Assembly (NCBI RefSeq): GCF_013033965.1
Contig: NZ_WQFE01000004.1
Coordinates: forward strand, 310,001 to 374,000
Source of the DNA: Ruegeria atlantica
GTDB taxonomy: Bacteria; Pseudomonadota; Alphaproteobacteria; Rhodobacterales; Rhodobacteraceae
DNA: 64,000 nt
Reading direction: 5' to 3'
Shown here: positions 1 to 64,000 of the stretch, piece by piece
Position numbering within the stretch: position 1 is the first letter of the stretch
Layout: every line of letters begins with the position of its first letter
The notes under the pieces: model-generated
The model's input: the letters and a program-made list of their open reading frames with translations, nothing else
Database searches by the model: none
What the model was told of the DNA's origin: nothing
Translations under genes and position numbers: made by a program

Positions 1-33
1 ACCCTGCCCGGCGTTGCCGCGCTGGATCAGTAA
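1..33 (+). CDS. 3' end of an upstream gene (partial, unidentified)
   Basis: The first 33 bases read in frame 1 as ten codons (TLPGVAALDQ) followed by TAA. This is compatible with the C-terminus of a gene that starts before the window. Ten residues are too few to identify a family, and chance cannot be excluded. Confidence 0.35.
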   Translation, partial: TLPGVAALDQ

Positions 34-93
34 CCCCGCTTTGGTTGGCAATCGGCGTCTATGGTACACCCCGCCTAAAACGGGAGATTGGCC

Positions 94-438
94 ATGAAAG
101 CCGTTGCCGTCATTTCTGTCTTGCTTCTACCTTCGGCCGCCTTCGCACAATCCCATTGCGACGGGCAAACTCAGCTTGATCTCAATTTTTGTGCCAAGGA
201 AAAATGGGAGGTCGCGGATCGAGAGCTGAACCGCCTTTGGTCCGAGATCAAGCCAACCGCCGACGCGCGCGGCGACGGGCAAGCCCTGCTGACCCAACAA
301 CGCGCCTGGTTGAAACACCGTGACGCGACCTGTGACCCCGAGCTAGACAGCGATGGCAGCGCGGCCCCGATGCTCTATTGGGCTTGCATGGAAGAACAAG
401 CTCTAAAGCGCAATCAAGAGCTTGCAGCCTGGCAATAA
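94..438 (+). CDS. Small secreted LprI-like (DUF1311) protein
   Basis: A 114-aa protein with an N-terminal signal peptide (KAVAVISVLLLPSAAFA) and the pattern of the LprI/DUF1311 lysozyme-inhibitor-like domain: an early Cys after the cleavage site, an LNxC-type segment, a central QRAWLKHRDATCD segment, and a late Cys in YWACMEEQ. The conserved cysteines suggest a disulfide-bonded periplasmic protein. The ATG at 94 is preferred because a GGGAG ribosome site lies 7 bases before it; an in-frame TTG at 88 is too close to that site. The physiological target is unknown. It reads toward the ftsB-like gene, with 165 bases between them. Confidence 0.75.
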   Translation: MKAVAVISVLLLPSAAFAQSHCDGQTQLDLNFCAKEKWEVADRELNRLWSEIKPTADARGDGQALLTQQRAWLKHRDATCDPELDSDGSAAPMLYWACMEEQALKRNQELAAWQ

Positions 439-603
439 TGTGGTTGTCCCCGGCTCTGCCCCCCCAGACCACACACATTTCTTCGTCGATTATCAAAAAG
501 TGCGAATCAAGGGATTCACAAGCCGAATCACCTGTGACATAGTGCTGGCAGATGTCCGAAAAGGGCACATTATTGAGGCAGACTTCATACGGCGGTAAAC
601 AGA

Positions 604-903
604 GTGTCCCGTTCCCATCGGCCCGGTTTGGGCGCAGTTGCATTTTTCATGGTGGCTTTCATGCTGGGTGTTTATTTCACCTTCGCTGCCGTGCAAGGCG
701 ATTATGGCCTGTTCCGGCGGGTCGAAATTGCAGCGGAACGGGACGCCCTGTCGCGCGACTTGGCACGGCTTGACGCCGAGATCGCAGAGATGGAAAACCT
801 GACGCGACGCTTGTCGGACACCTATCTCGATCTTGATCTTCTTGATCAACAGGCGCGTTCCGTGCTGGGCATGATCCGCTCGGATGAAATCGTCATCCGC
901 TGA
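604..903 (+). CDS. FtsB/DivIC-family septum formation initiator
   Basis: A 99-aa protein starting at GTG. It has a short cytoplasmic tail, one membrane helix at about residues 10-30 (VAFFMVAFMLGVYFTFAAV), then a charged heptad-rich coiled coil (ERDALSRDLARLDAEIAEMENLTRRL) and a C-terminal LDQQAR.VLGMIR segment. This is the layout of FtsB/DivIC proteins, which act with FtsL and FtsQ in the divisome at the inner membrane. Its place just before the pdh operon is inferred to be conserved in Rhodobacteraceae. Residue conservation outside the coiled coil is low in this family, so the assignment rests mainly on architecture. Confidence 0.8.
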   Translation: MSRSHRPGLGAVAFFMVAFMLGVYFTFAAVQGDYGLFRRVEIAAERDALSRDLARLDAEIAEMENLTRRLSDTYLDLDLLDQQARSVLGMIRSDEIVIR

Positions 904-1030
904 TCCTCTGATCGGATTTCGTTGACAAATCCATGACGCAATTCACTCGCGTTTTGTGACCATATGGGCGTCGATTGCCCTACGCAGCGTCACATTTCCA
1001 CTCGCCAGAGAGCAGGAAATGCTTTATGAA

Positions 1031-1050
1031 ATAGTTTAACGCTAAACTAT
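1031..1050. promoter_or_regulatory. 20-bp perfect palindrome upstream of pdhA (candidate operator)
   Basis: Two 8-base arms, ATAGTTTA and TAAACTAT, are exact reverse complements separated by ACGC. The site ends 26 bases before the pdhA ATG and just before its G-rich ribosome site. The length, perfect symmetry and position suggest a dimeric regulator's operator overlapping the promoter or transcription start. It does not match the enterobacterial PdhR box. The cognate regulator is not in the window. Confidence 0.6.
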
Positions 1051-1076
1051 CTTGCCGAGAGGGGGAGATCGCCACT

Positions 1077-2066
1077 ATGGCTGCGCGAAAAACCACAAAG
1101 AAACCAAATGTTTCTGCGGAAGAACTTACCGAATATTACCGTGAGATGTTGCTGATCCGCCGATTCGAGGAAAAGGCCGGTCAACTGTATGGCATGGGTC
1201 TGATTGGCGGTTTCTGCCACCTCTACATCGGTCAGGAGGCTGTTGTTGTCGGCCTCGAAGCTGCTGCCGAAGAGGGTGACAAGCGTATTACCTCCTACCG
1301 CGACCACGGTCACATGCTGGCCTGTGGCATGGATCCGGGTGGCGTGATGGCCGAACTGACCGGACGCATCGGAGGCCTTTCCAAGGGCAAGGGCGGCTCG
1401 ATGCACATGTTCTCGAAAGAAAAGCATTTCTATGGCGGCCACGGCATCGTTGGCGCACAGGTGCCGCTGGGTGCCGGTCTGGCATTTGCCGACAAGTACA
1501 AGGGCAACGGACGCGTGACATTCACCTATTTCGGTGACGGCGCCGCGAACCAGGGCCAGGTCTATGAAACCTTCAACATGGCCGCCCTGTGGGATTTGCC
1601 GGTGGTGTTCGTGATCGAGAACAACCAATACGCCATGGGCACCGCGCAGGCGCGCTCGACATCGACCAAGGATATCTACCACCGCGGCGAAGCGTTCGGC
1701 ATCCCGGGTGAGATCGTCAACGGCATGGATGTGCTGGCGGTCAAGGCCGCTGGCGAAAAGGCTGTCGCGCACTGTCGCGCGGGCAAAGGCCCCTACATCC
1801 TTGAGATCAAGACCTACCGCTACCGCGGCCACTCGATGTCCGACCCGGCCAAATACCGCACCCGCGAAGAGGTTCAGAAGGTTCGCGAACAAAGCGACCC
1901 GATCGAACATGTGCGCGAGCTGCTGCTGACCGGCAAACACGCGACCGAGGATGACCTGAAGGCGATCGACAAAGAGATCAAAGAGATCGTCAATCAAGCC
2001 GCCGAATTCTCGAAAGACAGCCCCGAGCCTTCCGTGGAAGAGCTCTGGACCGACATTTACGCCTGA
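1077..2066 (+). CDS. pdhA: Pyruvate dehydrogenase E1 component, alpha subunit
   Basis: A 329-aa E1-alpha of the alpha2beta2 type. With E1-beta it decarboxylates pyruvate on thiamine diphosphate and passes the acetyl group to the E2 lipoyl arm. The ThDP/Mg motif runs from GDGAANQGQ to VIENNQYAMG, about 30 residues apart. The phosphorylation-loop-like segment YRGHSMSDPAKYR and the N-terminal YYREMLLIRRFEEKAGQLYG block are both present. It starts the pdh operon: pdhB begins 15 bases after its stop. A purine-rich ribosome site (AGAGGGGGAG) precedes the ATG, and a 20-bp palindrome lies just upstream. The length is normal for the family. Confidence 0.97.
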   Translation: MAARKTTKKPNVSAEELTEYYREMLLIRRFEEKAGQLYGMGLIGGFCHLYIGQEAVVVGLEAAAEEGDKRITSYRDHGHMLACGMDPGGVMAELTGRIGGLSKGKGGSMHMFSKEKHFYGGHGIVGAQVPLGAGLAFADKYKGNGRVTFTYFGDGAANQGQVYETFNMAALWDLPVVFVIENNQYAMGTAQARSTSTKDIYHRGEAFGIPGEIVNGMDVLAVKAAGEKAVAHCRAGKGPYILEIKTYRYRGHSMSDPAKYRTREEVQKVREQSDPIEHVRELLLTGKHATEDDLKAIDKEIKEIVNQAAEFSKDSPEPSVEELWTDIYA

Positions 2067-2081
2067 GAGGACGAATAAGAC

Positions 2082-3455
2082 ATGGCAACCGAAATTCTCA
2101 TGCCCGCCCTTTCGCCCACGATGGAAGAGGGCACGCTGGCCAAGTGGCTGGTCAAGGAAGGCGACACCGTATCAAGCGGCGACATCATGGCCGAGATCGA
2201 AACCGACAAGGCGACGATGGAATTCGAAGCTGTTGATGAAGGCATCGTTGTTAAGATCCTGATCGCTGAAGGCACCGAAGGGGTGAAGGTGAACACCCCT
2301 ATCGCGGTGCTGGTTGAAGAAGGCGAAGACGCCTCGGCCATTCCGGCGGCTGCACCTGCAGCCGCGGCGGTGGCCGAGGCCGCCCCAGCGGCGGCAGAGG
2401 CCCCCGCCCCTGTCGCAGCTGCTCCTGCCGCACCGAAGGTGGACTTGTCTCCGGACTGGCCGGCAGATGCGCCGATGGAACAGCAGACCGTGCGTGAAGC
2501 CTTGCGCGACGCGATGGCCGAAGAAATGCGTGGTGACGAAGACGTTTACCTGATGGGCGAAGAAGTCGCCGAGTATCAGGGCGCTTACAAGATCAGCCAG
2601 GGCATGCTGGACGAGTTCGGCAGCAAGCGGGTCATCGATACCCCGATCACCGAACACGGCTTTGCCGGCATCGCCGTTGGATCCGCCATGGCCGGACTGA
2701 AACCGATTGTCGAGTTCATGACCTTCAACTTCGCCATGCAGGCGATCGACCAGATCATCAACTCAGCGGCGAAGACGCTCTATATGTCTGGTGGCCAGAT
2801 GGGTTGCCCCATCGTGTTCCGTGGTCCAAACGGCGCGGCCGCGCGCGTGGCCGCTCAGCACAGCCAGGATTACGCGGCGTGGTATATGCAGATCCCCGGT
2901 CTGAAAGTAGTGATGCCTTATTCGGCGGCCGATGCAAAAGGTCTGCTGAAATCGGCAATCCGCGACCCGAACCCAGTTGTTTTCCTTGAAAACGAGATCC
3001 TCTATGGCCGGTCCTTCGATATGCCGCAGGTGGATGATCTGACGGTCCCGCTGGGCAAGGCGCGTATTTGGCGCGAAGGGTCGGACGTCACCATCGTCAG
3101 CTTCGGCATCGGCATGCAATACGCGCTTGAAGCAGCTGACAAATTGGCCGAAGAAGGCATCAGCGCCGAGGTGATTGATCTGCGCACGATCCGCCCGATG
3201 GATACCGGCGCAATCATCAACTCGGTGATGAAGACCAACCGTCTGGTCACGGTCGAAGAAGGCTGGCCGCAAGGTTCGGTCGGCGGCTACATCTCGTCCG
3301 TTGTGATGCAAGAAGCGTTCGACTACCTAGATGCGCCCGTCATCAACTGCACGGGCAAAGACGTGCCCATGCCTTACGCCGCGAACCTGGAGAAACTGGC
3401 GCTGATCACAACCGAAGAGGTGATCGCAGCAGTCAAACAAGTGACCTATAAGTGA
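2082..3455 (+). CDS. pdhB: Pyruvate dehydrogenase E1 beta subunit with N-terminal lipoyl domain
   Basis: A 457-aa protein. Residues 1-80 form a biotinyl/lipoyl domain with the lipoylation motif [10 protein letters not shown] (Lys43). An Ala/Pro-rich flexible linker follows (about 85-120), then a full E1-beta module ([35 protein letters not shown], the HSQDYAAW active-site region, and the transketolase C-terminal half). Lipoyl-fused E1-beta is known in alphaproteobacteria. The lipoyl domain is nearly identical to that of pdhC in the same operon, indicating duplication or gene conversion. In this window an extra gene separates it from pdhC. Confidence 0.97.
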
Positions 3456-3470
3456 AGAACAGAAGCGCAA

Positions 3471-4007
3471 ATGACACAAACTGAACACCCGGAATCAGCA
3501 CTCAAGCTTTTCGGAAGATGGCGCTTTTGGAGCAATTTAGTCGGATGCGTAGTTGTACCCGCATTCGCGTTTCTTGGGTTGCTCACGATAGTGAACTCGG
3601 GCTTCGAAACCGCTGAAAGAGCAAGTACCTTGTCCACTTTTGGTCTGCCCAATGATGTTTGGATTGCGGCTCTGGCGACCTGGATCGCATCGCTGATAGG
3701 CTCTTTGGCCGGTGACACATTAGACGAAGGCGGTGCCTTGTTCCTCAAGGACCACGCAGATTTCACCATCGGTGACATGTCAGCGCTTTGCGGCAGGTTT
3801 TCCATGGGGGTTACCAGCGCATTTCTTGCAGGTGCGTTTGAAGTCAGAGGCGCTAGTTTAACGAGTCCGGAACTTTTGGCCGCCTTCGCTCTGATAGGCG
3901 CACTCATCCCATACGAGGTTTTGAGTTTGTTGCGTGCAATCACTCGAAAGTTTGGAAATGCGACTAACCAAAAGCCAGCGGCAAAAGACACCATGGAGGT
4001 GAAATAA
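3471..4007 (+). CDS. Unrecognised integral membrane protein inside the pdh operon
   Basis: A 178-aa protein I do not recognise. Hydrophobic segments lie at about residues 23-45 ([20 protein letters not shown]), 64-83 ([18 protein letters not shown]) and 133-155 ([20 protein letters not shown]), with a weaker one near 108-122, so three or four membrane helices are likely. It starts 15 bases after pdhB, and its TAA is one base before the pdhC ATG. The ribosome site for pdhC (GGAGGT) lies inside its last codons, so translation of E2 is probably coupled to it. No catalytic motif is evident. It looks stably built into the operon rather than a random insertion, but its function is unknown. Confidence 0.75.
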
Positions 4008-4008
4008 A

Positions 4009-5319
4009 ATGCCCACCGAAATTCTGATGCCCGCCCTTTCGCCGACCATGGAGGAAGGCACTTTGGCCAAATGGCTGGTCAAAGAAGGCGACGCTGTCTC
4101 GTCCGGCGATCTGCTGGCCGAGATTGAAACTGACAAGGCCACGATGGAATTCGAAGCCGTCGACGAAGGTGTAGTCGGAAAGATCCTGATCCCTGAGGGC
4201 ACCGAAGGGGTCAAAGTCAACACTGCCATTGCGGTGCTGCTGGAAGACGGCGAAAGCGCCGATGACATCGCAGCAAGCCCTGCCGCTGCGCCGGCGGCGG
4301 CTCCTGCTGCCGCCGCGGGCAACGAGGCTGCCGCGCCAGCGGCATCCGAGGCGCCCGCCCCTGCCCCGGCGGCTCCGGCCAAGGCTGATGGCGGTCGGAT
4401 ATTTGCATCACCCCTGGCTCGCAGGATCGCCGCCCAGAAGGGTCTGGACCTGGCACAGATCACCGGATCTGGCCCGCACGGTCGGATCGTGAAAGCAGAC
4501 GTCGAGGGCGCAACCGCGACTGCCCCGGCCCCGGCTGCTGCATCCGCGCCCGTCGCTGCCGCACCCGCTGCCGCCGCAGCACCTGCCGGTCCGTCCGCGG
4601 ATGCTGTTGCCCGGATGTACGAGGGTCGCGACTATGAAGAAATCAAGCTGGACGGGATGCGCAAAACCATCGCTGCCCGCCTGTCCGAAGCCAAGCAGAC
4701 CATCCCGCATTTCTATCTGCGTCGCGACATCAAGCTGGACGCGCTGCTCAAATTCCGCAGCCAGTTGAACAAGCAGTTGGAAGGCCGTGGCGTAAAGCTG
4801 AGCGTCAACGATTTCATCATCAAGGCTGTCGCCAACGCGCTGCAACAGGTTCCCGAATGTAACGCCGTTTGGGCCGGTGACCGGGTTCTGCAACTGAAAC
4901 CTTCGGACGTGGCTGTCGCAGTCGCTATCGAAGGCGGGTTGTTCACTCCGGTTCTGCAGGACGCCGATACCAAGTCGCTGTCTGCGCTGTCTTCCGAGAT
5001 GAAGGACCTTGCCGGTCGCGCGCGTGAGCGCAAGCTGGCCCCGCACGAATATCAGGGCGGCACCTTCGCGGTTTCGAACCTTGGCATGTTCGGCATCGAC
5101 AATTTCGACGCCATCGTGAACCCACCGCATGCGGGTATCCTTGCGGTTGGAACTGGTCTGAAAAAGCCGGTTGTCGGCGATGACGGTGAACTGACAGTTG
5201 CGACCGTGATGTCGGTCACCATGTCAGTCGATCACCGGGTCATTGACGGTGCGCTTGGCGCTCAGTTACTGCAAGCCATTGTTGACAACCTGGAAAACCC
5301 GATAGTCATGCTGGCCTAA
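4009..5319 (+). CDS. pdhC: Dihydrolipoamide acetyltransferase (PDH E2)
   Basis: A 436-aa E2 core of the pyruvate dehydrogenase complex, which transfers acetyl from lipoyl-lysine to CoA. In order: one lipoyl domain (residues 1-80, Lys43 in [10 protein letters not shown]), an Ala/Pro linker, a peripheral subunit-binding domain at about 128-165 ([26 protein letters not shown]), a second Ala/Pro linker, and the catalytic domain ending with the active-site [10 protein letters not shown] motif. It is the last gene of the operon visible here. No E3 (lpd) gene follows on this strand before the small secreted protein at 5468. Confidence 0.97.
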
Positions 5320-5467
5320 GGAAAAATCAGGGTCGCGCCGATACCAGAGCGGCGCGGCCCAACCATATCACAACCGTCATGTGAGCGCTTGTGATCACCG
5401 CGCGTGTTGCGTCGGCACCTACCGTCAACCACCTTGTCTGAATGAAAATCACGGACATAGGTGCCCT

Positions 5468-5704
5468 ATGACTTCTACCTATTCGGTAAACTTCTTGCTG
5501 GTTGCAGCCCTTGTGTTTGGTATGCCGACGGTTGCGGCGGCGAAGCCCAATACCTATCCGGGTGAAAATTCCGCCTTCAGTTCTGATCCAGCCGAAACGG
5601 CCAAACGAGAAGCTGAACGCGCGAAAAGGAAAGAAGAACGAAAAAAGCGGCGTGAAGAACAGCGGCGCAAGCGGTCGATCAAAAAGAACGACCGCTTGAA
5701 CTGA
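5468..5704 (+). CDS. Small secreted protein with a basic, charged tail
   Basis: A 78-aa protein: a signal peptide (about residues 1-25, ending VAAA), a short Pro/Ser/Asn-rich segment, then an almost uninterrupted Lys/Arg/Glu helix (residues 42-75). The ATG at 5468 gives a proper signal peptide. A longer in-frame reading from 5381 adds an unlikely N-terminus. It lies 149 bases after pdhC and converges with cysE, with stop codons 6 bases apart. No family was recognised. The charged tail could bind nucleic acid or an acidic surface, but that is speculation. Confidence 0.6.
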   Translation: MTSTYSVNFLLVAALVFGMPTVAAAKPNTYPGENSAFSSDPAETAKREAERAKRKEERKKRREEQRRKRSIKKNDRLN

Positions 5705-5710
5705 CTTGAG

Positions 5711-6520
5711 TTACTGATCTTTGCCCAGCATATGGTCCATCGAAATCGAGGGTTGATCGCAGCCAGCCTCGCCGACGATCTTCGCCGGAATCCCGGCCAC
5801 GGTTTTGCACGCAGGAACCTCCTGCAGCACCACCGAGCCCGCAGCGATACGGCTGCAATGGCCTACCACTATGTTCCCCAGAACCTTGGCTCCCGCTCCG
5901 ATTAGCACACCGTCGCCAATGGTGGGGTGACGCTGTTCTTCCTCTTTGCCTGTCCCACCAAGTGTCACCGAATGCAACATCGAAACGTTGTCGCCGACAA
6001 TCGCCGTTTCACCGATCACGATTGAGTGCGCATGGTCGATCATAATGCCCTTGCCGATTTTTGCGGCAGGATGGATATCGATCCCGAAGATCTCGGAAGA
6101 ACGCATCTGGAAAAAATAGGCCAGATCAAAACGCCCCTTGCGCCACAACCAGTGCCCCACGCGATAGGCTTGCATTGCCTGATAGCCTTTGAAGTAAAGG
6201 ATCGGCTGCAACAGCCGGTGGCACGCCGGGTCGCGTTCGTATACGGCCATCAGGTCCGCGCGCGCTGCCTCGAGGAGTGTGGGGTCTTTGGCATACGCCT
6301 CGTCCACGATCTCACGCAGCACCATCATCGACATTTCATTCGAGCACAGCTTGGCGGCAATCCGGTAGGACAGCGCCCGTTCCAGACTGCGGTGATGCAA
6401 AATACAGGCATGCACCAGCCCGCCCATCAAAGGTTCTTTTTCTACGGCTGTCTGAGCTTCGGCTGTGATCCGATCCCAAACAGGGTCGACGGGGGTCACG
6501 TGACTGCGCGTTTCGAACAT
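5711..6520 (-). CDS. cysE: Serine O-acetyltransferase
   Basis: A 269-aa CysE that acetylates L-serine with acetyl-CoA in the first step of cysteine synthesis. The N-terminal helical domain (residues 1-140) includes the LERALSYRIAAKL block. The C-terminal left-handed beta-helix shows hexapeptide repeats, including the active-site segment GIDIHPAAKIGKGIMIDHAH, GETAIVGDNVSMLHSVTLGG and VLIGAGAKVLGNI. Length and motifs are typical. It is divergent from the dksA-like gene at 6605, a neighbourhood inferred to be conserved next to GTA clusters in this group. Confidence 0.95.
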   Translation of the reverse strand: MFETRSHVTPVDPVWDRITAEAQTAVEKEPLMGGLVHACILHHRSLERALSYRIAAKLCSNEMSMMVLREIVDEAYAKDPTLLEAARADLMAVYERDPACHRLLQPILYFKGYQAMQAYRVGHWLWRKGRFDLAYFFQMRSSEIFGIDIHPAAKIGKGIMIDHAHSIVIGETAIVGDNVSMLHSVTLGGTGKEEEQRHPTIGDGVLIGAGAKVLGNIVVGHCSRIAAGSVVLQEVPACKTVAGIPAKIVGEAGCDQPSISMDHMLGKDQ

Positions 6521-6604
6521 GGCTTTTCATCCTTTGCTGCGCCTAGAATGCCATTTAGTGGCAAAAACGCCAAACGCAAACCCGTGATCTACAGGGTAAC
6601 GAAA

Positions 6605-6943
6605 ATGAATGAAACGCAATTGGCGAAATTCGAGACCCTGATCCGCGCGCGTCTGGACGAACTGGCCGAGCATTCCGCCCTCGGAAATCAGGCACAGTCA
6701 GTGGTGGAGTTGGATCAGCAGGCCGTTGGGCGGCTCAGCCGAATGGATGCCTTGCAAAACCAAGCAATGGCCAAAGCACAGCAGGCAAATCGTGACATTG
6801 AAACCCGTCGTTTAGTGGCGGCGCTAACGCGGATCGAAGACGGGGAATTTGGCCACTGCGAAGACTGTGGCGAAGAGATTCCGGTGGGTCGCCTGAACCT
6901 TGACCTTGCCGCCAGCAAATGCGTCAGCTGCGCATCCGGGTAA
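6605..6943 (+). CDS. DksA/TraR-family zinc-finger protein
   Basis: A 112-aa protein with an N-terminal coiled-coil region (residues 1-75) and a C-terminal four-cysteine zinc finger (CEDC, then CVSC about 20 residues later). It belongs to the short DksA/TraR-like family that binds the RNA polymerase secondary channel. Being shorter than E. coli DksA, it may be a paralogue rather than the main ppGpp cofactor. The ATG at 6605 begins the conserved METQLAKFE-like start; the longer upstream reading overlaps cysE antisense and is rejected. Its last 20 bases overlap the convergent last GTA gene. Confidence 0.85.
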   Translation: MNETQLAKFETLIRARLDELAEHSALGNQAQSVVELDQQAVGRLSRMDALQNQAMAKAQQANRDIETRRLVAALTRIEDGEFGHCEDCGEEIPVGRLNLDLAASKCVSCASG

Positions 6944-7220
6944 TGTGGAATTGAACCAGACACCGCAGAACCATCTCAAAACATTTGCAATATTGCACGT
7001 CGTCAAACCCTGGCTCGTCGGCTAATGGTCGGGCCCGGGCCGCCGTCATCAATGACCCATTGCCGAAAAGCGGGTGAAGCCGCCCTGTCTGGCCGACATA
7101 GCTGTCGGCCAGATCAGCTTCGTTGATCATTTTGACGCACAGGCGTTCCCGATCAGCTGGTGGCGCGTTCAGCAATACCCGCGCCGCAGTACTAACATCG
7201 CCATGCAAGACGGGACGCAT
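6924..7220 (-). CDS. GTA cluster terminal gene (DUF7742-like small protein)
   Basis: A 98-aa protein starting MRPVLHGDV, with conserved-looking RTGRLHPLFGNGSLMTAA-type central and PGFDDVQYCKCFEMVL C-terminal segments. I recall small proteins of this pattern directly after the GTA host-specificity gene in Rhodobacterales. The ATG at 7220 lies 8 bases after the stop of g15, which fixes the start. It overlaps the 3' end of the convergent dksA-like gene by 20 bases. Its role in GTA production is unknown. Confidence 0.75.
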   Translation of the reverse strand: MRPVLHGDVSTAARVLLNAPPADRERLCVKMINEADLADSYVGQTGRLHPLFGNGSLMTAARARPLADEPGFDDVQYCKCFEMVLRCLVQFHITRMRS

Positions 7221-7227
7221 GACCGCT

Positions 7228-10200
7228 TTACCCGGCCAGCAGACGCGCGGACGGACCGGGACCGAAGCTGGCTGATATCTGTGCCACATCAACCTCGTAA
7301 GCTCCGGTCACGCCATCCGCGATCTTCATAGCGTATGGATAGAGCCACCGCGGTTCTGACGTCATCTGTTCGCGCACTACCGATCCGTCGATCCTGATTT
7401 TCAACAGATAGGATTCGGTCTCCTCTCCCAGCGGAACGTCAAATCCATCCCAGTCATCGCCGTCCAATCTGGTTCGGCGAATCCACGAGATTTCATCACC
7501 CGCTCCGATTGGTGTGAGTTTGACATGCACCGGAGCATAGGGGCGCAGTCCGTTTCCGTCGAAAGCGTGAACCTGATGGAGAAACGACGGATCGTCATAG
7601 GCGCGCGTTCCCGGCCCTATGCGATAATGTTTCGCCACACGCCGTTCGGACCGCAGCAGCCCGGTTTGGAAGACCCTTTCGTCCAGCAGGACAAAAGTCG
7701 AACCTTCGGGCCAGGTGTCGGGCATGAAAGCATCCGTCCCCAATTGCCCGCGCAGGCGCCCTGAAAGGGCATAGGTGCCCCGGTCCACAAGTTCTGCGCT
7801 GGCGAACTGGAATAGCTCCCAATTGCCGGGCGTACCATCCCCGATTGCTGCCAGATTAACCCCATTCAGCAACGCGTCGCGAGGCCGCGATTCCAGCAAG
7901 CCATCAACCAACCTGACGCGCAATGGCGTGCCGTTGTCCCAGACGCCGATACTGGCCCGCCGCAGAGGTGACTGCGTAAACCCGATGACGGCCTGCGCCG
8001 AGATCACCTCTTGCAAAGCGTAGTCCTCATCATTCAGCGCTGAATACACTGCGGCGCTGCCGGGCCAGGGATCGGCAGACACGGCCAGGTAAGGCGCATG
8101 CGGAACTTCCGAGCCAGTGATCAGCGGCAGATCCATGAAAACGGGCAGCACCGGAACCGGAGCGAAAAAAGGCTTGGTCGAGATCGCGTCATCAGGAAGG
8201 TCTGAAGGGGCGTAAATCCCTGGTTCTACCCGAACGGCATCAGCCAATTGCATCTCGGCTTGTTCCAGACGGTCGATCCGGAAACGTGCCCCTTGCCCGT
8301 CTGCATCTAGGCTGACGACATCCCCCGCGCCGATGTGTCTCAATGAAGGCGGCAGCGCAAAGCGGACGCTTTCGCGGGACACGCGCGCCTCGCTGAGCCA
8401 CCGTTCTGCAGTCTGGCGACCTTCGGCACGTGTCATGGACAGGGGCATCTCGTTGACAGCAACCGAATGGGTGCGCGTGTCGGGCAATACGGCCTCTTCC
8501 GCGACAATGTCGTGGTCTCCATCCGATTGGACAAAACGCAGGCGGACACGGCCCGTCATCTCCGCCTCGGCTTCGCGCCGGTGCTCGATACCGGCTTCAA
8601 TATCGGAGCTGATCGCCAGATGTTCCTGATCCAGCGCGATAGCGCGCTGCCCATGTCGCATCTGAAATCGCAACACGCCATCCCGCTCGATGGCGTCGAA
8701 ACCATACCGCAGCATCAGCGGCTGCAATGCAGATCGCGCGTCCGAGACCTGCTCGATCGCATAGCCGCGCACAACGCCATAGAGGCGCGACGTGTCGATG
8801 TCGGTCACGCCAGCCCCGTGACAAATCTCTGTCACCACCGACGCCAGCGTGCGTGATCCAGACCGTCCATTCAGCCAATGCCCGCGTGCGTAGTTCTCAC
8901 CATCGCTCCATTGGCTCTGCAGGTTCGGAAAGGTTGGATACGGCCGCGCATCCCAGGCCCAGACATAGGCGTTGGACAAATCAATCATGCGTCCACCGTA
9001 AGCATCCGAAACCGGGTTATTTTCCGCCTCGGACCAATAACCCAGAACCGCCTTTAGGTACTGCACCTGAATGAAATCATCCCGCTGGCCGTTGGAATAG
9101 CGCGGCAGCTTGGATTCCGAGGATTTCGGGTCCAGAAACTTGTTCGGCTGATTGGTGCCCTTATCGATGGCAGCGCAACCCAGTTCTGTGAACCAGATCG
9201 GCTTGGACATGGGCACCCATGCGGTCCGATTGGCTTGCCGCACCCCTCCGATCCGTTCGTGATGTGGTTGCGACCACCAGTTGCGAATGTCCTTGTATCG
9301 CCAGATCCAGGCCTCGTCATGCTCTTGATCATCGATCACAGAGCGTATCTGCGCTTTGGATTCCTCGGTCGAGGCGTAATACCAGTCGTACCCTTCCCCG
9401 CCTTCAACATTGCCGCGCAGGTAATCCAGATCATAGATCGCATCTGCGCCCGCGTTGGCGTCGACGTGATCCTCGCCGTCGCGCCAGTCGGAAAGCGGCA
9501 TGTAATTGTCGATCCCGACAAAGTCGATATTGTCATCGGCCCAAAGCGGATCGAGATGGAAGTACCTGTCGCTGCCCGCATCGACGGGTTTGTAGCCGAA
9601 GTATTCGCTCCAGTCGGCGGCATAGCCGATTTTGGTACCGGTCCCGAGGATTTTGCGGACTTCAGCCGCGAGAACCTTCATCTGCGCCACAGCCGGAAAC
9701 CCCGTCGCGCCCCTGATTTGGGTCAGAGCACGCATTTCAGAAGCAATGCAGAACGAAGATACACCGCCAGCTGCCTTGCACAGGGCAGCATAATGCAGAA
9801 TGAACCGGAACAGCCCCCATTCCTGCGGGCCGCCATAGGTGACCGTGCCGTCACCGATGACAAAGTCACTGGCGCGCGCCTGCCCGAAGAACTGCGCGAC
9901 TTGGGCGTCAGCCTCTGTCGTCTGGTCCGGCGACCCGTTGCGCCCCGGTGCCTCACTCAAGGTTATCCGCCCACGCCATGGTAGGTGCGGTTGATCCGCG
10001 GCATCAGACCACGGATCCGGCAGCCCATTTCCCCGCAACTGGTCCATAAGGATGAACGGATAGAACATCACCCGCTTGCCTGACACGTTCAGATGCCGGA
10101 TCGCCTCGACCACGGACGCATCCGCGGGTGTCGCCCCATAGACGGGCCGATCATTTTCGATCTGAACAACCTGGGCCTCAGCGCGCGACACTCCGGAAAC

Positions 10201-11190
10201 GCTCCATGGCATGTTTCCGCCATCAAACTCCTTGTGCAGGACTTTTGGCTGCACCTTGCACTGCCCACATCGCAGATCGTCGCCAAACCACGACACGACA
10301 AGCGACACCGCATCGCAGGCAGGCAACTCGGCATTCAGCGCTTGTATCGAGGCGACCAGATCAGCAACGCCCGAAGCCGAATGCACGTTTGCCGCCCAAC
10401 TTTGTCCCTGACCCTTGGAATAGTTGACCTGCGTGCTGGCCAGAGAATACTCGCCTGTACCTGGAATCATCGCGACACCGCGCACAATCCGGGATACGGC
10501 ATCAGCGGTGTCTGGCAGGCCCGGCTGTTCCTGCCGCACAACTTCAAAAGAAAATTGCGGAACCCGGTTGCCGAATGAGGCAAGCTGAAGGTCCTCAATC
10601 ACCAAATAGGCTGTACCCCGATAGGCCGGAACCTGCCCGGTGCCCTCAACAGCCTCGATCAGCGGATCAGGCAACTGATCATCAGTGCCCTTGTACAGCC
10701 GCATGTTCAGCCCCGAACGCTCTAGTTCTTCGCCATCGGCCCAGATACGCGAGATGTCGGAGATTTGCCCAGCGCCCACCGCGATAGCCAGTGAGATCGA
10801 GTAACTATAGGTATGAGTGGTTGCGGTGGCCGAGCTTGGCCGACGCGACCCTTTCCCGCCCCGCGTCGATTGCGTGGTCGTGCTGGTGCTGCGGGTTTCC
10901 AGAAAATCCGATGCCCATATGATCTGCCCGCCGACCCGCATACGGCCAAACACGGTGGTGACCGGAGAGCCCTCTCCGGTATCGGTCAACCGGAATCGAT
11001 CCAAACGCCCGGTTTCGACGACTTCGCTGCCACCCCCCATCACCGATTGGCTCATCAACCGCTGATCAATGACCCGCCCCAGTGTCGCGCCGACGGCTCG
11101 GCCGATGATGGCTGTGGAAAGACCGGCGACAGTGCCACCAATCGAGCCACCAAGGGCAGCCCCTGCTGCAGATAGTACAATCGTCGCCAT
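7228..11190 (-). CDS. GTA host-contact / tail tip protein (g15-like)
   Basis: A 1320-aa protein, the largest in the window and the expected size for RcGTA gp15. It has a Gly/Ala-rich hydrophobic N-terminus (residues 1-45), a region typical of phage tail hub proteins, and a TIM-barrel-like glycoside-hydrolase domain at about 430-730 (EWGLFRFILHYAALCKAAGG, ADWSEYFGYKP, WFTELGCAAIDKG). A phage-tail-3-like domain follows at about 790-950, then a beta-rich C-terminus. It forms the distal tail tip that contacts and may pierce the recipient envelope. It begins directly after the g14 stop, so the two are probably coupled. Confidence 0.93.
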   Translation of the reverse strand: MATIVLSAAGAALGGSIGGTVAGLSTAIIGRAVGATLGRVIDQRLMSQSVMGGGSEVVETGRLDRFRLTDTGEGSPVTTVFGRMRVGGQIIWASDFLETRSTSTTTQSTRGGKGSRRPSSATATTHTYSYSISLAIAVGAGQISDISRIWADGEELERSGLNMRLYKGTDDQLPDPLIEAVEGTGQVPAYRGTAYLVIEDLQLASFGNRVPQFSFEVVRQEQPGLPDTADAVSRIVRGVAMIPGTGEYSLASTQVNYSKGQGQSWAANVHSASGVADLVASIQALNAELPACDAVSLVVSWFGDDLRCGQCKVQPKVLHKEFDGGNMPWSVSGVSRAEAQVVQIENDRPVYGATPADASVVEAIRHLNVSGKRVMFYPFILMDQLRGNGLPDPWSDAADQPHLPWRGRITLSEAPGRNGSPDQTTEADAQVAQFFGQARASDFVIGDGTVTYGGPQEWGLFRFILHYAALCKAAGGVSSFCIASEMRALTQIRGATGFPAVAQMKVLAAEVRKILGTGTKIGYAADWSEYFGYKPVDAGSDRYFHLDPLWADDNIDFVGIDNYMPLSDWRDGEDHVDANAGADAIYDLDYLRGNVEGGEGYDWYYASTEESKAQIRSVIDDQEHDEAWIWRYKDIRNWWSQPHHERIGGVRQANRTAWVPMSKPIWFTELGCAAIDKGTNQPNKFLDPKSSESKLPRYSNGQRDDFIQVQYLKAVLGYWSEAENNPVSDAYGGRMIDLSNAYVWAWDARPYPTFPNLQSQWSDGENYARGHWLNGRSGSRTLASVVTEICHGAGVTDIDTSRLYGVVRGYAIEQVSDARSALQPLMLRYGFDAIERDGVLRFQMRHGQRAIALDQEHLAISSDIEAGIEHRREAEAEMTGRVRLRFVQSDGDHDIVAEEAVLPDTRTHSVAVNEMPLSMTRAEGRQTAERWLSEARVSRESVRFALPPSLRHIGAGDVVSLDADGQGARFRIDRLEQAEMQLADAVRVEPGIYAPSDLPDDAISTKPFFAPVPVLPVFMDLPLITGSEVPHAPYLAVSADPWPGSAAVYSALNDEDYALQEVISAQAVIGFTQSPLRRASIGVWDNGTPLRVRLVDGLLESRPRDALLNGVNLAAIGDGTPGNWELFQFASAELVDRGTYALSGRLRGQLGTDAFMPDTWPEGSTFVLLDERVFQTGLLRSERRVAKHYRIGPGTRAYDDPSFLHQVHAFDGNGLRPYAPVHVKLTPIGAGDEISWIRRTRLDGDDWDGFDVPLGEETESYLLKIRIDGSVVREQMTSEPRWLYPYAMKIADGVTGAYEVDVAQISASFGPGPSARLLAG

Positions 11191-11637
11191 TTACTTGACC
11201 TCCAGCGGAAATGCGAAACAGGCGACAATCCGGCGACGCCAGGGATCACTCAGGGCGTTTTCCACGACGCCGTGCCCGGAATATGCGTGAATGAACCGCG
11301 GGATTGCCCCAGATTCGCTAACAACACCCACGTGCTTGGCGACGCCACCATCCCGCATTCGAAACAGCAATACGTCGCCTGCCGCCAGTTCGTTGAACCG
11401 CTTTGCCGTCAGATTTCGGCGGGCGGCATCCCACATCCGTTCCTCACCCTGCGGTTCCGACCAGTCCATGCTGTAGCTCGGCACGGTTTCGGGCTCGGCC
11501 CCGTACAGCGCACGCCATATGCCGCGCAGCAATCCCAGACAATCCGCGCCTGCGCCCATAACGGACGCCTGATGGACATACGGGGTGCCCAGCCATCGCC
11601 GCGCTTCCTCGACTATGTCCCGCCTGTCTATTTTCAT
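11191..11637 (-). CDS. GTA NlpC/P60 peptidoglycan peptidase (g14-like)
   Basis: A 148-aa NlpC/P60 cysteine peptidase of the GTA tail. The catalytic Cys33 is in GADCLGLLRGIW, and likely histidines are H102 (VAKHVGVV) and H117 (FIHAYS). It is expected to cut peptide cross-links of the recipient wall during DNA delivery. It starts ATG within the last codons of g13 (4-base overlap) and abuts g15. The length is normal for the GTA protein. Confidence 0.93.
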   Translation of the reverse strand: MKIDRRDIVEEARRWLGTPYVHQASVMGAGADCLGLLRGIWRALYGAEPETVPSYSMDWSEPQGEERMWDAARRNLTAKRFNELAAGDVLLFRMRDGGVAKHVGVVSESGAIPRFIHAYSGHGVVENALSDPWRRRIVACFAFPLEVK

Positions 11638-12521
11638 CGTCTGCTGCCCCCCTTGTTCGGCTTGTCTTTCTTGGGAACAGCCATCACCCAGTCCTCACCC
11701 GGCAAATCCGGAAAACCCTGAAAATTGATGAGGTTGATAAATTTTGTTCGGCAGGTTTCCATGCGCTTGTCGCAGCCGGCGGTGAGGCGGACGCGATCTC
11801 CGATTGTCAGCCCACCGCTGATCCCGGTCCACAAGACAACGTTACGCCCACCCGCGATACGTTCATCTTGTTTGACCGACGCCCAGAGCCCCGAAGCTTT
11901 GCCGGAGATCACGTCCAACCGGCCACGTTCGAACCAAGTTGTATCCGATGCGTCTGCTCCTTTCAGTTGCAGAACGCTGCCCGCCGACAAGCTGACGATC
12001 TCAGCTTCTGCCTGAAAGCCCGGTGCGGCCACGTTGAACCGGCAGGCGCCGTCGCCCAGCACCGCAGTGCATGGCTTTTGGTATATCCGACCCAAAGGTC
12101 GGTTCAGCAGGTCGGTAAGCCCCCGTAACTCAGCATGAAAAGCACCACCACCGCGACGCATTTCACCAATCGAGCCACGAAACTGTAACACCCTTTGGTC
12201 AGGATTTACCCAGTTCACCAGCCAAGCGCGAACATTGGCGCCGTCAAACCGACCGGCCTCTATGTCCTCTTCCCTTATCGCCGCATCAGACAACGCGCCC
12301 ATCGCCTCAGAGTTATCGATCGATAGTCCGGTTGCCTGTTCTATCGCCGATGCGGTCAGCCCCGAACTTGCCTTGAACGTCAGCCCGTCAAAACGCAGCT
12401 CCATATCGTGATCAGTGAACCCGTAGACCTGACCATCCGTGCGCCTGATTGCCCAGCACCGGCAGGTCGTTGTCAGCCCGCTTTGCAGATGCGCCTGCAA
12501 TCCCTGTTTGTCGCCGCTCAT
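11634..12521 (-). CDS. GTA baseplate hub protein, DUF2163 (g13-like)
   Basis: A 295-aa DUF2163-family protein. The C-terminal cysteine-containing block (GCDKRMETCRTKF, then NFQGFPDLPGEDW) is the hallmark of this family in phage and GTA baseplates. It also has CTAVLGDGACRFN near residue 155. In RcGTA the homologue builds the hub, and the paired cysteines may bind an iron-sulfur cluster (family knowledge, not visible here). It overlaps both neighbours by one to four bases. Confidence 0.92.
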   Translation of the reverse strand: MSGDKQGLQAHLQSGLTTTCRCWAIRRTDGQVYGFTDHDMELRFDGLTFKASSGLTASAIEQATGLSIDNSEAMGALSDAAIREEDIEAGRFDGANVRAWLVNWVNPDQRVLQFRGSIGEMRRGGGAFHAELRGLTDLLNRPLGRIYQKPCTAVLGDGACRFNVAAPGFQAEAEIVSLSAGSVLQLKGADASDTTWFERGRLDVISGKASGLWASVKQDERIAGGRNVVLWTGISGGLTIGDRVRLTAGCDKRMETCRTKFINLINFQGFPDLPGEDWVMAVPKKDKPNKGGSRR

Positions 12522-13153
12522 CAGACCCGCACCTCGACCACAGGAACGTTTGGCACGTCACCCGCCTGAAAGCTGGCCACGCTGGTCTGAATTTTGTCGG
12601 TGTCGAACCGAACGGGCACGTCAAACTCGAACCCTGCCGTAATCTCGACATCTTGCGGAGGCGCGTTCGTAAACGTGACCCGACCCCGCGCCAGATCCAC
12701 TTCGAAATCCACACCTTCGCGCATTTCATCCTGCTCAAGACCGAGCTTGATTGTCCCGAGCACCGGTTTGAGGATCGGGCGGACGTACTTGAACCCGCCT
12801 GAGCTGTAGGTTTTCACCAACTGGAATTCGGTCGTCTTACCGTCGCCGCGCGCAATGACCTGATCGGCATTGTCCACTTCAGCCGTGGCTGCGCCCGACT
12901 TGAAGTCAGACCAATCCTTCCACCGAAATCCGAACATCTGCCCCTGCCGCGCCTCGAAGAACGAAATCAGCGTTTCGATATCGTCCAGCGACCGCATCCC
13001 CAGCCCGGCATCGTAACGCCGTCGCGAATGAGCCCAGGGTGTGTTGCGTTCTTCAAACCCGTTGGCCAGCGTCACGATATCTGTGCGCCGCTCGGGGCCG
13101 CCAACCGAACCAAAGCTCAAGCTGGCGGGAAATCTCACCTCATGGAAATTCAT
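12521..13153 (-). CDS. GTA distal tail protein, DUF2460 (g12-like)
   Basis: A 210-aa DUF2460/TIGR02217 protein beginning MNFHEVRFPASLSFGSVGGPERRTDI-like, with the signature RRRYDAGLGMRSLDDIETLI.FFEARQG and FGFRWKDWSDF. This family forms the distal tail ring of GTAs and some siphophages. The ATG at 13153 has a GGGAGCAGG ribosome site; an earlier in-frame ATG at 13168 lacks one. The stop overlaps the start of g13 by one base. Confidence 0.92.
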   Translation of the reverse strand: MNFHEVRFPASLSFGSVGGPERRTDIVTLANGFEERNTPWAHSRRRYDAGLGMRSLDDIETLISFFEARQGQMFGFRWKDWSDFKSGAATAEVDNADQVIARGDGKTTEFQLVKTYSSGGFKYVRPILKPVLGTIKLGLEQDEMREGVDFEVDLARGRVTFTNAPPQDVEITAGFEFDVPVRFDTDKIQTSVASFQAGDVPNVPVVEVRV

Positions 13154-13169
13154 GGCCTGCTCCCTCAAG

Positions 13170-13832
13170 TTACCTGTTGCGATTGCCGCGCCCCAGCGCG
13201 CGGCTCATCTGCGCCGCAATCTGGCTTTGACTGCGCCGAAACCCCTGCACGTCCGGGGTGGTAATATTCATCACGACATTCACAGCGCGCCCTCCGCCCG
13301 AGTTGCGCACCCCCAGTTTGCCGTCTGGCCCGCGTGCCAAGGGCATAATCGCCTCGGGGCCAGCTTCCCCCATCAACCCGGTTCCGCCGCGCATAGGAAA
13401 CGTGATTGGGCCACTGACAACGCCGCCGTTGGCGAAGGGCATCACCCGGCCCTGAGAAAAACTACCGCCGTCGGCAAACGGCAAAAGGCCCTGGACCAGA
13501 CCACCAACGGTTCCAGCCAGCATCCCACCAAAGTGATCCGTCACCGGCTTGATCGCTGCCGAATACGCTGTGCGGATCATCGAGTTCTTCAAAACGTCCA
13601 GTGCATCGGACAAGTTCATCCCGTCCAAAACCACTCCGTCAAACGCTTTGCGCAACCCGCTGGACATGCCGCGTTCCAGTGTGGCGACATCCTTGCCGGT
13701 CTCTTCAAACGCGGCGCTGATCCGCTTCATCTGACTGTCAAAAGCCGCCGCCATGGAGGCGGCGTCGCCCAGCGAGTCGCCCAGCGCTTCGCCGCGTTCC
13801 TGAAGATCATCCAAACCGTTACGATCCGTCAT
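13170..13832 (-). CDS. GTA tape-measure protein (g11-like)
   Basis: A 220-aa short tape-measure protein, consistent with the short GTA tail. The first 70 residues are helical (LDDLQERGEALGDSLGDAASMAAAF). A hydrophobic Gly/Ala stretch follows, then the C-terminal signature FADGG.F..G.V.PFANGGVVSGP, and GEAGPEAIMPLARGPDGKLGV as in lambda-type tail tape-measure C-termini. The start at 13832 gives a 14-base overlap with the gene before it. Tape length relates to tail length in this class of particle. Confidence 0.9.
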   Translation of the reverse strand: MTDRNGLDDLQERGEALGDSLGDAASMAAAFDSQMKRISAAFEETGKDVATLERGMSSGLRKAFDGVVLDGMNLSDALDVLKNSMIRTAYSAAIKPVTDHFGGMLAGTVGGLVQGLLPFADGGSFSQGRVMPFANGGVVSGPITFPMRGGTGLMGEAGPEAIMPLARGPDGKLGVRNSGGGRAVNVVMNITTPDVQGFRRSQSQIAAQMSRALGRGNRNR

Positions 13833-14028
13833 TACGCTCTCCTTGTCTTTTGTCCGGGTAGGCCGCCAGCAACGCATCCAGACCCGCCCGGTTCATCGCT
13901 GGCACCCCTGCACCCTGCCCCAGCATCAGTTGCAGCTCGGCCGGAGTCAGTCGCCAGAACTGATCCGGCGTTAGACGCAAGCCGGTCATCCCGGCCCGCA
14001 TCAAGGCGGGCCAGTTGAACCCGTTCAT
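13819..14028 (-). CDS. GTA tail chaperone-like small protein (g10.1, rcc01693 family)
   Basis: A 69-aa protein with the conserved core NWPALMRAGMTGLRLTPDQFWRLTPAELQLMLG. This rcc01693-type protein lies between g10 and the tape measure in RcGTA-like clusters and corresponds in position to the second tail-assembly chaperone of siphophages. It overlaps g10 by 4 bases (ATGA) and g11 by 14 bases. No slippery heptamer was searched for exhaustively. Confidence 0.88.
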   Translation of the reverse strand: MNGFNWPALMRAGMTGLRLTPDQFWRLTPAELQLMLGQGAGVPAMNRAGLDALLAAYPDKRQGERNDGS

Positions 14029-14345
14029 GCCTGCCCGGCGACCATGAAGGCTCGCGCAAGCAATTCCGCAGCCACGCGGGCTCCGGCCATCGGGCCACCC
14101 TCGATCTCGGCGCTCAGCAAGTCGGCGCGGGTGACGTCTTCGCCACCGCCGCGCAACCCGGCCACGATCAGCGCCAGCACGTCACCGCTGGAATAGGTTC
14201 CGCCTTCGAACCGCTGCACCAGTTCAACCAGCGAACCGGCGCCTAGCTCTTGTTCCAGTTCCGCCAAAGCGCCCAGCGTCAGCTTGAGCACCCGTCGCTC
14301 TCCATCGATGGTCAAAGCCACCTCACCCGTCCACGGATTGGCCAT
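14025..14345 (-). CDS. GTA g10-like tail assembly protein
   Basis: A 106-aa protein of the GTA gp10 family: MANPWTGEVALTIDGE, then LKLTLGALAELEQELG and LIVAGLRGGG. By position and family it is a tail assembly chaperone acting before tape-measure incorporation. It is joined to g10.1 by an ATGA overlap and lies 4 bases after the g9 stop, so g9 to g11 form one tightly packed translational block. Confidence 0.9.
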   Translation of the reverse strand: MANPWTGEVALTIDGERRVLKLTLGALAELEQELGAGSLVELVQRFEGGTYSSGDVLALIVAGLRGGGEDVTRADLLSAEIEGGPMAGARVAAELLARAFMVAGQA

Positions 14346-14349
14346 CGGT

Positions 14350-14763
14350 TTACAGCGCCGTAAAGTTCAGCGCACCGGCGCTCGCCAGGCTCATCTCATA
14401 TGTCGCCTCGCCGTTATGCGTGCCGGCATACTCGATACCAGTGACCTGAAACGCCCCCTCGACAATGCCGAAATCGGGGATAATGACTTGAAAATCCGGT
14501 GTTTCACCGTCAAAGAACAATTGCCGCGCACGTTCGTCGGTTCCGGCATCCTTGAAAACGCCCGAACCCGAGATGGACGCCGATTTGACCCCGGCGCCCG
14601 ACAGAAGTTCGCGCCAGCCACCCTGACTTTCCAGACTGGTGACATCGACACTCTCTGCGTTGAAGCTGACGCGCGTGGCACGCAGCCCTGCAATAGTTTC
14701 GAACAGACCACTGCCGTTCATATCTACTTTGACCAACAGGTCCTTGCCGTTCTGGGCACCCAT
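14350..14763 (-). CDS. GTA major tail protein (g9-like)
   Basis: A 137-aa tail tube protein starting MGAQNGKDLLVKVD, with the family segments VTSLESQGGWRELL and SISGSGVFKDAG typical of TP901-1-like major tail proteins. The ATG at 14763 is chosen because the upstream extension is low-complexity Arg-rich and overlaps g8. A ribosome site (GGAGAG) precedes it. The protein polymerises around the tape measure to form the GTA tail tube. Confidence 0.92.
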   Translation of the reverse strand: MGAQNGKDLLVKVDMNGSGLFETIAGLRATRVSFNAESVDVTSLESQGGWRELLSGAGVKSASISGSGVFKDAGTDERARQLFFDGETPDFQVIIPDFGIVEGAFQVTGIEYAGTHNGEATYEMSLASAGALNFTAL

Positions 14764-14783
14764 TTGCTCTCTCCGTTGATTGG

Positions 14784-15197
14784 TTAATCGTCTTCCACGC
14801 GGGCGCGGAATCTCAGGTCGATTTGACGGATCGCTCCTCCGGTCCCGGTGCGCCGGGCCGAGGCCCGCTCGAACCACAACCCCACCAGGCGACCGCGATC
14901 GAGGCTGGGCGTGGCACCCTCCAGCGCGTCACACACCGCGCCAGCCAGCGTTTTGGCGGCCCCAAACCCTGCGGCTTCTGAGACAACCGTAACCGAGAAC
15001 CGGTGCACCGCGCCTCCGCCCGAGCGGTCAGAAGCTTCACGAACTTCTTCCGGCCCCAGGGTCACATAGGTCTGTGGCACCGAGCCAACCGGCACCGCGT
15101 CGTAAATCGCGCCTCCCGACAACGCATCGACCTGCGTATCCTCTGAAATCTGTTTGAACACCGCCGCCTGCAGGGCAGCCGAAACGCCATAGCTCAT
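14784..15197 (-). CDS. GTA tail terminator / DUF3168 protein (g8-like)
   Basis: A 137-aa DUF3168 protein: MSYGVSAALQAAVF start, VPQTYVTLGPEEV, and a beta-rich C-terminus ending DLRFRARVEDD. DUF3168 proteins cap the tail tube in GTAs and related phages. It overlaps g7 by 4 bases (ATGA), which fixes the start. Confidence 0.9.
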   Translation of the reverse strand: MSYGVSAALQAAVFKQISEDTQVDALSGGAIYDAVPVGSVPQTYVTLGPEEVREASDRSGGGAVHRFSVTVVSEAAGFGAAKTLAGAVCDALEGATPSLDRGRLVGLWFERASARRTGTGGAIRQIDLRFRARVEDD

Positions 15198-15532
15198 GCT
15201 GCCACCTCCTCATCCGCGAAACAGGTCAGGAACTGACCACGCGAGTCGCGCTCGGCGACGGCGCGGATCACAAAGCGGCGCGTACCTTCTGCAAAGCGCT
15301 GATCCGGCGATGGCCGCATGGTCGATCCCATGGGCGCGCCTCGGACCACGATGCGATAGCCAACCCGCGAAACGGGGACACCTGCCACCTGTCGCTCAGA
15401 CCCACTGCGTGCTGTCACCTCGGCCCACACTGCGCCCAGCGGTTCCCAACTTTCGGTGTATCCGCCCGATCCATCCGCCACGCGCACCGGCGCTTCCAGC
15501 ACCAGCTTTCTGTTCAAACGCGGCGTCTTCAT
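15194..15532 (-). CDS. GTA head-tail adaptor (g7-like, head closure)
   Basis: A 112-aa phage head-tail joining protein. It has the PRLNRKLVLEAPVRVADGSG start, the SWEPLGAVWAEVTA motif, and RFVIRAVAERD near the end. The ATG at 15532 overlaps the g6 stop by 4 bases; longer in-frame extensions are rejected. It is expected to sit between the portal adaptor (g6) and the tail terminator (g8). Confidence 0.9.
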   Translation of the reverse strand: MKTPRLNRKLVLEAPVRVADGSGGYTESWEPLGAVWAEVTARSGSERQVAGVPVSRVGYRIVVRGAPMGSTMRPSPDQRFAEGTRRFVIRAVAERDSRGQFLTCFADEEVAA

Positions 15533-16128
15533 TGAATCACCCCGACGCCAAACCGAACCGTACGATAACGCTGGATCAGGCTGGTTACGCCAAAAGGCAT
15601 GCATCCCGCACCCAGCGCCGTTTCATTGCGGTACTCATAGTAATGCGCAGCCAACAGCAGCACCGCCTGCCCCAAATCGGCAGGTAACTCATCCCACGCC
15701 CCCGCCATCCCAGCGGCGAAGACGATCCTGACAGCCCCCCCATTGGGCATCTTTGGCATCAATGACGCCATAGGGCGCAACCGCGGGCGCTGACCGTCTT
15801 TTTCCAACCGGAACTTATCCGAGGAAACGACCGTCTCTCCGCCTTCTGCGTCCGCCAAAGTCACAGTTTTTACCTCGGTGACCGGAGCCACCGGCAGCAC
15901 CTCACCAAACTGGTCCCGCCAAGCGTTCAGACTCCATGAGAAATCCCGCTCGATCAGCACCTTGCCGGTGCGCGCCTCGATCGCGGCAATTGCCGCTCGC
16001 AGAAATCCCTTCAGCACGTCGTCTTGTACATCATCTTCGGCAAATCCCGTGCCCAGCCGCAGATGGGCCTTAAACTGATCCACTGGCAGCGCCGCATCCG
16101 CGATGGCGGTTTCTTCGATCAACATCAT
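15529..16128 (-). CDS. GTA head-tail connector (g6-like, portal adaptor)
   Basis: A 199-aa protein of the phage connector (gp6/HK97) family as seen in GTAs: DQFKAHLRLGTGFAEDD, FLRAAIAAIEARTGKVLIERDFSW, and VRIVFAAGMAGAWDELPADLGQAVLLLAAHYYE-type C-terminal segments. Start 16128 is used; ATG 16125 is equally possible and has better spacing from GGAG. It is separated from the capsid gene by about 170 bases containing strong hairpins, the largest internal gap in the cluster other than the DUF2971 insertion. Confidence 0.9.
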   Translation of the reverse strand: MMLIEETAIADAALPVDQFKAHLRLGTGFAEDDVQDDVLKGFLRAAIAAIEARTGKVLIERDFSWSLNAWRDQFGEVLPVAPVTEVKTVTLADAEGGETVVSSDKFRLEKDGQRPRLRPMASLMPKMPNGGAVRIVFAAGMAGAWDELPADLGQAVLLLAAHYYEYRNETALGAGCMPFGVTSLIQRYRTVRFGVGVIQ

Positions 16129-16264
16129 CCATTCACTCCGCAATCTCGGACCCCTCCGGGGGCCTCACTCAGGAAAATGACGGGCACGCGCCGCCCCACG
16201 TTGCTCGGACGGAGGGGAGCAGCTAGACAACGCAGGGGATCTCACCCCGGCCCATGCCCGCCGC

Positions 16265-16287
16265 CCGAGGGGCCAGCGGCCCCTCGG
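16265..16287 (-). other. Perfect 10-bp hairpin just downstream of the GTA capsid gene
   Basis: The arms CCGAGGGGCC and GGCCCCTCGG pair completely around the 3-base loop AGC. The hairpin begins 13 bases after the capsid stop on the transcribed strand. No T-run follows, so it is not a standard intrinsic terminator. A second, weaker CCCC/GGGG hairpin lies near 16150. It could stabilise or process the capsid mRNA, or cause partial attenuation. Confidence 0.6.
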
Positions 16288-16299
16288 AACCGCCACCGC

Positions 16300-17478
16300 T
16301 TAGGCGGTGCCGAACTTCACCAGCTTGATCGCAGCAAAATCGCTCACATCGCCGCCTACGCGTTTGGTCGCGTAGAACAGGACATGTGGCTTGGCGCTGA
16401 ACGGATCGCGCAGCACGCGCAGATCAGGGCGCTCGGCAATCGTGTAACCCGCCTGGAAATCACCGAATGCAATCGAGAAGCTGTCACTGCCTGCATCCGG
16501 CATGTCCTCCGCAATCAGTACTGGGTAGCCCATCAGACGCGCAGGCTCACCTGCGGCCAGTCCATCCGACCAAAGGAAGCGACCATCGCTGTCCTTCAGC
16601 TTACGGATCACACCGGCAGTTTTTGAATTCATCACGAAGGTGCCGTTGACGCGATACTGCGCGCCCAGCGCATAGACCACATCGACAATCGCGTCCGCAT
16701 CGACACCACCATCAATGCCGGTTGGTACGTAACCCAGATTACCCCAGGTCCAAACATCATTGTCGACCTTGGCATGGTTCAGAATGCCGTTGGGTTTGTC
16801 CGCCCCGTCGCCCGAGATAAATGCCGCCGCCTCGGCACGCGCGAACTTGTCTGCGATCCGACCGGCCAGCCAGCCCTCGACATCGAAAGCGCTGTCATCC
16901 AGCAACCGTTGCGAGGCTTTGGGTAGTGCGCTCAACTCATGCAGCGCAATGGAAATGCGATCAATCGACGGGGTCGCCGTCTCGGCCGCGGCGGCGTTCT
17001 CATCCGCCCAGCCCGCGCCCACATCGGTATGGTCGATCAATACGTCGAACGAGTTCGCCTCAACATTCACCACCGATGCAATCGAACGGATCGAAGCGGT
17101 GGACTTCAGCACCGATTTGATCATCTCGGCGGTTTGCGGATCGACCAGGTATCCGCCGTCGCTGTTGACCGCGCTCGATAGGGATTTGGCTTCCATTTCC
17201 AGACCACGCAGACCGTCATCGTCGCCAGAACGCACATAGGCGTCAAAGGCTTTTTGATGCGGTGCACCGTCCAAGGTCGAGGCCGCAAGATGCGGGCGCG
17301 CCGCGATAGTTGATTTACGATCCAGCATGGTAAGTCGCTCTTCTGTCTGTTGCAGTTTGGTTTTAACTTCGGCCTTCAGGCCCTTGAATTCATTTACGAA
17401 GCCAGCCATCGCCTGCTTCACCTCCTGAACCAGGGGCGCACCTTCTCCGGTCAAGGCCGGGTTCTCGGTCTTGCTCAT
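16300..17478 (-). CDS. GTA major capsid protein (g5-like, HK97 fold)
   Basis: A 392-aa HK97-type capsid protein. An N-terminal scaffold-like delta domain (helical, about residues 1-100) is followed by the mature shell domain, with GGYLVDPQTAEMIKSVLKSTASIRSIASVV, ISGDGADKPNGILN and FGDFQAGYTIAERPDLRVLRDPFSAKP. The start at 17478 is preferred because AGGAC lies 6 bases before it; an ATG at 17484 touches the ribosome site. The prohead protease next to it would remove the N-terminal domain during head maturation. Confidence 0.95.
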   Translation of the reverse strand: MSKTENPALTGEGAPLVQEVKQAMAGFVNEFKGLKAEVKTKLQQTEERLTMLDRKSTIAARPHLAASTLDGAPHQKAFDAYVRSGDDDGLRGLEMEAKSLSSAVNSDGGYLVDPQTAEMIKSVLKSTASIRSIASVVNVEANSFDVLIDHTDVGAGWADENAAAAETATPSIDRISIALHELSALPKASQRLLDDSAFDVEGWLAGRIADKFARAEAAAFISGDGADKPNGILNHAKVDNDVWTWGNLGYVPTGIDGGVDADAIVDVVYALGAQYRVNGTFVMNSKTAGVIRKLKDSDGRFLWSDGLAAGEPARLMGYPVLIAEDMPDAGSDSFSIAFGDFQAGYTIAERPDLRVLRDPFSAKPHVLFYATKRVGGDVSDFAAIKLVKFGTA

Positions 17479-17514
17479 CAGCATGTCCTGTTTTTCGGTG
17501 GGGTTTGAGGCGCG

Positions 17515-18090
17515 CTAGGTCCGCGCCAGCTCCTGCCGGGCGTGATCAAACACCTCGACAATACTGCGCAAGGTATCCTCGGCGTCGGGGCATGTCCCCT
17601 TGGCCGCCACCCGCGCACTGGGCAACATCGGGAAGGTCACCAGCGACACCTCCCACAGCTCCAGTTCGGTCAAGAGCCTCTGGCCCTTGTCATTCTTCAC
17701 GGCCCGCTTGGTGCGATAACCGATCGACAGCCCGTCAATGGCTCCGGCACGGATCAATTCCGCGGCCTCGCGGCCCTTTTGGGTGCTTTCCAGCAAGCGG
17801 CCCTTGACCCAAAGGCCGCGCTCATCCTCGCGCACTTCGTCCCAGACGCCGATGGGCTGCGCTGGATCGTGTTGCCACAGCATCTTGATGCGCTGGCCCG
17901 CCTTGGCCAGCCCGTCAAGCGAGCCGCGATAAGCCCCGCGCTGAACCACATCGCTACCCTGATCGACTTGACCAAACAGGCTGGCATAGCCCTCGATCAC
18001 CGCGTCCTCGGTCACCGACAAACCATCTCCAAACCGCGCAAACTTGTGCTCCAGATGCATGAATATCTCCTCATAAGGCTTTGAATTCAT
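17515..18090 (-). CDS. GTA prohead protease (g4-like)
   Basis: A 191-aa U35/HK97-type prohead serine protease. It has the conserved EGYASLFGQVDQGSDVVQRGA, KMLWQHDPAQPIGVWDEV (catalytic His in QHD), AIDGLSIGYRTK (catalytic Ser) and LELWEVSLVTFPM. Start 18090 overlaps the g3.5 stop by 4 bases (ATGA); a longer reading to 18162 is out of keeping with family length. It cleaves the capsid scaffold domain. Confidence 0.95.
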   Translation of the reverse strand: MNSKPYEEIFMHLEHKFARFGDGLSVTEDAVIEGYASLFGQVDQGSDVVQRGAYRGSLDGLAKAGQRIKMLWQHDPAQPIGVWDEVREDERGLWVKGRLLESTQKGREAAELIRAGAIDGLSIGYRTKRAVKNDKGQRLLTELELWEVSLVTFPMLPSARVAAKGTCPDAEDTLRSIVEVFDHARQELART

Positions 18091-18305
18091 GGTGTTGCCA
18101 CCAGGATAGACTGGAAGGCTTGCGCCAGGATCACCGCCGCCACTCCATAGACCGCCAGCCACAGCCGTTTCTCCAACCGTTCCATCATCTCTTCGATCTG
18201 GTCCAACCGGCGACAGAGATGAGCGTGCTGGATTTCGGTCACCCTTTCATGCGCAGCCAGCCGCAGACCCGGCGCGCAATCGAACGGCGGATATCCCTCA
18301 CTCAT
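18087..18305 (-). CDS. GTA small head-formation protein (g3.5-like, rcc01685 family)
   Basis: A 72-aa protein: MSEGYPPFDCAPGLRLAAHERV, a short helical region (LDQIEEMMERLEKRLW), then a membrane-like segment (LAVYGVAAVILAQAFQSIL). It matches the small g3.5 gene between portal and protease in RcGTA-type clusters. The start sits in the portal stop (ATGAGTGA overlap). The hydrophobic tail suggests association with the inner membrane or the portal interior; its exact role is unclear. Confidence 0.85.
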   Translation of the reverse strand: MSEGYPPFDCAPGLRLAAHERVTEIQHAHLCRRLDQIEEMMERLEKRLWLAVYGVAAVILAQAFQSILVATP

Positions 18306-19458
18306 CGGCACGCTCCGGCAGCCCCAGCAGCGCGCGTTTTTCGGCGTCCGTCAGGAATTCGGCACGACTGACCCGCGCCCATTGCGCATCCCGCTCTGCC
18401 GACAGCGCCGGCACCTGATCCAGGTCGGGCTTCAGCATCAAATCCTCGCCGGTGAATCCGACCAGCCACTCCGACACCGCCGCCGCCACCCGCGTCACCA
18501 GGGGCAGAACGGTCAGGCGGTAAAACGCCCGGTTGGCCTCCTGATAGTTCGAATAGGTCGCGTCGCCCTGGATCCCCAGCAACATCGGCGGGACCCCAAA
18601 GGCCAGCGCGATCTCGCGGGCGGCGGCTTCCTTGGTCTTTTGAAACTCCATATCGGACGGAGAGAACCCCATCGGCTTCCAATCCAGCCCCCCCTCCAGA
18701 ACCATCGGTCGGCCCGCATTGCGTGCCCCGCGATAGTTCTGTTCGATCTCATCGGACAGACGCCGGAACTGATCCTCGGCCATCACCCCATGGCCATCGC
18801 CTTTCCACACCAGCGCCCCCGAAGGCCGCGCCGCATTGTCCAACAGCGATTTCGACCACCGCGACGCGCTGTTATGCACATCAATCGCCATCGCCGCCGC
18901 CTGCATCGGCGAGAACCCATAATGATCATCCTGCGGGTGGAACGATTTGATATGGCAGATATTTTCCGCCGCAAACCGGTGCTTCTTACCGCCCACTGCA
19001 TAGTCATACGCCTTGGGCCAGCCATCCGGCCCCGGCACCACGCTCATTCGGTCGGATCGCAGCACATGCAGCTCAACCGGCAACTCCTCGTCGGCCTGAA
19101 CCGCCTCAACATAGGCATTGCCCGACAACAGCAGCTGTCCAAACAGAGCTTCCATCAACTCCGCCCGCCCCTGCGCCGCATTCGGACGGCGCATCAGCGA
19201 CAGGATCGGATGCGCATCAAACCGCTGCGCCTGATCCTGCAGCACCAGGGGCAAAGCCGCCGCCGCCTCAGCAATCAGCTTGACCGAGCGAAACCCCACC
19301 GGGTTCCCCGAAAACCCCGTTCGCGTCAGCGACACCGCATCCCGGGGGCTCCACGCCACGCGCCCGCCCGTCTGCCACGCCACCACAGGCCCCGCCGCGC
19401 TCGCCTTCGCTTCGGGCGCTTCACCAGCCGATCCACGACGCAAGAAATCGAATACCAT
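18298..19458 (-). CDS. GTA portal protein (g3-like)
   Basis: A 386-aa HK97-family portal protein that forms the dodecameric DNA channel. Typical segments are GFRSVKLIAEAAAALPL, LLLSGNAYVEAVQ, ICHIKSFHPQDDHYGFSPMQAA, and KTKEAAAREIALAFGVPPMLLGIQGDATYSNYQEANRAFY. An AAAGGAG ribosome site lies 5-7 bases before the ATG. In this genome about 1 kb separates it from the terminase, because a reverse-strand gene sits in between, so GTA transcription must cross that gene in antisense. Confidence 0.95.
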   Translation of the reverse strand: MVFDFLRRGSAGEAPEAKASAAGPVVAWQTGGRVAWSPRDAVSLTRTGFSGNPVGFRSVKLIAEAAAALPLVLQDQAQRFDAHPILSLMRRPNAAQGRAELMEALFGQLLLSGNAYVEAVQADEELPVELHVLRSDRMSVVPGPDGWPKAYDYAVGGKKHRFAAENICHIKSFHPQDDHYGFSPMQAAAMAIDVHNSASRWSKSLLDNAARPSGALVWKGDGHGVMAEDQFRRLSDEIEQNYRGARNAGRPMVLEGGLDWKPMGFSPSDMEFQKTKEAAAREIALAFGVPPMLLGIQGDATYSNYQEANRAFYRLTVLPLVTRVAAAVSEWLVGFTGEDLMLKPDLDQVPALSAERDAQWARVSRAEFLTDAEKRALLGLPERADE

Positions 19459-19667
19459 CTGTGCTCCTTTCTGCCGCCGCTCTGCCCGGCTTGTTGAAAG
19501 GAGTTATGACGGAAAGAAGTTTAAGCCTTGGGAATGGGGCGTACGGGGGTTGGGCAACGGGATACAAAAAAATCTGCAGGCCTTCCTGTTAAGTCAGAGG
19601 CGTTGCATCGCTCAAAAAAGACGGCATAACTGCGGAAGAAAATTCACAAATATGAGTTTAAAAACAA

Positions 19668-20486
19668 ATGGATCAGCGCTGGGCACCAAACCGACTTTAT
19701 CGCTTTTGCAAACCCGAACATGAGCACTTTGAAGATGAGTTACACAATCTCAGCATGGGCAAAGTTTGGCTAAATCACATAAATCGAATGAATGATCCAT
19801 TTGAAGGGGCTTTAGTGCACGAGCCACAGTTATTTGATGAGTTTTCGTCGCAGATAACCCAAGTTGCCAAACACTGGCCACAAGTTACTCAGGTTACCAA
19901 AGAAAACTATGAAGAATACCTGCGGGGTGCCGATAAATTCGCAGCCCAACTGCTCACAAAAGCTGTAGCTGCGTGCTTTTCTCAATCTTGGAATAGTCCG
20001 CTTATGTGGGGGCACTATGCGAGTTCATTCGAAGGTTTTTGCTTAGAATACGAATACGATACGAGTGTGATGAGCGTAGAGGACATTCCGATGCATCAAG
20101 TGATCTATTGGCGAGAAACACCACCAAAAATAACCACCTTTGAATACTTCCGCTCTATGTATTACGAACAAGCTAGGCAATCTGAAGACGTATCTCTTAA
20201 CAGGACAGCGGCCCATCTACGTGTGCACACACTCGAGCCTGTTCTACTTGGGATGACGTCTAAGAGTTTCGAGTGGGTCTATGAACAAGAGTTTCGAATG
20301 GTCAGCGGCTTTCTCCAACCGGGTTACTACGAAATTCCACATTTCGGGCTAAAATCAGTGATTTTCGGGCATCGTGCCGAGCAATCTAAAATTGACGAAG
20401 TAAAGTATGTTCTTGGAGAAAGTTGTCGGTATTGGCAGATACAGATTCTCGGCGAACGTTATTCATTATCTAGAAGGCAAATCTAG
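19668..20486 (+). CDS. DUF2971-family protein inserted in the GTA cluster on the opposite strand
   Basis: A 272-aa soluble protein with DUF2971 hallmarks: VWLNHINRMNDPFEG (residues 33-47), the MWGHYASSFEGFCLEYE block (113-129) and FEWVYEQEFRM near 201-211. The family function is uncertain; members are often accessory genes. It is the only plus-strand gene within the 15-kb minus-strand GTA cluster and is visibly AT-rich: one 60-base line (19861-19920) has 24 G/C, versus 41 in a portal line (18781-18840). It ends 8 bases from the terL stop. Neither terL nor the portal gene is damaged. Horizontal acquisition is inferred. Confidence 0.88.
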   Translation: MDQRWAPNRLYRFCKPEHEHFEDELHNLSMGKVWLNHINRMNDPFEGALVHEPQLFDEFSSQITQVAKHWPQVTQVTKENYEEYLRGADKFAAQLLTKAVAACFSQSWNSPLMWGHYASSFEGFCLEYEYDTSVMSVEDIPMHQVIYWRETPPKITTFEYFRSMYYEQARQSEDVSLNRTAAHLRVHTLEPVLLGMTSKSFEWVYEQEFRMVSGFLQPGYYEIPHFGLKSVIFGHRAEQSKIDEVKYVLGESCRYWQIQILGERYSLSRRQI

Positions 20487-20494
20487 CTTTGTCT

Positions 20495-21910
20495 TTACAA
20501 ACTCCGCACCCTAGGCCGCCGATACACCCCCGCAGGCCCCACAACCAACTCATGCAGCGCCCAGACCAGCGCATCCACTCGATCCGGCGAGCCCTGCCCC
20601 TCGAACCCGTGCGCGGTCATCTGGCACATCTGCTCCTCCAGCGCGTCCAGTCCGGTCACATGGCTCACCCGCCCCTGCTCGTACAATGCCGCCACAGGCT
20701 CGGCCCGCGCGACCTTGCCGCGGGATGCCCGTACCGCGCGATAAGGGACCAGAGGGTCCACCTGCCGCACGACCTCTTCCACCAGTTGCCCACCCTGATT
20801 GACCTCGGCCACCAGCCGTTCGGCCCCCAATTCGTCCATCGCGTCAATTGCCGCCTGCGCCCAGCCTGCCGGACCAACGCCCTGCACCGTCCGATCCGCC
20901 AACACATAGGCGCGCCATTCTTCGGGCGGCCCCTTCACCTGAGCCCCCACGACCACGATCCCGCAGGCATCCGCATCCGCCCCCGCCGTCACCGCCGGAT
21001 CCAACGCCACCACTATACGGTCCAACTCAGGTACCTTCTCAACTCGCGACGCCTCCAACATCGAACCCGTCCAAAGCGCCCCCTCGGCATCCGACAACAG
21101 CACTCCGTCCAACTCTTGCCGCCCTAGCCGCGTGCCCGCATAGCGCGCGCGCACCTCCTCCAGAAACGACTCCGCCAGATTGGCCCGGTTCGCCTCGGTT
21201 GGCGCATGGGTCTGCGCGGTGGACGGAGAGGCTAGCAGATCCTTCAAAACCTTCACATTGCGCGGCGTGGTCGTCACACAGACCCGCGGCTGATCCCCCA
21301 GCCGCAACGCAAATTGCAACATATCCCAGGTCTCGCTGGCCTTCTTCCACTTGGCCAACTCATCGACCCAGGCGGCATCGAATTGAGGGCCGCGCAGCCC
21401 TTCGGGATCATGCGCCGAAAACGCCTGCGCCTCGGCACCGTTGGGCCATACCAGTTTCCGCTCTGACGCCTTCCACACAGGTCGCCGATCCGGCGGCGAA
21501 CACTGCAAAATCCCGCTATCGCCAAAGATCATCACATCGCGCACCTGATCAAACGTCTCGCCGACCAAGGCCACCCGACACGCCTCACCACGATCCAACG
21601 GCAAAGACCCTTCAACCATCGACCGTACCCATTCGGCTCCTGCCCGCGTCTTACCGGCCCCACGCCCGCCCATGATCACCCACGACCGCCAATCGCCCTT
21701 GGGCGGCAATTGATGCGGCAACGCCCAGAACTCAAACAGGAAAGGGAGGGCACACAGCCCTCCCTCCCCGATCTCACTCAGAAATCGGTCCCGAACCGCA
21801 GCATCGGCGGAGGCGAGCCAACCTGCACCCGATTTCAAATCGAGCGCGCTCAAGGTCGAGCGCATACCCCCCTTGGGCAATTCCGGCTTGTCTGTGATGT
21901 TGTTCGACAA
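20495..21910 (-). CDS. GTA large terminase subunit (g2-like)
   Basis: A 471-aa DNA-packaging motor. The Walker A motif GGRGAGKT is at residues 81-88, and an acidic Walker B-type region is PQFDAAWVDELAKW. The nuclease domain lies in the C-terminal half (IVVALDPAVTAGADADACGIVVVG with catalytic Asp). The start is TTG at 21910, with GGAGA 6 bases before it; ATG at 21865 is an alternative. The C-terminus is intact, ending 8 bases before the reverse DUF2971 gene. GTA terminases package random host DNA by headful cutting. Confidence 0.95.
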   Translation of the reverse strand: MSNNITDKPELPKGGMRSTLSALDLKSGAGWLASADAAVRDRFLSEIGEGGLCALPFLFEFWALPHQLPPKGDWRSWVIMGGRGAGKTRAGAEWVRSMVEGSLPLDRGEACRVALVGETFDQVRDVMIFGDSGILQCSPPDRRPVWKASERKLVWPNGAEAQAFSAHDPEGLRGPQFDAAWVDELAKWKKASETWDMLQFALRLGDQPRVCVTTTPRNVKVLKDLLASPSTAQTHAPTEANRANLAESFLEEVRARYAGTRLGRQELDGVLLSDAEGALWTGSMLEASRVEKVPELDRIVVALDPAVTAGADADACGIVVVGAQVKGPPEEWRAYVLADRTVQGVGPAGWAQAAIDAMDELGAERLVAEVNQGGQLVEEVVRQVDPLVPYRAVRASRGKVARAEPVAALYEQGRVSHVTGLDALEEQMCQMTAHGFEGQGSPDRVDALVWALHELVVGPAGVYRRPRVRSL

Positions 21911-22118
21911 AGCTTGTCTCCACTTTCTGACAACTTCGGATCAGCCCCTCTAACTGCCCGAGTTGCTTGCCTGTACCGGCAAGATCTGCATCCTCCCCGG
22001 CTCCGATCTGCCTGCGCAATTCTTCCGCTGCTTGGCGCAGACCGCGAATGGATGTCTCAAGCGACTGCAAAAGTTCCGCCGTCTGGGACATCCGCTCTTC
22101 CGGGGTAATCAAAGTCAT
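21774..22118 (-). CDS. GTA small terminase-like protein (g1-like)
   Basis: A 114-aa protein, first of the cluster, mostly helical (SQTAELLQSLETSIRGLRQAAEELRRQIGAG, KQLGQLEGLIRSCQKVE). It corresponds to RcGTA g1, described as the small terminase subunit. It overlaps terL by 137 bases, unusually long for this cluster, so its last 45 residues (Arg/Cys-rich) are encoded inside terL and may not be conserved. ATG 22118 is used; ATG 22091 is an alternative start. Confidence 0.82.
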   Translation of the reverse strand: MTLITPEERMSQTAELLQSLETSIRGLRQAAEELRRQIGAGEDADLAGTGKQLGQLEGLIRSCQKVETSFVEQHHRQAGIAQGGYALDLERARFEIGCRLARLRRCCGSGPISE

Positions 22119-22132
22119 GTTTGCCTGTTACC

Positions 22133-22216
22133 TCATGCGTGAGTTTTCTCCGCACGAGAGAAACGAAAAAACGGCCACCGGGTTGTCCCGGGGCCGTTGC
22201 CCACTTCTTCTAGCAT
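22133..22216 (-). CDS. Possible 27-codon leaderless leader ORF before the GTA genes
   Basis: ATG at 22216 lies 8 bases after the -10 hexamer of the promoter at 22224-22252, so the predicted transcript would begin at or next to this ATG. The frame stays open through the terminator hairpin, whose T-run encodes Phe-Phe, and ends TGA at 22133, 15 bases before g1. One Trp and three Phe codons cluster over the 3' arm and T-run. Ribosome position could decide whether the hairpin forms. Coding is unproven. Confidence 0.35.
   Translation of the reverse strand: MLEEVGNGPGTTRWPFFRFSRAEKTHA
22166..22198 (-). terminator. Intrinsic terminator between the GTA promoter and g1 (possible attenuator)
   Basis: On the minus strand AACGGCC-CCGGG pairs with CCCGG-(T)-GGCCGTT, a 12-bp stem with one bulge and a 4-base ACAA loop, followed directly by a six-T run. 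It lies about 20-50 bases after the predicted transcription start and about 48 bases before the g1 ATG. It therefore either ends a tiny RNA or attenuates the GTA operon. Confidence 0.75.
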
Positions 22217-22223
22217 GACACAA

Positions 22224-22252
22224 TTTATACGAGATTAAGTGCGCGAAGTCAA
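22224..22252 (-). promoter_or_regulatory. Strong sigma70-type promoter pointing into the GTA cluster
   Basis: On the minus strand TTGACT (22252-22247), a 17-base spacer and TATAAA (22229-22224) make a near-consensus housekeeping promoter. The first coding region downstream in this direction is the GTA g1 gene about 100 bases away. No other promoter of comparable quality was seen between it and g1. Confidence 0.65.
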
Positions 22253-22656
22253 TGAGTTACGCAACACCGCCGCAACACAGATCGCGCTCAACCTTTACTA
22301 AAACTTAGTTTCTTCCTTCCAAAGCAAGGGAAACTGCGCATCCGTGTGCAGCACATCGGCTTTACCAGCCTACTCCGGATCAGTTCTCCAATTCGTGCCG
22401 GCAGATCGAGAAGCAAAAACAAAACGCGCGCTCCCGTGTCGCCATGTTTCTCCATAAATGCGTCTTCAGTCACCAGCTCCTGCTTGGCCCGTTCGAACCT
22501 GAACGGTACGCTGGAGTACCGACAATTCAATCGTTTGTTTTGCATACGTATACTCTCGGCACAGAAGTTCGACGCACTGATTGGCGCCTCTGGTAGGGCA
22601 CCTAGCTTAGCCTGAAATTACAGGTCACCTTTCCTTCTGAAAATGGAATGCTCTGA
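22253..22656. other. Intergenic region upstream of the GTA promoter
   Basis: About 400 bases without a convincing gene. A minus-strand ORF at 22288-22545 (85 aa) has no visible ribosome site and no recognisable family, and I do not call it. The region is AT-richer than its surroundings. Regulators of GTA expression would be expected to bind here, but no clear long palindrome was found. Confidence 0.5.
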
Positions 22657-23244
22657 AAGGATCTTTTCACTTCTGAAAAACCTAGTAATTGGGACGGTCT
22701 TCGGCTCTTTCTGTCTGTGGCGCGTGAAGGCGGCCTGTCCGCCGCAGCCCGTGCAACAGGTAGCAGCGCGCCGACGCTTGGCCGTCGCATGCTGGAGTTG
22801 GAGCGCAGATTGGGATGTGGGCTCTTCCTCCGCCACGACCGAGGTTATGAACTGACCCCAAAAGGTCAGGAATTACTGAGAGAACTGAAGCCAATAGAAA
22901 ACAAACTGGCCCGGTTGACGGCACCTGCCCCGGATTAATGGATCAAAGTCCTGGCTGATACGCCGTCGGCTCGCTGGTTGGACAAGCGGATCGGCAGCAA
23001 TGCAGTATGCGAGGTCAACTCGCCCCGTAGCAGTCTGGACCTCGCCTTGGCCGGTTTGGGTATTGCTGTTTTGCCAACCTTCATCGGGGACACGCACGGC
23101 ACTCTTTTGCCCGTCGGTCGAATCATTTCGGAATTGACCCACGACCAATGGCTTGTAACGCATCAAGACGATCGAAACCTACCCGAGGTTCGCCGGACCA
23201 TCGAAAGAATGCGCACAAGCTTGCAACGACGCCAGAACATCTAA
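22657..23244 (+). pseudogene. Decayed LysR-family regulator gene
   Basis: A single frame reads WDGLRLFLSVAREGGLSAAAR..., the LysR helix-turn-helix, through LGCGLFLRHDRGYELTPKGQ to an in-frame TAA at 22936. It then continues with WIKVLADTPSARW, SPRSSLDLALAGLGIAVLPTF and a C-terminal LysR effector-domain tail ending at 23244. There is no start codon at the expected place, one stop lies inside, and roughly 100 residues of the effector domain are missing, giving about 195 codons instead of about 295. It is probably a dead gene. The N-terminal fragment could still be made from GTG 22717, but it lacks the start of the HTH. Confidence 0.8.
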
Positions 23245-23519
23245 GAGTGTGACCGGCAAAAGCTTGACAAAACGGCACATAAGCCTCATGTGCCTCCCAA
23301 CACAGCGCTGACGCGTGAGCATCGGTGGGCATAACCGCCCCACAGCGCCCCATAATCTCCAGTTCCCCTTCACGCAGGGTTCTTGACGCGACGGCCGGAT
23401 GACGCAGGGTTCGCTTGCACGTCCCGAGGTCTCGCAGAACCCTTGCCGGTCACGTGTTGCGTGGCCACACACGTCTTGTTCGCGCGGTTATTGCCGTGCG
23501 GATCACAAAGGATAGTTAC

Positions 23520-24782
23520 TTGTTCGACTTCGACATGCTGGGTCTTGCGCCAGCCCTTAATGATGCACTGAAACGTGCCAATTTCTCACAACCGACACCG
23601 ATCCAGAACCAGGCCATTCCGCTGGCTCTGAACGGCCACGACATCCTGGGCCTGGCGCAGACCGGCACCGGCAAGACACTGGCATTTGGCCTGCCTCTGA
23701 TCGACCACTTGCTGGCGCAGCCCGGCAAACCCGCGCCTAAAACTGCCAAGGCTCTGATCCTTGCCCCCACCCGCGAACTGGTCAACCAGATCGCGGAAAG
23801 CCTGCGCAATCTGACAGGCAAGACCAAGCTGCGCGTGGCCACTGTGGTAGGGGGCCAGTCGATCGGCAAGCAGATCTCGTTCCTGTCGCGCGGCACCGAT
23901 ATTCTGGTCGCCACGCCCGGGCGTTTGATCGATCTGATGGAACGCCAAGCGGTCGACCTCGGTCAGGTGCGGCATCTGGTTCTGGACGAAGCAGACCAGA
24001 TGCTGGACATGGGTTTCATCCATGCCCTGCGCAAAATTGCACCCAAACTGGGTACCCCGCGCCAGACCATGCTGTTCTCGGCCACCATGCCGAAGCAGAT
24101 GGAAGAGATCAGCCAAGCCTATCTGACCAACCCGCACCGGGTGCAAGTCTCTCCTCCCGGCAAGGCCGCAGACAAGATTACCCAATCGGTGCATTTCCTC
24201 ACTCGGGCAGAGAAACCCGCGAAGCTGCGAGAAGTTCTTTCGGCAGATGTGAGTGCGTTGACGTTGGTCTTTTCAAGAACCAAGCACGGTGCTGAGCGCC
24301 TGATGAAAGACCTTGTCAAAGACGGGTTCAACGCCGCTTCAATTCATGGCAACAAAAGCCAGGGTCAGCGCGACCGCGCGATCAAGGCATTTCGCGCGGG
24401 TGAAATTAACGTGCTTGTTGCCACCGATGTAGCGGCCCGAGGCATCGACATCCCGGGCGTGGCCTATGTCATCAATTACGACCTGCCGGAGGTGCCGGAC
24501 AACTATGTGCACCGTATCGGCCGGACCGCACGCGCCGGACGCGAGGGAGAAGCTATTGCATTCTGCTCCCCTGATGAATTGGATCAATTCCGCCAGATTC
24601 AAAAACTCATGAAAATCGAAATTCCCGTGGCAAGCGGCACCATGCCTGAGCACGCAGAGCCTAAAAAGCCCCGCAACCGCGGTGGGTTCCGGGGACGCGG
24701 AGTCAAACCCAAGGCGGCAAACGCAGGCCAAAAACCTGCACAGTCCAAGCGACGCCGCCCGCGTCGGCGCCCTGCTGCGTAA
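23520..24782 (+). CDS. DEAD-box ATP-dependent RNA helicase
   Basis: A 420-aa RhlE-type helicase. Motifs in order: Q motif (FSQPTPIQNQAIP), I (AQTGTGKT), Ia (PTRELVNQI), II (DEADQMLDMGF), III (SATMP), IV-V (ATDVAARGIDIPGV) and VI (HRIGRTARAGREG). The C-terminal tail is basic and Gly/Arg-rich (GGFRGRGVKPK...KRRRPRRRPAA), suited to RNA binding. The TTG at 23520 (LFDFDMLGL) fits the family N-terminus and has AAGGA 7 bases before it. The longer upstream reading is not supported. An intrinsic terminator follows. Confidence 0.93.
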   Translation: MFDFDMLGLAPALNDALKRANFSQPTPIQNQAIPLALNGHDILGLAQTGTGKTLAFGLPLIDHLLAQPGKPAPKTAKALILAPTRELVNQIAESLRNLTGKTKLRVATVVGGQSIGKQISFLSRGTDILVATPGRLIDLMERQAVDLGQVRHLVLDEADQMLDMGFIHALRKIAPKLGTPRQTMLFSATMPKQMEEISQAYLTNPHRVQVSPPGKAADKITQSVHFLTRAEKPAKLREVLSADVSALTLVFSRTKHGAERLMKDLVKDGFNAASIHGNKSQGQRDRAIKAFRAGEINVLVATDVAARGIDIPGVAYVINYDLPEVPDNYVHRIGRTARAGREGEAIAFCSPDELDQFRQIQKLMKIEIPVASGTMPEHAEPKKPRNRGGFRGRGVKPKAANAGQKPAQSKRRRPRRRPAA

Positions 24783-24793
24783 GCCTAATAAAT

Positions 24794-24823
24794 GGGACCG
24801 CGTATTCCGACGCGGCCCTTTTT
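24794..24823 (+). terminator. Intrinsic terminator after the helicase gene
   Basis: GGGACCGCGT pairs with ACGCGGCCC (one unpaired A) around ATTCCG and is followed by five T. It lies 11 bases after the helicase stop and just before the convergent mltG stop. Confidence 0.8.
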
Positions 24824-24824
24824 C

Positions 24825-25985
24825 TTAGTTGCTTGAGCTATTTCTTTCAGCCTCGATCTCACGCCACTTGGCGACGTTCCGATTGTGCTCCTGCAAGGTT
24901 TCCGCAAACGCGTGGCCGCCGGTTCCATCCGCAACAAAGAAGACGAAGTTGGTGTCTTCCGGCGCAACGGCGGCCTCGAGGCTGGCCAGCCCGGGGTTTG
25001 CAATCGGTGTCGGCGGCAATCCGTCAATCACATAGGTATTCCAAGGTGTTGCCCGGCGCAGTTCACTGCGGCGCAGGCCGCGACCCAGCGTGCCCTGGCC
25101 CTTGGTGACGCCGTAGATGACCGTCGGGTCCGTTTGCAGCTTCATCCCCTGCTCAAGGCGATTTACGAAGACGCTAGCGACCTGCCCGCGCTCGCTTGGA
25201 ACACCAGTTTCTTTTTCGATGATTGATGCGAGGATCAACATCTCTTCCGGGCTACTAATCGGAAGATCGCCCTGGCGGTTCTCCCACACGGCGTTGATAC
25301 GCAATTGTTGCTTGTCTTGCATCGCCTGCAGAACGGCGGTCCGGTCGTCGCCCGGCGCCAATTCGTAGCTGTCAGGTGCCAGCATCCCCTCTGCCGGGAT
25401 TTCCCCAATTTCGCCAGTCAGCGCGTCAATTCCCTTTAGCCCTTCAGCTACTTGCCAGGACGTAACGCCCTCGGCAACAGACACACGGTACCGCGTGTCG
25501 GCCTCGTCGCGCTTTTGCGTGTACTCGGCTGGGATTTCCTCGTCGGTCACATCAAACGAAGCGATTTCGACGAAGTCCAGTGTCGCCGGATCCAATTCAC
25601 GCACTCGAGTCTGGATACGCGTGACACCAATACGGTACTCAATCTCGGATCCACAGGTGCTGGCACCACTGCTTGTGATTTCGTCAATGATCTGCTCCAT
25701 CGACGCGCCTTCGCGCACCAGAAAGCTGCCGGCTTTCAACTGCTGCGATTTATCTGTGTAGTCGGCAGCCATGCGAAAGATCATCGCGTTGCTGATGGCT
25801 CCGTCATTTTCAAGCTGCTGACTGACGCGGGTCATGTTTGACCCGCTTCTAACCTGCAGGCAAATGGCGGTTTCCAGCGGGCCCTCAGCCTTGTACTGCG
25901 ACTGCCCCCACACAATCAGCCCACCCATCAGGAACAAGCCAACGATCAGCAGTGTCAGCGCGTTCGAAGCAAGAGCCCGCAGCAT
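24825..25985 (-). CDS. mltG: Endolytic murein transglycosylase MltG
   Basis: A 386-aa YceG/MltG protein. One N-terminal membrane helix (about residues 7-27) is followed by a LysM-like region (SGSNMTRVSQQLENDGAIS) and the catalytic YceG domain with the active-site Glu in ILASIIEKETGVPSERGQVASVFVNRL, then QTDPTVIYG and NTYVIDGLPPTPIANPG. It cuts nascent glycan strands at the inner membrane. It starts immediately after the fabF stop, as is common in bacteria where mltG follows fabF, and is probably co-transcribed with it. Confidence 0.95.
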   Translation of the reverse strand: MLRALASNALTLLIVGLFLMGGLIVWGQSQYKAEGPLETAICLQVRSGSNMTRVSQQLENDGAISNAMIFRMAADYTDKSQQLKAGSFLVREGASMEQIIDEITSSGASTCGSEIEYRIGVTRIQTRVRELDPATLDFVEIASFDVTDEEIPAEYTQKRDEADTRYRVSVAEGVTSWQVAEGLKGIDALTGEIGEIPAEGMLAPDSYELAPGDDRTAVLQAMQDKQQLRINAVWENRQGDLPISSPEEMLILASIIEKETGVPSERGQVASVFVNRLEQGMKLQTDPTVIYGVTKGQGTLGRGLRRSELRRATPWNTYVIDGLPPTPIANPGLASLEAAVAPEDTNFVFFVADGTGGHAFAETLQEHNRNVAKWREIEAERNSSSN

Positions 25986-27251
25986 TTAGCTGACCTTTCC
26001 GAAGATCACGCTGGCATTGGTGCCGCCAAAGCCGAACGAATTCGACAGCGCCACGTTGATTTCACGCTCACGTTTGGCGTTGGGTGCCAGATCAATCGGA
26101 GTTTCAACGGCAGGGTTGTCCAGGTTGATTGTCGGCGGGGCGACTTGATCCCGGATCGCCAGGATCGAAAAAATCGCCTCAATCGCACCAGCCGCACCCA
26201 AAAGGTGACCAGTGGCGGACTTGGTCGAAGTCATTGTCGCTTTGCTTGCATGATCGCCTAACAGGCGCTCGACTGCACCCAGTTCAATGGTGTCCGCCAT
26301 GGTCGAAGTGCCATGCGCGTTGATATAGTCCAGATCCTTTGGCTCCAGCCCGGCGCTACGCAGTGCAGCCTTCATCGAACGCTCTGCCCCGTCACCATCT
26401 TCGGATGGCGCAGTGATGTGATACGCGTCGCCAGACATGCCATATCCCAGAACTTCGGCATAAATCTTCGCGCCACGCGCTTTGGCGTGCTCGTATTCTT
26501 CCAGAACAACGATGCCCGCGCCCTCGCCCATTACGAATCCGTCGCGATCCATGTCATAGGGGCGGCTCGCTTTTTTCGGATCGTCTGCGTACTTCGTCGA
26601 CAGCGCTTTGCACGCGTTGAAGCCCGCGATGCCGATCTCGCAGATGCAGCCTTCGCCGCCACCGGCAACCATGACGTCCGCGTCACCTGCACGGATGATG
26701 CGGCTCGCGTCACCGATTGCGTGCGCACCGGTTGAGCAGGCTGTCACAACCGAGTGGTTGGGGCCCTTGAACCCGTGGCGGATCGAAACCTGACCAGATG
26801 CCAGATTGATTAGAGCACCAGGAATAAAGAATGGTGATACACGGCGCGGGCCTTTATCGCGGATCAGGTTCGCTGTTTCAGCGATCGAGCCCAACCCACC
26901 AATTCCGGAACCGATCAACACACCTGTACGCAGGCGGTCTTCTTCATCCTCAGGCAGCCAGTTGGCGTCCTGACAGGCCATGTCAGCGGCCGCGATCGAA
27001 TACAGAATGAAGTCTTCGATCTTGCGCTGCTCTTTGGGTGGCAACCAATCGTCGGGGTTAAACGTCCCGTTGGTCCCATCGCCACGCGGAACTTCGCAGG
27101 CATAGGTCGTGGTGACGCCACTTGCTTCGGCATCAAACTGCGTGATCGGGCCTGCGCCGGATTCTCCATCCAGCAGCCGTGACCAAGATTCCTCGACCCC
27201 GCTGGCCAAAGGAGTGACCAATCCCAGACCGGTTACAACGACTCTGCGCAT
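25986..27251 (-). CDS. fabF: 3-oxoacyl-ACP synthase II
   Basis: A 421-aa KAS II that elongates acyl-ACP with malonyl-ACP. The catalytic Cys172 is in VTACSTGAHAIG, and the two active-site His are in INAHGTSTMADT and KSATGHLLGAAGAIEA. The C-terminal SNSFGFGGTNAS loop is present. Its own acpP lies 1.7 kb upstream on the same strand, with the GNAT and HisA-like genes in between. That separation departs from the usual direct acpP-fabF adjacency. Confidence 0.97.
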   Translation of the reverse strand: MRRVVVTGLGLVTPLASGVEESWSRLLDGESGAGPITQFDAEASGVTTTYACEVPRGDGTNGTFNPDDWLPPKEQRKIEDFILYSIAAADMACQDANWLPEDEEDRLRTGVLIGSGIGGLGSIAETANLIRDKGPRRVSPFFIPGALINLASGQVSIRHGFKGPNHSVVTACSTGAHAIGDASRIIRAGDADVMVAGGGEGCICEIGIAGFNACKALSTKYADDPKKASRPYDMDRDGFVMGEGAGIVVLEEYEHAKARGAKIYAEVLGYGMSGDAYHITAPSEDGDGAERSMKAALRSAGLEPKDLDYINAHGTSTMADTIELGAVERLLGDHASKATMTSTKSATGHLLGAAGAIEAIFSILAIRDQVAPPTINLDNPAVETPIDLAPNAKREREINVALSNSFGFGGTNASVIFGKVS

Positions 27252-27384
27252 GAAATGCCTCTTGCCTGCTTCCTATTTGAGAACCGCTCATACCCCGGCC
27301 CGGGGTCCGGGGGCAAGAGCAACGGCACATTCCCACTTGGCACCATTTCGCCGGGCGACCCGTCAATACGGCATGTACCTAAAA

Positions 27385-27424
27385 AATTTACCCCGGACCT
27401 TTCATGGATTTGAAAAGACCGGGG
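27385..27424 (-). terminator. Hairpin terminator after the HisA-like gene
   Basis: On the minus strand CCCCGG...CTTTTCA pairs imperfectly with TGAAAGG...CCGGGG and is followed by TAAATTTTTT. It begins about 20 bases after the stop of the HisA-like gene, and so separates it from fabF. Confidence 0.6.
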
Positions 27425-27444
27425 CAATGTTGCATGTGGTAGAC

Positions 27445-28188
27445 TTATTGGAATTCAGCGACCGGTTCGTGGGCCTGTTCAGCCACATTAAGCGCGTCCG
27501 CCAAGTCAATCGTCTTGCGGAACAAAGCCCGTCCAACCAGTGCACCCGAAATGTTATGAATATACGCCAGGCGTGAGATGTCGTCAGAAGTCCGAACGAC
27601 ACCGCTGGCGATTACCGGCGTCCGAGACGCTTCAGCTAGGCCAGAGATCAACCCCAGCTGCGCGTCGACATCTTCGATATCGCTGTCGATATCTGTCACC
27701 AGAATCGCGGCAAAAGGCGTGCCCTCGAACGCTTGAATAAACGCTTCGGGCGTAAACGCACTCTGGCTGCGCCAGCCTTCGGTCATGACGTGGCCCTGCC
27801 AGACATCCACAGCCAGAACGATCTGATCCGGGTAGAGCTTCGCCAGTTCCTTGACCAGATTCGGATCCCAGGCCGCCAACGTGCCAATCACGATCCGCCC
27901 TGCGCCCTTGTCGATCCAGTACTCGACCTGTTCCCGTGTCCGCATGCCCCCGGCCAGTTGCACCGACATCTCGGACGTGCGGATGATTTCCTCGACCAGT
28001 TCGGCATTGGTATCACTGCCTTCGATCGCATCGAAATCTGTCAGGTGCATCCACGTGGCACCGGCCGCAGACCAACTGCGCGCCGTGTCCGTCGGATTCA
28101 CATGCCAGATCATCGCATCGTCCAGACGGCCCTTGTCCAGTGTGACACACCGGCCGTTCTGCAATTCCATGGTGGGGTAAATCCTCAT
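27445..28188 (-). CDS. HisA-like TIM-barrel isomerase paralogue
   Basis: A 247-aa beta/alpha barrel closely resembling HisA (ProFAR isomerase of histidine synthesis). The phosphate-binding segments VQLAGGMRT..GAGRIVIGTLA and PVIASGVVRTSDD..ISGALVGRALF are kept. The residue at the usual catalytic Asp8 is Glu (MRIYPTMELQNG), and the region corresponding to the second active-site loop (VTDIDSDIEDVD) is altered, while the LAVDVWQG Asp remains. It is not in a his operon. It may be a divergent HisA or an enzyme with a new substrate. The start at 28188 has GGAGG at suitable spacing. Confidence 0.8.
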   Translation of the reverse strand: MRIYPTMELQNGRCVTLDKGRLDDAMIWHVNPTDTARSWSAAGATWMHLTDFDAIEGSDTNAELVEEIIRTSEMSVQLAGGMRTREQVEYWIDKGAGRIVIGTLAAWDPNLVKELAKLYPDQIVLAVDVWQGHVMTEGWRSQSAFTPEAFIQAFEGTPFAAILVTDIDSDIEDVDAQLGLISGLAEASRTPVIASGVVRTSDDISRLAYIHNISGALVGRALFRKTIDLADALNVAEQAHEPVAEFQ

Positions 28189-28311
28189 GAGCATTCTCCT
28201 CCGCTCAATCGCTCTGCAAATCCAGAGTACCATACACGCGGATGATCGGCCCGATTTTACCAAGATCGGCAAACTACGGCCGGTTTGCGGCATTCGGGAA
28301 GTCTCAAATTG

Positions 28312-28851
28312 TCAGTGACGGGCGGGAGGTCCGTTGCGGCGCAGAAGCGTAACGTCACTTCCATTAAACGCACATTCGCGCATTGGGGTGTACCCCAGCT
28401 TGTTCGCCAATTTTTGCGAAGCAGTGTTCGCGGAATTCACCATCGCGACCAACGGACCAGGCATAATCCGGTCAAACCAATCATGTGCGGCCTGTGCTGC
28501 TTCCAGCCCCAATCCCTGCCCTTGCGCTTCGGGGACCAGAATCCATCCTGCCTCGGGGAAATTGTCGAAATCTTCGCCAACAGAACGGTTGCCGTAAAAG
28601 AACCCCGCCTGTCCGATCATCTGGCGATTCGACTGCTGGAGCACGGCCCATTGCCCAAACCCGGCCATTTGCCAGTGTCCCGCATTGCGAAGGAACGAAT
28701 CCCACGCTTCGCCGCGCGACCGCGGCTTGCCGCCGATATGCCGCACGATGCATGGGTTACGCCAAATCTCGGCGAACCGGTTGAAATCCTCTGGCCGCAT
28801 GCCGCACAGCGTCAAACGGGCCGTATTGATCATCGGGGTGGATCGTATCAT
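28312..28851 (-). CDS. GNAT-family N-acetyltransferase (RimJ/RimL type)
   Basis: A 179-aa GNAT protein of the RimJ-like group: TARLTLCGMRPEDFNRFAEIW at the start, the acetyl-CoA loop EAQGQGLGLEAAQAAHDW, and a late VNSANTASQKLANKLGYTP. The acceptor substrate cannot be told from sequence. The start at 28851 is chosen from the family N-terminus; the upstream in-frame extension overlaps acpP and its terminator. It ends 124 bases before the HisA-like gene on the same strand. Confidence 0.85.
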   Translation of the reverse strand: MIRSTPMINTARLTLCGMRPEDFNRFAEIWRNPCIVRHIGGKPRSRGEAWDSFLRNAGHWQMAGFGQWAVLQQSNRQMIGQAGFFYGNRSVGEDFDNFPEAGWILVPEAQGQGLGLEAAQAAHDWFDRIMPGPLVAMVNSANTASQKLANKLGYTPMRECAFNGSDVTLLRRNGPPARH

Positions 28852-28936
28852 GCCCTGCCCGCTCTGAATTATGTGCCTCGGGTTAAAATGTTGCGAACGA
28901 ATACGGCACCTTTCAAGCCAGAATTGGACAAGGCAC

Positions 28937-28977
28937 AAAAAAAACGGCGCTTCCGTTGCCCGGAAGCGCCGCTTTTT
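28937..28977 (-). terminator. Bidirectional-looking intrinsic terminator after acpP
   Basis: A perfect 11-bp stem (CGGCGCTTCCG / CGGAAGCGCCG, loop TTGCC) is followed on the minus strand by eight T and flanked on the plus strand by five T. It begins 17 bases after the acpP stop and is well placed to end the abundant acpP transcript. Confidence 0.88.
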
Positions 28978-28993
28978 GATGATTTCGAAGCTC

Positions 28994-29227
28994 TTAGGAA
29001 GCTTCCGAGATGAATTTGACGGCGTCGCCAAATGTCTGGATGGTCTCGGCTGCGTCATCGGGGATTTCGATGCCGAACTCTTCTTCGAAGGCCATAACCA
29101 GCTCAACAGTGTCCAGGCTGTCTGCGCCCAGATCGTCGATGAAGGACGCGTTTTCGGTCACTTTGTCTTCTTCAACACCCAGGTGCTCAACAACGATCTT
29201 TTTAACGCGATCTGCGACGTCGCTCAT
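28994..29227 (-). CDS. acpP: Acyl carrier protein
   Basis: A 77-aa acidic four-helix protein. The phosphopantetheine attachment Ser37 is in [22 protein letters not shown], and [19 protein letters not shown] completes the fold. It carries acyl chains for FabD, FabG and FabF encoded around it. A strong terminator follows directly. The length and sequence are canonical. Confidence 0.98.
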
Positions 29228-29436
29228 GTCTATTCCTCATTCCGTTTTCAGGGCCTAGTGCCCGGTTCTGCCCTTGCCCGCTCAGGCTGGCTTTGATTTG
29301 CCCGGTGCGGGCGGTTGGGTCCCGGATGACCGGGAAAGTAGAAGGCCGACCATTTGGTCGACCCCAGCATTTATGCGCCGCCTATAGCATAGACAACGCG
29401 CGAGGCAAACGCTTTCGCATCTGCCCCTGTCCGCGC

Positions 29437-30174
29437 TCACAACATGGCCATACCGCCGTTAACATGCAAGGTGGTTCCGGTAACATATCCGGCTTCGGGG
29501 CTGGCAAGATACAGAACCGCCGCCGCAATTTCCGATGCATCACCCATACGACCAGCGGGAACCTGCCCCAAAATGCCCGATTTCTGATCGTCGGTCAGCT
29601 TGTCGGTCATTGCGGTGGTAATGAAACCCGGAGCAACCGCGTTTGCCGTGATCCCGCGGCTGGCAACTTCATAGGCCAGGGATTTGGTCATGCCGACCAT
29701 ACCGGCTTTGGACGCTGCATAGTTTGCCTGACCGGGGTTCCCGGTGGCACCGACGACGGACGAGATGTTGATGATCCGCCCCCAACGCGCCTTCATCATG
29801 CCCCGCAGGACGCCTTTGCACAGCTTGGCGGTCGAGGTCATGTTCACGTCGATCACGCTCTGCCATTCTTCGTCAGACATGCGCATGAACAGGTTGTCAC
29901 GCGTGATCCCGGCGTTGTTGACCAGAATATCAACTGAGCCCATCGCCTCGGCCGCCTGCTTTGGCAGCGCCGCAACGGCCTCACCGTCGCTCAGGTTGCA
30001 CGGCAGGACATGCGCCCGCTCACCCAGCTCGGCGGCCAGTGCCTCGAGCGGTTCGACACGTGTGCCGGACAGCGCAACCGTGGCACCAGCGCCATGCAGA
30101 GCGCGTGCAATCTCGCCACCAATCCCGCCGGACGCACCGGTGATCAGCGCATTCTTACCTGTCAAATCAAACAT
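29437..30174 (-). CDS. fabG: 3-oxoacyl-ACP reductase
   Basis: A 245-aa SDR enzyme reducing 3-oxoacyl-ACP with NADPH. The cofactor motif is TGASGGIGGEIA (residues 12-23), NNAG is at 86-89, and the catalytic Ser138/139, Tyr152 and Lys156 lie in INISSVVG and NYAASKAG. The C-terminal TGTTLHVNGGMAM is typical of FabG. It lies 42 bases after fabD and about 210 bases before acpP on the same strand, giving a fabD-fabG-acpP cluster. Confidence 0.97.
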   Translation of the reverse strand: MFDLTGKNALITGASGGIGGEIARALHGAGATVALSGTRVEPLEALAAELGERAHVLPCNLSDGEAVAALPKQAAEAMGSVDILVNNAGITRDNLFMRMSDEEWQSVIDVNMTSTAKLCKGVLRGMMKARWGRIINISSVVGATGNPGQANYAASKAGMVGMTKSLAYEVASRGITANAVAPGFITTAMTDKLTDDQKSGILGQVPAGRMGDASEIAAAVLYLASPEAGYVTGTTLHVNGGMAML

Positions 30175-30216
30175 TCGATCTTCCTTTTACAGCGCAACTT
30201 GCATCGCACATTGTTC

Positions 30217-31155
30217 TTATGATTCGCTCTTAACCACATTCTGCACGTCATCCGGCGTGCCAACAGCCTTGCCAGCAATCGCGCGGTCGATCTTGCGGAT
30301 CATCCCCGAAAGCGCCTTACCTGCGCCGATCTCCCACGTCTCGGTCACGCCCTGAGCCGCCATGTACTGCACGCTCTCGCGCCAGCGTACAGAACCAGTA
30401 ACCTGCTCGACCAGCAGCTGACGGATCAGATCCGGATCGCTGACGGCTTCTGCGCGAACGTTTGCAATCAGCGGAACCGCCGGGGCCTTGATTTCCACCG
30501 CAGCCAGCGCTTCGGCCATCACATCCGCAGCAGGCTGCATAAGTGCACAATGGAACGGGGCGCTAACAGGCAACATCACAGCGCGCTTTGCACCTTTTTC
30601 CTTGGCAATCTCGGCCGCACGTTCCACAGCCGCCTTTGCGCCGGAAACAACAACCTGCGTAGGATCGTTGTCGTTCGCGGCCTGACAGATCTCACCTTGC
30701 GCGGCCTCGTCCGCAACACCACGAACAGCCTCAAGGTCCAACCCCAGAATGGCAGCCATTGCGCCTTCGCCAACTGGCACAGCGCTCTGCATCGCTTGAC
30801 CACGGGTGCGCAGCAGGCGCGCCGTATCAGCAACCGATAACGCTCCAGCAGCGGCCAAAGCAGAATATTCACCCAGAGAGTGCCCGGCCACAAATGCCGC
30901 ATCCGTCACAGACACGCCCTCGGCCTCCAAGGCACGCATCGCTGCCATGGAAGTGGCCATCAGGGCGGGCTGCGCATTTTGCGTCAGCGTTAGTTCTGCA
31001 ATGTCGCCTTCCCAGATCAGGTTGCTCAGCTTTTCACCCAGCGCTTCATCGACCTCGTCGAAAACAGCCTGTGCAGCCGGGTAAGCCTCGGCCAGTGCCT
31101 TGCCCATACCGATGGTCTGGGCGCCCTGCCCCGGAAAAACGAACGCGCGTGTCAT
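30217..31155 (-). CDS. fabD: Malonyl-CoA:ACP transacylase
   Basis: A 312-aa FabD that loads malonyl onto ACP. The N-terminus is AFVFPGQGAQTIGMG, and the nucleophile Ser93 is in VAGHSLGEYSALAAAGAL. SGAKAAVERA and VSAPFHCALMQPAA (with the active-site His) are present. The ATG at 31155 has GAGG 5 bases before it; the longer frame upstream is non-coding. It is first in the fabD-fabG-acpP cluster and divergent from the cytochrome b561 gene. Confidence 0.97.
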   Translation of the reverse strand: MTRAFVFPGQGAQTIGMGKALAEAYPAAQAVFDEVDEALGEKLSNLIWEGDIAELTLTQNAQPALMATSMAAMRALEAEGVSVTDAAFVAGHSLGEYSALAAAGALSVADTARLLRTRGQAMQSAVPVGEGAMAAILGLDLEAVRGVADEAAQGEICQAANDNDPTQVVVSGAKAAVERAAEIAKEKGAKRAVMLPVSAPFHCALMQPAADVMAEALAAVEIKAPAVPLIANVRAEAVSDPDLIRQLLVEQVTGSVRWRESVQYMAAQGVTETWEIGAGKALSGMIRKIDRAIAGKAVGTPDDVQNVVKSES

Positions 31156-31316
31156 TACAACCTCTTGGATGACGTTAGGTTGCGATGGGGTGTAAACCGA
31201 GTGAACGAGCGGCACAAGCTCTGCATCCTGACACGCATTCTGTGCGCAAGCTGCTATTGTGTCATCCCGCGTTGCATTTAGGGTGGCCTTAGCAAACAGA
31301 TCGGAGTCGCAAACCA

Positions 31317-32543
31317 ATGCCCCTTGCCAACACCGCCCAAAGCTATGGAGGCGTTTCGAAAACCTTCCACTGGCTGACGGCCTTGCTTATTCTGACGGCC
31401 CTTCCGATTGGATGGTTTGCAAACCAATTGGCACACGCGATCGAAGACCCGGCTATTCCAACGACGCCGGAAGACCTGCAACAGGCGGCCCAGTTATTTT
31501 CGCTGCACAAGACTATCGGTGTCACCGTCTTCTTCGTGGCACTTGCCCGTATCTTATGGGCGATCAGCCAACCCAAACCTGGGTTGCTCAATGCTGAAAA
31601 CAAACCCGAGGCGTTTGCTGCCGAGACCGTCCATTGGCTGTTATATGGCTCGTTGGTTCTGGTTCCCCTGACAGGTTGGATCCACCATGCGGCCACCGAA
31701 GGTTTTGCGCCGATCCTTTGGCCGTTCGGGCAGAACCTGCCATTTGTACCCAAATCCCCCGCGCTGGCCGAAGCGAGCGGCGGTCTGCACTTTGTGCTGA
31801 TGCTGGTGCTGCTGGGTGCCTTATTGTTGCATATCGTCGGGGCGCTCAAGCACCACGTGATCGACAAAGACAGCACCCTGCGCCGCATGTTGCCCGGTAG
31901 GGTTGAGCTGCCGGAACCGCCACAGCAATGGCACTCACCCGTCCCCGTCATCGCTGCGGTGGCCGTCTGGGCCGTCGCACTTGGCATCGGCTGGTTCGAC
32001 GGGGCCTACTCAGCGCATCCGACCGGAGATCATGTTTCTGCCGAACTGGAAGCCGTTCAATCCGACTGGCAAGTCCAGGAAGGTTCGCTGACGATCACGA
32101 TCACTCAATTGGGCAGCCCTGTCAGCGGCGCGTTTTCCGACTGGACCGCAGCAATTACATTCGACGAACCAGCAGAACCGGGACCAGCCGGCGAAGTTGA
32201 TGTAACAATCGCCATCGGCTCGTTGACCCTTGGCACCGTGACGCAGCAAGCTATGGGGTCTGACTTCTTTGACAGCGCCCAGTTCCCGACCGCAAATTTC
32301 AACGCTGAACTGTTTAAGACCGATCTGGCCTATGAGGCGCGCGGAGCTTTGACCATCCGGGACAAAACCCTGGACGTTGTCCTGCCATTCGAGCTGGACT
32401 TGCAGGACGGCACGGCAAAAATGCAGGGAGAGTTGAAGGTGAACCGTCTGGATTATGACGTTGGCACGTCGCAGCCGACAGAAGACTCGCTAGCCTTTGC
32501 CGTCAAAGTCGCCGTTGAACTGACGGCTACCCAAGCCAAATAG
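31317..32543 (+). CDS. Cytochrome b561 - YceI fusion protein
   Basis: A 408-aa protein. Residues 1-190 are a four-helix cytochrome b561 domain with heme-ligand histidines in KTFHWLTALL, SLHKTIGV, GWIHHAATEG and LLHIVGALKHH. A further helix at about 207-225 leads to a YceI-like lipocalin domain at about 235-405 (VQEGSLTITITQLGSPVSGAF, TVTQQAMGSDFFDSAQFPTANF). The likely role is membrane electron transfer coupled to binding of a lipid or quinone-like ligand. A separate YceI gene lies convergent to it. Confidence 0.9.
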   Translation: MPLANTAQSYGGVSKTFHWLTALLILTALPIGWFANQLAHAIEDPAIPTTPEDLQQAAQLFSLHKTIGVTVFFVALARILWAISQPKPGLLNAENKPEAFAAETVHWLLYGSLVLVPLTGWIHHAATEGFAPILWPFGQNLPFVPKSPALAEASGGLHFVLMLVLLGALLLHIVGALKHHVIDKDSTLRRMLPGRVELPEPPQQWHSPVPVIAAVAVWAVALGIGWFDGAYSAHPTGDHVSAELEAVQSDWQVQEGSLTITITQLGSPVSGAFSDWTAAITFDEPAEPGPAGEVDVTIAIGSLTLGTVTQQAMGSDFFDSAQFPTANFNAELFKTDLAYEARGALTIRDKTLDVVLPFELDLQDGTAKMQGELKVNRLDYDVGTSQPTEDSLAFAVKVAVELTATQAK

Positions 32544-32553
32544 AGACAGCCGA

Positions 32554-32597
32554 ACAAAAAAACCGCCGGGGCCTGACGGTCCCGGCGGTTTCTTTTT
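32554..32597. terminator. Bidirectional terminator between the b561-YceI and YceI genes
   Basis: AACCGCCGGG pairs with CCCGGCGGTT around a 10-base loop, with an A-run on one side and a TCTTTTT run on the other. It can therefore end both convergent transcripts. Confidence 0.85.
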
Positions 32598-32612
32598 GAT
32601 TATCAGGTCGGC

Positions 32613-33185
32613 TTATTCGGCTTTCTGTGCCTCAACCGAGATCCGAACTTCGACCTCGTCGCTGACAAACGGCGCAAACTGGCCCAGATCGAATTCGCTG
32701 CGGACCAGCGTGGTGGTCGCATCAAAACCGGCCCAGGGTTTACCAGCCATCGGATGCTCGCCAACCTGGTTCAGCTTAGCGTCTAGAACGACGGACTTCG
32801 TCACGCCGTTCATGGTCAGATCGCCGGTGATGTTCGCGGTGTTGTCGCCGGTGACTTCGATACCGGTCGATGTGAACGTAATCAGGTCGCCCTCGGCCAC
32901 GCCAAAGAAATCTTCGGTCATGAAGTGATCTTCGCGCGGCTTCCAGCCGGTGATCATTTCGACGACAGGCATAGAAACAGACACGCTGGATTCCGCCGGG
33001 TTTTCTTGATCGAACATGATCTCGCCTTCAAAGCCCGAGAACATGCCATAGGTGGTCGAGAAACCAAGGTGGTTGTAGTTGAAGACAACCTGGCTGTGGC
33101 TGGGGTCCAGAACGTATTTCTCGGCGCTTGCAAATGCCGAGGTCGCCGATACGGCCAGTGCAGCAGCAAGAAGGGTGGATTTCAT
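32613..33185 (-). CDS. Periplasmic YceI-family protein
   Basis: A 190-aa YceI protein with a signal peptide (STLLAAALAVSATSAFA). Core motifs: KYVLDPSHSQVVFNYNHLGFSTTYGMFSGFEGEI, EDFFGVAEGDLITFTSTGIE, and the C-terminal RSEFDLGQFAPFVSDEVEVRISVEAQ. The fold is lipocalin-like and binds polyprenyl-type ligands in characterised members. It faces the b561-YceI fusion gene, which carries its own YceI domain, so the two may work on the same ligand. Confidence 0.93.
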   Translation of the reverse strand: MKSTLLAAALAVSATSAFASAEKYVLDPSHSQVVFNYNHLGFSTTYGMFSGFEGEIMFDQENPAESSVSVSMPVVEMITGWKPREDHFMTEDFFGVAEGDLITFTSTGIEVTGDNTANITGDLTMNGVTKSVVLDAKLNQVGEHPMAGKPWAGFDATTTLVRSEFDLGQFAPFVSDEVEVRISVEAQKAE

Positions 33186-33313
33186 GACAATCTCCAAAAA
33201 TGTTGTGAGTGCAAACCAGTTGGAATGCTCAACAACAAAAATGTGCCGCCCTAGGGCGGCACACAAGACTTATTCTCTAACAATTTCTGTTCCTAAATGA
33301 ACAGAAGTGAAAA

Positions 33314-33832
33314 TCAGGCAAAGATCGTTACACTTCCGCTCAATTGGCCCTTCAGCGCTCGGCCAACATCCGCCGATTGCAGCGGCAGTTTCATCAGCAG
33401 GCTACCGTCCACGTCGTAGAGTTCGACCTGATCATCGTCAAAACGCGCACCACCCAAGGTGTCATAGCTGCGGCGCAGGACCGTCTGAGGACGACCGTTT
33501 TCATTCTTTTGCAGAACACGAACTTCACGACGGATCGGATCAAAATAAGCATCGGGGCGCGCATCGAGCACTTGGATCGTCAGCAGGCTGACACCGATCA
33601 GTAAGAACGTTAGCGACGCGGCCAGTTTGATCGGCCAAACCTCGGTCGCCATCACGGCGCCCGACATCAGCCACATGGAAAACGCCACAACGATCAGGAA
33701 CGCACCCGCGACACGTGCCAGAATGGTTCTGGCCCTCCAGTTTGGCGCAAATGCGATAAGAACTGGAACCGATTGATCATAGGTCGTGCTGGTCGCAGAC
33801 TTCTCGAAGGTATTCGTGTTCATCGCGGTCAT
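33314..33832 (-). CDS. Unrecognised two-helix membrane protein
   Basis: A 172-aa protein with two adjacent membrane helices (about residues 40-60, VAGAFLIVVAFSMWLMSGAV, and 70-88, LAASLTFLLIGVSLLTIQVL). A C-terminal soluble domain of about 80 residues (YFDPIRREVRVLQKNENGRPQTVLRRSYDTLGG) looks PH-like. I do not recognise a named family. An in-frame ATG at 33823 is an equally good start. It is divergent from rpsF. Confidence 0.65.
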   Translation of the reverse strand: MTAMNTNTFEKSATSTTYDQSVPVLIAFAPNWRARTILARVAGAFLIVVAFSMWLMSGAVMATEVWPIKLAASLTFLLIGVSLLTIQVLDARPDAYFDPIRREVRVLQKNENGRPQTVLRRSYDTLGGARFDDDQVELYDVDGSLLMKLPLQSADVGRALKGQLSGSVTIFA

Positions 33833-34116
33833 TTCTCTGTACCCTAGTTCAGGTTGCCGTCTTAGGTTCGGTCTGTCCGGTTAGTCCCCGGTATGCAAAA
33901 CAACTTTGAGCCGAAAAGCGTCAGGAATTGGGCAGCGCAAAGGAAATAGCGCGACTTCACCAAGGCATGTGTGACGGCCCTTGCCCCCTGTGCGCAATCG
34001 TGTATATGGGGCCATCCTTCGCAAATCATGTGAATCGCGCAGCCTCTCGTGGCAGGGTCGCGAAGGAAAAAATGGCCCCGCCTATGAAATGCGCCTTGAT
34101 ATAAACAGGAGTGCAC

Positions 34117-34470
34117 ATGCCACTGTATGAGCATGTAATGATCGCGCGTCAGGACCTGTCCAACGCGCAGGCAGAAAGCCTCGTCGAACATTTCGGCACC
34201 GTTCTGGCTGACAACGGCGGCAACGTCGTCGAAAGCGAGTACTGGGGCGTCAAGACGATGGCCTACAAGATCAACAAGAACCGCAAGGGTCACTATTCCT
34301 TCCTGAAGACTGACGCCCCCGCTGGCGCCGTTCAGGAAATGGAACGCCTGATGCGCCTGCATGATGACGTTATGCGCGTTCTGACCATCAAGGTCGACGA
34401 GCATGCCGAGGGCCCCTCGGTCCAGATGCAGAAGCGCGACGAGCGCGAAGGCCGCCGCGAGCGCCGCTGA
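34117..34470 (+). CDS. rpsF: 30S ribosomal protein bS6
   Basis: A 117-aa S6: MPLYEHVMIARQDLSNAQ, VESEYWGVKTMAYKINKNRKGHY and MRLHDDVMRVLTIKVDEH. The ATG at 34117 has AGGAG 5 bases before it, in preference to a GTG at 34111. It is the first gene of the conserved rpsF-rpsR-rplI operon. The C-terminal tail is charged (KRDEREGRRERR). Confidence 0.98.
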   Translation: MPLYEHVMIARQDLSNAQAESLVEHFGTVLADNGGNVVESEYWGVKTMAYKINKNRKGHYSFLKTDAPAGAVQEMERLMRLHDDVMRVLTIKVDEHAEGPSVQMQKRDEREGRRERR

Positions 34471-34497
34471 TCAACGCCTGACGAAAGGACATATACC

Positions 34498-34725
34498 ATG
34501 GCCGCAAAACCATTTTTCCGCCGCCGCAAGGTCTGCCCGTTCTCGGGCGACAACGCGCCGAAGATCGACTACAAAGACACCCGTCTGCTGCAGCGCTACA
34601 TCTCTGAGCGTGGCAAGATCGTTCCTTCGCGCATCACCGCCGTTTCGGCGAAAAAGCAGCGTGAACTGGCCCGTGCTATCAAGCGCGCCCGCTTCCTCGC
34701 CCTGCTGCCCTACGCCGTGAAGTAA
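34498..34725 (+). CDS. rpsR: 30S ribosomal protein bS18
   Basis: A 75-aa S18: [21 protein letters not shown], then [29 protein letters not shown] and [12 protein letters not shown]. It binds with S6 on the 30S platform. It is 27 bases after rpsF and 12 before rplI. The single CPFSG cysteine is kept. Confidence 0.98.
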
Positions 34726-34737
34726 GGAGAGACTGAT

Positions 34738-35358
34738 ATGCAAGTTATCCTTCTGGAACGCGTTGCCAAACTGGGTCAAATGGGCGACGTCGTTGACGTC
34801 AAGCCTGGCTACGCCCGCAACTTCCTGCTGCCCCAAGGCAAAGCGCTGAGCGCGTCCGAGTCGAACATCGCCTCGTTCGAAGCCCAGAAAGCGCAGCTTG
34901 AAGCGCGCAACCTGGAAACCAAGAAAGAAGCTGAAGCGCTGGCTGAAAAGCTGGACGGTCAGCAGTTCATCGTGATCCGCTCGGCATCTGATGCCGGTGC
35001 TCTGTACGGTTCGGTCACCCCGCGTGATGCCGCAGACGCCGCAACCGAAGCAGGCTTCACCGTCGACAAAAAGCAGATTGCACTTATCGCTCCGATCAAA
35101 GAGCTGGGTCTGCACTCGCTGGCAGTCAAACTGCACCCCGAGGTCGAAGTCGAAATCAAGATGAACGTTGCCCGCTCGGAAGAAGAAGCCGAACTGCAGG
35201 CATCGGGCAAATCGATCCAGGAACTGGCAGCCGAAGAAGAGGCCGCCGCTGAATTCGAAATCGCCGAACTGTTCGACGATATCGGTTCTGCAGCTTCCGA
35301 CGACGAAGAGTTGGTTGCCGAAGAAGCGCCGGCTGAAGAAGACGAAGCCAAAGCCTAA
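34738..35358 (+). CDS. rplI: 50S ribosomal protein bL9
   Basis: A 206-aa L9, longer than the ~150 aa of E. coli. The N-terminal domain [36 protein letters not shown], the long connecting helix and the C-terminal domain ([21 protein letters not shown]) are complete. The extra 55 residues form an acidic Glu/Asp/Ala tail. A strong terminator follows, closing the ribosomal operon. Confidence 0.97.
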
Positions 35359-35383
35359 TCTGGCCGTATTCGTGCCAATAATT

Positions 35384-35411
35384 GGCCGCGCCGCAAGGCG
35401 CGGCCTTTTTT
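35384..35411 (+). terminator. Intrinsic terminator of the rpsF-rpsR-rplI operon
   Basis: A perfect 9-bp stem GGCCGCGCC / GGCGCGGCC with a GCAA tetraloop is followed by six T, 25 bases after the rplI stop. Confidence 0.92.
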
Positions 35412-35593
35412 ATTTGGTCAGGGAATCACAGGACGGAACAGCGTCAGGCGCTACCAAGAATTTGGATGGAAATTGTGCTATCCTAATATCGCGCGGCCCC
35501 TGCCGCCCTGCCGCATTTTTTTTGAAGTATATTTTATTATCAATTGCGTGATCGCACATCTGGGCGGACCGCGATCCGACAGGAGAAACCACC

Positions 35594-35950
35594 ATGGCAT
35601 CTTTGTGCGACTACATCGTCGTGAATGACGGTTCCTTTTCATTAAACCCCGGTGAAAGCCAGACCTTCAGCGATCCCATCCCGTCAAACCTGATAATCGG
35701 CACCAACCGCGCCAAGCCCATCCTTGCTTTCAAAGCTTGGGCAACGCCGTCCGGAGGGGCCTTTCAGATTGAGATAAACGATACCTTCATTTACGGACCG
35801 TCAATGTCTGGCGGCGACATTCGTGGATTGTGGGAGGCCTTCCCAGGCACCGTCCTCAATCCGGGGATCAACAACACCGTTCAGTTCCGCGCAACTGAAA
35901 ACAAAATTTGGTTTTCCGATATCATTTTGTGGTTCCAAGTCGAAGTATAA
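35594..35950 (+). CDS. Unrecognised small beta-rich protein
   Basis: A 118-aa protein without a signal peptide or membrane segment. The sequence alternates hydrophobic and polar residues with many Gly, Asn, Pro and aromatics (SFSLNPGESQTFSDPI, GGAFQIEINDTFIYG, NNTVQFRATENKIWFSDIIL), suggesting a beta-sandwich. CAGGAGA is well placed before the ATG, so it is probably expressed. It stands alone between the ribosomal operon and the transglycosylase gene. No function is proposed. Confidence 0.65.
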   Translation: MASLCDYIVVNDGSFSLNPGESQTFSDPIPSNLIIGTNRAKPILAFKAWATPSGGAFQIEINDTFIYGPSMSGGDIRGLWEAFPGTVLNPGINNTVQFRATENKIWFSDIILWFQVEV

Positions 35951-36100
35951 CACGGCCCTATTCCGACCAGACCAGCGTGCAACACTTTGGTGTCGATATC
36001 TGACGCAACGACCCGGCATAAATCAGCGTGGAGGCTGTCTGACAGCTTGCGGTTGTGTCCGGCGGAACTATCATGCGCCCGACCCCATCGGAGACCACAC

Positions 36101-36589
36101 ATGCCTCAATACACGCGCCGCCTCTTAGTTCTTGCACTCCTTGGCGCTCCAGCACTGGCTGCCTGCGGCGGCCTGGATGGCGGAAAAAGCTCACGTGGTG
36201 CCCCCTTTGATCCGCCGCTATATCCCAACGAGACTCCAGAATTGCGTGCGTCGATCAACAAGTGGGCTGACCACTATGAACTGCCACGTGAACTGGTGCA
36301 CAAGCTCGCCATACGGGAAAGCACCCACCGCCCCTGGGCCGTTAACAGCCCCTATTACGGTTTGCTACAGATCCTGCCCGCGACAGCACGATCGATGGGA
36401 TACAAAGGGAACGCAAAGGGCTTGTTGGACGCAGATACCAATCTGGAATTCGCCGGAAAATACCTGCGTGGTGCGTGGCTATTGTCCGACGGAGACCAGA
36501 AGCGGGCCATCTTCCTGTATGCCAAAGGTTACTATCCCGAGGCAAAGGCCGCTGGAATGTTGGTTGAGACTGGTCTGCGACCAGAGTGA
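36101..36589 (+). CDS. Lytic transglycosylase-like lipoprotein (SLT domain)
   Basis: A 162-aa lipoprotein with a signal peptide and lipobox LAAC (Cys21), a short linker, then an SLT/lysozyme-like domain. The catalytic Glu is in KLAIRESTHRPWAV, followed by YYGLLQILPATARSMGYKG and LEFAGKYLRGAWLLSDGDQKRAIFLYAKGYY. It should cut peptidoglycan glycan strands from the outer membrane side. The ATG at 36101 with GGAGA fits the signal peptide; an upstream in-frame extension is unlikely. It is shorter than most SLT enzymes, consisting of the domain only. Confidence 0.88.
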   Translation: MPQYTRRLLVLALLGAPALAACGGLDGGKSSRGAPFDPPLYPNETPELRASINKWADHYELPRELVHKLAIRESTHRPWAVNSPYYGLLQILPATARSMGYKGNAKGLLDADTNLEFAGKYLRGAWLLSDGDQKRAIFLYAKGYYPEAKAAGMLVETGLRPE

Positions 36590-36707
36590 CGTGAGGTAAA
36601 GTAAAAGTTTGTCATTGTAGCAAAGGCTGTAATAATGACCAATAGAATCACTAAGGTAATCTGTTGCCATAACCACGCATTATGCCTAAACGTTATGCAC
36701 AATTAGC

Positions 36708-36734
36708 TTGCGTCGGGCACAGGATTTGACGCAA
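36708..36734. promoter_or_regulatory. Inverted repeat upstream of luxR (candidate operator)
   Basis: The arms TTGCGTC and GACGCAA are exact reverse complements, 13 bases apart, ending 69 bases before the luxR ATG. Their centre-to-centre spacing of 20 bases would suit a dimer binding two successive major grooves. It does not match the classic lux box. Autoregulation of luxR is a guess. Confidence 0.4.
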
Positions 36735-36803
36735 CGTACTGGGTGAAATGGACAGATATGGCATTTCTTTGGGGAAAGAATTGCCGCCGCAAGGGTTGGA
36801 CAG

Positions 36804-37505
36804 GTGAAACTTATAGACTTGGCCGCGATCGACCACGAGGAAAAGTCGGCAGCCGACATCATTAATGCTGTCTGCGAAGAGCTGGGTTTTGACTATGCGT
36901 CTTACGCCACATTTAACCCTGTAAAGGGCGACGTTCAGGGGTATGCCAATTACCCGGACGAATGGAAGATTCACTATGGAAGCCAGGGCTTCCACCATTT
37001 CGACCCGACTTTGTATCAATCTGCGCTCAGCATCGCTCCGGTGGATTGGGGGCGGTTCGATCACGACGAAAAATTCCATTCGGTTTTCCGGGATGCGCAT
37101 GATTTTGGCATTACTTCCCGAGGCTTAACCATACCAGTACGTGGCCCCTACGGAGAATGCGGCCTGCTTAATGTGACCCGGGATTGCTCGGACTCCGAGT
37201 GGGAGAAGTTGAAAAAACACGTCATGGGGGACCTGCAGATGGCTGCAGTAACGGCACATGATACTGTGATGCAGTCTGGTCTGTTGGCCAAGGCGCTGTA
37301 TCTCCCTGCCCTTTCGACGCGTGAACAAGAGATCCTGCAGTGGGTCGCGGATGGAAAATCGCAGCAGGACATCGGTGACATCCTGTCAATTTCACACCGC
37401 ACAGTCGAAGTTCACATGCGGTCTGGGCGTGAAAAACTGGGTGCGTTGACCACTCCGCAAGCCATTGGAAGAGCTATAGGACTTGGCATTATTGCCCCAG
37501 GATAA
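36804..37505 (+). CDS. LuxR-family quorum-sensing regulator
   Basis: A 233-aa LuxR protein. The N-terminal autoinducer-binding domain keeps the key pocket residues: Trp54, Tyr58, Asp67, Pro68 and Trp82 in YPDEWKIHYG.QGFHHFDP and PVDWGRF. The C-terminal GerE-type HTH is at about residues 168-230 (LSTREQEILQWVADGKSQQDIGDILSISHRTVEVHM). It is 96 bases upstream of a luxI gene in the same direction, the normal cognate arrangement. It should bind a long-chain acyl-homoserine lactone and regulate luxI, though the ligand cannot be read from sequence. Confidence 0.93.
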   Translation: MKLIDLAAIDHEEKSAADIINAVCEELGFDYASYATFNPVKGDVQGYANYPDEWKIHYGSQGFHHFDPTLYQSALSIAPVDWGRFDHDEKFHSVFRDAHDFGITSRGLTIPVRGPYGECGLLNVTRDCSDSEWEKLKKHVMGDLQMAAVTAHDTVMQSGLLAKALYLPALSTREQEILQWVADGKSQQDIGDILSISHRTVEVHMRSGREKLGALTTPQAIGRAIGLGIIAPG

Positions 37506-37558
37506 TCAAAAAAGATAAAAAATACGGGAAACCCCCAATAGTCTTAGCTCAATTCTTA

Positions 37559-37581
37559 GTTAACGTCTTCCTTACGGTAAC
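37559..37581. promoter_or_regulatory. Imperfect dyad upstream of luxI (candidate LuxR site)
   Basis: GTTAACGT and ACGGTAAC form 8-base arms with one mismatch and a 7-base spacer. The dyad ends 20 bases before the luxI start at 37602 and lies directly next to its ribosome site. The position would suit a site overlapping the transcription start. The match to a canonical lux box is poor. Confidence 0.35.
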
Positions 37582-37601
37582 CAGACTGTAGGGGGATGGA
37601 A

Positions 37602-38459
37602 ATGATCATCGTAATTGATGGTATTAACCAGAATAAGTTTACGCATGTCTTGGATGAGATGTACAAACTGCGCGCGCGCGTTTTCGGCGATCGCCTTGGT
37701 TGGGATGTAAATATCGTGGATGGGCGTGAACGCGACCATTTTGACGACCTTCATCCTGCACATGTAGTCAGCATCAACGACGAGGGGGACGTTGTTGGAT
37801 GCATGAGGCTACTGCAAACGACCGGGCCACATATGCTGTCCGACGTTTTTCATTCAATTCTGGACGGCGAACCGCCGATCCGCAGCGCTCAGGTTTGGGA
37901 AGCAACGCGGTTTTGCGTCGACACCAAAAAGCTGGGTCGAGGTCGTGGGGAAAACTCTGTGTCCTATGTCACCAGCGAAGTCATGATCGGCTCGTTCGAA
38001 TACGCCAAGATGGCGGGTGTTTTGGACTCGATCGCCGTGATCGACCCGGTGATGAACCGCGTCCTGCAACGGTCCGGTAACGCACCTTACGACTATCTTG
38101 GCACACCCAAGCCAATGGGCAAGGTCGTAGCCATGGCGGCATTGATGGACTGTTCGGATGAACGGATCAATGGAATTCGAGACTACGCAGCGATTGAGCA
38201 CGATGTCTTCCTGACCGACGAGCAGGCCCTTGAACTAGTCGAAGGCGCGAAGACAAAGGCCAAGCCAAGTGCTGCAAACTACGACCACCAGCCACTGACC
38301 CAGTTGGAAAAATACTTTGTCGAACAGATGAGTTCGGCAACATCGAAAGCCGAAGTCGAGTCAGTGCTGAAACTGATCGAAGCGCTTTCGGACCGCTTTA
38401 CGCCAGAGCAGAAGACCGCTCTGCTAAGAACCCCCCGTGCTTTTGCTCATGAGGCCTGA
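37602..38459 (+). CDS. Acyl-homoserine lactone synthase (LuxI family) with long C-terminal extension
   Basis: A 285-aa protein. The catalytic LuxI core occupies about residues 1-210 and keeps Arg24, Phe28, Trp34, Asp45, Asp48, Arg69, Glu100 and Arg103 (YKLRARVFGDRLGWDV, ERDHFDDLH, VGCMRLL, WEATRFCVD). It makes acyl-homoserine lactone from SAM and acyl-ACP. About 70 extra C-terminal residues (LTQLEKYFVEQMSSATSKAEV..LKLIEALSDRFTPEQKTALL) are predicted helical and lie outside the usual LuxI length of about 200-230. The ATG at 37602 is preferred because GGGGG lies 6 bases before it. Confidence 0.93.
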   Translation: MIIVIDGINQNKFTHVLDEMYKLRARVFGDRLGWDVNIVDGRERDHFDDLHPAHVVSINDEGDVVGCMRLLQTTGPHMLSDVFHSILDGEPPIRSAQVWEATRFCVDTKKLGRGRGENSVSYVTSEVMIGSFEYAKMAGVLDSIAVIDPVMNRVLQRSGNAPYDYLGTPKPMGKVVAMAALMDCSDERINGIRDYAAIEHDVFLTDEQALELVEGAKTKAKPSAANYDHQPLTQLEKYFVEQMSSATSKAEVESVLKLIEALSDRFTPEQKTALLRTPRAFAHEA

Positions 38460-38491
38460 CCCCCTCACCTCATAAGTTAAAGCCACCCAAG

Positions 38492-38528
38492 CGGAGCCGT
38501 CTTATTTTGGACGGCTCCGTATTTTTTT
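38492..38528 (+). terminator. Intrinsic terminator after luxI
   Basis: A perfect 10-bp stem CGGAGCCGTC / GACGGCTCCG with an 8-base loop is followed by TATTTTTTT. It lies between luxI and the convergent tig gene. Confidence 0.9.
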
Positions 38529-38555
38529 GCGCCCATGGGGATGGGCGGAAGAGGA

Positions 38556-39887
38556 TTACTCCTCTTCCAGTGCCTCTACGGCTTTCTGCAGATCGTCTTT
38601 GCTGACTTCTTTGTCCGCGACCTGAGCCAGTTCGAACACATAGTCGACGACTTTGTCTTCGAAGATCGGTGCACGCAGCTGCTGCTGCATCTGTGCATTC
38701 TGCTGAACGAACTCAAAGAACTGACGTTCCTGACCCGGGTACTGACGTGCCTGGTTCATGATCGCCTGAGTCATTTCAGAATCGGTGACCTCAACTTCGG
38801 CCTTCTGGCCCAGTTCAGCCAGCAGCAGGCCCAGTCGCACGCGGCGCTCGGCCAGTTTGTTGTGCTCGTCTGTGGGCTCGATCTCGGCGTGGTCATGGCC
38901 TTCCACTTCCGGGTTCTCTTCGTGCCACAGCTGGTGGGCGATTTGCTTGGCTTCAGCTTCGACCAGCGAAGGCGGCAGATCGAACGAAACCTTCTTGTCC
39001 AGTGCGTCCAGCAGGCCACGCTTCATGACGGCGCGCGATGCACCTGCGTACTCGGCTTCCAGACGCTCGGCGATTTGGCTTTTCAATGCCGCCAGATCCT
39101 CTGCACCGAACTTGGTGGCCAGCTCGTCGTTTACTTCCGCAGCAACCGGTTCCTTCACCTCTTTGATGGTGCATGTGAAGACAGCGTCTTTACCAGCCAG
39201 ATGCTCGGCACCGTATTCCTCGGGGAACTTGACGTTGACGTCTTTTTCTTCTTCGGCCTTCACGCCAACCAGCTGCTCTTCGAAGCCGGGGATGAAGCTG
39301 TTGGAGCCCAGAACCAGCGGGTAGTCTTCAGCCGAACCGCCTTCGAACTCTTCGCCGTCAACCTTGCCAACAAAGTCGATCACAACCTGATCACCGTCCT
39401 TGGCTTTGGAACCTTTGCGGCGCGCTTTGAAGTCCTGTGCGGTTTCTGCCAGGTTGTTCAGCGCTTCTTCGACGGCTGCGTCGTCGGCTTTGACGACCAG
39501 CTTTTCCAGCTCGACCGATTTCAGGTCAACTTCGGGGATCGCGGGCAGTGCCTCGTAGGACATTGCAACCTCGACATCATCGCCTTCTTTCCAGTCCTCG
39601 TTGGTCATCTTGACCTCGGGCTGCAGCGCAGGGCGCTCACCGCTGTCTTCAAAGTGCTTGTTCATCGCGCCGTCGATGCTTTCCTGCATCGCTTCGCCCA
39701 ACAGGCGTTGGCCAAACTGCTTTTTCAGCAGCGCCATCGGCACTTTGCCTTTGCGGAAACCTTTCATTTCGATTTCCGGCTGCGCTTCGACCAGTTTCTC
39801 GTTAACTTTGTCGTCCAGCTCGGCTGCGGATACGACGATATTGTAGCCGCGTTTCAGACCTTCGTTCAGCGTCTCGGTAACCTGCAT
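38556..39887 (-). CDS. tig: Trigger factor (ribosome-associated chaperone/PPIase)
   Basis: A 443-aa trigger factor. The ribosome-binding domain includes the [17 protein letters not shown] signature (about residues 46-62). An FKBP-type PPIase domain is at about 150-245 ([39 protein letters not shown]). The helical C-terminal arms contain [13 protein letters not shown] and [12 protein letters not shown]. The ATG at 39887 begins the conserved [13 protein letters not shown]. The gene stands alone, converging with luxI. Confidence 0.96.
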
Positions 39888-40018
39888 TATGGTAGTCCCC
39901 ATAGGATTCGGGGCGCGCAAAACGGCGCGCCGGGCAAATTTGACGCCTTCTATTTGCCCAGCCGCCTACGTGCAAGGGGCAATGGCCGAATCCACCTTGT
40001 TTTGCCGCCGATTTGAAC

Positions 40019-40047
40019 AAAAAAAACGCCCCGGCAAGACCGGGGCG
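40019..40047 (-). terminator. Intrinsic terminator after the porin gene
   Basis: On the minus strand the 8-bp stem CGCCCCGG / CCGGGGCG is followed by eight T. It starts 24 bases after the porin stop and separates it from tig. Confidence 0.9.
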
Positions 40048-40071
40048 CATGACGTTTTAGTAGAAACGTTG

Positions 40072-41196
40072 TCAGAACTTCCAGAGCGCACCCAGCACCC
40101 AGGCTTCGTTCTTGTCAAAGTCGACCGTATCGTCGAAATCGTGGTTGCGGTATTTCAAGTAGGCATCGGTGTTGATCGCATCGATCCGCTGAACAACGGC
40201 AATACCCCAGGACTTGGTGCTGGATCCCTGATTTTCGAAATCAGAACCGTCGAAATAGTCGACACCAACGCCAGTTTTGCCCCAGGAAACCCAATCTCCT
40301 TCATAGGCAAGCTTTGTGTACCAGTAATCCGGATCGCTTGCGCCAGCCGAAGTATCGTCTCGCGTCCCAAGGGCCGCGGTAAAGCTGAACCCGCTTGGCA
40401 ACAAGACCGAGGCAGACCCGATCGTATCCTTACGTTCGCCGGGTTGGCCGTCGAAATCCCTAACCGCGTACGCAACACTGGCTGCAAATTCGACGCCATT
40501 TGTGAATGTGTTCCGATACCTGACTGCGATATCGTAATAGTCATCGTCATCACTGCTGGACAGGATGTTCTGACCATACGCGACCGCCGCCGTGAAACCA
40601 TTGAAATCAGGTGTGTCGTAGCGCACCCTACCCCGGCGCGCGCCATCAAAGTTGCTAGACGAGTCACCAACAGTGATGTCGCTCAGCACACCATCGGCGC
40701 CGCGATAGAAAAATGCGCCGTTTTCGTCATTCGTGAACGAATACAAAGCTGTCCCGACATACGACAGATCCGTCTCGGCGGCCCCATCCGATGCCATACT
40801 ACCCTGACCGGCAGAGAACTTACCGTATCCGCCTTTTAGCGAGAAATCGACATGGCGGATGTCTTCGCGGCTCCAACCGCTTGTATTGGTGCCATTCTGG
40901 TTTGCTGAGGCCGTACTCGGCAGCCCCAACCCAGTCTCAAACCGGAACATGAACTCGTTGCTGCCGTAGGGCTGTATGACGCGCAAACCCACGCGGCTGT
41001 TGGACAGATCATTGTCCAGCAAACGGGTCTCTGTCTCTTGACCGTCATCGACCGATACGATCACCGGGTCGAATTGACCATACAGTTCTACAGAACCGCC
41101 GCTGTTGTTTTCGTACTTCAGATCAGCAGCCGCAGGGATCGCCGTGGTCATCGCCAGAACGGCGGCAACCGAGGAGAGTTTCAATTTCACTGTCAT
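40072..41196 (-). CDS. Outer-membrane porin
   Basis: A 374-aa general porin. It has a signal peptide (LSSVAAVLAMTTAIPAAA), then a repeated amphipathic beta-strand pattern (SGGSVELYGQFDPVIV, RVGLRVIQPYGSNEFMFRFETGLG, SLKGGYGKFSAGQGSMASDGA). The final Phe of VLGALWKF is the typical BamA recognition residue. It resembles Rhodobacteraceae 16-strand porins of the Gram-negative porin family. The start at 41196 gives the correct signal peptide length, with GGTGA upstream; upstream ATGs are possible. It carries a strong terminator, as expected for a highly expressed gene. Confidence 0.92.
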   Translation of the reverse strand: MTVKLKLSSVAAVLAMTTAIPAAADLKYENNSGGSVELYGQFDPVIVSVDDGQETETRLLDNDLSNSRVGLRVIQPYGSNEFMFRFETGLGLPSTASANQNGTNTSGWSREDIRHVDFSLKGGYGKFSAGQGSMASDGAAETDLSYVGTALYSFTNDENGAFFYRGADGVLSDITVGDSSSNFDGARRGRVRYDTPDFNGFTAAVAYGQNILSSSDDDDYYDIAVRYRNTFTNGVEFAASVAYAVRDFDGQPGERKDTIGSASVLLPSGFSFTAALGTRDDTSAGASDPDYWYTKLAYEGDWVSWGKTGVGVDYFDGSDFENQGSSTKSWGIAVVQRIDAINTDAYLKYRNHDFDDTVDFDKNEAWVLGALWKF

Positions 41197-41498
41197 TTTA
41201 TTCACCATGAACATTTCGTTTGTGGATTCCGTCAAAAATGAAAACCGATGTGACGGTCCACTCCGCAAAGAACCGTGTTTTTCGCCTTTTGGATTTCTGC
41301 CTTACGGCTCAAATCGGCAGAAAGAAAATTTTAATCATATCAAAGATTTGACCACCAAGTCTTCACAGGCTCGGGAATCTGGGTACAAGTCTGCCACTCT
41401 GCCAGAGGTCTTTCAAAAGGAATGACATGCACTGATGCATATACGTGCGGCCATTTCTTGCCGAACGCTGGATAAAGCGGCCAATTTTCGCCCATGCG
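41197..41498. other. Porin upstream region, no gene seen
   Basis: About 300 bases between the porin start and the 3' end of the NAD(P)HX repair gene, both on the minus strand. It is AT-rich near the porin, as expected for a promoter and long 5' leader. No RNA gene, long palindrome or convincing ORF was found. Confidence 0.5.
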
Positions 41499-43052
41499 TC
41501 ATTTAGCCAAACTCTGAAAAACCGCAGGTAATTGCTCGGGTAAGTCCTCGGCTATCAGCCCGGGGCCAAATTGGCGCGCGCATTCAACATGCAGCCAGGC
41601 TGCCGTTTCCGCTGCCTGCATTGGGGCGAACCCTCGTGCCAGCAACCCGGTGATAAACCCAGCGAGCACATCACCAGAACCAGCCGTCGCCAACCACGGT
41701 GCCGAACGCTCATAATCGGCCGAATTTATTGCGCATCGTCCGTCCGGTGCAGCAATCACCGTATCTGCCCCTTTGAACAGAACCACGCACCCTGCCCGTT
41801 TGGCCGCCTCACGTGTCGCGTCGACCTTGGAATAGGCCGGGCCTTTGGTCGGAATTGCTTTCAGTTTTTCAGCAATATCGGGGAACAACCGGGCGAACTC
41901 TCCCCCGTGCGGGGTCAAGACGCAATTCTCATGCAGTTGCTCGAACAGGGTCGCGGGATCATCGGCAAAAGCCGTCAACGCATCCGCATCCAGCACGGTT
42001 GATCGACCCTCTTCCAAAGCTACTGGCACCAAATCGCGGGCACGCTTTAGTCCCAATCCCGGACCAAGGCACATGGCATTCAGTCGCTTATCTTTTAAGG
42101 CTTCAGCCAGCGCGTCAGCATCCTCGGCCCGCTGCAACATAATGGCCGTCACCTGCGCCGCGACTTCCATCTGCGCGGACGGAGGAACGCCCAGAGTTAC
42201 GAGCCCTGCCCCGATCCGCAGAGCTCCGCGTGCCGCCAACCGAGCCGCTCCGGTTTTAGCGGGACCACCAGATAGGATCAGCGCATGGCCATGAGAGTAT
42301 TTGTGATCCCCCGTATACTTTGCCGGGAATAGCCCCTTCTCAGAAGTCAATTGAACGGTTTGATTGTATTTTTTTTGCTTAAGCCCAATTTGCTTGGTCC
42401 GAACCATTCCGCAGCTTGCTGGTCCATCGTTGATCATATGACCGATTTTCTTGTCATGAAAAGTAACAGTGAGATCAGCGACGATGACATTCCCAAGAAT
42501 GCACCCACTGTCGGAGCACAACCCACTGGGAACATCAATTGAAACTACCCGAACGTTGTTTTTTTGCAGCAAGCTCCTTGCCGGCTCCAGTGTCACAAGT
42601 GAAAAGACCCCACCGAACGGGCGCGTCAGACCAGTTCCGAACAACCCGTCAATTATCAAGTCTGTAGTGGGCGGAATCCGAAACGTATCATCTACCAATG
42701 TAGGCGGATCAATTCTTCGAATATTGACTTGGCCTTTGCCTTCCCATCGCTCGAAATTCGTACGAGCATCGGGCGGCAGCTTTTCCGGGTCCCCATACAA
42801 AAAGACCTCGACTTCCCAGCCCCACTCTTTCAACAGCCGCGCAACGACGAACCCATCACCACCATTATTGCCGGGACCGCACAAAACCACGGCAGTACCA
42901 GACGTTTTTGACAGTTCAGGCCACTCCTCGAAAATCGCCTCGACGACCCCGCGACCGGCCCGCTCCATCAGCTCCAGACCAGTCACCTGACCGGCCTCAA
43001 TCGCTGCCTGCTCAATTGCTCGCATCTGCGCCGCTGTCAGCAATTTCGTCAT
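41499..43052 (-). CDS. nnr: Bifunctional NAD(P)H-hydrate epimerase / ADP-dependent NAD(P)HX dehydratase
   Basis: A 517-aa metabolite-repair enzyme. The N-terminal YjeF_N epimerase domain (about 1-215) has VLCGPGNNGGDGFVVARLL, IIDGLFGTGLTRP and VVSIDVPSGL. The C-terminal ribokinase-like YjeF_C dehydratase domain (about 230-510) has MCLGPGLG, LTPHGGEFARLFP, VLFKGADTVIAAPDG and LATAGSGDVLAGFITGLLARG. It restores hydrated NAD(P)H. It is divergent from glnB, an arrangement I infer to be common in this group. The length is normal. Confidence 0.96.
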   Translation of the reverse strand: MTKLLTAAQMRAIEQAAIEAGQVTGLELMERAGRGVVEAIFEEWPELSKTSGTAVVLCGPGNNGGDGFVVARLLKEWGWEVEVFLYGDPEKLPPDARTNFERWEGKGQVNIRRIDPPTLVDDTFRIPPTTDLIIDGLFGTGLTRPFGGVFSLVTLEPARSLLQKNNVRVVSIDVPSGLCSDSGCILGNVIVADLTVTFHDKKIGHMINDGPASCGMVRTKQIGLKQKKYNQTVQLTSEKGLFPAKYTGDHKYSHGHALILSGGPAKTGAARLAARGALRIGAGLVTLGVPPSAQMEVAAQVTAIMLQRAEDADALAEALKDKRLNAMCLGPGLGLKRARDLVPVALEEGRSTVLDADALTAFADDPATLFEQLHENCVLTPHGGEFARLFPDIAEKLKAIPTKGPAYSKVDATREAAKRAGCVVLFKGADTVIAAPDGRCAINSADYERSAPWLATAGSGDVLAGFITGLLARGFAPMQAAETAAWLHVECARQFGPGLIAEDLPEQLPAVFQSLAK

Positions 43053-43209
43053 CTCAAATCCCTTGGCGATTCAATTTCGCTTACTTTTTGTGCAAGTCGA
43101 TCAAAAATTGACCTGACGCCCATTTTCTCAGCGCCTCGTGCGGGCCGATATCGCAATCACATTGCCGCCCGAATTTAGACGTGGTCAGTGCCTGACTGAC
43201 AAGAGTTAA

Positions 43210-43560
<351 letters not shown>

Positions 43561-43588
43561 CAAACTCAAAGCAGAGGAATACAAAGTT

Positions 43589-44995
43589 ATGAGCAAGGAC
43601 GCAGTTCTTCAGCTGATCAAAGACGAGGACGCCGAGTACGTCGACGTTCGCTTCACTGATCCCCGCGGTAAGCTTCAGCACGTCACGCTGATGGCCGATC
43701 AGGTTGACGAGGACTTCCTGGAAGAAGGCTTCATGTTCGACGGTTCGTCCATCGCGGGCTGGAAGTCGATCGAAGCATCGGACATGAAACTGATGGTCGA
43801 CACCGACAGCGCTTATGTCGATCCGTTCTACGCGGAAAAAACCATCTGTGTGCACTGCTCGGTCGTCGAGCCCGACACCGGTGAAGCCTATGAGCGTGAC
43901 CCGCGCGGCACCGCTCAGAAAGCCGAAGCTTACCTGAAAGCATCGGGTATCGGTGATGTTGCTTATATGGGTCCTGAAGCCGAATTCTTCCTGTTCGATG
44001 ACGTTCGTTTCTCGAACAGTATCAACAAAGTATCTTACGAAGTTGATGCAACCGATGCATCGTGGAACACCGACACCGAGTACGAGATGGGCAACATGGG
44101 CCACCGTCCGGGCGTCAAAGGTGGTTACTTCCCGGTCAACCCGATCGACGAAGCGCAGGACCTGCGTTCGGAAATGCTGTCGACCATGAAGCGTCTGGGC
44201 ATGAAGGTCGACAAGCACCACCACGAGGTTGCGTCCTGTCAGCACGAGCTGGGCCTGATCTTCGATAGCCTGACCAAGCAGGCGGACGAGCTGCAGAAAT
44301 ACAAGTACATCATCCACAACGTTGCACACGCCTATGGCAAATCGGCCACCTTCATGCCAAAGCCCATCGCAGGTGACAACGGCACCGGCATGCACGTGAA
44401 CATGTCGATCTGGAAAGACGGCAAGCCCCTGTTTGCAGGCGACAAATATGCTGATCTTTCGGACGAGGCTCTGTACTTCATCGGCGGTATCCTGAAGCAC
44501 GCCAAGACCCTGAACGCCTTCACCAACCCGGCGACCAACAGCTACAAGCGTCTGATCCCTGGTTTTGAGGCCCCTGTTCTGCGCGCCTACTCGGCACGTA
44601 ACCGCTCGGGTTGTGTCCGTATTCCGTGGACCGAAAGCCCGAAAGCCAAGCGTGTCGAGGCTCGCTTCCCCGATCCGGCCGCGAACCCCTACCTGGCGTT
44701 TGCTGCCCTGCTGATGGCTGGTCTAGACGGCATCAAGAACAAGATCGATCCGGGCGAAGCCATGGACAAGAACCTGTACGACCTTCCTGCCGAGGAACTG
44801 GCGGACATCCCGACCGTCTGCGGCAGCCTGCGCGAAGCTCTGGAATCGCTGGCATCGGATCACGACTTCCTGCTGCAGGGCGACGTGTTCACCAAAGACC
44901 AGATCGACGGCTACATCGCACTGAAGATGGAAGAGGTCGAAACCTACGAGCACACGCCGCACCCGGTTGAATACGGCATGTATTACAGCTGCTGA
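43589..44995 (+). CDS. glnA: Glutamine synthetase type I
   Basis: A 468-aa GSI-beta enzyme forming glutamine from glutamate, ammonia and ATP. It has [34 protein letters not shown], the [14 protein letters not shown] metal site, [19 protein letters not shown] and NRSGCVRIP. The adenylylation Tyr is in [10 protein letters not shown], showing the PII-controlled type. The ATG at 43589 follows a GCAGAGGA ribosome site. A moderate hairpin terminator lies after the stop. Confidence 0.98.
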
Positions 44996-45018
44996 TCATG
45001 TTTAAGGTTTGAAAACAT

Positions 45019-45049
45019 CAAGGGCGTCCACTCGGGCGCCCTTGTTTCA
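45019..45049 (+). terminator. Hairpin terminator after glnA
   Basis: CAAGGGCG pairs with CGCCCTTG around a 10-base loop, followed by the short T-rich TTTC. It is weaker than the other terminators in the window. Confidence 0.6.
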
Positions 45050-45097
45050 ATTGGCGCGATCTCTCACACTCGAACGACCCCGGTTAGGAGAGATCGT

Positions 45098-45742
45098 ATG
45101 TCAACGAACGCCCCTTTTTCTCAATTCGCAGACTTCGTGACTTCGAGCGACGAGCTGGAGCGCATAACCGGCGCGCCCCTGCCTCAGATCATTGCCAAAG
45201 AGCTGTCCGGACTGGATCAGATGTGCCGCGACTTTATCGCCAAGTCCACATTCTGCCTGATCGCATCAGCCAACCCGGACGGGCATCTGGACATTTCACC
45301 TCGCGGCGATCCTGAAGGGTTCGTAAACGTGTTGTCTGACACCTTGATCGCAATACCTGATCGACCGGGGAACAAGCGCGTGGATACGTTCCACAATGTC
45401 CTGCTGGACCCGCGCATCAGTCTGATTTTCTTTGTGCCGGGCAAAATGGAAACTCTGCGCCTGCGCGGTTCAGCCCGCATATGCAAGGACCGTGACTTGC
45501 TGGACAGTATGGCAATCAACGACCGTTCGCCCAAACTGGCCTTGGTCATTCACGTCGAAACAGTTTTCGCACATTGCCCCAAATGTGTGATCCGCGCAAA
45601 CCTTTGGCAGCCCGAGCAATGGCCGGATTCCTCGGACCTACCAAATATGAACGCGATGATGGTCAAACACGCCAAAATCAACAAAACGCCCGATGAGTGG
45701 TTCGAGAGCTTGAAAGGAACCGGAGAGTTGGACCTGTATTAG
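45098..45742 (+). CDS. PPOX-type FMN-dependent flavoprotein
   Basis: A 214-aa pyridoxamine 5'-phosphate oxidase-like protein of the MSMEG_1061 type. Features are DFIAKSTFCLIASANPDGHLDISPRGDP, LIAIPDRPGNKRVDTFHNVL, LIFFVPGKMETLRLRGSARI and a late HCPKCVIRANLW. The fold binds FMN, and the substrate is unknown. An AGGAGA ribosome site precedes the ATG. It stands between glnA and the MltB-like gene, with no obvious partner. Confidence 0.88.
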   Translation: MSTNAPFSQFADFVTSSDELERITGAPLPQIIAKELSGLDQMCRDFIAKSTFCLIASANPDGHLDISPRGDPEGFVNVLSDTLIAIPDRPGNKRVDTFHNVLLDPRISLIFFVPGKMETLRLRGSARICKDRDLLDSMAINDRSPKLALVIHVETVFAHCPKCVIRANLWQPEQWPDSSDLPNMNAMMVKHAKINKTPDEWFESLKGTGELDLY

Positions 45743-45808
45743 CGTCTTTTAGTATGGGGAAATGCAGCGTACCCTTTTTCCTTAAATTCCCAATGTAGGG
45801 TTTCCCTG

Positions 45809-46597
45809 ATGCTTCGCTTCGCTCTTTTGATTGCCCTGTCCCTTCCTGCCCTCGCATCAGCCGCGCCATGCGGCAACAACAGCAGCGGCTTTGAAGCATG
45901 GAAAAAGGACTTTGCCAGGCAGGCCAAACGCTCGGGTGTCAAAAAGAACGGGCTACAGGCGTTGGCGCAGACCCAATACGCCACCCGCACCATCGCAGCG
46001 GACCGCAATCAGAAAAGCTTCAAATACTCTCTGGACAAATTCATGCGCCTACGCGGAGCGGATACCATCGTGGCGCAGGGGCGCAAACGCAAGGCCCGCA
46101 ACCCGCAATTCTATGCGGCGCTTGAGCGCCAATACGGCGTGCCAGCCGGTGTGCTGATCGCAATTCACGGCATGGAAACCGGATTTGGGAACTTCATGGG
46201 CGACAGTCAGGTTGTTTCCGCAATCACAACATTGGCCTACGACTGCCGTAGGTCCGAGTTTTTCATTCCCCACGCGATCGGAGCGCTGAAACTGGTCGAT
46301 CAAGGCAGCATTACGACCGCGACAAAAGGGGCGAAACATGGCGAACTTGGGCACACCCAGTTTCTGCCGGGCAATGCGATGCAATACGGCGTCGATGCCA
46401 CTGGCGACGGCCGTGTCGATTTCTACAATATGACGGATGCACTGGCCTCGACCGCCAATTTTCTTCGCAAGAAAGGCTGGAAACCGGGACGCGGCTATCA
46501 ACAGGGGCAGCCAAATTTTGCGGTCATTCAACAATGGAACGCCGCCTCGGTTTACCAACAATCCATTGCAATTATGGCCGCCCGAATCGACGGCTAA
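45809..46597 (+). CDS. MltB-like lytic murein transglycosylase
   Basis: A 262-aa secreted enzyme with a signal peptide (LRFALLIALSLPALASA) and an SLT_2/MltB domain. The catalytic Glu is in IAIHGMETGFGNFMGDSQV; TTLAYDCRRSEFF and GELGHTQFLPGNAMQYGVDATGDGRVDFYN follow, typical of the family. It lacks a lipobox and the C-terminal peptidoglycan-binding domain of some MltB proteins, so it is probably soluble in the periplasm. It cleaves glycan strands to 1,6-anhydro ends. Confidence 0.92.
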   Translation: MLRFALLIALSLPALASAAPCGNNSSGFEAWKKDFARQAKRSGVKKNGLQALAQTQYATRTIAADRNQKSFKYSLDKFMRLRGADTIVAQGRKRKARNPQFYAALERQYGVPAGVLIAIHGMETGFGNFMGDSQVVSAITTLAYDCRRSEFFIPHAIGALKLVDQGSITTATKGAKHGELGHTQFLPGNAMQYGVDATGDGRVDFYNMTDALASTANFLRKKGWKPGRGYQQGQPNFAVIQQWNAASVYQQSIAIMAARIDG

Positions 46598-46796
46598 GGT
46601 CGCTTTGAAAATCAGGCCGTTTCACCCGAATTTGGCCACATTGTCGCCACAGACACCAAACAGCCCCTAAAATGCCTTGGTTTCCATAGCGTAATCAATC
46701 CGGTCGATTTCTCATTTTTTTCCATTTTTGCCCAAATCTGCCCCAGATCGGTTGCTAGATTGTTTCCAAAGACAGGATGCGACAAAGGACGGCGCA

Positions 46797-47708
46797 GTGA
46801 CTCCGAAGCACAGCTATCACGGTGGTCTGCAATTCAACGGTAAGACCGAGGACGCGATCGAGCGGTTCAGCGAAATCGTTGCCAAGACCCTTGAGGACTA
46901 TGGTCATCTGGTCGAGCGCAAGTCCCTGTTGAACAGAACAGAAGCCAGCGTCGTGTCCAGCCAGTATCTGGTGCGTCTGACTCTGGACACGCGGGTGGCC
47001 GAAACCGAAGACCGGTTCGAACGCCTTAACCGTGCCGCAGGTTTGAAGACGATCCAGCGGCCGATTGTCACCCTACCGAAAAACCGGCTGACAATCACTG
47101 TGACCCCGGTTTCCCCCCTACTGGACGACAGTGAAGTCTCGGAACTAATGCTGGTGGTGATCCTATACCGAATGGTTGACGTCTGCGCGACCCAAAGGGT
47201 CGAATGGCTGTCGCCCAACACCGTTCTGACAATCGAACAATTCATGAGCGCATTTGACACGCTGGCCCCAAGCAAGCCACGTGACAGAAAGCAGATTTTC
47301 GAGGCAGTGACAGGCCCGTTTGCCGGGCTGGAAGTTACTGACGCAGAAGACCTGGATGAGCCAGAAAAAAAGGCACTGACACCAGTAGCCCGGCCGATCC
47401 AGCTGTCGGATGAGCAGTTGCTCAGCATCGCTTTTCGGACAGAACCTATCGAGCAGCCTACCGATCGGGACGACACGCCCCCCCTCGTCCACGAAAAACC
47501 CAGTGATATCCTTCGGCTTAGCAGTTGGGGATTAACGGGTGCCGTGGCAAGCGTGTCGGTCCCGATTGCGGCCTCCTTGGCCGCTGTTAACCTGATCAGG
47601 GGTGAAGACTTCCGCCTGAATACTCAGGTGCTGGCGTACTCGGTCGCGATTTCCGCTCTCAGCACAAGCGGAGCACTCGCGGACGTCGCCAGCGCGCTGG
47701 GCATGTAG
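46797..47708 (+). CDS. Unrecognised protein with C-terminal membrane segments
   Basis: A 303-aa protein from GTG 46797, with AAAGGA upstream; a TTG at 46728 would add 23 unlikely residues. Residues 1-230 are soluble, with no motif I recognise (GKTEDAIERFSEIVAKTLEDYGH near the start). Two hydrophobic segments lie near the C-terminus (WGLTGAVASVSVPIAASLAAV and VLAYSVAISALSTSGALADV). The plan resembles a cytoplasmic sensor or anchor domain with a membrane hairpin. It is followed by a short terminator and converges with the DUF3445 gene. Confidence 0.6.
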   Translation: MTPKHSYHGGLQFNGKTEDAIERFSEIVAKTLEDYGHLVERKSLLNRTEASVVSSQYLVRLTLDTRVAETEDRFERLNRAAGLKTIQRPIVTLPKNRLTITVTPVSPLLDDSEVSELMLVVILYRMVDVCATQRVEWLSPNTVLTIEQFMSAFDTLAPSKPRDRKQIFEAVTGPFAGLEVTDAEDLDEPEKKALTPVARPIQLSDEQLLSIAFRTEPIEQPTDRDDTPPLVHEKPSDILRLSSWGLTGAVASVSVPIAASLAAVNLIRGEDFRLNTQVLAYSVAISALSTSGALADVASALGM

Positions 47709-47736
47709 CCCGGTTTGAAATGACCCTCCTTGGAGG

Positions 47737-47758
47737 CCCCGCCATCAGGCGGGGTTTT
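47737..47758 (+). terminator. Short intrinsic terminator
   Basis: CCCCGCC and GGCGGGG form a 7-bp stem with an ATCA loop, followed by four T. It overlaps the last codons of the convergent DUF3445 gene. Confidence 0.7.
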
Positions 47759-48488
47759 CCATTTTTGGAACCTGCTCTGCCGCCAGCACATAGGTATGGA
47801 TTGAGAAAACCACTGCCTGCGTCTCAGGCAGTCGCAGCAGCGTCTGCCGCTCACTTCGCAAGAACCGCGCGTATCGCGGCTCCTGCGGGTCTCGCCGATC
47901 GTTCGCACTGCGGGGTTGATGAAGTTCGGCGTCCGCATACCAAAGCGCATTGAACCGCCACAGGGGGCGTCCCGGCTGTATCCCGTCAAACAATCGTTGA
48001 ACCCGTCGGGCAATGTTGGCGTCGTAGCTGTCAACCGGCTCATGGATGTCGATCAGAGGCCGCATGAATTTCTCGGACAAAGACCAACTGGCAGGAAAGC
48101 ACAGGATAGCTCCGGTCAGAACATGTTCATCCCCCTGCTTTTGCAGGAGGCAAAAATCTTCCTGCACCAACCGGCACAACGTGTCCAACGGCTGTGAGCG
48201 ATCGACCGGAACGCCCTGCCCGTCCGGGCGGATGACGTGATCAGTGCACTCGGGATAAACGTGGGTCAGCACTAGCTCCAACAACTCCTGTGCCGCTGGT
48301 ATGGCGTCAGGATCCATCGACAAAACATCCGCTCGGCAGCCAGCCAAAAGTTCTTCGCGCCTTTGCATCTGGGCGGCAAACGCATCATCGCAGTGCAGCC
48401 AATTTTCCATGGTTGCTGGCTGAACGCCCGGCAAGGGGCGATTGTCTAAAGGGTCATACGGGATAGAAGTCTGCAGAATTGTCGTCAT
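47745..48488 (-). CDS. DUF3445 protein (heme-dependent oxidative N-demethylase family)
   Basis: A 247-aa DUF3445 protein with DNRPLPGVQPATMENWL, LVQEDFCLLQKQ, ILCFPASWSLSEKFMRPLIDIHEPV (the most conserved block), and ARFLRSERQTLLRLPETQAVVFSIHTYV. Characterised members use a PAS-fold heme to oxidise small N-methylated amines such as dimethylamine (family knowledge). It is divergent from dddP, sharing 123 bases of upstream DNA that hold repeated half-sites. No partner reductase subunit is encoded beside it here. Confidence 0.87.
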   Translation of the reverse strand: MTTILQTSIPYDPLDNRPLPGVQPATMENWLHCDDAFAAQMQRREELLAGCRADVLSMDPDAIPAAQELLELVLTHVYPECTDHVIRPDGQGVPVDRSQPLDTLCRLVQEDFCLLQKQGDEHVLTGAILCFPASWSLSEKFMRPLIDIHEPVDSYDANIARRVQRLFDGIQPGRPLWRFNALWYADAELHQPRSANDRRDPQEPRYARFLRSERQTLLRLPETQAVVFSIHTYVLAAEQVPKMENPA

Positions 48489-48552
48489 GAGCTTGAAGTA
48501 CCATCAGAATTTTTGCGTGTCGGTCAAAAAGCGACGAATGCACCGTCGCAAA

Positions 48553-48585
48553 TCTTCAAGACGCGTGAAGATTGATTCTTCACGC
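48553..48585. promoter_or_regulatory. Repeated half-sites between DUF3445 and dddP (candidate operator)
   Basis: GCGTGAAGA (48563-48571) and TCTTCACGC (48577-48585) form a perfect 9-bp inverted repeat with a 5-base spacer. A third half-site TCTTCA lies at 48553-48558, making a second dyad with TGAAGA at 48566-48571. The array ends 26 bases before the dddP ATG and starts 65 bases before the divergent DUF3445 gene, so one regulator could control both. Confidence 0.6.
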
Positions 48586-48611
48586 TTAAAAAACAGGCAG
48601 GGAGACCCACC

Positions 48612-49955
48612 ATGAACCGGCACTATCGCGACACCCGCAAGATCGACCCGACCAAAGGTGCGACCCTTGGCGATGGCACCCCGAACGCAAATGACCGGAT
48701 CGAGATCGGCCCGACGCAGCTTGCGTTCTCGGAATGGGAAAAGGCCGGCCTCACTCTGCCCGATCTGGCGCGGATGCGGGAGCATCGTTGGAAAAGGTTG
48801 ACGAAGGCTATTGTCGATCGCGGCTACGGCGGGCTGTTGATGTTCGACCCGCTCAACATCCGTTATGCCACTGACAGCACCAATATGCAGCTGTGGAACA
48901 CGCATAACCCATTTCGTGCGGTTTTGCTGTGTGCCGACGGCTATATGGTGATTTGGGACTACAAGAATTCTCCGTTCCTTTCGACATTCAACCCACTGGT
49001 GCGGGAACAGCGGTCCGGCGCTGACCTGTTCTATTTCGACCGGGGCGATAAGGTGGATGTGGCCGCAGATGTGTTTTCAAACGAGGTGCGCGTTCTGATT
49101 GACGAACACAGCGGCGGCAACAAGCGCCTTGCCGTGGACAAGATCATGCTGCACGGACTGCGCGCGCTTGAGGCGCAGGGTTTCGAGATCTTGGAGGGCG
49201 AGGAGGTCACCGAAAAGACCCGCGCGATCAAAGGTCCTGACGAAATTCTGGCCATGCGCTGCGCCAACCATGCCTGCGAAACCGCCGTCGCCGAGATGGA
49301 GAAATTCGCACGTGCGAATGTGGGCGACGGCAAGACCTCGGAAGATGATATCTGGGCCGTTCTGCACGCGGAAAACATCCGGCGCGGCGGCGAATGGATC
49401 GAGACCCGCCTGCTGGCTTCGGGCCAACGCACCAATCCGTGGTTTCAGGAATGCGGTCCCCGGATCACGCAACAGAATGAGATCATCGCTTTTGACACCG
49501 ACCTGATCGGTTCTTACGGCATCTGCATTGATATCTCGCGCACATGGTGGATCGGCGACGAAAAGCCCCGTCCCGACATGGTGTATGCCATGCAGCACGC
49601 GCATGAGCACATTATGACCAATATGGAGATGCTGAAACCCGGCGTGATGATCCCCGAACTGACGGCCAACGCACACAAGCTGGATGACAAGTTTCAGGCA
49701 CAGAAATACGGCTGCCTGATGCACGGCGTGGGTCTGTGCGATGAATGGCCCCTCGTTGCCTACCCGGACAAGGCGGTGGCTGGCTCATACGACTATCCGT
49801 TAGAGCCCGGCATGGTCCTGTGTGTCGAGGCGGCTGTTGGAGAGGTTGGCGGCGATTTCTCAATCAAGCTGGAAGATCAGGTTCTGATCACCGAAGACGG
49901 GTATGAGAACCTGACCACCTATCCCTTTGATCCGCAACTCATGGGACTGAACTGA
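48612..49955 (+). CDS. dddP: DMSP lyase DddP (M24 metallopeptidase fold)
   Basis: A 447-aa DddP that splits dimethylsulfoniopropionate into dimethyl sulfide and acrylate. It has the M24/creatinase fold: an N-terminal domain to about residue 170 (YGGLLMFDPLNIRYATDSTNMQLWN) and a C-terminal pita-bread domain. All six metal ligands known for Roseobacter DddP fall at the same numbers: Asp295, Asp297, Asp307, His371, Glu406 and Glu421 (FDTDLIGSYGICIDIS, MHGVGLCDEW, LCVEAAVG, KLEDQV). The ribosome site GGGAG precedes the ATG. It is a single-gene unit with an operator-like array in front. Confidence 0.96.
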   Translation: MNRHYRDTRKIDPTKGATLGDGTPNANDRIEIGPTQLAFSEWEKAGLTLPDLARMREHRWKRLTKAIVDRGYGGLLMFDPLNIRYATDSTNMQLWNTHNPFRAVLLCADGYMVIWDYKNSPFLSTFNPLVREQRSGADLFYFDRGDKVDVAADVFSNEVRVLIDEHSGGNKRLAVDKIMLHGLRALEAQGFEILEGEEVTEKTRAIKGPDEILAMRCANHACETAVAEMEKFARANVGDGKTSEDDIWAVLHAENIRRGGEWIETRLLASGQRTNPWFQECGPRITQQNEIIAFDTDLIGSYGICIDISRTWWIGDEKPRPDMVYAMQHAHEHIMTNMEMLKPGVMIPELTANAHKLDDKFQAQKYGCLMHGVGLCDEWPLVAYPDKAVAGSYDYPLEPGMVLCVEAAVGEVGGDFSIKLEDQVLITEDGYENLTTYPFDPQLMGLN

Positions 49956-49959
49956 CGTT

Positions 49960-50154
49960 TCAGTTCGACCAATGTGAACGCCTGACATTGCCGTGCCAAT
50001 CTTCCGCCGCAGAATCAGCGACTTGCGCCTTGGTCGAGGCAACGGGTGGCAGGGTTTGACCAAGTACAAAACCGATCACCCCTGTCAGAACGACCACGAC
50101 CAAAATATCTGGGCGTAGAGCCACGCCCCTCGGATCAGTTGCAATATGGGCCAT
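49960..50154 (-). CDS. Small single-helix membrane protein
   Basis: A 64-aa protein with one membrane helix (about residues 18-38, LVVVVLTGVIGFVLGQTL) and a polar C-terminus. A very good ribosome site (AGGAGG, 5 bases before ATG) supports expression despite its small size. It converges with dddP, with stops 4 bases apart. No family was recognised. Confidence 0.65.
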   Translation of the reverse strand: MAHIATDPRGVALRPDILVVVVLTGVIGFVLGQTLPPVASTKAQVADSAAEDWHGNVRRSHWSN

Positions 50155-50395
50155 TTGAACCTCCTGGGCTGCACGTTTGCGATGGTCGTAAGATGGGGAG
50201 GTGATATAAATTAGTAAAACGAATATTTTTTTGGTAATACTTCACGAAATTTGATGCTTTAGGATCACAGCAAGGACAAAGGATTGCGCTCAATCTGTTC
50301 GCTTCACTCACCTTCCCGTGACGCTTCTTACAATGGGGTTGAGCAGCCAGTCAGTTGCACACACTATTAGTCATCCCGACGAACAAGGAACTGCC

Positions 50396-51610
50396 ATGCC
50401 CACCGAACGCATTACTTTTGCCGGTCACGACGGCAACCAATTGGCCGCGCGCCTGGATTTGCCGGACGGGCCGGTCCTGGCAACGGCGCTATTTGCGCAT
50501 TGTTTTACCTGTTCCAAAGACATCCCAGCCGCGCGCCGGATCGCGGCGCGACTTGCGGCGATGGGCATCGCCGTTCTGCGATTTGACTTTACCGGGCTGG
50601 GTCATTCTGGCGGGGAGTTTGCCAACACAACCTTTACCTCCAATGTCGAAGACCTGATCGCAGCGTCGCACTATCTGGCGGGTCGCAACATGGCACCGGC
50701 ACTGCTCATCGGCCATTCGTTGGGTGGTGCGGCTGTGTTGCGCGCCCGCGCCGGAATTCCCAGCGTCAAGGCCGTGGTCACTTTGGGGGCACCCGCAGAT
50801 CCGGGCCATGTAGCGCATCACTTCGAAGATGCACTGCCTGAGATCACGCAGGCTGGATCGGCGGACGTGATGTTGGGCGGGCGTCCCTTCCGCATTGGCA
50901 AGGCGTTTGTGGATGATATTTCCGAAGCAGCCCTGATGCCTGCTATCGCAGACCTGAAGGCTGCTTTGTTGATTTTGCACGCCCCTCGGGATGAGACCGT
51001 AAGCATTGACAATGCCAGCACAATCTTTCTGGCCGCCAAACATCCCAAAAGCTTTGTGACCCTCGACGATGCCGATCACTTGATTACCCGCGCATCCGAT
51101 GCGGAATACGCAGCAGATGTGATCACCGCATGGGTAACGCGCTACGTCAAGCTCTGCCCGCCAGCGCCACCACCGGGTGCGCCCGAAGGTGTTGTTCGCG
51201 TGACCGAAGCTGATCCGGGAGGGTTCCTGCAGGACATTCAGTCCGGCCCACGCCACCACGCCGTTGCGGACGAGCCCGCCTCATACGGCGGCACTGACCG
51301 TGGCATGTCGCCCTACGGGTTTGTGTCATCTGGTCTGGGGGCTTGCACATCAATGACTATCCGCATGTACGCGCGGCGCAAGCGGTGGCCGCTGAAAACC
51401 GTTTCAGTCGATGTGTGCCACAACAAGGTGCATGCGCAGGACGCGGGGCTGGCCAACGAAGGAAAAGTCGATCAGTTCCGCCGCAAGATCCGCCTTGAAG
51501 GTCCGCTGACGGCCGAGCAACGCGCGCGACTGCTGGAAATCGCGGACAAATGCCCGGTCCACAGAACCCTGGAAGGGTCAGCCCAGATCACGACGGAATT
51601 ACTGGACTGA
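50396..51610 (+). CDS. Alpha/beta hydrolase - OsmC fusion protein
   Basis: A 404-aa two-domain protein. Residues 1-250 are a serine alpha/beta hydrolase: nucleophile elbow LLIGHSLGGAAVL, oxyanion region FAHCFTCSKD, catalytic Asp and His in HAPRDETV and DDADHLI. Residues 265-404 are an OsmC-like domain with the peroxidatic Cys in SSGLGACTSMTIRMYA and a second Cys in ADKCPVHRTLEGSA. This fusion is a recognised family. The OsmC half suggests organic hydroperoxide reduction, and the hydrolase substrate is unknown. The start at 50396 has AAGGA upstream. Confidence 0.93.
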   Translation: MPTERITFAGHDGNQLAARLDLPDGPVLATALFAHCFTCSKDIPAARRIAARLAAMGIAVLRFDFTGLGHSGGEFANTTFTSNVEDLIAASHYLAGRNMAPALLIGHSLGGAAVLRARAGIPSVKAVVTLGAPADPGHVAHHFEDALPEITQAGSADVMLGGRPFRIGKAFVDDISEAALMPAIADLKAALLILHAPRDETVSIDNASTIFLAAKHPKSFVTLDDADHLITRASDAEYAADVITAWVTRYVKLCPPAPPPGAPEGVVRVTEADPGGFLQDIQSGPRHHAVADEPASYGGTDRGMSPYGFVSSGLGACTSMTIRMYARRKRWPLKTVSVDVCHNKVHAQDAGLANEGKVDQFRRKIRLEGPLTAEQRARLLEIADKCPVHRTLEGSAQITTELLD

Positions 51611-51619
51611 CCCGCTAGC

Positions 51620-51970
51620 TCAGCGCCGCCCTGCGGGGCGGTGAATGGGAGGCCGAGCCGCCGGTGGCCGTGCGACCGGTGGTCTTGGACGGTTTGGCGG
51701 TCGGGACACTGGCGGTCTGTTCGGTGGCTTGGCGATTGGCGGAACAGGACGCGCAGGTGGGCGGCCATCGGGCGGCCGGGGGCGATCCGGCCGGTCGATG
51801 TCAATATCCACGTCTACGTCGTGATAGTAGTCATTCCACAGCATCGAGTCGTAGAAGGGGTCATACCCGTATCCAACTCCGACAGTGACGCCGTCACAGG
51901 CCGAAAGTGTCAGGCTTGCAGCCCCCAATCCAAGGGCAAGGGTTACGCGTTTGATCAGTTTGCGGGTCAT
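51620..51970 (-). CDS. Proline/arginine-rich lipoprotein
   Basis: A 116-aa lipoprotein: a signal peptide with lipobox LSAC, a short Gly/Tyr segment (VGVGYGYDPFYDSMLWNDYY), an alternating Asp repeat (DVDVDIDID), then about 55 residues of Pro/Arg repeats (RPP, KPP, NRP). The tail is positively charged and extended, and could reach across peptidoglycan. It is close upstream of nothing on its strand and converges with the hydrolase-OsmC gene. The function is unknown. Confidence 0.7.
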   Translation of the reverse strand: MTRKLIKRVTLALGLGAASLTLSACDGVTVGVGYGYDPFYDSMLWNDYYHDVDVDIDIDRPDRPRPPDGRPPARPVPPIAKPPNRPPVSRPPNRPRPPVARPPAARPPIHRPAGRR

Positions 51971-51980
51971 GTGCGCCTCC

Positions 51981-52538
51981 TCACTGCAGGGACCGGAACG
52001 ACGCGAACACGGCGTTCAGGTCGTCCACATAAGCTGGATCAGCGCCGTCGCGCAGGATCGCCACGGCAATGGCTACACGCCCCTTCGGCAAGTCGATCAC
52101 TGAAACTGTAAAGTTAACACCGCGCCCTTCGCGATTGCCTGTCCCGCGAATAACGCGTGCGGGCAACCCGCCGATGCGCGTCGAGGTGGTCTCGGACACC
52201 GTTGGATCCTTGACCAGAAACCGGTCGATATCCTCAAGATACCGCAGACCGTCTTCGATCGAGGCCACGCCCGCAGGCGACACAAAACCCATCCAGACAT
52301 TATCGTCGGTGACAGGCCGCATCCCCATGACCCGGGCAACGGCGCGAGCATCGCCCAACTCGGTATCTTCAATTTCGCGCGGGCCGCCGGTGCGCAACGC
52401 CCAAAAGTCGGGCACGGAAAAGCCAAAAAGCGCGCGTCCGTTGTCCGTGTAAGTGACCGGAGTGTCGGCGGACGCCGGCGCACCGCACAACCATAGCGAG
52501 GCGCAAACGGCGAGCGCCGAAGAAAATTGAATACGCAT
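51981..52538 (-). CDS. Secreted protein of unknown function
   Basis: A 185-aa protein with a signal peptide (FSSALAVCASLWLCGAPASA) and a mature domain of about 160 residues: YTDNGRALFGFSVPDFWALRTGG, NVWMGFVSPAGVASIEDGL, and a C-terminal RVAIAVAILRDGADPAYVDDLNAVFASFRS. This pattern resembles small periplasmic proteins predicted to bind a ligand with a lipoprotein-like fold. It is 10 bases before the Pro-rich lipoprotein on the same strand, so the two are probably co-transcribed. Confidence 0.75.
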   Translation of the reverse strand: MRIQFSSALAVCASLWLCGAPASADTPVTYTDNGRALFGFSVPDFWALRTGGPREIEDTELGDARAVARVMGMRPVTDDNVWMGFVSPAGVASIEDGLRYLEDIDRFLVKDPTVSETTSTRIGGLPARVIRGTGNREGRGVNFTVSVIDLPKGRVAIAVAILRDGADPAYVDDLNAVFASFRSLQ

Positions 52539-52618
52539 ATCTCAATAACCTGATGATTTCATTGAATGCAGCTTGGCCTGCACTGGCACCTCTTGTCCAG
52601 CATCCCGATATGCAGGCA

Positions 52619-52654
52619 CAAAAAAAACCGCGCCGGGATATCTCCGGGCGCGGT
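52619..52654 (-). terminator. Intrinsic terminator after bioY
   Basis: On the minus strand ACCGCGCC and GGCGCGGT form an 8-bp stem around a 12-base loop, followed by an eight-T run. It begins about 26 bases after the bioY stop. Confidence 0.88.
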
Positions 52655-52680
52655 CAAGTCAGATTTGACTTGGCTGGAAG

Positions 52681-53268
52681 TTACGAGCGTGCGTCGCCCA
52701 CCAGTTTCCACAGGCCAGGGATCAGCAGTGCAGCCAGCACCAGCTTGATCGCGTCGCCCACCAGGAACGGTGTCAGACCCCACTGCAGGATCGGTTGGTC
52801 CCATCCGTACAGCTGGCCCAGCCACAGCAGACCGGGCACGTAGATCACGACATTTGCCAGAACCAGAGCCAACGCCATCTTGCCGAACGAACGGTCCCAG
52901 CCCCGCGCGGCCAGTGCGCCCAGCAGAACGGTTGCCAGCAGGTAGCCGACCAGATAGCCGCCAGTGCCGCCCATCATGTAGGTCAGACCAAATTTCTCGG
53001 CCGAGGAACCCGCGAATACATCAAAGCCCAGCGCGCCGATCAACAGGTAGCCCAGCATGGTGGCCAGACCCAGACGCGTGCCATAGGCGGTGCCAATGGT
53101 CAGCACGGCAAAGGTGCCCATCGTGATCGGGACAGGCCACATCGGGACCTTGATCTTTGCGGCAATTGCCAGAGCCAGAATACCCAGTGCCACCAGCACA
53201 ACTTGTTTGACGCGCAACGCGGTACCTTCGCGCGGGCCAATCGCATTGGCCAGTACATTCGCATTCAT
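52681..53268 (-). CDS. bioY: Biotin transporter BioY
   Basis: A 195-aa S-component of ECF-type biotin uptake with about six membrane helices. Conserved segments are AAKIKVPMWPVPITMGTFAVLTIGTAYGTRLG, the GG-rich TYMMGGTGGYLVGYLLA, and LPFLVGDAIK-like FLVGDAIKLVLAALLIP near the end. The start at 53268 has GGAGA 7 bases before it. No bioM/bioN genes are next to it, so it may work alone or with a shared ECF module. A 14-bp dyad (CGCTA-TCTT-TAGCG, 53335-53348) lies about 67 bases upstream and weakly resembles a BioR site. Confidence 0.93.
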   Translation of the reverse strand: MNANVLANAIGPREGTALRVKQVVLVALGILALAIAAKIKVPMWPVPITMGTFAVLTIGTAYGTRLGLATMLGYLLIGALGFDVFAGSSAEKFGLTYMMGGTGGYLVGYLLATVLLGALAARGWDRSFGKMALALVLANVVIYVPGLLWLGQLYGWDQPILQWGLTPFLVGDAIKLVLAALLIPGLWKLVGDARS

Positions 53269-53342
53269 TTTTGCATCTCCACCTTTTTGCACACGCAGAA
53301 ATGCCCGCTTAGAGGACAGACTGCAACATGAATACGCTATCT

Positions 53343-53759
53343 TTAGCGGTATTCCGTGCTCATTTCATAGGATTTTCTGGGACCCGAGACGATCCAGCGC
53401 ACGGTCCAGACCGGCCACGCCGAAAAATCGTAGATTGCATCATAGCTGTCAGGCGGGCAATCGTGGTGGTCAGACGCATGTGCCTGCCCTAGCTCCAGCC
53501 GATGAAAATAGCGATCGTCGTCAAAGTGAATGGCAATCGCATCGCCCGCCGCGTGCCACAGATATCTGCGCGTGCCTGTCATCTCGGCCTGCCCCGGCAC
53601 ACGCAACGTGACTTCTTCGTCATAGATCAAGCCTTCTTCAGTCGGTCGCAGAACTGCCTGACCATTGGCCTGCACCACCTGCCCCGCCTGCGCATCCAGA
53701 ATGGTCCGGGTCAGGGTCCAACGGCCTTCAAAATCCGAGAGACTGTGCGGCAGGTTCAT
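53343..53759 (-). CDS. DUF6314-family protein
   Basis: A 138-aa soluble protein with LSDFEGRWTLTRTILD at the start, GLIYDEEVTLRVPG, RRYLWHAAGDAIAIHFDDDRYFHRLEL and CPPDSYDAIYDFSAWPVWTVRWIVSGPRKSY. These match the DUF6314 pattern, a lipocalin-like beta-barrel of unknown role. It overlaps the preceding gene by 4 bases (ATGA) and is followed by bioY on the same strand. Confidence 0.82.
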   Translation of the reverse strand: MNLPHSLSDFEGRWTLTRTILDAQAGQVVQANGQAVLRPTEEGLIYDEEVTLRVPGQAEMTGTRRYLWHAAGDAIAIHFDDDRYFHRLELGQAHASDHHDCPPDSYDAIYDFSAWPVWTVRWIVSGPRKSYEMSTEYR

Positions 53760-54088
53760 TCGGCAAATGTCCCGTCGGTTATACCCCCGTTATCATCCAC
53801 GAACCGGATTACATACCCGCTTTGCTGTACGTCATAGCAGGCCCAAAGGTCAGAGGGCGGCCAGAGCGAGCAATAGCGATCCTCGCGCACCGCCCATCGC
53901 CCGGCGCTGGGTCTTCCCGAAAAATACTGCGTCAGCATCGTATCGTCGAAGGTTTGCCAGACACCTTCCCCGTAATCGAGCTTTTGTCCGCTCAACGCCT
54001 CCAGAATTTCATCCCCCGTCAGCGTTCTGAATTCTTCAGCTGCCAGAAAACCGGGCCACAGGGCCAAAATCAGGGCAAACCGTCTCAT
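53756..54088 (-). CDS. Small secreted protein of unknown function
   Basis: A 110-aa protein with a signal peptide (RRFALILALWPGFLAAEE) and a mature part with LTGDEILEALSGQKLDYGEGVWQTF, then RYCSLWPPSDLWACYDVQQSG holding two cysteines that probably form a disulfide. This resembles Rhodobacteraceae periplasmic proteins of unknown function. The ATG at 54088 fits the signal peptide; the longer reading does not. It is translationally coupled to the DUF6314 gene and divergent from purB. Confidence 0.75.
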   Translation of the reverse strand: MRRFALILALWPGFLAAEEFRTLTGDEILEALSGQKLDYGEGVWQTFDDTMLTQYFSGRPSAGRWAVREDRYCSLWPPSDLWACYDVQQSGYVIRFVDDNGGITDGTFAE

Positions 54089-54177
54089 CTTTACACTCGC
54101 GCCTTGTTCCTTTGCGTGCGCGGGTTTAAACCCCGCCGCAACGCCTCCTGCCAAATCACAATAAGGTGCCGCCGCCA

Positions 54178-55482
54178 ATGATTCCACGCTATTCCCGCCC
54201 CGATATGGTCGCCATCTGGTCGCCCGAATCCAAGTTCCGCATCTGGTACGAGATCGAGGCCCATGCCTGCGACGCCATGGCGGATCTGGGAGTGATCCCG
54301 CGCGAGAATGCCGAGGCGGTCTGGAAGGCCAAGGACGTCGAATTCGATGTGGCCCGCATTGATGAGATCGAGGCGGTTACCAAACACGACGTCATCGCGT
54401 TCCTGACCCATCTGGCCGAACATGTCGGCAGTGAAGAGGCGCGTTTTGTGCATCAGGGCATGACTTCTTCGGACGTGCTGGACACTTGTTTCAACGTGCA
54501 GTTGACCCGCGCCGCCGACCTGCTGATCGCCGACCTCGAAGGTCTGCTGGCAGCCTTGAAGCGCCGCGCGATCGAACACAAGGACACCGTCCGCATCGGC
54601 CGCAGCCACGGTATCCATGCTGAACCGACAACGATGGGCCTGACCTTTGCCCGGTTCTACGCCGAGATGGACCGCAACCTGTCCCGCATGCGCGACGCCC
54701 GCGCTGAAATCGCCACTGGCGCGATCAGCGGCGCGGTTGGCACATTCGCCAATGTTGACCCACGTGTGGAAGAGCATGTCTGCGACCAGCTGGGTCTGGT
54801 GCCCGAGCCGATCAGCACCCAGGTCATCCCGCGTGACCGCCACGCGGCATTCTTTGCAACACTGGGTGTCATTGCCAGTAGCATCGAAAACATCGCCATT
54901 GAAATTCGCCACATGCAGCGGACAGAGGTGCTGGAGGGAGCCGAGTTCTTCTCGATGGGTCAGAAAGGCTCCTCGGCCATGCCCCACAAGAAGAACCCAG
55001 TACTGACCGAAAACCTGACCGGGCTGGCCCGCATGGTGCGCGCGGCGGTGATCCCGGCGATGGAGAACGTGGCGCTGTGGCATGAACGCGATATCTCGCA
55101 TTCCTCCGTTGAACGGATGATCGGGCCGGACGCCACGATCACACTGGATTTTGCGCTGGCCCGACTGACCGGCGTGATCGACAAGATGCTGATCTTCCCC
55201 GAGAACATGATGGAGAACATGAACAAGTTCCCCGGCCTGGTGATGAGCCAACGGGTTCTGCTGGCGCTGACACAAGCAGGTGTCAGCCGTGAAGATGCGT
55301 ATTCCATGGTTCAACGCAACGCGTTGAAAGTTTGGGAACACCGCACCGATTTCAAAGAGGAATTGCTGGCAGACCCTGATGTCACCGCCGCGCTGAGCCC
55401 AGCCGAGATCGAAGAGAAATTCGACCTTGGCTATCACACCAAGCACGTCGATACGATCTTCGCTCGCGTGTTCGGCGAATAA
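54178..55482 (+). CDS. purB: Adenylosuccinate lyase
   Basis: A 434-aa PurB acting twice in purine synthesis (SAICAR to AICAR, and adenylosuccinate to AMP). It has the fumarase-superfamily signature GSSAMPHKKNP (about residues 264-274) with the catalytic Ser loop, RSHGIHAEPTTMG, MTSSDVLDTCFNVQL and DISHSSVERMI. The ATG at 54178 begins the conserved MIPRYSRPDM. A strong terminator follows. The length is normal. Confidence 0.97.
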   Translation: MIPRYSRPDMVAIWSPESKFRIWYEIEAHACDAMADLGVIPRENAEAVWKAKDVEFDVARIDEIEAVTKHDVIAFLTHLAEHVGSEEARFVHQGMTSSDVLDTCFNVQLTRAADLLIADLEGLLAALKRRAIEHKDTVRIGRSHGIHAEPTTMGLTFARFYAEMDRNLSRMRDARAEIATGAISGAVGTFANVDPRVEEHVCDQLGLVPEPISTQVIPRDRHAAFFATLGVIASSIENIAIEIRHMQRTEVLEGAEFFSMGQKGSSAMPHKKNPVLTENLTGLARMVRAAVIPAMENVALWHERDISHSSVERMIGPDATITLDFALARLTGVIDKMLIFPENMMENMNKFPGLVMSQRVLLALTQAGVSREDAYSMVQRNALKVWEHRTDFKEELLADPDVTAALSPAEIEEKFDLGYHTKHVDTIFARVFGE

Positions 55483-55505
55483 ACCACGAATGATAAAACA
55501 GTTCG

Positions 55506-55546
55506 CAGGGCCCGGTTCGCATGACGTGAACCGGGCCCTGCCTTTT
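55506..55546 (+). terminator. Strong intrinsic terminator after purB
   Basis: A perfect 13-bp stem CAGGGCCCGGTTC / GAACCGGGCCCTG with a 9-base loop is followed by CCTTTTT. It is the longest terminator stem in the window. Confidence 0.93.
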
Positions 55547-55604
55547 TGCCAGACAGGCGAAAACAGGCTATGATGCCTGCGTATGTCCGGACAGGAGAAA
55601 CACG

Positions 55605-55757
55605 ATGATCCGTACTTTAGTTTGCGCTTTGGCTCTTAGTTGTTCAGCGTCTGTTGCATTGGCCTGCAGTGGTCACTCCAAGCAAACCCAGTCCTGCGCG
55701 CCCGGTACAGTTTGGGATGCTGAAGCCCAAACTTGCGCCAAAACTACAAACAGCTGA
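55605..55757 (+). CDS. Tiny secreted protein with a Cys-bounded motif
   Basis: A 50-aa protein too short for most gene callers. It has a signal peptide (RTLVCALALSCSASVALA) and a mature part of about 30 residues with cysteines and the segment CAPGTVWDAEAQTC. The ribosome site AGGAG is 7 bases before the ATG. The same Cys-x2-Gly-x-Val-aromatic-Asp-x2-Ala-x2-Cys pattern occurs as CLFGRVYDKDAGRC in the next gene (55862), suggesting a shared small fold or common origin. Confidence 0.7.
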   Translation: MIRTLVCALALSCSASVALACSGHSKQTQSCAPGTVWDAEAQTCAKTTNS

Positions 55758-55861
55758 GAAAAAACTTTCCTATTCGTGAATAAATGCGAGCCTTCGGTTG
55801 TTAGCTTTTGAGAAGATCGCACTATGCTTTCTGAGAGCAGCCCAGACAACGGAGTAGGAAA

Positions 55862-56404
55862 ATGCGCCTAGTACTCGCTTCAGCCATCGCCCTTCAGGCA
55901 TTTGCATTCGCGCCGGTCGCACTTGCCGCCGGTGGCGGTGACAGTAGCCCGCCAAAGCCGACCAACACGACCAAGAAATGTCTGTTCGGTCGCGTCTATG
56001 ACAAAGACGCCGGACGGTGCGTGAAGCCCAACCAGACCAACTTTACCCAAGATGAGCTGTATGACGCCGTGCGCGAGCTGGCCTATGACGGACAGCTCGA
56101 AAACGCACAGGACATCCTGCGCATCATGGATCAGGATGACGATCGCGTTTTGACCTACTGGGGTTTCACTTACCGCAAATTAGGCGAGCTTGAGCTGGCG
56201 AATGCCTTCTATTCGAACGCCATTGAGGCGAATCCCGACAACATTCTAGCGCGCAGCTACATGGGTCAGGGCTTTGTCACCGAAGGCAAAACCGACCTTG
56301 CCATCGCTCAGTGGCGCGAGATCAAGGCCCGCGGTGGTGAAGGCACCTGGGCCGAAGCCTCCCTGCGCGAGGCGATCCGCACCGGGCTGACTTACAACTA
56401 CTAA
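55862..56404 (+). CDS. Secreted TPR-repeat protein
   Basis: A 180-aa periplasmic protein: a signal peptide (RLVLASAIALQAFAFAPVALA), a Pro/Thr linker, the motif CLFGRVYDKDAGRC (about residues 40-53), then two to three TPR-like helical repeats (YDAVRELAYDGQLENAQDILRIMD, YWGFTYRKLGELELANAFYSNAIEANPDN, MGQGFVTEGKTDLAIAQWREI). TPRs mediate protein contacts; the partner is unknown. It is 104 bases after the tiny secreted protein with the same Cys motif. Confidence 0.85.
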   Translation: MRLVLASAIALQAFAFAPVALAAGGGDSSPPKPTNTTKKCLFGRVYDKDAGRCVKPNQTNFTQDELYDAVRELAYDGQLENAQDILRIMDQDDDRVLTYWGFTYRKLGELELANAFYSNAIEANPDNILARSYMGQGFVTEGKTDLAIAQWREIKARGGEGTWAEASLREAIRTGLTYNY

Positions 56405-56472
56405 GCTTCAACCTTTCTTTACCCGACTCTCCGTAATCTGCCTGTGGAACAGAATCTTGGCACCACAGGCAG

Positions 56473-57561
56473 ATGCAGGACACAAACTCTTTGGTACAAT
56501 TGGCACCGGGCACATCGGCGCCCGTCGCCGACGCGCAGGACGACGCGCCCCGCGTCGTGCCCAAGGCGCTTAGCAGCCGACAAAAGGCAGCCGTCGTTGT
56601 GCGCCTCTTGTTGAATGAAGGCGCGGATATCCCTCTAGAAGAACTGCCCGATGTGTTGCAGGAAAAGCTGACGCACCAGCTTGGGCAAATGGGACTTGTG
56701 GATCGCGTCACGCTGGCGTCCGTCGCACATGAATTTGCCGAAGCACTGGACAGTATCGGCCTTTCTTTTCCACATGGGTTGGCCGGCGCTTTGGATGCAG
56801 TCAGCGACAGGATTGCACCGGCAACAGCGGCCAGGTTGCGCAAGGAAGCTGGCGTACGGCAGATCGGCGACCCGTGGCAACGTTTGCGCGAGGTTCCGAC
56901 GGAAGATCTGGCTGCCATCGCACAAGCTGAAAGTACTGAAATTGCCGCAGTTATGCTGTCCAAGCTGGAAACAGCAAATGCGGCGCAGCTTTTGGGCCAC
57001 CTGCCCGGGCCGGTGGCGCGCCGTATCACATATGCCGTGTCCAAGACGGCCAACATCACACCCGAAGCTGTTGAACGGATTGGCTGGTCGCTGGCTGCTC
57101 AACTTGACCGGCGCCCGGCCACGGCTTTTGCGGATGGCCCCGGCGTGCGCGTGGGCGCGATACTAAATCAGTCCGCAGCCGCAACGCGCGACGGGCTTTT
57201 GACAGCGCTGGATGAGGAAGACACCGATTTTGCGGCCCTTGTGCGCCAGTCGATTTTCACCTTCGCCCATATCCCCTCGCGCATTCTACCGAGAGACGTG
57301 CCAGCGATTCTGCGTGGCGTGGAACAGGCGGACCTTGTAACTGCGCTGGCCGGTGCCCAGGCCGAAGATGACAAAACCGCAGTCGAGTTCCTGTTGTCCA
57401 ACATGTCGACCCGCATGGCCGACAACCTGCGCGAAGAGATAAATGAACGCGGCAAGATGAAACTGTCCGAAGCCGAAGACGCAATGACGCTTGTCGTTAG
57501 CGCAATTCGCAACCTTGTCGCTGACGGCGCAATAGTGCTGATCGAAGAAGACAGCGAATAG
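56473..57561 (+). CDS. FliG-like protein (flagellar motor switch family), orphan
   Basis: A 362-aa protein with FliG architecture: an N-terminal domain (LSSRQKAAVVVRLLLNEGADIPLEEL), a middle domain (IAQAESTEIAAVMLSKLETANAAQLLGHLPGPV, aligned to the EHPQT region but without an exact EHPQT motif), and a C-terminal motor domain (VRQSIFTFAHIPSRILPRDVPAILRGVEQADLVTALAGA, LLSNMSTRMADNLREEINERGKMKLSEAEDAM). No other flagellar gene is nearby. It may be the true FliG encoded apart from the main cluster, or a divergent paralogue. Confidence 0.8.
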   Translation: MQDTNSLVQLAPGTSAPVADAQDDAPRVVPKALSSRQKAAVVVRLLLNEGADIPLEELPDVLQEKLTHQLGQMGLVDRVTLASVAHEFAEALDSIGLSFPHGLAGALDAVSDRIAPATAARLRKEAGVRQIGDPWQRLREVPTEDLAAIAQAESTEIAAVMLSKLETANAAQLLGHLPGPVARRITYAVSKTANITPEAVERIGWSLAAQLDRRPATAFADGPGVRVGAILNQSAAATRDGLLTALDEEDTDFAALVRQSIFTFAHIPSRILPRDVPAILRGVEQADLVTALAGAQAEDDKTAVEFLLSNMSTRMADNLREEINERGKMKLSEAEDAMTLVVSAIRNLVADGAIVLIEEDSE

Positions 57562-57680
57562 TAACGCATAACCGCGTTCTGGCGGGGGGGGCAGCAAGGC
57601 TTTGGTTTGCAACGCTTGTGGTTGCGGTTTCGGCCTTGTATGTCTGGCCGGCAAATCGCAACAGCCGGTGAGACCTATTC

Positions 57681-58604
57681 ATGCCCGTCGAAAAGTCGGA
57701 ACTAAGCCGCGCAGAGCTTAGAAAATACTACATCACTGGATTGTTCATGAAGGGCGTTATTGGGGGCATGCGTTTGCTGCCCTACGAAACACGCCTGGCC
57801 ACAATGGGTGCGCTCGCACGTGGGCTTTCGCCGTTGATCGGCTTTACCAAACGCGTGCGCAACAATCTGAAACTGACCTGCCCAGACCTGCCAGAGGCAG
57901 AGGTCAAAAGGATCTGCAGCGCCGTCCCTGACAATGCCGGCCGCGCAATCATGGAGCATTTTTCGCCAGAAGGTTTCACCGCACGTCAACGCTCCGCAAA
58001 GGTAAGCGGCTCGGGTGTCGCGGCGTTTGATACCGCTGTAGCCGAAGGGCGGCCCATCATGATGATCACTGCGCATTTCGGTCACTATCTGGCCGCGCGC
58101 ATTGCGCTGCAGGAACGCAGCGGCCAACCGATCGGGTGCCTTTATCGCCGCATGGCGAACCCCTACTTCAACGACCTGTATGTCGAGGCGTTCCATAAAA
58201 CCGGTTCGCCAATGTTCGAACAAGGCCGTCGCGGAATGGTGGAGATGGTGCGCTCGCTCAAGAAAAGTGGGATCATCGCGATCGTGTCCGATCTGCATGC
58301 ACATGGCGGTGAAGAACTGACCTTCTTTGGAAAGCCCGCCGTGACCTCGGTGCTAAACGCCGAACTGGCCATGAAGTACAATGCCGTCCTGATCCCGTGC
58401 TACGCGGTGCGGCAACCCAACGGTGTGGACTTTGAAATCGTGCTGCACGATCCGGTACCGCACACGGACCCCAAGACCATGACCCAGTTCACCAATGATG
58501 ATCTTGAGGCCATGGTAAGACAGCATATGGGCCAGTGGTTCTGGATCCACCGCCGCTGGAAAGCCTGGAACGGTCTGGGCGTTCAGCCCGATGATATGCC
58601 CTGA
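57681..58604 (+). CDS. LpxL/HtrB-family acyltransferase-like protein
   Basis: A 307-aa protein of the lysophospholipid/lipid A acyltransferase family: VRNNLKLTCPDLPEAEVKRI, GRPIMMITAHFGHYLAARIAL, PIGCLYRRMANPYFNDLYVEAF, EQGRRGMVEMVRSLKKSGIIAIVSD, and the C-terminal QWFWIHRRWKAW. The usual HX4(D/E) catalytic box is HFGHYL here: the acidic residue is replaced by Leu, so activity or mechanism may differ. It probably acts at the inner membrane on lipid A or an aminolipid. It lies 119 bases after the FliG-like gene. Confidence 0.82.
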   Translation: MPVEKSELSRAELRKYYITGLFMKGVIGGMRLLPYETRLATMGALARGLSPLIGFTKRVRNNLKLTCPDLPEAEVKRICSAVPDNAGRAIMEHFSPEGFTARQRSAKVSGSGVAAFDTAVAEGRPIMMITAHFGHYLAARIALQERSGQPIGCLYRRMANPYFNDLYVEAFHKTGSPMFEQGRRGMVEMVRSLKKSGIIAIVSDLHAHGGEELTFFGKPAVTSVLNAELAMKYNAVLIPCYAVRQPNGVDFEIVLHDPVPHTDPKTMTQFTNDDLEAMVRQHMGQWFWIHRRWKAWNGLGVQPDDMP

Positions 58605-59306
58605 TTACTTGACCCTCGCGGCAGCCACGATCGGGCCATGCCCTGCCCTTTGCACCAGCACAACAGCGGGCAGGTCGGGTTCCACTGTCACCGAAAACGC
58701 CTGAGGCGCGACGCCGTCCCATTGGCCTGCGACATGCCAGGCTTCGACAACATTGGCATAGTCCAACTCGTGCCCGGCCAGCTCTCCGCGCCGGATCGAG
58801 GCATGCCGCATCGGTGAATACTGAATGACGCGGATGTCGTAGGTCTCACCGGCCGGCAGTTCGACCGGTGTCACATCCACCGAGACGTCATCACCCGAAC
58901 GCACAGCCGTCACGGACGCTTGCGCGGCGGCCGTCAGGTGCGCGTCGATCAGGCGATCCAATTCTTGCGATTGTGCCCCAACCACGTCCTGCTGACCGTT
59001 CACCACCATCTGAGGCGTGTAGATCATCGACCGCCCGCCTTCCCGTGCATAGGCGCGCTGACGCCGGGTGTGATCCGGGTCGGCGTATTCGTCTTTCCAC
59101 CCGATGTAATCCCAATAATCGACATGCAGCGCGAGACCGATCACATCATCCCGTTTGGCCAATTCATGCATGATCTGATCAGCCGGCGGGCAGGACGAAC
59201 AGCCCTGAGAAGTAAACAGTTCAACCACAACCGGATCCCCCTCGGCCATGGCAGCAGTGGATAGAAACAGGGAAGTAAGCGCTGTTGCGCGAAGGGATCT
59301 GAACAT
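58605..59306 (-). CDS. Secreted DUF1223 protein (thioredoxin-like fold)
   Basis: A 233-aa DUF1223 protein with a signal peptide (LRATALTSLFLSTAAMA). The core VVVELFTSQGCSSCPPADQIMHEL carries a CSSC pair in a thioredoxin-like setting, then HVDYWDYIGWKDEYADPDHTRRQRAYA and MIYTPQMVVNGQQDVVG, typical of the family. A redox role in the periplasm is likely, but substrates are unknown. It converges with the acyltransferase gene; the stops are adjacent. Confidence 0.92.
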   Translation of the reverse strand: MFRSLRATALTSLFLSTAAMAEGDPVVVELFTSQGCSSCPPADQIMHELAKRDDVIGLALHVDYWDYIGWKDEYADPDHTRRQRAYAREGGRSMIYTPQMVVNGQQDVVGAQSQELDRLIDAHLTAAAQASVTAVRSGDDVSVDVTPVELPAGETYDIRVIQYSPMRHASIRRGELAGHELDYANVVEAWHVAGQWDGVAPQAFSVTVEPDLPAVVLVQRAGHGPIVAAARVK

Positions 59307-59537
59307 TACGGGTCTCGGGCCTTTGGCTGGGTGTACTGCCCGGTTTAAACGGAAGCCCGTTCAACCTCCAATCAACGTTTCTTGAGACACGTGGCCAACG
59401 TTACCCTTACAATTTGTGTGCAATGGTATACATAACTCAGCAAGCACACCGCCTTGGTCCTTGAATCAAAGGCTTTGGTGATGCAGATAACTACTAGCGA
59501 ATCCCGGGACCTAAGTCATTTCAGAGGGAGGCCACAG

Positions 59538-62228
<2,691 letters not shown>

Positions 62229-62234
62229 AACAAC

Positions 62235-62266
62235 AAAGCCCCGGCCAACGCGCCGGGGCTTTTTCC
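62235..62266 (+). terminator. Intrinsic terminator after acnA
   Basis: A perfect 11-bp stem AAAGCCCCGGC / GCCGGGGCTTT with a 6-base loop extends into a T-run, 6 bases after the acnA stop. Confidence 0.92.
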
Positions 62267-62335
62267 TAGGCCAGTGTCACAGACGCAAAGATAGAGCGCG
62301 TGCCGCAGGCACGCTCCGCTAAGCAACGGCTCGGG

Positions 62336-62872
62336 TTACTGCCCGGCTTTTTCCAGGGCCGGGCGCAGCGTGCTTTCGATCACACGCTGCGTGATCGGGC
62401 CGGCAAAGCGCAGAATGATCGTGCCTTCTCCGTCGATCACATAGGTTTCCGGAACACCGTACAGACCCCAGTCCAGCGCCATGCGCCCCTGCTCATCCCG
62501 ACCGATGGCCACGTAGGGATCGCCGAGTTCGCTCAGAAAAGCTTCGGCATTGTTCAATTGATCTTTGTAATTGATGCCATAGACCGGGATGCCCTCTTCA
62601 GACAGCGCCTCAAGGTTGGGATGCTCGGCCCGGCAGGGTGCACACCAGCTGGCCCAATAGTTGACCAGCTTGACCTCACCATCACGCAGAGTGGCATCGT
62701 CGAACATCGTCTTGCCCGGAAACTCGGTCAAGACAACCGGCGGCGCAGGCTGCCCTTCGCGCGCAGACGGCAAAGCGTTGGGGTCGTCGCGGAACATGCC
62801 AATGCCGGCCAAAACGGCGAACGCGCCGAAGATCAAGGGCGGCGCGACCATCAGGGGCGAGATTTTAGCCAT
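62336..62872 (-). CDS. ccmG: Cytochrome c maturation thiol:disulfide interchange protein
   Basis: A 178-aa DsbE/CcmG protein: an N-terminal membrane anchor (about residues 7-27), then a periplasmic thioredoxin-like domain with the active site WASWCAPCRAEHP (Cys77, Cys80) and the GVPETYVIDGEG cis-Pro loop. It keeps apocytochrome c cysteines or CcmH reduced. It overlaps ccmD by 8 bases and is the last ccm gene seen on this strand. Confidence 0.95.
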   Translation of the reverse strand: MAKISPLMVAPPLIFGAFAVLAGIGMFRDDPNALPSAREGQPAPPVVLTEFPGKTMFDDATLRDGEVKLVNYWASWCAPCRAEHPNLEALSEEGIPVYGINYKDQLNNAEAFLSELGDPYVAIGRDEQGRMALDWGLYGVPETYVIDGEGTIILRFAGPITQRVIESTLRPALEKAGQ

Positions 62873-63023
62873 TGCGCGTCATCCTGTTTTCGACCTTTTC
62901 CATTTCCATTCGCACTTTGCGCCCGCGCATCACACTGAAAACGACAAGCGCGATTAAAAGCGCCAGCGAGGCTGCATAGGACCACAAAACCGCGTCGGCG
63001 TATTTTCCAAGATCAGGAATCAT
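62865..63023 (-). CDS. ccmD: Heme exporter protein D
   Basis: A 52-aa CcmD with one membrane helix (YADAVLWSYAASLALLIALVVF) and a basic, charged cytoplasmic tail (MRGRKVRMEMEKVENR). It supports release of holo-CcmE from the CcmABC exporter. It is found by context: the ATG at 63023 overlaps the ccmC stop by 4 bases, and its end overlaps ccmG. A longer frame upstream is a shadow of ccmC. Confidence 0.92.
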   Translation of the reverse strand: MIPDLGKYADAVLWSYAASLALLIALVVFSVMRGRKVRMEMEKVENRMTRNG

Positions 63024-63793
63024 CCGTTCAACCTTTCCCGCGCAAGCAGTGCTTTGATCCGTCGTGCCCGAATTTCTGTTCCCGTGCGATACAGAACCAA
63101 CGTAATGAACAGCAGCACAAATCCGATGATGCACAGCAGCAGTGGATAGAAATAAATGTTGCTGACTTTTTCTTCGGTATCCGCGCCGGTAACGGCTGCG
63201 GCACGCATCACGGACGCCCCCTGATGCAGCCCTTGGTTCCAAAAATTCACGGCATAGCGGCTGAGTAAGGCGAACACCGAGCCTACCAGGCACAGGACCG
63301 AGGTCAGATCGGCCGCCGTGTCGGAATCCTCGATCGCTTCCCACAAGGCGACGTAGCCCAGATAGAACAGGAACAGGATCAGGAAGGCGGTCAGGCGCGG
63401 ATCCCAGGCCCACCATGTGCCCCACATCGGTTGCCCCCATATCGCGCCGGTCGCCAGAGCGATCAGGGTCATCACGATACCAACCGGCGCTGCGGCCCGG
63501 GCAGCCAAAGCACTGACATGGTGACGCCGCACCAGCCAGACCAGCGAGGTTGCAAGCATCATCAGCCAGCAATTGATCGCCATCAATGCCGCGGGAACGT
63601 GAAGGTAGATGATCTTGACCGTCGAGCCCTGCTTGTAATCATCTGGCGTGAAGAAAAAGCCCCAGGTCAGCCCAACGACCAGACACAACAAGGAAGACAT
63701 CCAGAAGAACGGCAGAACCCGCTCGCTGGTCGCGAGGAATTTGCGCGGGTTGGCGTATTCCCAGAGGGTATTGGTTTTGGCTGCGATAGACAT
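63020..63793 (-). CDS. ccmC: Heme exporter / heme chaperone-loading protein C
   Basis: A 257-aa integral membrane protein with six helices. The tryptophan-rich heme-handling motif is GTWWAWDPRLTAFLILFLFYLGY, flanked by His residues (IYLHVPAALMAIN; the second is in NQGLHQGASV). It delivers heme to CcmE. The ATG at 63793 opens MSIAAKTNTLWEYANP. It forms an operon with ccmB before it and ccmD-ccmG after it. Confidence 0.96.
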   Translation of the reverse strand: MSIAAKTNTLWEYANPRKFLATSERVLPFFWMSSLLCLVVGLTWGFFFTPDDYKQGSTVKIIYLHVPAALMAINCWLMMLATSLVWLVRRHHVSALAARAAAPVGIVMTLIALATGAIWGQPMWGTWWAWDPRLTAFLILFLFYLGYVALWEAIEDSDTAADLTSVLCLVGSVFALLSRYAVNFWNQGLHQGASVMRAAAVTGADTEEKVSNIYFYPLLLCIIGFVLLFITLVLYRTGTEIRARRIKALLARERLNG

Positions 63794-63854
63794 GGGCTCT
63801 ATTTAGTCCGACTCGTGTTCGTTCACAATTGACATCAGTCAAACTGCGACTGCG

Positions 63855-64000
63855 TCACCGAAGGTTGATCCGTAGAACAGCCGCGCTGGCAAAGGGCAGC
63901 AGGGCGATTGTGGCCGCTGTGATCCCCGCCAGCATCAACAGTGGGGTCTGCGTCTCCATCCCTGTAGCACCACGGCGTGCAACCTCGGCTCCGAAAATCA
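63855..64000 (-). CDS. ccmB: Heme exporter protein B, C-terminal part (cut by the window)
   Basis: The frame reads through the window end and stops with TGA at 63855. The translated tail IFGAEVARRGATGMETQTPL, followed by LLMLAGITAATIALLPFASAAVLRI and NLR, matches the C-terminus of CcmB, the membrane subunit of the CcmABC exporter, including its last hydrophobic helix. It is 61 bases upstream of ccmC on the same strand, the normal gene order. Confidence 0.85.
   Translation of the reverse strand, partial: IFGAEVARRGATGMETQTPLLMLAGITAATIALLPFASAAVLRINLR

Follow-up and report, generated by a model that had tools for sequence, protein, structure and literature searches.

The gap between the large terminase gene (terL) and the portal gene of the Ruegeria GTA is a standing, genus-wide slot for accessory genes. 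It is occupied in all 38 genus genomes in which terL lies adjacent to the portal gene, by 554-2968 nt of sequence, and no two of these slot sequences are alike. In the stretch of Ruegeria atlantica DNA analysed here (64,000 nt, hereafter the window), the slot holds a single gene of the family DUF2971, whose product is predicted to be a lone ADP-ribosyltransferase-type protein.

Results

The slot in the window

The head cluster in the window is of the RcGTA type (type I), with g1, terL, portal, g3.5, protease, capsid and g6-g8 in order and on one strand. Both genes that border the slot are intact: terL (g2; 20495..21910, minus strand), the putative left homology arm, encodes 471 aa with Terminase_6N and Terminase_6C, and the portal gene (g3; 18298..19458, minus strand), the putative right homology arm, encodes 386 aa with Phage_portal. 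The ORF in the g1 position, named by that position (21774..22118, minus strand), overlaps terL by 137 nt. The closest named terL records, from 94% down to 87% identity, are nearly all from Ruegeria.

The slot extends from the terL stop to the portal ATG (19459..20494, 1036 nt). Its G+C content is 45.2%, compared with 62.0% and 63.5% in the flanking GTA stretches and 57.8% in the whole window, which bears out the composition contrast noted in the first-pass annotation of this DNA. The DUF2971 gene (19668..20486, plus strand) is a complete ORF that starts with ATG and encodes 272 aa, convergent with terL (8 nt from stop to stop) and divergent from the portal gene. The earlier description of a complete plus-strand gene splitting intact terL and portal genes is therefore correct, while its wording as a 'reverse-strand' gene is not, since it is the GTA cluster that lies on the minus strand. 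Upstream of the gene is a variable stretch (19564..19667, plus strand), probably its promoter region, with no sigma-70 match; a promoter and terminator scan of 19200-20800 gave nothing above shuffled sequences. The right border is a conserved portal leader of ~105 nt (19459..19563, minus strand), which begins with CGTTGC on the minus strand and carries the portal ribosome-binding site; no convincing copy of a similar sequence was found elsewhere in the window. As the first-pass annotation had reported, the insert has neither a recombinase ORF nor a clear repeat at its edges: the one direct repeat detected, a pair of 15 nt, lies within the DUF2971 gene, and no inverted repeats of at least 14 nt were found.

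Occupancy across the genus

We searched for terL in 54 genus genomes, one genome per species. It reaches the portal gene in 38 of them (in one, G066, with a terL frameshift), is truncated or decayed in 14 and is missing from G011, while G030 has a complete terL with the portal gene on another contig. Most of the 38 occupied slots measure 0.55-1.55 kb, and their G+C content (0.45-0.63, median 0.50) is to be compared with a median of 0.66 in terL. Outside the genus, the terL-portal gap is 65-240 nt in 47 of 50 measurable named loci, the others being L092 (433 nt), L086 (515 nt) and L113 (624 nt). These 50 are the loci with a portal gene near terL among the 53 of 80 named loci that lie outside the genus set; the count omits the Ruegeria duplicates L135, L137 and L139, as well as one Thalassococcus and two Roseovarius loci (L101, L111 and L118), in which terL is intact and no portal gene is found within ~6 kb downstream. 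Among the 50, Ruegeria spongiae (L069, 182 nt) bears the genus name at NCBI but has no slot.

Relative to other genera, the occupied junction is thus an insertion, as the first-pass annotation had proposed, and DUF2971 is absent from the other 37 genus slots, so the same gene does not occupy this position in all close relatives. The nearest DUF2971 relative in the genus (G010, 34-36% identity) lies on a contig other than that of its terL remnant. The proposal of a recent acquisition was not supported in that form: because all 38 genus GTAs with adjacent terL and portal genes are occupied, the site is not newly invaded in the window genome, and the nearest species sampled sets the only bound on the timing. 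A single recent insertion was rejected on the same count. As the nearest genera are geneless at the junction and the contents differ by species, the origin of the slot lies at the base of the genus or close to it.

The remainder of the cluster is fixed. Across 25-29 genus loci, the lengths of the seven other g1-g8 junctions have standard deviations of 0-6 nt, against 427 nt for terL-portal, and the capsid-g6 gap, itself non-coding (153-163 nt), never gains an insert in the genus loci measured. The slot therefore does not reflect a general looseness of the cluster. With fixed flanking genes and contents that are unrelated between genomes, the junction has the organization of a hotspot or moron locus.

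Genomes in which the cluster has been lost or broken were recorded separately. Ten of the 54 (G004, G067, G025, G061, G073, G001, G026, G021, G016 and G072; loci L121-L128, L130 and L131) share an internal GTA deletion that joins TerL residue 185 to the tail protein in the gp15 position (WVDEL running into GCAAIDKG), and no GTA portal remains in the fusion genomes. Nine of the ten encode the fusion as a single open frame (835-838 aa). These nine are dispersed across the terL tree (8 changes, against a mean of 8.4 after shuffling), yet dN/dS is 0.078 for the TerL portion and 0.056 for gp15 (15 of 28 gp15 pairs usable). The fusion may be a GTA-null allele that recurs or recombines, or else a chimera that has been retained. 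An intein, considered for terL open frames of 845 aa, was rejected, as translation showed an in-frame TerL-gp15 deletion chimera. Four further genomes (G068, G018, G036 and G010; L120, L129, L132 and L133) have lost parts of terL and the GTA cluster through other, differing deletions or through decay. In G030 (L142, L143), terL and the portal gene, the latter with its leader element, lie on separate contigs, each among unrelated genes, which indicates that a rearrangement broke the cluster at the slot.

Cargo genes and selection

Clustering by blastp at 1e-3 distinguished at least 23 unrelated cargo families among the 38 slots, coded on both strands; eight families are present in 2-5 genomes each (22 loci), and in 15 loci the main cargo was seen once. 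An ORF is present in 37 slots, whereas the L036 slot has none of at least 75 aa. Cation efflux (5) and short-chain dehydrogenase (SDR; 4) genes are the commonest, and the others include SUKH (2), luciferase-domain (2), DUF4189 (2), methyltransferases, a nucleotide cyclase, isochorismatase, Hint and DUF2971; an immunity-type domain, as SUKH also is, resembles Imm33 in one protein. The longest slot ORF is antiparallel to terL in 25 of 37 slots and runs in the same direction in 12, so the opposed orientation, in which the antisense interference raised in the first-pass annotation might arise, is common. In all ten homologous cargo pairs tested, dN/dS was 0.075-0.233; the cargo genes are constrained and under purifying selection.

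Protein scans covered 39 of the 41 cargo ORFs, two short L054 ORFs being left out. At most five of these 39 proteins match PADLOC models, among them the cyclase (PycC), one protein matching mad2 and two matching PDC-M40A, and none matches a recombinase family. With no recombinase in the cargo and no border repeats in the window, the slot contents do not belong with integron-like cassettes or transposons.

Slot edges and signs of recombination

Between genomes with different cargo, homology stops at the terL stop codon and resumes at the ~105-nt element before the portal gene, which starts with CGTTGC and is partly conserved in other genera; both edges fall at the same place in all 38 slots. 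In the window, this element (19459-19563; GTTGC...CCGTACG) is non-coding, and several other genera carry the near-palindrome CCACCGTACGGTGG. It may serve the portal genes as a promoter or an operator.

In three composite slots (L134, L018 and L054), older units lie behind displaced terL 3' ends of 100-156 nt, with 81-92% identity. In L134, new sequence is followed by ~100 nt of terL 3' end and then by a complete unit of the L012/L027 type; in L018, new sequence precedes a ~150-nt terL end and a complete L036-type unit; and L054 contains a pair of displaced terL ends together with a right border that is likewise displaced. Such composites are the leftovers expected of terL-anchored recombination with an illegitimate join on the other side. 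Moreover, L017 and L023, a close pair with different cargo (identity 0.92-0.99 from ~8 to 2 kb upstream), differ at 67 of 305 third positions in the 3' part of terL beside the slot, as against 19 of 166 in the 5' part (p 0.007) and 45 of 386 in the portal gene (p 0.0004); no such difference between the two terL halves was seen over all 703 pairs (segment medians). L022 and L134 form a diverged pair, with 82-85% identity in the flanking blocks, yet they are 97-100% identical over a tract that runs from -116 to +884 of terL; DNA therefore moves between species at the GTA locus. Together, the displaced terL ends and the diverged terL tract beside the slot in L017/L023 suggest that cargo enters by recombination anchored in terL.

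Sharing a cargo gene was not accompanied by more similar flanks (18 pairs, SDR-clade pairs left out; median percentiles 0.26-0.50), so recent flank-borne transfer between the sampled species was not seen. Cargo dS (0.35-1.93) is of the same order as terL dS (median 0.55), and some shared cargo may thus be of old, vertical descent. The terL tree, on which the 22 shared-family loci need 14 changes, has weak resolution. Given the flank test, the dS values and the weak tree, the exchanges seem to be old or overwritten.

Beside the cluster, ~1 kb just upstream of g1 (window ~22290-23600; L239-L244) could not be aligned in any of the three genome pairs compared, making it a possible second variable site.

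The DUF2971 protein

The window protein matches PF11185 (DUF2971; 33.8 bits, cut-off 22, residues 113-211), the sole Pfam family found, and the PADLOC candidate PDC-S31 over residues 1-268 (E 1.3e-28), while NCBIfam yielded no family and the search for a solved-structure relative by sequence yielded none (best E 0.42). A viral scan with the single window protein found no relative; an IMG/VR scan with an alignment found a DUF2971 relative encoded in 199 of 292 pattern-matched stretches. From 80 viral loci, we retained 60 with a complete ORF of 190-360 aa; alignment A2 combined 58 viral sequences with the window protein, and alignment A3 took 54. No neighbour family recurs in more than five of the 58 viral loci, the commonest neighbour reading, from its sequence, as an integrase. 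DUF2971 is thus a lone gene without a recurrent partner, resembling a phage moron. On a Vibrio furnissii plasmid (L149:2403-3311), a DUF2971 gene lies near genes for a CI-type repressor, a P-loop NTPase-fold protein and a tyrosine recombinase, a setting such as a prophage cargo gene would have.

Thirteen residues are invariant in the 59 sequences (N42, D43, M113, W114, H116, Y117, Y147, K199, W203, E206, E208, R210 and G234). E206, E208, R210, K199, H116 and Y117 are candidates, and candidates only, for NAD+ binding or ADP-ribose transfer; the codons of residues 206-210 (E-x-E-x-R; 20283..20297, plus strand) would form the putative catalytic site.

AlphaFold2 gave models of the window protein (pLDDT 87.7) and of a compact relative, L216 (pLDDT 93.9). 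Foldseek gave no significant match for the window model. On re-alignment with VIA-align, the top four of 294 chains for the window model were all ADP-ribosyltransferases, namely DarT (Z 7.0 and 6.0), Pierisin-1 (3.6) and the SdeA mART (3.3). The top nine of 575 chains for L216 were Tpt1 (Z 8.3 over 112 residues, 2.7 A), seven DarT rows (Z 7.3-6.4) and KptA (6.3); Tpt1/KptA we take to belong to the ADP-ribosyltransferase superfamily. These Z values are mostly under 8, and at lower Z unrelated folds also appear (gelsolin-type domains, splicing endonucleases and Holliday-junction resolvases). On the strength of the VIA-align matches, with none significant in Foldseek, DUF2971 is predicted to have an ADP-ribosyltransferase-type fold.

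DarT and Tpt1/KptA are the best structural matches of the two models taken together. DUF2971, however, has no sequence-profile link to DarT, and no DarG-like partner was seen: hhalign against eight DarT (PF14487) proteins gave a probability of 0.7%, which limits the claim to the fold and rejects DarT membership by sequence, and no macrodomain antitoxin is adjacent, the window neighbours being terL and portal. The conserved motifs of DUF2971 (N-D-P, M-W-x-H-Y and W-x-Y-E-x-E-x-R) also differ from those of DarT and Tpt1/KptA. According to the DarT report, it was modelling that revealed DarT itself, sequence homology not being evident, and the enzyme depends on the conserved glutamate E160 (PMC5179494).

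The most likely role of DUF2971 would be anti-phage or stress protection through NAD+-dependent modification of nucleic acid or protein. A defence function as such is a guess to which the PDC-S31 match lends support, PDC-S31 being a candidate system only, for which we found no experimentally established role and whose model covers the window protein; combined with the predicted fold, this match makes the defence role raised in the first-pass annotation plausible. An mRNA ADP-ribosyltransferase in defence has a reported precedent in CmdTAC (PMC11618068).

Discussion

In our judgement, the observations are probably best explained jointly by a standing slot, recombination paired in terL and moron-like cargo, here DUF2971. 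The DNA that brings in new cargo would pair with terL through homologous recombination, and its far end would be joined with or without homology; after an illegitimate join, the old unit, consisting of a terL 3' end and the old cargo, would be left as a displaced copy. These steps are supported, not proven. Selection would keep terL and the 105-nt portal leader, so that the non-coding gap between them is presumably the permissive place in the operon, and the cargo may be kept for its own benefit, in the manner of phage morons.

RcGTA packages DNA pieces of ~4 kb. Since most slots, at 0.55-1.55 kb, would fit with both flanks in GTA-sized DNA, GTA particles may swap the slot. A more far-reaching and tentative reading, to which we assign a rather low probability, is that the slot is a cargo bay filled and emptied by the GTA itself, with GTA genes as homology arms; the cargo would then amount to about one gene because cargo and terL/portal arms must fit one particle.

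We also weighed explanations in which the slot is less, or something other, than a site of exchangeable moron-like cargo. If the gap were simply the only long insert-tolerant non-coding stretch, with chance arrivals drifting until replaced, one would understand the ORF-less slot of L036, the debris in composite slots and the truncated terL in 14 of 54 genomes; it is nevertheless an unlikely account, given the low dN/dS in all ten cargo pairs, the ORF in 37 of 38 slots and the capsid-g6 gap that, equally non-coding, stays empty. The idea that the cluster shelters anti-phage or conflict genes in particular, DUF2971 included, draws on the PDC-S31 match of the window protein, on the matches to PycC, mad2 and PDC-M40A (two) and on the SUKH (2) and Imm33-like (1) domains. 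Yet at most 5 of 39 cargo proteins match PADLOC, and cation efflux (5) and short-chain dehydrogenase (4) genes are more frequent than any other cargo, which leaves a defence locus with a slim chance. Of the protected site, moron or defence cargo envisaged in the first-pass annotation, moron-like cargo in a tolerated site fits, whereas a defence island does not.

The sharp, invariant edges of all 38 slots could be read as the work of a site-specific element, such as an integron-like cassette or transposon, that inserts genes at the end of terL. Constraint on terL and the portal leader explains these edges, the 100-156 nt of displaced terL end argue for homology within terL, and neither a recombinase-family match among the 39 cargo proteins nor a border repeat in the window was found; we consider such an element very improbable. 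That the cargo genes are morons left over from the phage progenitor of the GTA and differentially lost is, in our view, hardly to be believed: the nearest genera are geneless at this junction (47 of 50 loci at 65-240 nt) and the content differs between species, although Agrobacterium and Rhizobium GTA clusters do have a phage-like lysozyme gene between terL and portal, read in that study as a prophage trace (PMC11409702). Those clusters resemble Ruegeria in having a non-GTA gene within the head cluster at the same junction; they have, as described there, one lysozyme gene, whereas in Ruegeria a different, unrelated gene is found in nearly every species.

The standing slot with terL-paired recombination shares features with other variable loci. 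Phage moron loci and chromosomal hotspots have fixed flanks, unrelated accessory genes of low G+C content and no mobile-element gene at the site, and in all of this the Ruegeria slot is alike; it differs in lying inside the head operon of a domesticated GTA and in usually holding one gene. In the displaced-tip loci of polymorphic toxins such as Rhs and CdiA, a new unit joins the 3' part of the anchor gene, and the old unit remains downstream with a 3'-end remnant. The same 3'-end joining and old-unit remnant are seen in the Ruegeria slot, but the cargo is a separate gene, and the TerL protein remains complete, with no change of length.

GTA head clusters are commonly regarded as conserved operons. 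Our search of the open-access literature brought up no account of a variable terL-portal slot in Ruegeria, and a literature search returned a single paper on the DUF2971 family, which now gains a testable enzymatic hypothesis. The slot indicates that, much as phages harbour morons, a GTA locus can harbour cargo of use to the host, and it allows direct tests of whether a GTA gains selective value from the genes it carries and whether GTA-mediated recombination shapes the GTA's own locus. Should the slot indeed be a cargo bay, the GTA would spread a menu of single accessory genes, including a new family of lone ADP-ribosyltransferases, through the genus. GTA-null deletion alleles would then be able to spread by that same bias in size, a possibility at which the recurrence of the TerL-gp15 junction hints.

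Follow-up and report, generated by a model that had tools for sequence, protein, structure and literature searches.

Gene transfer agents (GTAs) are virus-like particles, made here by a group of marine and phototrophic bacteria. The GTA cluster of Ruegeria atlantica raises the question of how its structural genes come to be transcribed, when the promoter in front of them meets an intrinsic terminator before the first gene, g1. The cluster lies on the minus strand of the window, the whole stretch of 64,000 nucleotides that was analysed, and its elements are listed in Table 1. Direct reading located the promoter, the hairpin, the ATG and g1 all where a sequence-only reading had placed them, and direct reading together with folding confirmed the order of TTGACT-N17-TATAAA, hairpin and six T ahead of g1. 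The hairpin begins about 20 nt past the predicted transcription start, ahead of g1, and its GC-rich stem with a U-tract directly behind it is that expected of an intrinsic terminator. Past the large terminase, Pfam matches revealed a portal, a capsid and a GTA TIM-barrel protein, and these genes, following g1 and the large terminase, indicate an RcGTA-type cluster, in which the product of g1 is TerS (PMC9638019). A promoter running into an intrinsic terminator before g1 suggests premature termination that is relieved by a factor.

Table 1. Elements of the GTA leader and the first genes behind it, with positions in the window
Feature	Position	Strand	Basis or remark
Direct repeats GTTGCG x2, 11 bp apart	22276-22271 and 22265-22260	-	5' of the -35 element; candidate activator site
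-35 element TTGACT	22252-22247	-	TTGAC nearly invariant in 47 diverse leaders
Promoter spacer, 17 nt between TTGACT and TATAAA		-	Direct reading
CG..C within the promoter spacer	22239..22243	-	Candidate GafA C-domain site
-10 element TATAAA	22229-22224	-	Family form is a weakly conserved TA.A
Initially transcribed motif CATGCTAGAAGAAGTGGGC (family consensus CAWGCTRGAAGAAGTGGGC)	22199..22217	-	Predicted start near 22216
Leader ORF of 27 codons, TGA overlapping the GAGG Shine-Dalgarno site	ATG 22216-22214	-	Direct reading
Predicted intrinsic terminator, 11-12 bp stem with one bulged U and six T; hairpin AACGGCCCCGGGACAACCCGGUGGCCGUU	22166..22198 (hairpin 22198-22170, T-run 22171-22166)	-	Fold, conservation and covariation
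Second hairpin CUCGUGCGGAGAAAACUCACGCAUGAG, overlapping the Shine-Dalgarno site	22132..22158	-	Fold; invariant or nearly so in the genus
Probable Shine-Dalgarno site GAGG of g1	22131..22134	-	Sequence
g1, small terminase by position and RcGTA literature	21774..22118	-	ATG at 22118
g2, large terminase	21910-20495		Pfam; overlaps g1

Within the single genome the signal was modest. RNAfold recovered the hairpin in the 54-nt leader (centroid -22.9 and MFE -24.1 kcal/mol), with a z of -3.1 and an equally good fold in 1 of 200 shuffles, while the entire 102-nt leader folded with a z of -5.5. A simple promoter and terminator scan of the region listed neither the leader promoter nor the leader terminator, owing to the absent T6 in TATAAA and the bulge in the stem, and the 16 terminator-like sites that it did find were at chance level (15.2 expected). 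The start motif was the sole match with no more than one mismatch across the 4.67-Mb genome, and no further copies of the leader were found in that genome. The statistics of one genome are unremarkable, and the case therefore rests on conservation.

Among same-genus relatives, g1 was present in the window genome and in 35 of the 36 genomes searched; in the exception (G011), the leader model still found a weak leader (2.4e-4). The 30 aligned same-genus leaders were 87% identical, with TTGAC, CATGCTAG and most of CGTGCGGA..GCATGAG invariant and the hairpin nearly so, leaving too little change for a covariation test inside the genus. The GTTGCG tandem repeats were kept in these 30 leaders, not obviously across the family, and are a possible site for the N-terminal domain of GafA. 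In four same-genus genomes (L010, L025, L027 and L030) the g1 match contained one in-frame TAG, and in another (G016) g1 appeared as two separate matches; decay of g1 or a shorter g1 is possible in these cases.

The wider family provided the variation needed for such a test. A large-terminase search found the GTA cluster in 259 of 296 family genomes, and upstream regions were taken from 130 genera, 120 of which matched the leader profile at E<0.05. In 108 of these 120 leader-positive genera, a hairpin reaching dG <= -15 and followed by a T-tract stood between the promoter and the first structural gene. In the controls, such a structure occurred in 17 of 120 windows taken upstream, in 2 of 120 taken downstream and in 14 of 360 dinucleotide shuffles. 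The distance from TTGAC to the start motif was 34 or 35 nt in 104 of the 120 leaders, and most stems finished 44-58 nt after the beginning of this motif, whose own conservation is slightly inflated because it helped to set the anchor. With a covariance model, the leader was found in 233 of 293 genomes of an order-level draw, mostly as a single copy; all genomes listed in this draw belong to the window's own family.

When 90 leaders were aligned by sequence only, the terminator positions were paired in 88% of cells, against 76% in shuffles and 33-61% with slid partners. Compensatory changes on both sides occurred in 11 of 12 pairs (127 cells, 48 expected), and none of 500 shuffles reached the covariation score. 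The analysis was repeated on 47 leaders including named species with the same outcome; the stem pairs covary in both sets, as the sequence-only reading had asked of the leader across Rhodobacterales. RNAalifold on a MAFFT alignment gave only 4 inner pairs, and pair counts on the named structure were used instead. The T-rich positions directly after the stem were near invariant in the 47 leaders. An outer stem that extends the hairpin by 9 bp in single folds (AGAAGUGGG/UUCGUUUCU) is not claimed: it was paired in 81.0% of cells as compared to 79.2% in shuffles, with fewer pairs showing both-side changes than the shuffled mean. The stretch of the second hairpin, which pairs as CUCGUGC...GCAUGAG, reached z < -1.5 in 43% of 105 family leaders, and this hairpin may control translation of g1.

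The layout extends to the named species of the family. The leader matched in 80 of 80 loci surrounding portal genes like that of R. capsulatus (Rhodobacter, Sinirhodobacter, Thioclava, Paracoccus, Phaeovulum, Gemmobacter and others), and the hairpin was visible by eye in nearly all of them. Rhodobacter capsulatus is the model GTA producer, and in strain DSM 1710, counting back from the g1 ATG, the -35 element lies at 129 bp, the start motif at 95 bp, the hairpin at 76 bp and the T-tract at 51-46 bp; the hairpin is AAGCGCAACGG-GAAA-CCGTTTGCGCTT (fold z -4.0). A promoter meeting an intrinsic terminator before g1, as proposed from the R. atlantica sequence, is thus supported by conservation with covariation and by its presence in this species. 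The position of the R. capsulatus leader can be set beside published binding data, in which the probe pGTA2 (76-125 bp upstream of g1) was the sole one of five bound by GafA in EMSAs (Fogg 2019, PMC6363796), and the C-domain of GafA bound on the pGTA2 fragment, with specific binding of an N-terminal fragment to the flanks on both sides (Sherlock and Fogg 2022, PMC9638019). The span of pGTA2 comprises the spacer, the -10 element and the start motif and stops on the first base of the hairpin, so that the terminator lies directly downstream of the bound probe. A term search in the running text of open-access papers found no leader terminator or hairpin described for RcGTA, and a search of an open-access library gave no paper on R. 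capsulatus small RNAs that includes the GTA leader.

The promoter spacer and the first transcribed bases are also conserved. In the 47 leaders, the C, G and C of the spacer CG..C were present in 43, 47 and 46 leaders, respectively, at positions that sigma70 promoters leave free. Their location matches that of the Caulobacter GafZ-binding element (ZBE), found between the -35 and -10 elements of the GTA promoter that GafZ targets (PMC11150451), and by analogy CG..C is a candidate site for the C-domain of GafA. The first transcribed bases, C-A-x-G-C-T-R-G, were near invariant in the same leaders, and the start motif was the most conserved block of the transcribed leader. Its CAWGCT has A2 and T6 in common with a -10-like pause element, and this resemblance by sequence would fit a sigma-dependent pause site. 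The exact GTA start motif was also seen on five IMG/VR 'viral' contigs (L032-L036), which are probably GTA clusters filed as viruses.

Further analyses connected the leader with GafA, a DUF6456 protein (PMC9638019). The window genome encodes one GafA (G000:C23:270436-270843, E 1.1e-62), and GafA (DUF6456, PF20057) was found in 270 of 296 family genomes. Upstream of the gafA gene of the window genome is a CtrA-type box, TTAAC-N6-GTAAC (L255 732-747), of a form that Fogg described and that is also reported in other Rhodobacterales. Over the 128 genera having a GafA match, leader score and GafA (PF20057) score were correlated (Spearman 0.61), and the correlation was 0.59 once large-terminase rank was removed (partial), although it may in part reflect shared decay of the whole GTA. 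Leader and GafA were lost jointly: the terminator was found in 97 of 107 genomes with a strong GafA and in 9 of 21 with a weak one. Ten genomes had a strong GafA and no strong terminator; in L047 the promoter and terminator are lost and GafA is intact, and L154 and L157 are further exceptions. Weak or split DUF6456 matches together with degenerate GTA leaders were observed in L057, L062, L105 and L156, which are candidates for loss of GTA regulation while the large terminase stays.

The explanation that we consider best, and likely to be correct, is Q-like promoter-proximal antitermination by GafA at the GTA leader, with control of initiation possibly acting too. A sigma70-type promoter with a good -35 element would fire toward the GTA genes, and RNA polymerase would halt at the intrinsic terminator about 50 nt downstream, releasing an RNA of about 50 nt. 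Once GafA is produced, its C-terminal part (GafZ-like, DUF6456) would bind the promoter spacer and the start region and would then move onto the paused or early elongating polymerase, and the polymerase bearing GafA would read through the terminator, transcribing g1 and the remainder of the ~14-kb cluster. Use of the terminator in cells, its relief by GafA and pausing at CAWGCT are all predictions. We give an even chance to the broader proposal that the GTA of Rhodobacterales is turned on and off mainly at elongation, with GafA a processive antiterminator loaded via the spacer and the pause-like start motif of a promoter that, in ordinary cells, runs and terminates with a ~50-nt RNA, in the manner of phage late genes.

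That GafA acts only at initiation, as an activator or sigma-like factor via omega, and that the hairpin is a leaky or weak terminator that only reduces basal read-through, or a stable 5' structure of the mRNA, appears unlikely. Such a role would agree with the published RcGTA model, which has GafA binding to the omega subunit as well as to the promoter (PMC9638019), with the weak -10 element of many genera, and with Caulobacter GafY, which activates initiation together with IHF; however, a stable 5' hairpin has no need of a T-tract, yet the T-tract is near invariant, the hairpin keeps a fixed distance from the start, and the -35 element is near consensus whereas that of Caulobacter is degenerate. 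GafA also binds other promoters, such as those of gafA itself and tspA, and its binding at the GTA promoter therefore need not mean antitermination. Control of initiation and antitermination by GafA can both be true together. It is improbable that the terminated RNA of about 50 nt is itself the product, as a trans-acting small RNA sharing the GTA promoter. The unit from promoter to terminator is strong, and its 5' segment outside the stem, the unpaired AWGCTRGAAGAAGTGGGC, shows high conservation, but conservation reaches the untranscribed spacer DNA (CG..C), the unit keeps its place 5' of the GTA genes and is single copy in most genomes, and the leader matches no Rfam family.

Insulating terminators are common ahead of tightly controlled operons, and the hairpin could on these grounds shield the GTA cluster from upstream transcription, with the working promoter further downstream; the position of the terminator ~20 nt 3' of a conserved promoter makes this very improbable. 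The same conclusion is reached from the RNA-seq start of the R. capsulatus GTA operon, which maps into the probe holding the leader promoter (PMC6363796) and also disfavours the suggestion of the sequence-only reading that the leader is a separate small RNA gene and the GTA has another promoter. Classical attenuation through the translating 27-codon leader ORF is hardly credible. The ORF had been put forward as leaderless and its translation as a means of relieving termination; it is open in the window, with its start codon at the predicted +1, but it is not conserved across 109 genera. The position of its ATG holds ATG in 56 of these, AAG in 38, AGG in 6, ACG in 4 and other codons elsewhere, so that the start codon is missing in at least 48 of the 109 genera, where AAG, ACG or AGG stands in its place. 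In genera that do have a start codon, in-frame length varies between 4 and 134 codons, and the frame is altered by indels within one genus. These data revealed no conserved translated leader ORF like that of a leader-peptide attenuator, and the ORF was rejected as a leader peptide.

For antitermination by GafA, the leader offers a concrete cis element. The published model for the switching of the archetypal GTA by GafA is initiation via omega, and work on Caulobacter only speculates on antitermination; a covarying terminator ~20 nt past the start, shared by R. capsulatus and around a hundred further genera and conserved immediately 3' of the GafA site, provides the cis element that the idea of GafA antitermination was missing. 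It suggests that cells turn on the production of GTA particles by allowing RNA polymerase through a stop signal, and GafA probably helps it past the leader terminator. In addition, the leader offers a signature by which to recognise, from sequence, the GTA clusters that GafA still controls.

Beyond the family, a class-wide model search returned mostly partial hairpin matches, judged to be chance, with the exception of one convincing leader at L268, in a genome of another alphaproteobacterial family, where TTGACA, CACACTCGGAGGAGTG and a terminator precede a large terminase of 47% identity. The similar promoter, start motif and terminator of this locus indicate that the layout may predate Rhodobacterales. 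In other families, units of promoter plus terminator ahead of TerL (3 forward, 0 reverse) are suggestive only; related layouts were suggested at L285/L286, L305, L311 and L314, and none was seen at most non-family loci.

Among known systems, leader-peptide attenuators and riboswitches likewise place a leader terminator ahead of an operon, but the GTA leader is without a conserved ORF and has only ~19 nt before the hairpin, which is too short for an aptamer. The likeness to lambda Q at pR'-tR', Q21 and AlpA lies in a candidate loading element embedded in the promoter, predicted early promoter-proximal events, a terminator ahead of the late genes and, by analogy, processive readthrough of a virion gene operon. 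Lambda tR' lies further from the start than the GTA terminator. No sequence or structural relation between GafZ and Q or AlpA has been reported (PMC11150451). R. capsulatus RcGTA with GafA shares the orthologous operon, promoter, start site and regulator and differs in its published model, in which initiation is activated through omega (PMC9638019). In Caulobacter, GafZ, which is homologous to the C-domain of GafA, is a demonstrated antiterminator that requires a site located between the -35 and -10 elements (Tran and Le 2024, PMC11150451), and the GTA promoter is its only target; the same authors raised the possibility that GafA might possess unrecognised antitermination activity. The CcGTA of Caulobacter crescentus resembles the family leader in its GTA promoter and in a regulator site between -35 and -10, for which the family leader has the candidate CG..C, and GafZ carries polymerase past terminators, as is predicted for GafA; it differs in a degenerate -35 element, a start codon at +251, a long leader and a terminator of repeat type that follows the first gene, in place of the simple hairpin and U-tract ~20 nt past the start and the conserved initially transcribed motif of the family leader.
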